Assembly: GCA_903921965.1 (NCBI GenBank)
Contig: CAIXSE010000115.1
Span: forward strand, 1-5,721
Reading direction: 5' to 3'
Source of the DNA: an uncultured Thermoleophilia bacterium
GTDB taxonomy: Bacteria; Actinomycetota; Thermoleophilia; UBA2241
DNA: 5,721 nt
Made by a program: the position numbers and the translations under genes. Positions 1-5,721 of the stretch are shown one piece after another. The first letter of the stretch is position 1. Every line of letters starts with the position of its first letter. Under the pieces are notes generated by a model. It worked only from the letters and a program-made list of their open reading frames with translations, was not told where the DNA came from and searched no databases.

Positions 1-2497
1 CGGCGTCGCGGAGGATCTCCTCGGGGGTCACGAGCGTGACCAGCTCGATGCCCTCGAGGTCGGCGGCGTCGACTTCCTCGCCCCACGCCGGCATCTCGGC
101 ACGCGTGCGGCGGTACATGATCCTGACGCTCTCGGCGCCGAGGCGGATGGCCGTGCGCGCGGCGTCGATGGCAGCGTTGCCGCCGCCGATGACGACCACG
201 TTCCTGCCGACCTCGCCCTTGCCGTCGACGTTGTACTGCTTCAGGAAGGACAGGCCGTCGTACACGCCGGGGCCGTCCTCGCCGGGCACGCCGATGCCCA
301 TGCCCTGCGGGGCGCCGACGGCCACGAACACGGCCTCGTAGCCCTCGTCCTTGAGCTGCTTGAGGGTGAAGTCACGGCCGAGCGCCTTGCCGTACTCGAA
401 GCGCGCGCCCATGGCCTCGATCATCCTGACCTCGCGCTCGAGCTCGTGGCGCGGCAGGCGGTAGGACGGGATGGCCTGGACGAGCATGCCGCCGGCCTTG
501 GGCTCGGCCTCGAACACGACCGGCTTGTAGCCGAGCCGCGCGAGGAAGTACGCGGCCGAGAGGCCGGCCGGGCCCGAGCCCACGATGGCGACCTTGCGGG
601 CGGCGTTCTCGTCGCTCGCGAGGATCTCCGGCAGCTGCGGGTCGTTCTCCTGCTCCACCATGAAGCGCTTGACGTGGCGGATGGCCAGGGCGCCGTCGAG
701 GCTCGCGCGCATGCACTTGCTCTCGCACGGGTGGAAGCAGACGCGGGCGCAGATGCTGGCCAGCGGGTTGCGCTCGCGGTGCAGCTTGAGGGCCTCCTCG
801 TAGCGCTCTTCGCCGACGAGGCTCACGAAGCCGGGGATGTTGACGCTGGCCGGGCACGCGTTGGAGCAGCGCGCCTTGAACATCGTCGAGCAGACGCCGG
901 CCTCGCAGTACTTGTCCTTGATGTGGGCCTCGTACTCGTGGCGGAAGTGGCGGATGGTGCTGAGCACCGGGTTGGCCGCCGTCTGGCCGAGGCCGCAGAG
1001 GGCGGTCTGGCTGATGGTGGTGCCGAGGGCGATGAGGCGCTCGATGTCGCCCTCTTCGCCCTCACCGCGCGTGATGCGCTCGACGATCTCGAGCATGCGC
1101 TTGGTGCCGACGCGGCACGGCGGGCACTTGCCGCAGCTCTCTTCCTGCGTGAACTCGAGGAAGAAGCGGGCGATGTCCACCATGCAGGTGTCCTCGTCCA
1201 TGACGATGATGCCGCCGGAGCCCATGATGGCGCCCAGTTCCTGCAGCGTCGCGTAGTCGACGGGGACGTTGAGGTGCTGCCTGGGGATGCAGCCGCCCGA
1301 CGGACCGCCGAGCTGGGCGGCCTTGTACTCCTTGTCGCCGGGGATGCCGCCGCCGACCTCGAAGATGAGCTCGCCGAGCTGCATGCCGATCGGCACCTCG
1401 ACGAGGCCGGTGTGCCGCACGTTGCCGCCGAGCGCGAACACCTTGGTGCCCTTGCTCTGCTCGGTACCGGTGCTGGCGTACCACGCCGAGCCCTTGAGGA
1501 TGATGGGGGCGATGTTGGCGAACGTCTCGACGTTGTTGAGCACGCTCGGCTTGCCCCAGAGGCCCGAGACCGCCGGGAACGGCGGGCGCGGGCGCGGCTC
1601 GCCGCGGTTGCCCTCGATGGAGGTCATGAGGGCCGTCTCTTCGCCGCACACGAACGCGCCCGAGCCCATGCGGATCTCGAGATCGAAGGCGAAGCCGCTG
1701 CCCATGATGTCGTCGCCGAGCAGGCCGTACTCGCGGGCCTGGCCGAGGGCGTGGTTGAGACGCTCGACGGCCAGCGGGTACTCGGCGCGCACGTACACGT
1801 AGCCCTGGTGCGCGCCGATGGCGTAGGCGCCGATGACCATGCCCTCGATGAGGGAGTGCGGGTCGCCCTCGAGCACCGAGCGGTCCATGAACGCGCCGGG
1901 GTCGCCTTCGTCGGCGTTGCAGAGGATGTACTTGGTGTCGTTGTCCTGGGCCTGGGCGAACTTCCACTTCATGCCGGTGGGGAACCCGGCGCCGCCGCGC
2001 CCGCGCAGACCGCTCGCCAGGACCTCCTCGACGACCTGCTCGGGGGTCATCTCGGTGAGCACCTTGGCCAGCGCCTGGTACCCCTCACGCGCGATGTACT
2101 CGTCGATCTTGAGGGGGTCGATGATGCCGCTGTTGCGGAGGACGATCTTGACCTGGCGGTTGAAGAACGGGATGTCGTCCATCTCCGCCTGGGTGCGGTC
2201 GGTACCCGGGGCGTGGCTCACGAGGCGCTCGACGATGCGGCCCTTGAGCAGGTGCTCCTCGACGATCTCCGGGATGTCCTCGACGTGCACGTTCTGGTAG
2301 AAGACGCCGTCCGGGTAGACGAGCGCGACGGGGCCCTGCACGCAGGGGCCGAGGCAGCCGGTCTCGATGACGCCCACCTCGCCGGCGAGGTCGCGGCCGG
2401 CAAGCTCCTGGCGAGCCGTCTCCGCCACCTCCAGCGCGCCGCACGCGATGCAGCCGCCGCCGGTGCAGATCAGCAGTTGACTTCTCACATCAGCCAT
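1..2497 (-). CDS. nuoF: NuoF/HydB-type NADH:acceptor subunit fused to a GltD/NfnB-type FAD/NAD(P)H oxidoreductase (3' end outside window)
   Basis: An uninterrupted frame of 832 codons runs from ATG at 2497 off the left edge. Residues 1-95 form a thioredoxin-like [2Fe-2S] domain (C11, C16, C48, C52; extra C19). Residues 110-510 are the NuoF core: NADH/FMN glycine motifs GLRGRGGAGFPTG (from 163), NADEGDPGAF (from 194) and CGEETAL (from 284), an SLBB region near 353-420, and the [4Fe-4S] ligands C455/C458/C461 plus C501. Where HydB proteins usually carry ferredoxin domains, this one has a GltD/DPD-type di-cluster domain (C531, C536, C544, C548, C583, C587, C591, C595). An FAD Rossmann site follows (GSGPAG 640-645, E663), then an NAD(P)H site (GGGNAA from 771). 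YRR at 795-797 fits NADPH 2'-phosphate binding. About 150-200 residues should lie outside. Likely cytosolic electron-bifurcating or transhydrogenase subunit. An in-frame TGA three codons upstream fixes the start. The ribosome site is weak (GAAGGG, 13-base spacing). Confidence 0.93.
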   Translation of the reverse strand, partial: MADVRSQLLICTGGGCIACGALEVAETARQELAGRDLAGEVGVIETGCLGPCVQGPVALVYPDGVFYQNVHVEDIPEIVEEHLLKGRIVERLVSHAPGTDRTQAEMDDIPFFNRQVKIVLRNSGIIDPLKIDEYIAREGYQALAKVLTEMTPEQVVEEVLASGLRGRGGAGFPTGMKWKFAQAQDNDTKYILCNADEGDPGAFMDRSVLEGDPHSLIEGMVIGAYAIGAHQGYVYVRAEYPLAVERLNHALGQAREYGLLGDDIMGSGFAFDLEIRMGSGAFVCGEETALMTSIEGNRGEPRPRPPFPAVSGLWGKPSVLNNVETFANIAPIILKGSAWYASTGTEQSKGTKVFALGGNVRHTGLVEVPIGMQLGELIFEVGGGIPGDKEYKAAQLGGPSGGCIPRQHLNVPVDYATLQELGAIMGSGGIIVMDEDTCMVDIARFFLEFTQEESCGKCPPCRVGTKRMLEIVERITRGEGEEGDIERLIALGTTISQTALCGLGQTAANPVLSTIRHFRHEYEAHIKDKYCEAGVCSTMFKARCSNACPASVNIPGFVSLVGEERYEEALKLHRERNPLASICARVCFHPCESKCMRASLDGALAIRHVKRFMVEQENDPQLPEILASDENAARKVAIVGSGPAGLSAAYFLARLGYKPVVFEAEPKAGGMLVQAIPSYRLPRHELEREVRMIEAMGARFEYGKALGRDFTLKQLKDEGYEAVFVAVGAPQGMGIGVPGEDGPGVYDGLSFLKQYNVDGKGEVGRNVVVIGGGNAAIDAARTAIRLGAESVRIMYRRTRAEMPAWGEEVDAADLEGIELVTLVTPEEILRDA

Positions 2498-2514
2498 AAC
2501 GGTTCACTCGCCCT

Positions 2515-2889
2515 TCAGCTCTTCTGGATGAGGTACGCGTCGACAGGGTGGCCGCCCACGAGGTGCTCCTCGACGATGACCTTGACCTTGCCGTCGTCGA
2601 GGAGGCCGTAGCGGTACATCGTGCCGTCGGGCATCGTCACGGTGGCCATGGGCTCCTCTTCGCAGAGCCCGGCGCAGCCCGACTGGTGCAGGCTCACGTC
2701 CTGCACGCCGGCGGCGGCCATCTCGGTCATGAAGGCGGCCACGATGCCGCGTGCGCCGGCGGCGATGCCGCAGGTGCCCATGTGCACCGTCACCTGGCGC
2801 TCCTTGCGCCCCTCGCGCAGGTCGATGTCGGCCTTGGCCTTGGCGGCCAGCGCCTTCAGCTGCTCGGGGCTGGTGATCTTGTCGGCCAT
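2515..2889 (-). CDS. HndB-type (2Fe-2S) ferredoxin-domain protein
   Basis: This 124-residue protein belongs to the thioredoxin-like [2Fe-2S] ferredoxin family found between the NuoE- and NuoF-like genes of bifurcating or NADP-reducing hydrogenase operons (HndB-like). The signature MGTCGIAAGARG starts at 37, and SGCAGLCEEEP follows at 71-80. The C-terminal part (MYRYG, then VEEHLVGGHPV) matches the usual tail that repeats in the N-terminal domain of the NuoF protein. Only three cysteines occur in the whole protein (C40, C72, C76). The place where a fourth ligand might sit holds H36, so cluster binding is not certain. It probably relays electrons or has a structural role in the complex made with its neighbours. 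The ATG overlaps the NuoE stop codon by one base (TGATG), with AGGAG six bases upstream, which implies translational coupling. The next gene starts after 17 bases. Confidence 0.9.
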   Translation of the reverse strand: MADKITSPEQLKALAAKAKADIDLREGRKERQVTVHMGTCGIAAGARGIVAAFMTEMAAAGVQDVSLHQSGCAGLCEEEPMATVTMPDGTMYRYGLLDDGKVKVIVEEHLVGGHPVDAYLIQKS

Positions 2890-3428
2890 CACGCGCTCCT
2901 CTCGCCGGCCAGGACGGGCTCCGCGGCGTACTGCGCGAGGATCTCGTTGATGCGCTTGGGCTTCACGCGGTGGTGGACGTCGTCGTCGACCATGATCACG
3001 GGGGCGAGGCCGCAGGCGCCGAAGCAGCGCCCGATCTCGAGCGAGAAGTTGCGGTCGTCGGTGGTGCCGCCGATGTCGATGCCCAGTTCCTTCTTGAAGG
3101 CGTCGAGGACGGCGACGCCGCCGCGCACGTAGCAGGCCGTGCCCAGGCAGATGCGGATCAGGTGCTTGCCGCGCGGCACGGTGGTGAAGAACGAGTAGAA
3201 GCCCACGACGCCGGCCACTTCGCTGTACGGCTTCTTGAGCTCTTTGGCGATGTGCTTGAGGGCGACCTCGGGCAGGTAGCCGAAGATGCCCTGCGCGAGC
3301 TGCAGCACCGGGATGAGCGCCCCGGGCTTGCCCTTGTAGTCGGCGATCACCGCGTCGAGGCGCTCGAGGAGTTCTTCCTCGGTCGGCTCCTCGGTGCAGC
3401 AGGCGCACCCTTTGACTTCGTCACTCAT
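2889..3428 (-). CDS. nuoE: NuoE/HydC/HndA-type [2Fe-2S] subunit of NADH-linked oxidoreductase
   Basis: This 179-residue protein is the 24-kDa-type subunit that pairs with the NuoF-type flavoprotein. It carries one [2Fe-2S] cluster in a C-terminal thioredoxin-like fold. The helical N-terminal half has the family signatures LIPVLQLAQGIFGYLP (38-53) and VAGVVGFYSFF (71-81). Cluster ligands are C94 and C99 (CLGTAC) with C135 and C139 (CFGAC). In complex I and in HydABC hydrogenases this cluster sits near the FMN of the partner. The full-length match to bifurcating-hydrogenase homologues and the adjacent NuoF gene suggest the same role here. The ATG at 3428 was chosen because AAGGAG lies six bases upstream. 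An in-frame GTG at 3443 lies upstream of that ribosome site and is unlikely. An extra cysteine-rich N-terminus (CACC at 8-11) is not part of the usual cluster set. Confidence 0.95.
   Translation of the reverse strand: MSDEVKGCACCTEEPTEEELLERLDAVIADYKGKPGALIPVLQLAQGIFGYLPEVALKHIAKELKKPYSEVAGVVGFYSFFTTVPRGKHLIRICLGTACYVRGGVAVLDAFKKELGIDIGGTTDDRNFSLEIGRCFGACGLAPVIMVDDDVHHRVKPKRINEILAQYAAEPVLAGERSA
2896..2900 (-). promoter_or_regulatory. Ribosome binding site of the ferredoxin-like gene
   Basis: AGGAG on the minus strand lies six bases before ATG at 2889, inside the end of the NuoE gene. This fits re-initiation at the TGATG overlap. Confidence 0.7.
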
Positions 3429-3434
3429 GCGGCT

Positions 3435-3440
3435 CTCCTT
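3435..3440 (-). promoter_or_regulatory. Ribosome binding site of the NuoE-type gene
   Basis: AAGGAG on the minus strand lies six bases before ATG at 3428. It decides the start, because the longer alternative (GTG at 3443) lies upstream of this site. Confidence 0.8.
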
Positions 3441-3449
3441 CACTCGTGT

Positions 3450-3468
3450 CCGCGGGCGCTCCCCGCGG
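3450..3468 (-). other. GC-rich inverted repeat (hairpin) in the HATPase-NuoE gap
   Basis: Bases 3450-3456 (ccgcggg) and 3462-3468 (cccgcgg) are perfectly complementary, giving a 7-bp all-GC stem with a 5-base loop. It lies in the only sizeable intergenic gap, between the HATPase stop and the NuoE ribosome site. No T-run follows on the transcribed strand, so it does not look like an intrinsic terminator. It could be an mRNA processing or stability element that separates the accessory genes from the redox genes. It could also be chance in GC-rich DNA. Confidence 0.4.
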
Positions 3469-3476
3469 TGGGTCGG

Positions 3477-3971
3477 TCAGGTCAGGGCCTCCTGGTAGGC
3501 GACGAGCGCCGGATACTTGCCGGGCAGCTCGCTGCCGCGCACCTCCACATGCGCGTCGCCGTCCTCGAGGTCCACGAGAAAATCGATCTGGGGGTTGGTG
3601 GCGACCATCGTGAGGATGCTGGCCGCCACGTCGCCGAGCGGCGGCCGGTCCACGTTGTCGAGGCCGAGCCAGGCGTGCACCTGCACGCCCCCGAGCCCGG
3701 CCGAGCGGCCCACGCTGAGGCCGCCGCCGGCGTCCTCGGCCGCCTGCCGGAAGAGGCTCAGGCCGAGGCCGGTCTTCTTCGACTCCTTGGTCGTGAAGAA
3801 GGGGTCCAGGGCGGCCTCGGGCTGCACCGGCAGCCCCGGCCCGTCGTCCTGGACGTCGATCACGAGCACGCCTGCGGCGCGGTCGGCGGTGATGCTCGTG
3901 GCGATCACCGTCGCTCCCGCGCGCACGGAGTTCTCGAGGATGTCGAGCAGGTACAGGGAGAGGTCATGCAT
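3477..3971 (-). CDS. Stand-alone GHKL/HATPase_c ATP-binding protein
   Basis: This 164-residue protein is almost entirely a histidine-kinase-type ATP-binding domain. It shows an N box (ILENSVRAGA, 11-20, with N14), a G1 box DDGPG (42-46), an F box DPFFTTK (56-62) and a G2 box KTGLGLS (66-72). It has no dimerisation/phosphoacceptor histidine domain, sensor domain or membrane segment. It is therefore either an anti-sigma-factor/RsbW-like kinase or an ATPase of unknown partner. Residues 105-164 form an extra C-terminal module (around LGDVAASIL and DFLVDLEDGDAHVEV) that I do not recognise. The family is commonly found in [FeFe]-hydrogenase operons, but its function there is not established. Its ATG overlaps the end of the PHP gene by eight bases, with AGGGGG seven bases upstream. 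A 48-base gap with a hairpin follows before the NuoE gene. Confidence 0.88.
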   Translation of the reverse strand: MHDLSLYLLDILENSVRAGATVIATSITADRAAGVLVIDVQDDGPGLPVQPEAALDPFFTTKESKKTGLGLSLFRQAAEDAGGGLSVGRSAGLGGVQVHAWLGLDNVDRPPLGDVAASILTMVATNPQIDFLVDLEDGDAHVEVRGSELPGKYPALVAYQEALT

Positions 3972-4704
3972 CGCCGAGCCCCCTGCCGTCGCGCCCGGCG
4001 AGCGCGAGGGCGAGCTCGTCGAAGCCGGGGCGCTCGCAGCGCACCGCGGTGCGCGCCGCGCCGATGTCGGCCAGGTAGTGGGCGTCGGACGAGTGCACGA
4101 GCGGGAGGCGGTGTGCGCGGTAGGGCTCTTCGTCCTCGGGCGCGACGCCCACGTGGCGCGAGACCTCCACGGCGTCGAAGCCGGCCTCGTCGGGGAAGAA
4201 GCCGAGCTGGGCGATGACGCCGAACCCGCGGCGGTCGATGTGCGCGGCCACGGCCAGGCCGCCGTGCCGGTGGATGAGGGCCACGGCGGCGTCCACGTCG
4301 AGGGTGCTCGCGGTGGCCAGCGCGAGCGGCTCGCGCGCGACCTCGGCACCACCGGCGTCCAGCACCTGCTGCTCGCCGAAGAAAGCCTCGTAGCCGCCGT
4401 CCGCCTCAGGCAGGGTGGCGCCGACCTCGGCGCCGGCCGCCTGTGCGGCCGCGGCGTCGGGGAAGAGCCCCACCACGTGGCACTCCTCGGCCGTGGTGAC
4501 CTCCATCCCGGCGAGCACCGCGAGGCGCTCGCCGGCCGCCAGCTGCACGGCGGCGGCGTTCCTGGCGCTGTTGTGGTCGCAGACGGCGATCATGCCCAGC
4601 CCCTCAGCGAGCGCCTTCTCCACGATCGCGGGCGGCGTCATCTCGCCGTCCGCGCAGGGCGACAGTGCGGTGTGCACGTGCAGGTCTGCGGCGCAGACGT
4701 TCAC
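3964..4704 (-). CDS. PHP-domain metal-dependent phosphoesterase-like protein
   Basis: This 246-residue cytosolic protein has a complete PHP-type metal-binding set: DLHVHT (H9, H11), CDHNS (D43, H44), GMEVTT (E68), ECHVVGLF (H76), AAHIDR (H155) and SSDAH (D207, H209). Retention of all the ligands argues for an active metallo-hydrolase, probably acting on a phosphoester, but the substrate cannot be read from sequence. TrpH-like nucleases and nucleotide phosphoesterases are relatives. The HIDR motif followed by IAQLGFFP (164-171) sets it apart from the general AHP version of the family and fits the subgroup found in hydrogenase-type operons. Start: GTG at 4704 overlaps the TGA of the preceding DRTGG gene (GTGA). 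The first upstream in-frame codon that matters is a stop, so no longer start exists. GAAGGG lies nine bases upstream. The end overlaps the HATPase start. Confidence 0.9.
   Translation of the reverse strand: MNVCAADLHVHTALSPCADGEMTPPAIVEKALAEGLGMIAVCDHNSARNAAAVQLAAGERLAVLAGMEVTTAEECHVVGLFPDAAAAQAAGAEVGATLPEADGGYEAFFGEQQVLDAGGAEVAREPLALATASTLDVDAAVALIHRHGGLAVAAHIDRRGFGVIAQLGFFPDEAGFDAVEVSRHVGVAPEDEEPYRAHRLPLVHSSDAHYLADIGAARTAVRCERPGFDELALALAGRDGRGLGDA
3979..3984 (-). promoter_or_regulatory. Ribosome binding site of the HATPase gene
   Basis: AGGGGG on the minus strand lies seven bases before ATG at 3971, within the last codons of the PHP gene. Confidence 0.55.
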
Positions 4705-5051
4705 GCATGGGATCCCTTCACGCCGAGCCCGTACAGGTGCCCGACCACGTCGAAGGTCTCGTCGGCGGCGACGTAGAGGGCGATGCCCTCGGCCGCGGCC
4801 TTCTCGACCACGTCCGGCTCGGGCCTGCGGCCGCCGGCGAACACCACGGCCGCCAGCTCGGCGTGGCTGGCCACGGCGATCACGTTCAGGTGCACCTGCA
4901 GGGTGACCAGCAGGCCGCCTTCGGGGGCGTGCGCCAGCACGTCGCTCAGCAGGTCGGACGCGTAGCCGCGCGTCACGTCGGCGTCGGTGAGCTGGGCCGC
5001 GGGGGTCAGCAGGTCAAGGTCGAGCTTGGCGGCGATCTCGCTGAGTTTCAT
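4701..5051 (-). CDS. DRTGG-domain protein
   Basis: This 116-residue protein consists of one DRTGG domain, a small alpha/beta domain also found in HPr kinase-associated and phosphotransacetylase-type proteins and thought to have a regulatory or ligand-binding role. Recognisable features are GYASDLLSDVLAHA (29-42), LVTLQVHLNVIAVASHAELA (48-67), a segment reading VVFAGGRRPEPD (69-80), and the end LYVAADETFDVVGHLYGLG (92-110). There is no catalytic motif. Homologues sit in the same position in operons for bifurcating [FeFe] hydrogenases, next to PHP and HATPase genes, so a sensing or signalling role is plausible but unproven. Start: ATG at 5051 overlaps the previous stop (ATGA) with AGGAGG ten bases upstream. 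A GTG in the same frame at 5087 would add twelve residues with no homology and no ribosome site, so I rejected it. The stop overlaps the PHP start. Confidence 0.88.
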   Translation of the reverse strand: MKLSEIAAKLDLDLLTPAAQLTDADVTRGYASDLLSDVLAHAPEGGLLVTLQVHLNVIAVASHAELAAVVFAGGRRPEPDVVEKAAAEGIALYVAADETFDVVGHLYGLGVKGSHA

Positions 5052-5721
5052 GAGACGCTCCCCTCCTCTGTGGTCACATACGGGCACGCCGCACGGGTGC
5101 TGCGGCTCATGACGATGTCTTCGGCGAGTGCGGCACAGGTGGGTGCGCCGCAGACCCCGCAGTCCTTGCCCGGCAGGGCCCGGGTCTCAGCGTCGAGCAG
5201 TCCCAGCTTGCGGATCGCCTCGGCCATGTCGTCGTCCAGGCGCACGCCGGGCCGCGGGCGGAACGGGCGCGCCCGCGCGACGCTGCTGCCGCCGCCGTCG
5301 AGTCCGGCCGCGGCGGCCCAGCGCCACGCGGCGACGCGGGCGTCTTCGGCGAGGAGCGGCGAGCCGAAGCAGCCGCCGTCGCACAGGTACGGCTCGACGG
5401 CGCTCACGCCGCCCAGGACGCCGTCTTCGAGCTGTTCGAGGACGGCGACGACGTGCGCGACGCCGTCCACGACGAGCAGGTCGTCGGCCCCGGCCGCCCG
5501 TGCCCACGGCGCCCCGGCACGCTCGCCGGCGCCCTCGCGGCGCGCCGTCAGCCTGGGCAGCACGGCCTCGCGCACGCGCCGCGGCGTCACGGTGCGGCGC
5601 TGGTCGGTGGGCTGCTGCGCGAGGAGCGCGGAGCGCTGGCTGGGGCAGGAGACGACGTAGGTGGCTTCGCGCCCGTCGAGGTCGCGCTGCAGCGCCTCCC
5701 ACGGGGAGGCGAGGGGCGCGA
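5048..5721 (-). CDS. [FeFe]-hydrogenase-like H-cluster-domain protein with C-terminal Fe-S domain (5' end outside window)
   Basis: The frame is open from the right edge to TGA at 5048-5050, giving 223 visible residues. The upstream part (TYVVSCPSQRSAL, about 30 residues in) resembles the region of the second H-cluster motif of [FeFe] hydrogenase large subunits. Here the usual PCxxK sequence reads SCPSQR, lacking the lysine. Further on, EPYLCDGGCFGSP resembles the third H-cluster motif (ExMxCxxGCxxGG). The C-terminus has LPGKDCGVCGAPTC followed 16 residues later by another cysteine (C-x2-C-x4-C-x16-C), the four-cysteine Fe-S domain seen in RnfB and sensory hydrogenases. No PAS or phosphatase domain follows it, unlike many HydS-type sensors. 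The protein is likely a redox sensor or electron carrier rather than a proven hydrogenase. The GTG at 5590 is internal, because conserved sequence extends upstream of it to the edge. Confidence 0.8.
   Translation of the reverse strand, partial: APLASPWEALQRDLDGREATYVVSCPSQRSALLAQQPTDQRRTVTPRRVREAVLPRLTARREGAGERAGAPWARAAGADDLLVVDGVAHVVAVLEQLEDGVLGGVSAVEPYLCDGGCFGSPLLAEDARVAAWRWAAAAGLDGGGSSVARARPFRPRPGVRLDDDMAEAIRKLGLLDAETRALPGKDCGVCGAPTCAALAEDIVMSRSTRAACPYVTTEEGSVS
5062..5067 (-). promoter_or_regulatory. Ribosome binding site of the DRTGG gene
   Basis: AGGAGG on the minus strand lies ten bases before ATG at 5051, inside the end of the upstream coding sequence. It supports the ATG over the GTG at 5087. 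Confidence 0.7.

Follow-up and report, generated by a model that had tools for sequence, protein, structure and literature searches.

A HydB–GltD fusion protein from an uncultured Thermoleophilia bacterium: candidate subunit of a hydrogenase coupled to both NADH and NADPH

A gene that joins a NuoF-type subunit to a GltD-type module raises the question of which electron carriers the resulting enzyme would couple, and with what partner. We have analysed such a gene in a stretch of 5,721 nucleotides (the window; Table 1), for which a sequence-only reading had proposed a hybrid electron-bifurcating transhydrogenase linking NADH, NADP(H) and ferredoxin. Our results suggest instead an enzyme that balances H2 against both NADH and NADPH. 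We found no published description of a HydB–GltD fusion in the open-licence PMC literature, covered mostly at the level of titles and abstracts. An Rfam scan of the window gave no family at gathering score.

Table 1 Features of the window and the basis of their assignment
Feature	Position	Strand	Basis or remark
HydB(NuoF)–GltD fusion gene	2..2497	minus	residues 1–832 of ~1022; 3' end beyond window
N-terminal thioredoxin-like domain, residues 7–81, Cys C11, C16, C48, C52	2255..2479	minus	PF01257
NuoF core, residues 128–526: FMN/NADH site and B1 [4Fe-4S]	920..2116	minus	domain and residue comparison
C-terminal B2/Zn-site ligands H525, C531, C536 (with C438; T476)	890..925	minus	alignment
GltD-type di-cluster domain, residues 540–618; C544, C548, C583, C587, C591, C595; K610	644..880	minus	PF14691, alignment
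FAD site (GxGxxG 640–645) and first part of NADP(H) site, residues 635–832	2..595	minus	PF07992, motifs
Thioredoxin-like [2Fe-2S] protein, 124 aa, accessory	2515..2889	minus	NCBIfam ferredoxin models far below cut-offs
NuoE/HydC-like [2Fe-2S] subunit, 179 aa	2889..3428	minus	PF01257 1.1e-47; HoxE/NuoE models below cut-off
HATPase_c protein, 164 aa	3477..3971	minus	PF02518
PHP-domain protein, 246 aa	3964..4704	minus	PF02811, PF13263
116-aa protein	4701..5051	minus	kept in cassette; no Pfam match
Sensor, C-terminal part, FeS domain PF04060	5048..5719	minus	Pfam

The fused gene and its junction

The frame comprises 832 codons from its ATG and is open at the left edge of the window. About 190 C-terminal residues lie beyond that edge, among them the two C-terminal cysteines, C1007 and C1010 in the database protein P0001. 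In the N-terminal part Pfam identifies PF01257 (residues 7–81), PF01512 (161–330) and PF10589 (441–525), together with an SLBB domain (PF10531, 354–401) at 24.8 bits, below the curated cut-off of 27; the GltD half contains Fer4_20 (PF14691, 528–618) and Pyr_redox_2 (PF07992, 635–828). The top PDB matches of residues 1–542 are the HydB subunits of bifurcating hydrogenases (7t2r_B, 784.7 bits; 7q4v_B, 784.5 bits).

The junction (residues 495–660) recurs in many database proteins of about 1000–1050 residues. P0001, the nearest among the matches listed, has 1022 residues and is 96% identical over the junction; its AlphaFold model has a pLDDT of 89.0 and a pTM of 0.85. Both PF10589 and PF14691 are present in 118 of the best 120 of 7722 junction matches. 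At 72 loci from many phyla (48 from one set of 80 loci and 24 from further stretches, some of them near-identical, e.g. L020 and L021) a single alignment crosses from HydB into GltD. This recurrence in proteins and loci makes a frameshift or assembly artefact very unlikely, and on the 72 loci we reject a frameshift or chimera as the source of the gene. The gene is thus a genuine fusion common to many genomes, and the single frame of at least 832 codons noted earlier, joining a NuoF-type to a GltD-type part, is confirmed by the domains and by the junction-crossing loci.

A tree of the NuoF halves (85 rows, quick search), in which the unfused rows are the closest HydBs only and some branches are long, does not unite the 53 fused rows in one clade. 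An AU test rejects their monophyly (p 0.0025, for a group chosen after the tree was seen), and a single origin of the fusion is unsupported.

The GltD module occupies the site where relatives hold the two-[4Fe-4S] ferredoxin domain of HydB. The distance from C536, the last B2/Zn ligand, to C544 is exactly 7 residues in all 58 aligned fused relatives and in the window. None of the 43 complete fused copies contains a CxxCxxCxxxC ferredoxin motif and all of them end in RCLRCD or a near variant; two such motifs are found in 27 of 32 unfused HydB rows, the other five being the truncated HydBs of L014, L015, L016, L019 and L028. In the complete protein P0029 Pfam finds no ferredoxin domain besides Fer4_20 and the N-terminal thioredoxin-like domain. 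What had been described as a complete NuoF-type part is therefore HydB-like specifically, but in its relatives it lacks the C-terminal ferredoxin domain of HydB. With this domain absent, ferredoxin is doubtful as a partner, and so is the ferredoxin coupling proposed earlier. A ferredoxin domain merely shifted behind GltD, as hinted by the 566-aa NF009410 model, was rejected since the motif is missing from all 43 complete copies. In L006, L012 and L036 the fused HydB has a ferredoxin-type HydB as its neighbour, indicating that the two are not interchangeable. When the P0001 model was compared with several HydB and StnB chains by VIA-align, the aligned range extended to model residue 1012–1015, which at face value would place the C-terminal CLRC segment at the position of the HydB ferredoxin domain; as range ends alone are given, this carries no weight in our conclusions.

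Cofactor sites of the two halves

The beta-subunit marks of bifurcating enzymes listed by Losey et al. (PMC7311640) are A/E232, M234, F367 and GGPSG in T. maritima numbering. Their counterparts are present in the fused HydB as GAFMD (within DEGDPGAFMD), F354 and GGPSG, and are nearly invariant among the fused relatives (A202 in 57/58, M204 and F354 in 58/58, the GGPSG positions in 58/58 save P399 in 57/58). All of the published marks that were compared thus agree with the assignment of the NuoF half to the bifurcating type. A natural control is provided by a second, unfused HydB in L102, L105, L109, L111 and L113, which has the non-bifurcating marks DEGEPGTFKD and no GGPSG; the copies that reach far enough (L102, L109 and L111) have a C-terminus without the B2 motif. 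A row for L103, taken from a different frame, was left out of this comparison. The B1 ligands C455, C458, C461 and C501 are kept in all 58 fused relatives, as are four of the five B2/Zn ligands (C438, H525, C531 and C536), and the fifth, position 476, is Cys in 30, Thr in 20 and another residue in 8.

The GltD half carries the NADP(H)-site motifs GGG..A.D..R and YRR (795–797), the latter of NADP type and conserved among the fused relatives (Y and first R in 58/58, second R in 57/58). Both flavin/dinucleotide sites are therefore borne by one polypeptide, as had been proposed, on the evidence of domain and motif content. Among PDB chains the GltD half matches the Stn-like 9bov_A best (351 bits); T. 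maritima NfnB (4ylf_B, 307.6 bits) scores slightly above S. ovata StnC (8oh5_C, 301.5 bits). K610 is a lysine of StnC type, present in the window and in 58/58 relatives, and the two NfnB chains aligned (4ylf_B and 5jca_L) have Glu at its position. R680, which aligns with StnC R239, is also invariant.

Partners, proposed mechanism and alternatives

Enough downstream sequence for a partner count is available at 62 of the 72 fused loci. HydA, the [FeFe]-hydrogenase, lies within 2 kb at 38 of these and follows a second HydB at five; formate dehydrogenase is found at eight, glutamate synthase at four, only a NuoG-like protein at one, and no recognised partner at six. In the nearest complete relatives (L001 and L101–L104) HydA adjoins the fused gene, at a position that the window ends before. 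The HydA of L001 contains PF02906 and PF02256 and is nearest, among PDB chains, to A. woodii and T. kivui HydA1; no GltD domain was found in the HydA of L001, L002 or L011. One operon with NuoE, the fused subunit and HydA, that of L024, comes from Pelotomaculum terephthalicicum JT. L108, of the same class and 73% identical, has a formate transporter downstream and no HydA. Since HydA is downstream in most fused loci, the enzyme is most likely a hydrogenase of HydABC type, probably from an anaerobic actinobacterium and with most of its diaphorase half encoded here, rather than a stand-alone Stn-type transhydrogenase; the earlier hybrid transhydrogenase gives way to this reading, given the HydA neighbours and a GltD module borne by HydB.

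The NuoE-like partner subunit foreseen by the sequence-only reading is present beside the fusion gene, and likewise in relatives. The 124-aa accessory gene has no Pfam match and is kept in the cassette of the class. The 164-aa HATPase_c protein is probably regulatory, the 116-aa protein is presumably DRTGG-like, and the complete sensor gene in L001 combines HATPase, ferredoxin and partial [FeFe]-hydrogenase domains with PF04060. The sensory gene set to which attention had been drawn is real, but it is unremarkable, as ordinary HydABC operons carry such genes too.

The reading that we favour, if tentatively, is a HydABC-type enzyme in which NADP(H) would replace ferredoxin as the low-potential partner, with NAD+ at the FMN. 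Electrons from H2 would pass through the HydA clusters and B1 to the FMN, from which half would leave as hydride to NAD+. The low-potential half would run by way of the [2Fe-2S] clusters of NuoE and of the N-terminal domain, then across the B2/Zn junction, to the GltD di-cluster, and thence to the FAD, where NADP+ would be reduced in ferredoxin's stead. The net reaction would be reversible: 2 H2 + NAD+ + NADP+ <-> NADH + NADPH + 2 H+. We infer the low-potential route via B2/Zn from sequence, and the invariance of these residues could be structural; the GltD module could also feed B1, as in Stn. Against this reading, position 476 is neither Cys nor Thr in 8/58, L108 is without HydA downstream, and S. 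ovata StnC scores slightly below T. maritima NfnB on the GltD half.

More broadly, and with greater reserve, we consider it possible that this is a ferredoxin-independent bifurcating hydrogenase whose HydB–GltD diaphorase serves in many phyla as a modular NAD/NADP-bifurcating adaptor, recombined in turn with hydrogenase, glutamate synthase, formate dehydrogenase and, probably, methylene-THF reductase. In such an enzyme an NADP(H) port would stand in for the one that the HydBC core uses for ferredoxin, with H2 electrons split between NAD+ and NADP+ or, in the reverse direction, H2 made from NADH and NADPH.

Of 40 genomes that carry the fused gene, 35 have a match above the cut-off of NF004862, which we take to be the NfnA-type family; in the control set the figure was 3 of 14 named genomes. 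NADPH supply alone therefore does not make the enzyme clearly necessary, and the idea that it replaces Nfn is unsupported.

If the favoured reading is correct, an intermediate H2 threshold is predicted: taking carrier potentials from the tabulation of Schut et al. (PMC9304861), we compute a balance point of ~145 Pa H2 for the NAD/NADP enzyme, with NADH/NADPH at -280/-380 mV, compared with ~15 kPa for a ferredoxin enzyme and 3 Pa for an NADH-only enzyme. A widespread NADP(H) version would alter how models of syntrophic bacteria and of those in anaerobic sediment balance H2, NADH and NADPH, and the natural domain swap would allow the requirements of the FMN core to be told apart from the contribution of the ferredoxin domain.

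A non-bifurcating enzyme using NADH at the FMN and NADPH at the FAD, with a common chain to the H-cluster and a B2/Zn site that is structural only, seems to us rather unlikely. It would accord with the missing ferredoxin-type domain and the StnC-like lysine beside the FAD, and published work disagrees over whether [2Fe-2S] or zinc occupies the B2/Zn site, some authors reading it as zinc (PMC8880783; PMC10482914). However, the fused HydB retains the Losey et al. marks, which are absent from the non-bifurcating-type HydB in the same loci, and the N-terminal [2Fe-2S] cysteines are mostly kept (C11 in 51/55, C16 in 50/55, C48 and C52 in 55/55).

We regard as unlikely a hub for four substrates, H2, NAD(H), NADP(H) and ferredoxin, in which NADP(H) would be an extra mid-potential port and ferredoxin would dock on the 124-aa [2Fe-2S] protein or on the GltD di-cluster, the latter much as ferredoxin docks near the NfnB clusters. 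The accessory gene belongs to the cassette of the window but was undetected in several fused operons (L004 to L011). NfnB-type proteins ligate two [4Fe-4S] clusters with the same cysteines as those of the fused chain, six near the junction and two at the C-terminus; the ferredoxin-type domain of HydB is, however, missing, and in Stn the ferredoxin site is assigned to the ferredoxin-like domain of StnB and not to the GltD module (PMC10482914).

Bifurcation at an NfnB-type FAD, giving two bifurcation sites per chain and a Stn/Nfn-like transhydrogenase, is very improbable. The homology of the GltD half to NfnB, which outscores S. ovata StnC, and the invariant R680 would allow it, and a grafted NfnB is described in ANME-1 HdrA (PMC9012536). 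Against this stand the invariant K610 in place of the NfnB glutamate, the top match to 9bov_A, the lack of any NfnA-type domain by Pfam among the seven proteins of the window, and the report that the StnC FAD is non-bifurcating (PMC10482914); the Nfn-type FAD bifurcation proposed earlier is not sustained. We think it highly improbable that GltD works mainly for another reductase, for example glutamate synthase, to which NuoF would be the diaphorase: the glutamate-synthase link named beforehand as a possible refutation does occur, as a downstream PF01645 gene in L037, L038, L050 and L051, but these are only 4 of 72 loci, 45–51% identical to P0001 and outside the clade of the window.

Relation to known systems

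The non-bifurcating NADH-dependent HydABC of S. wolfei and S. aciditrophicus resembles the present system in the NuoF/NuoE-like subunits and, going by the nearest complete relatives of the fused gene, in HydA, but is described as having neither the bifurcating marks nor a GltD module (PMC7311640); HydB of this type shares some loci with the fused form. The putative 'glutamate synthase-linked' Group A2 of HydDB also pairs an [FeFe]-hydrogenase with a GltD-type partner, but by its rule the protein immediately after HydA has GltD/GltA and not NuoF (PMC5037454), whereas the fused protein unites the two and, in relatives, is encoded ahead of HydA. ANME-1 HdrA likewise has a GltD/NfnB module inserted in its ferredoxin domain; this bifurcating protein is, however, archaeal HdrA instead of HydB, with no hydrogenase (PMC9012536). 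NfnAB (4ylf, 5jca) shares the NfnB-like GltD fold with two [4Fe-4S] clusters, FAD and NADP(H); it has Glu at the proximal cluster where Lys is invariant here, and in the window GltD is attached to HydB and no NfnA is seen.

StnABC/Nfn-Bfu (8oh5, 9bov, 9n5u) is alike in its HydBC-like core and a GltD module with the C7-type lysine (StnC K170), reported as strictly conserved in Stn-type GltD (PMC10482914) and matched by K610; 8oh5_C and 9bov_A also have a CLxC segment at the C-terminal end of this module. In StnABC, however, GltD is on the NuoG-like third subunit StnC and StnB retains its ferredoxin domain (PMC10482914), whereas Pfam places GltD on HydB here and the third subunit in fused loci is most often HydA. 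Of the features by which Schut et al. (2022) define the Bfu family, the fusion protein has the BfuB core (FMN domain, B1 [4Fe-4S] and B2 ligands with the conserved His) and a BfuC gene beside it, but not, judging by motifs in the 43 complete fused copies and Pfam domains in P0029, the B3/B4 ferredoxin-type domain (IPR017896) that forms part of the definition (PMC9304861). Closest are the HydABC enzymes of A. woodii (7q4v), T. kivui (8a6t) and T. maritima (7p5h), bifurcating hydrogenases of a type (HydDB Group A3) described as coupling H2 to NAD+ and, as low-potential partner, ferredoxin simultaneously, which share HydC/NuoE, the HydB core, the B1 and B2/Zn ligands, the bifurcating-type marks and, going by the nearest complete relatives of the fused gene, HydA; their HydB ends in the two-[4Fe-4S] ferredoxin domain, where the fused HydB has the GltD/FAD/NADP(H) module.

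The gene row and the fused chain

From ORF reading and Pfam, the minus strand of the window carries a single compact gene row, listed here from right to left.

Genes of the minus-strand row
Feature	Coordinates	Strand	Basis or remark
Sensor, C-terminal part, FeS domain PF04060	5048–5719	minus	Pfam
116-aa protein		minus	no Pfam match
PHP-domain protein		minus	Pfam
HATPase_c protein		minus	Pfam
NuoE/HydC-like subunit		minus	
124-aa thioredoxin-like [2Fe-2S] protein		minus	
HydB-GltD fusion	2–2497	minus	runs past the left window edge at residue 832

The sensor is found in full at a relative's locus (L001:5869-7440), where it combines HATPase, ferredoxin, partial [FeFe]-hydrogenase and PF04060 parts. 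The Pfam order of the fusion is a thioredoxin-like [2Fe-2S] domain, an FMN domain, a weakly matched SLBB domain, the NuoF [4Fe-4S] region, a GltD-type di-cluster domain and a pyridine-nucleotide oxidoreductase. A query spanning the junction (residues 495–660) found many full-length proteins of about 1000–1050 aa, the nearest being P0001 with 1022 aa. By scripted count, 72 copies align across the junction (48 from 80 fetched genome loci and 24 from 24 class-relative stretches), including a few near-identical ones such as L020 and L021. The single-chain NuoF-GltD fusion noticed in the sequence-only reading is therefore real and not an artefact.

Record titles, mostly of metagenome bins, place fused copies in Actinomycetota, Planctomycetota, Verrucomicrobiota, Spirochaetota, Bacteroidota, Acidobacteriota, Atribacterota, Bacillota, Chloroflexota, Thermodesulfobacteriota, Zixibacteria and others; their source annotations read "NADH-quinone oxidoreductase subunit F", "HndC" or "FAD-dependent oxidoreductase". 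Within the class of L001's genome, a whole-junction match at ≥46% identity occurs in 21 of 149 genomes and a partial one in 2 more. Nearest to the window stand P0001 and the bins L003 and L001, both actinobacterial and from lake sediment. In a tree of 85 NuoF halves the 53 fused rows do not group as a single clade, and an AU test rejects such a grouping with p 0.0025; in this tree the unfused rows are the closest HydBs only, some branches are long and the group was chosen after the tree was seen. Gain, loss or exchange of the fusion thus probably happened on more than one occasion.

The HydB core and the module that follows it

Among all solved chains, the best match of residues 1–542 is HydB of bifurcating hydrogenases. 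The passage of Feng et al. on the B2 site gives its ligands as C438, C476 (or Thr), H525, C531 and C536 (PMC8880783); an ungapped alignment with the same numbering places C438, T476, H525, C531 and C536 there in the window. All of these except position 476 (Cys in 30, Thr in 20, other in 8) are invariant in 58 aligned fused proteins, as are the four B1 cysteines, and the N-terminal [2Fe-2S] cysteines are kept in 50–55 of 55. The window also carries the marks that Losey et al., in the section concerned, propose for bifurcating beta subunits, namely Ala and Met near NADH, Phe near FMN, and GGPSG (PMC7311640), each position being kept in at least 57 of 58 relatives. An in-locus control comes from L102, L105, L109, L111 and L113, where a second, unfused HydB has non-bifurcating marks; this type ends without the B2 motif in all three copies reaching that far. 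These five loci, from the window's class, have a second hydrogenase-type cluster near the fused operon. By its residues the FMN core of the fusion looks bifurcating, and set against these marks a non-bifurcating dual hydrogenase seems less likely.

Behind C531/C536, ordinary HydB has a ferredoxin-like domain that holds two clusters of the [4Fe-4S] type, B3 and B4, and is described as a putative ferredoxin port (PMC10482914). Two ferredoxin motifs are present in 27 of 32 unfused HydB rows, the other five being the truncated second HydBs of L014, L015, L016, L019 and L028. In these five loci, which also have the fused gene and HydA, the second HydB stops directly behind the B2/Zn motif and has no ferredoxin domain and no GltD. 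The fused chains have the GltD di-cluster at the position of HydB's ferredoxin domain, exactly 7 residues separating C536 from C544 in the window and in 58 of 58 relatives. The ferredoxin motif is absent from all 43 complete fused chains, and a four-substrate hub, in which ferredoxin would be served on the GltD clusters, appears less likely.

All 43 complete chains end at an RCLRCD segment or a near variant, whose C1007 and C1010 are present in 55 of 55. In the alignment this segment falls on NfnB's N-terminal cluster helix, which means that the GltD module is permuted, as it is in StnC-type chains. The best structure match of the GltD half is the Stn-like 9bov_A (351 bits), followed by NfnB 4ylf_B (308), 9n5u_A (302), S. 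ovata StnC 8oh5_C (301.5) and GltD proper 2vdc_G (206); by score alone it is not clearly nearer StnC than NfnB. In StnC, K170 coordinates the cluster beside the non-bifurcating FAD, a position at which NfnB has Glu, according to the passage on this site (PMC10482914). The counterpart in the fusion, K610, is invariant (58 of 58). AlphaFold models most of the P0001 chain with confidence (pLDDT 89.0, pTM 0.85). The GGG..A.D..R and YRR residues, read as NADP-type by family analogy, are invariant or nearly so in the fused relatives.

Downstream partner genes

The window ends before the next gene, and the downstream partner was read from relatives. At L001, which is 90% identical, a 590-aa protein follows, the catalytic subunit of an [FeFe]-hydrogenase (PF02906, PF02256 and a NuoG-like N-part), nearest to A. 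woodii and T. kivui HydA1. The sequence-only reading had named HydA among the possible partners and glutamate synthase as the sign of an unrelated role; the relatives bear out the former in 38 of 72 loci (same strand, ≤2 kb downstream; two genes intervene in L021), and the latter, with a short NuoG-like protein, occurs in 4. The remaining loci have a second NuoE and HydB followed by HydA (5), formate dehydrogenase (8), a NuoG-like protein only (1), no recognised gene (6, including L092 with formate dehydrogenase upstream instead), the contig end (7), or the HydA N-part and then the contig end (3). Hydrogenase is thus present in 43 of the 62 fused loci with enough downstream sequence. At L108, of the same class and 73% identical, a formate transporter lies downstream and HydA was not found there, which makes the partner of the window's fusion less certain. 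Formate dehydrogenase and formate transporter identities rest on Pfam for examples, those of glutamate synthase on all four loci.

In L037, L038, L050 and L051, HydB-GltD is accompanied by a PF01645 glutamate synthase protein and by a short NuoG-like one; this is a real glutamate-synthase-linked version. Formate/nitrite transporters (PF01226) stand at L018:16676-17551, after the formate-dehydrogenase version of the operon, and at L108:10496-11527, after the fused gene. A second HydB-GltD gene of the window's class, about 47–50% identical, lies within L097:3-3816 and L092:3071-10946; methylene-THF reductase genes (PF12225, PF02219) follow it in both, and in L092 formate dehydrogenase precedes. 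This type is possibly an NAD(P)-linked bifurcating methylene-THF reductase or a formate/methylene-THF complex.

Proposed working and comparison with known systems

The FAD of the fusion looks, from its residues, like a plain two-electron/one-electron gateway to NADP(H), and this gateway would be docked at the place where ferredoxin should be served. Combined with the bifurcating-looking FMN core, this leads to the simplest reading, put forward tentatively, that NADP(H) has taken over ferredoxin's role as low-potential partner in a HydABC hydrogenase. The iron-versus-zinc dispute at the B2 site bears on this reading as well as on the dual hydrogenase and the four-substrate hub. With NADH at −280, NADPH at −380 and Fd at −500 mV, as listed by Schut et al. 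(PMC9304861), we compute an H2 balance pressure of about 145 Pa for NADH plus NADPH, between 3 Pa for the NADH-only type and 15 kPa for the ferredoxin type. If NADP(H) is indeed the partner, such a balance would suit sediments and syntrophic partners. Fused and ferredoxin-type HydB genes lie side by side in L006, L012 and L036, which fits a division of labour. NF004862, an NfnA-type family, exceeds its cut-off in 35 of the 40 genomes that have the fused gene, so there is no argument that NADPH supply requires the fused enzyme.

A full-text search of open-licence papers turned up no account of a HydB-GltD fusion. The HydDB A2 rule, as worded in the section on that group, has the protein after HydA carry GltD without NuoF (PMC5037454). 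The fused chain has NuoF domains as well and lies upstream of HydA in relatives, and the rule can be applied to it only loosely. The hybrid transhydrogenase proposed in the sequence-only reading is not supported in its layout: Stn has GltD on StnC, whereas the window has it on HydB. The definition of BfuB in Schut et al. comprises B1–B5 and an InterPro ferredoxin-type domain (PMC9304861); the fusion lacks B3 and B4 and is therefore not filed as a Bfu member, although it probably functions in the same way.
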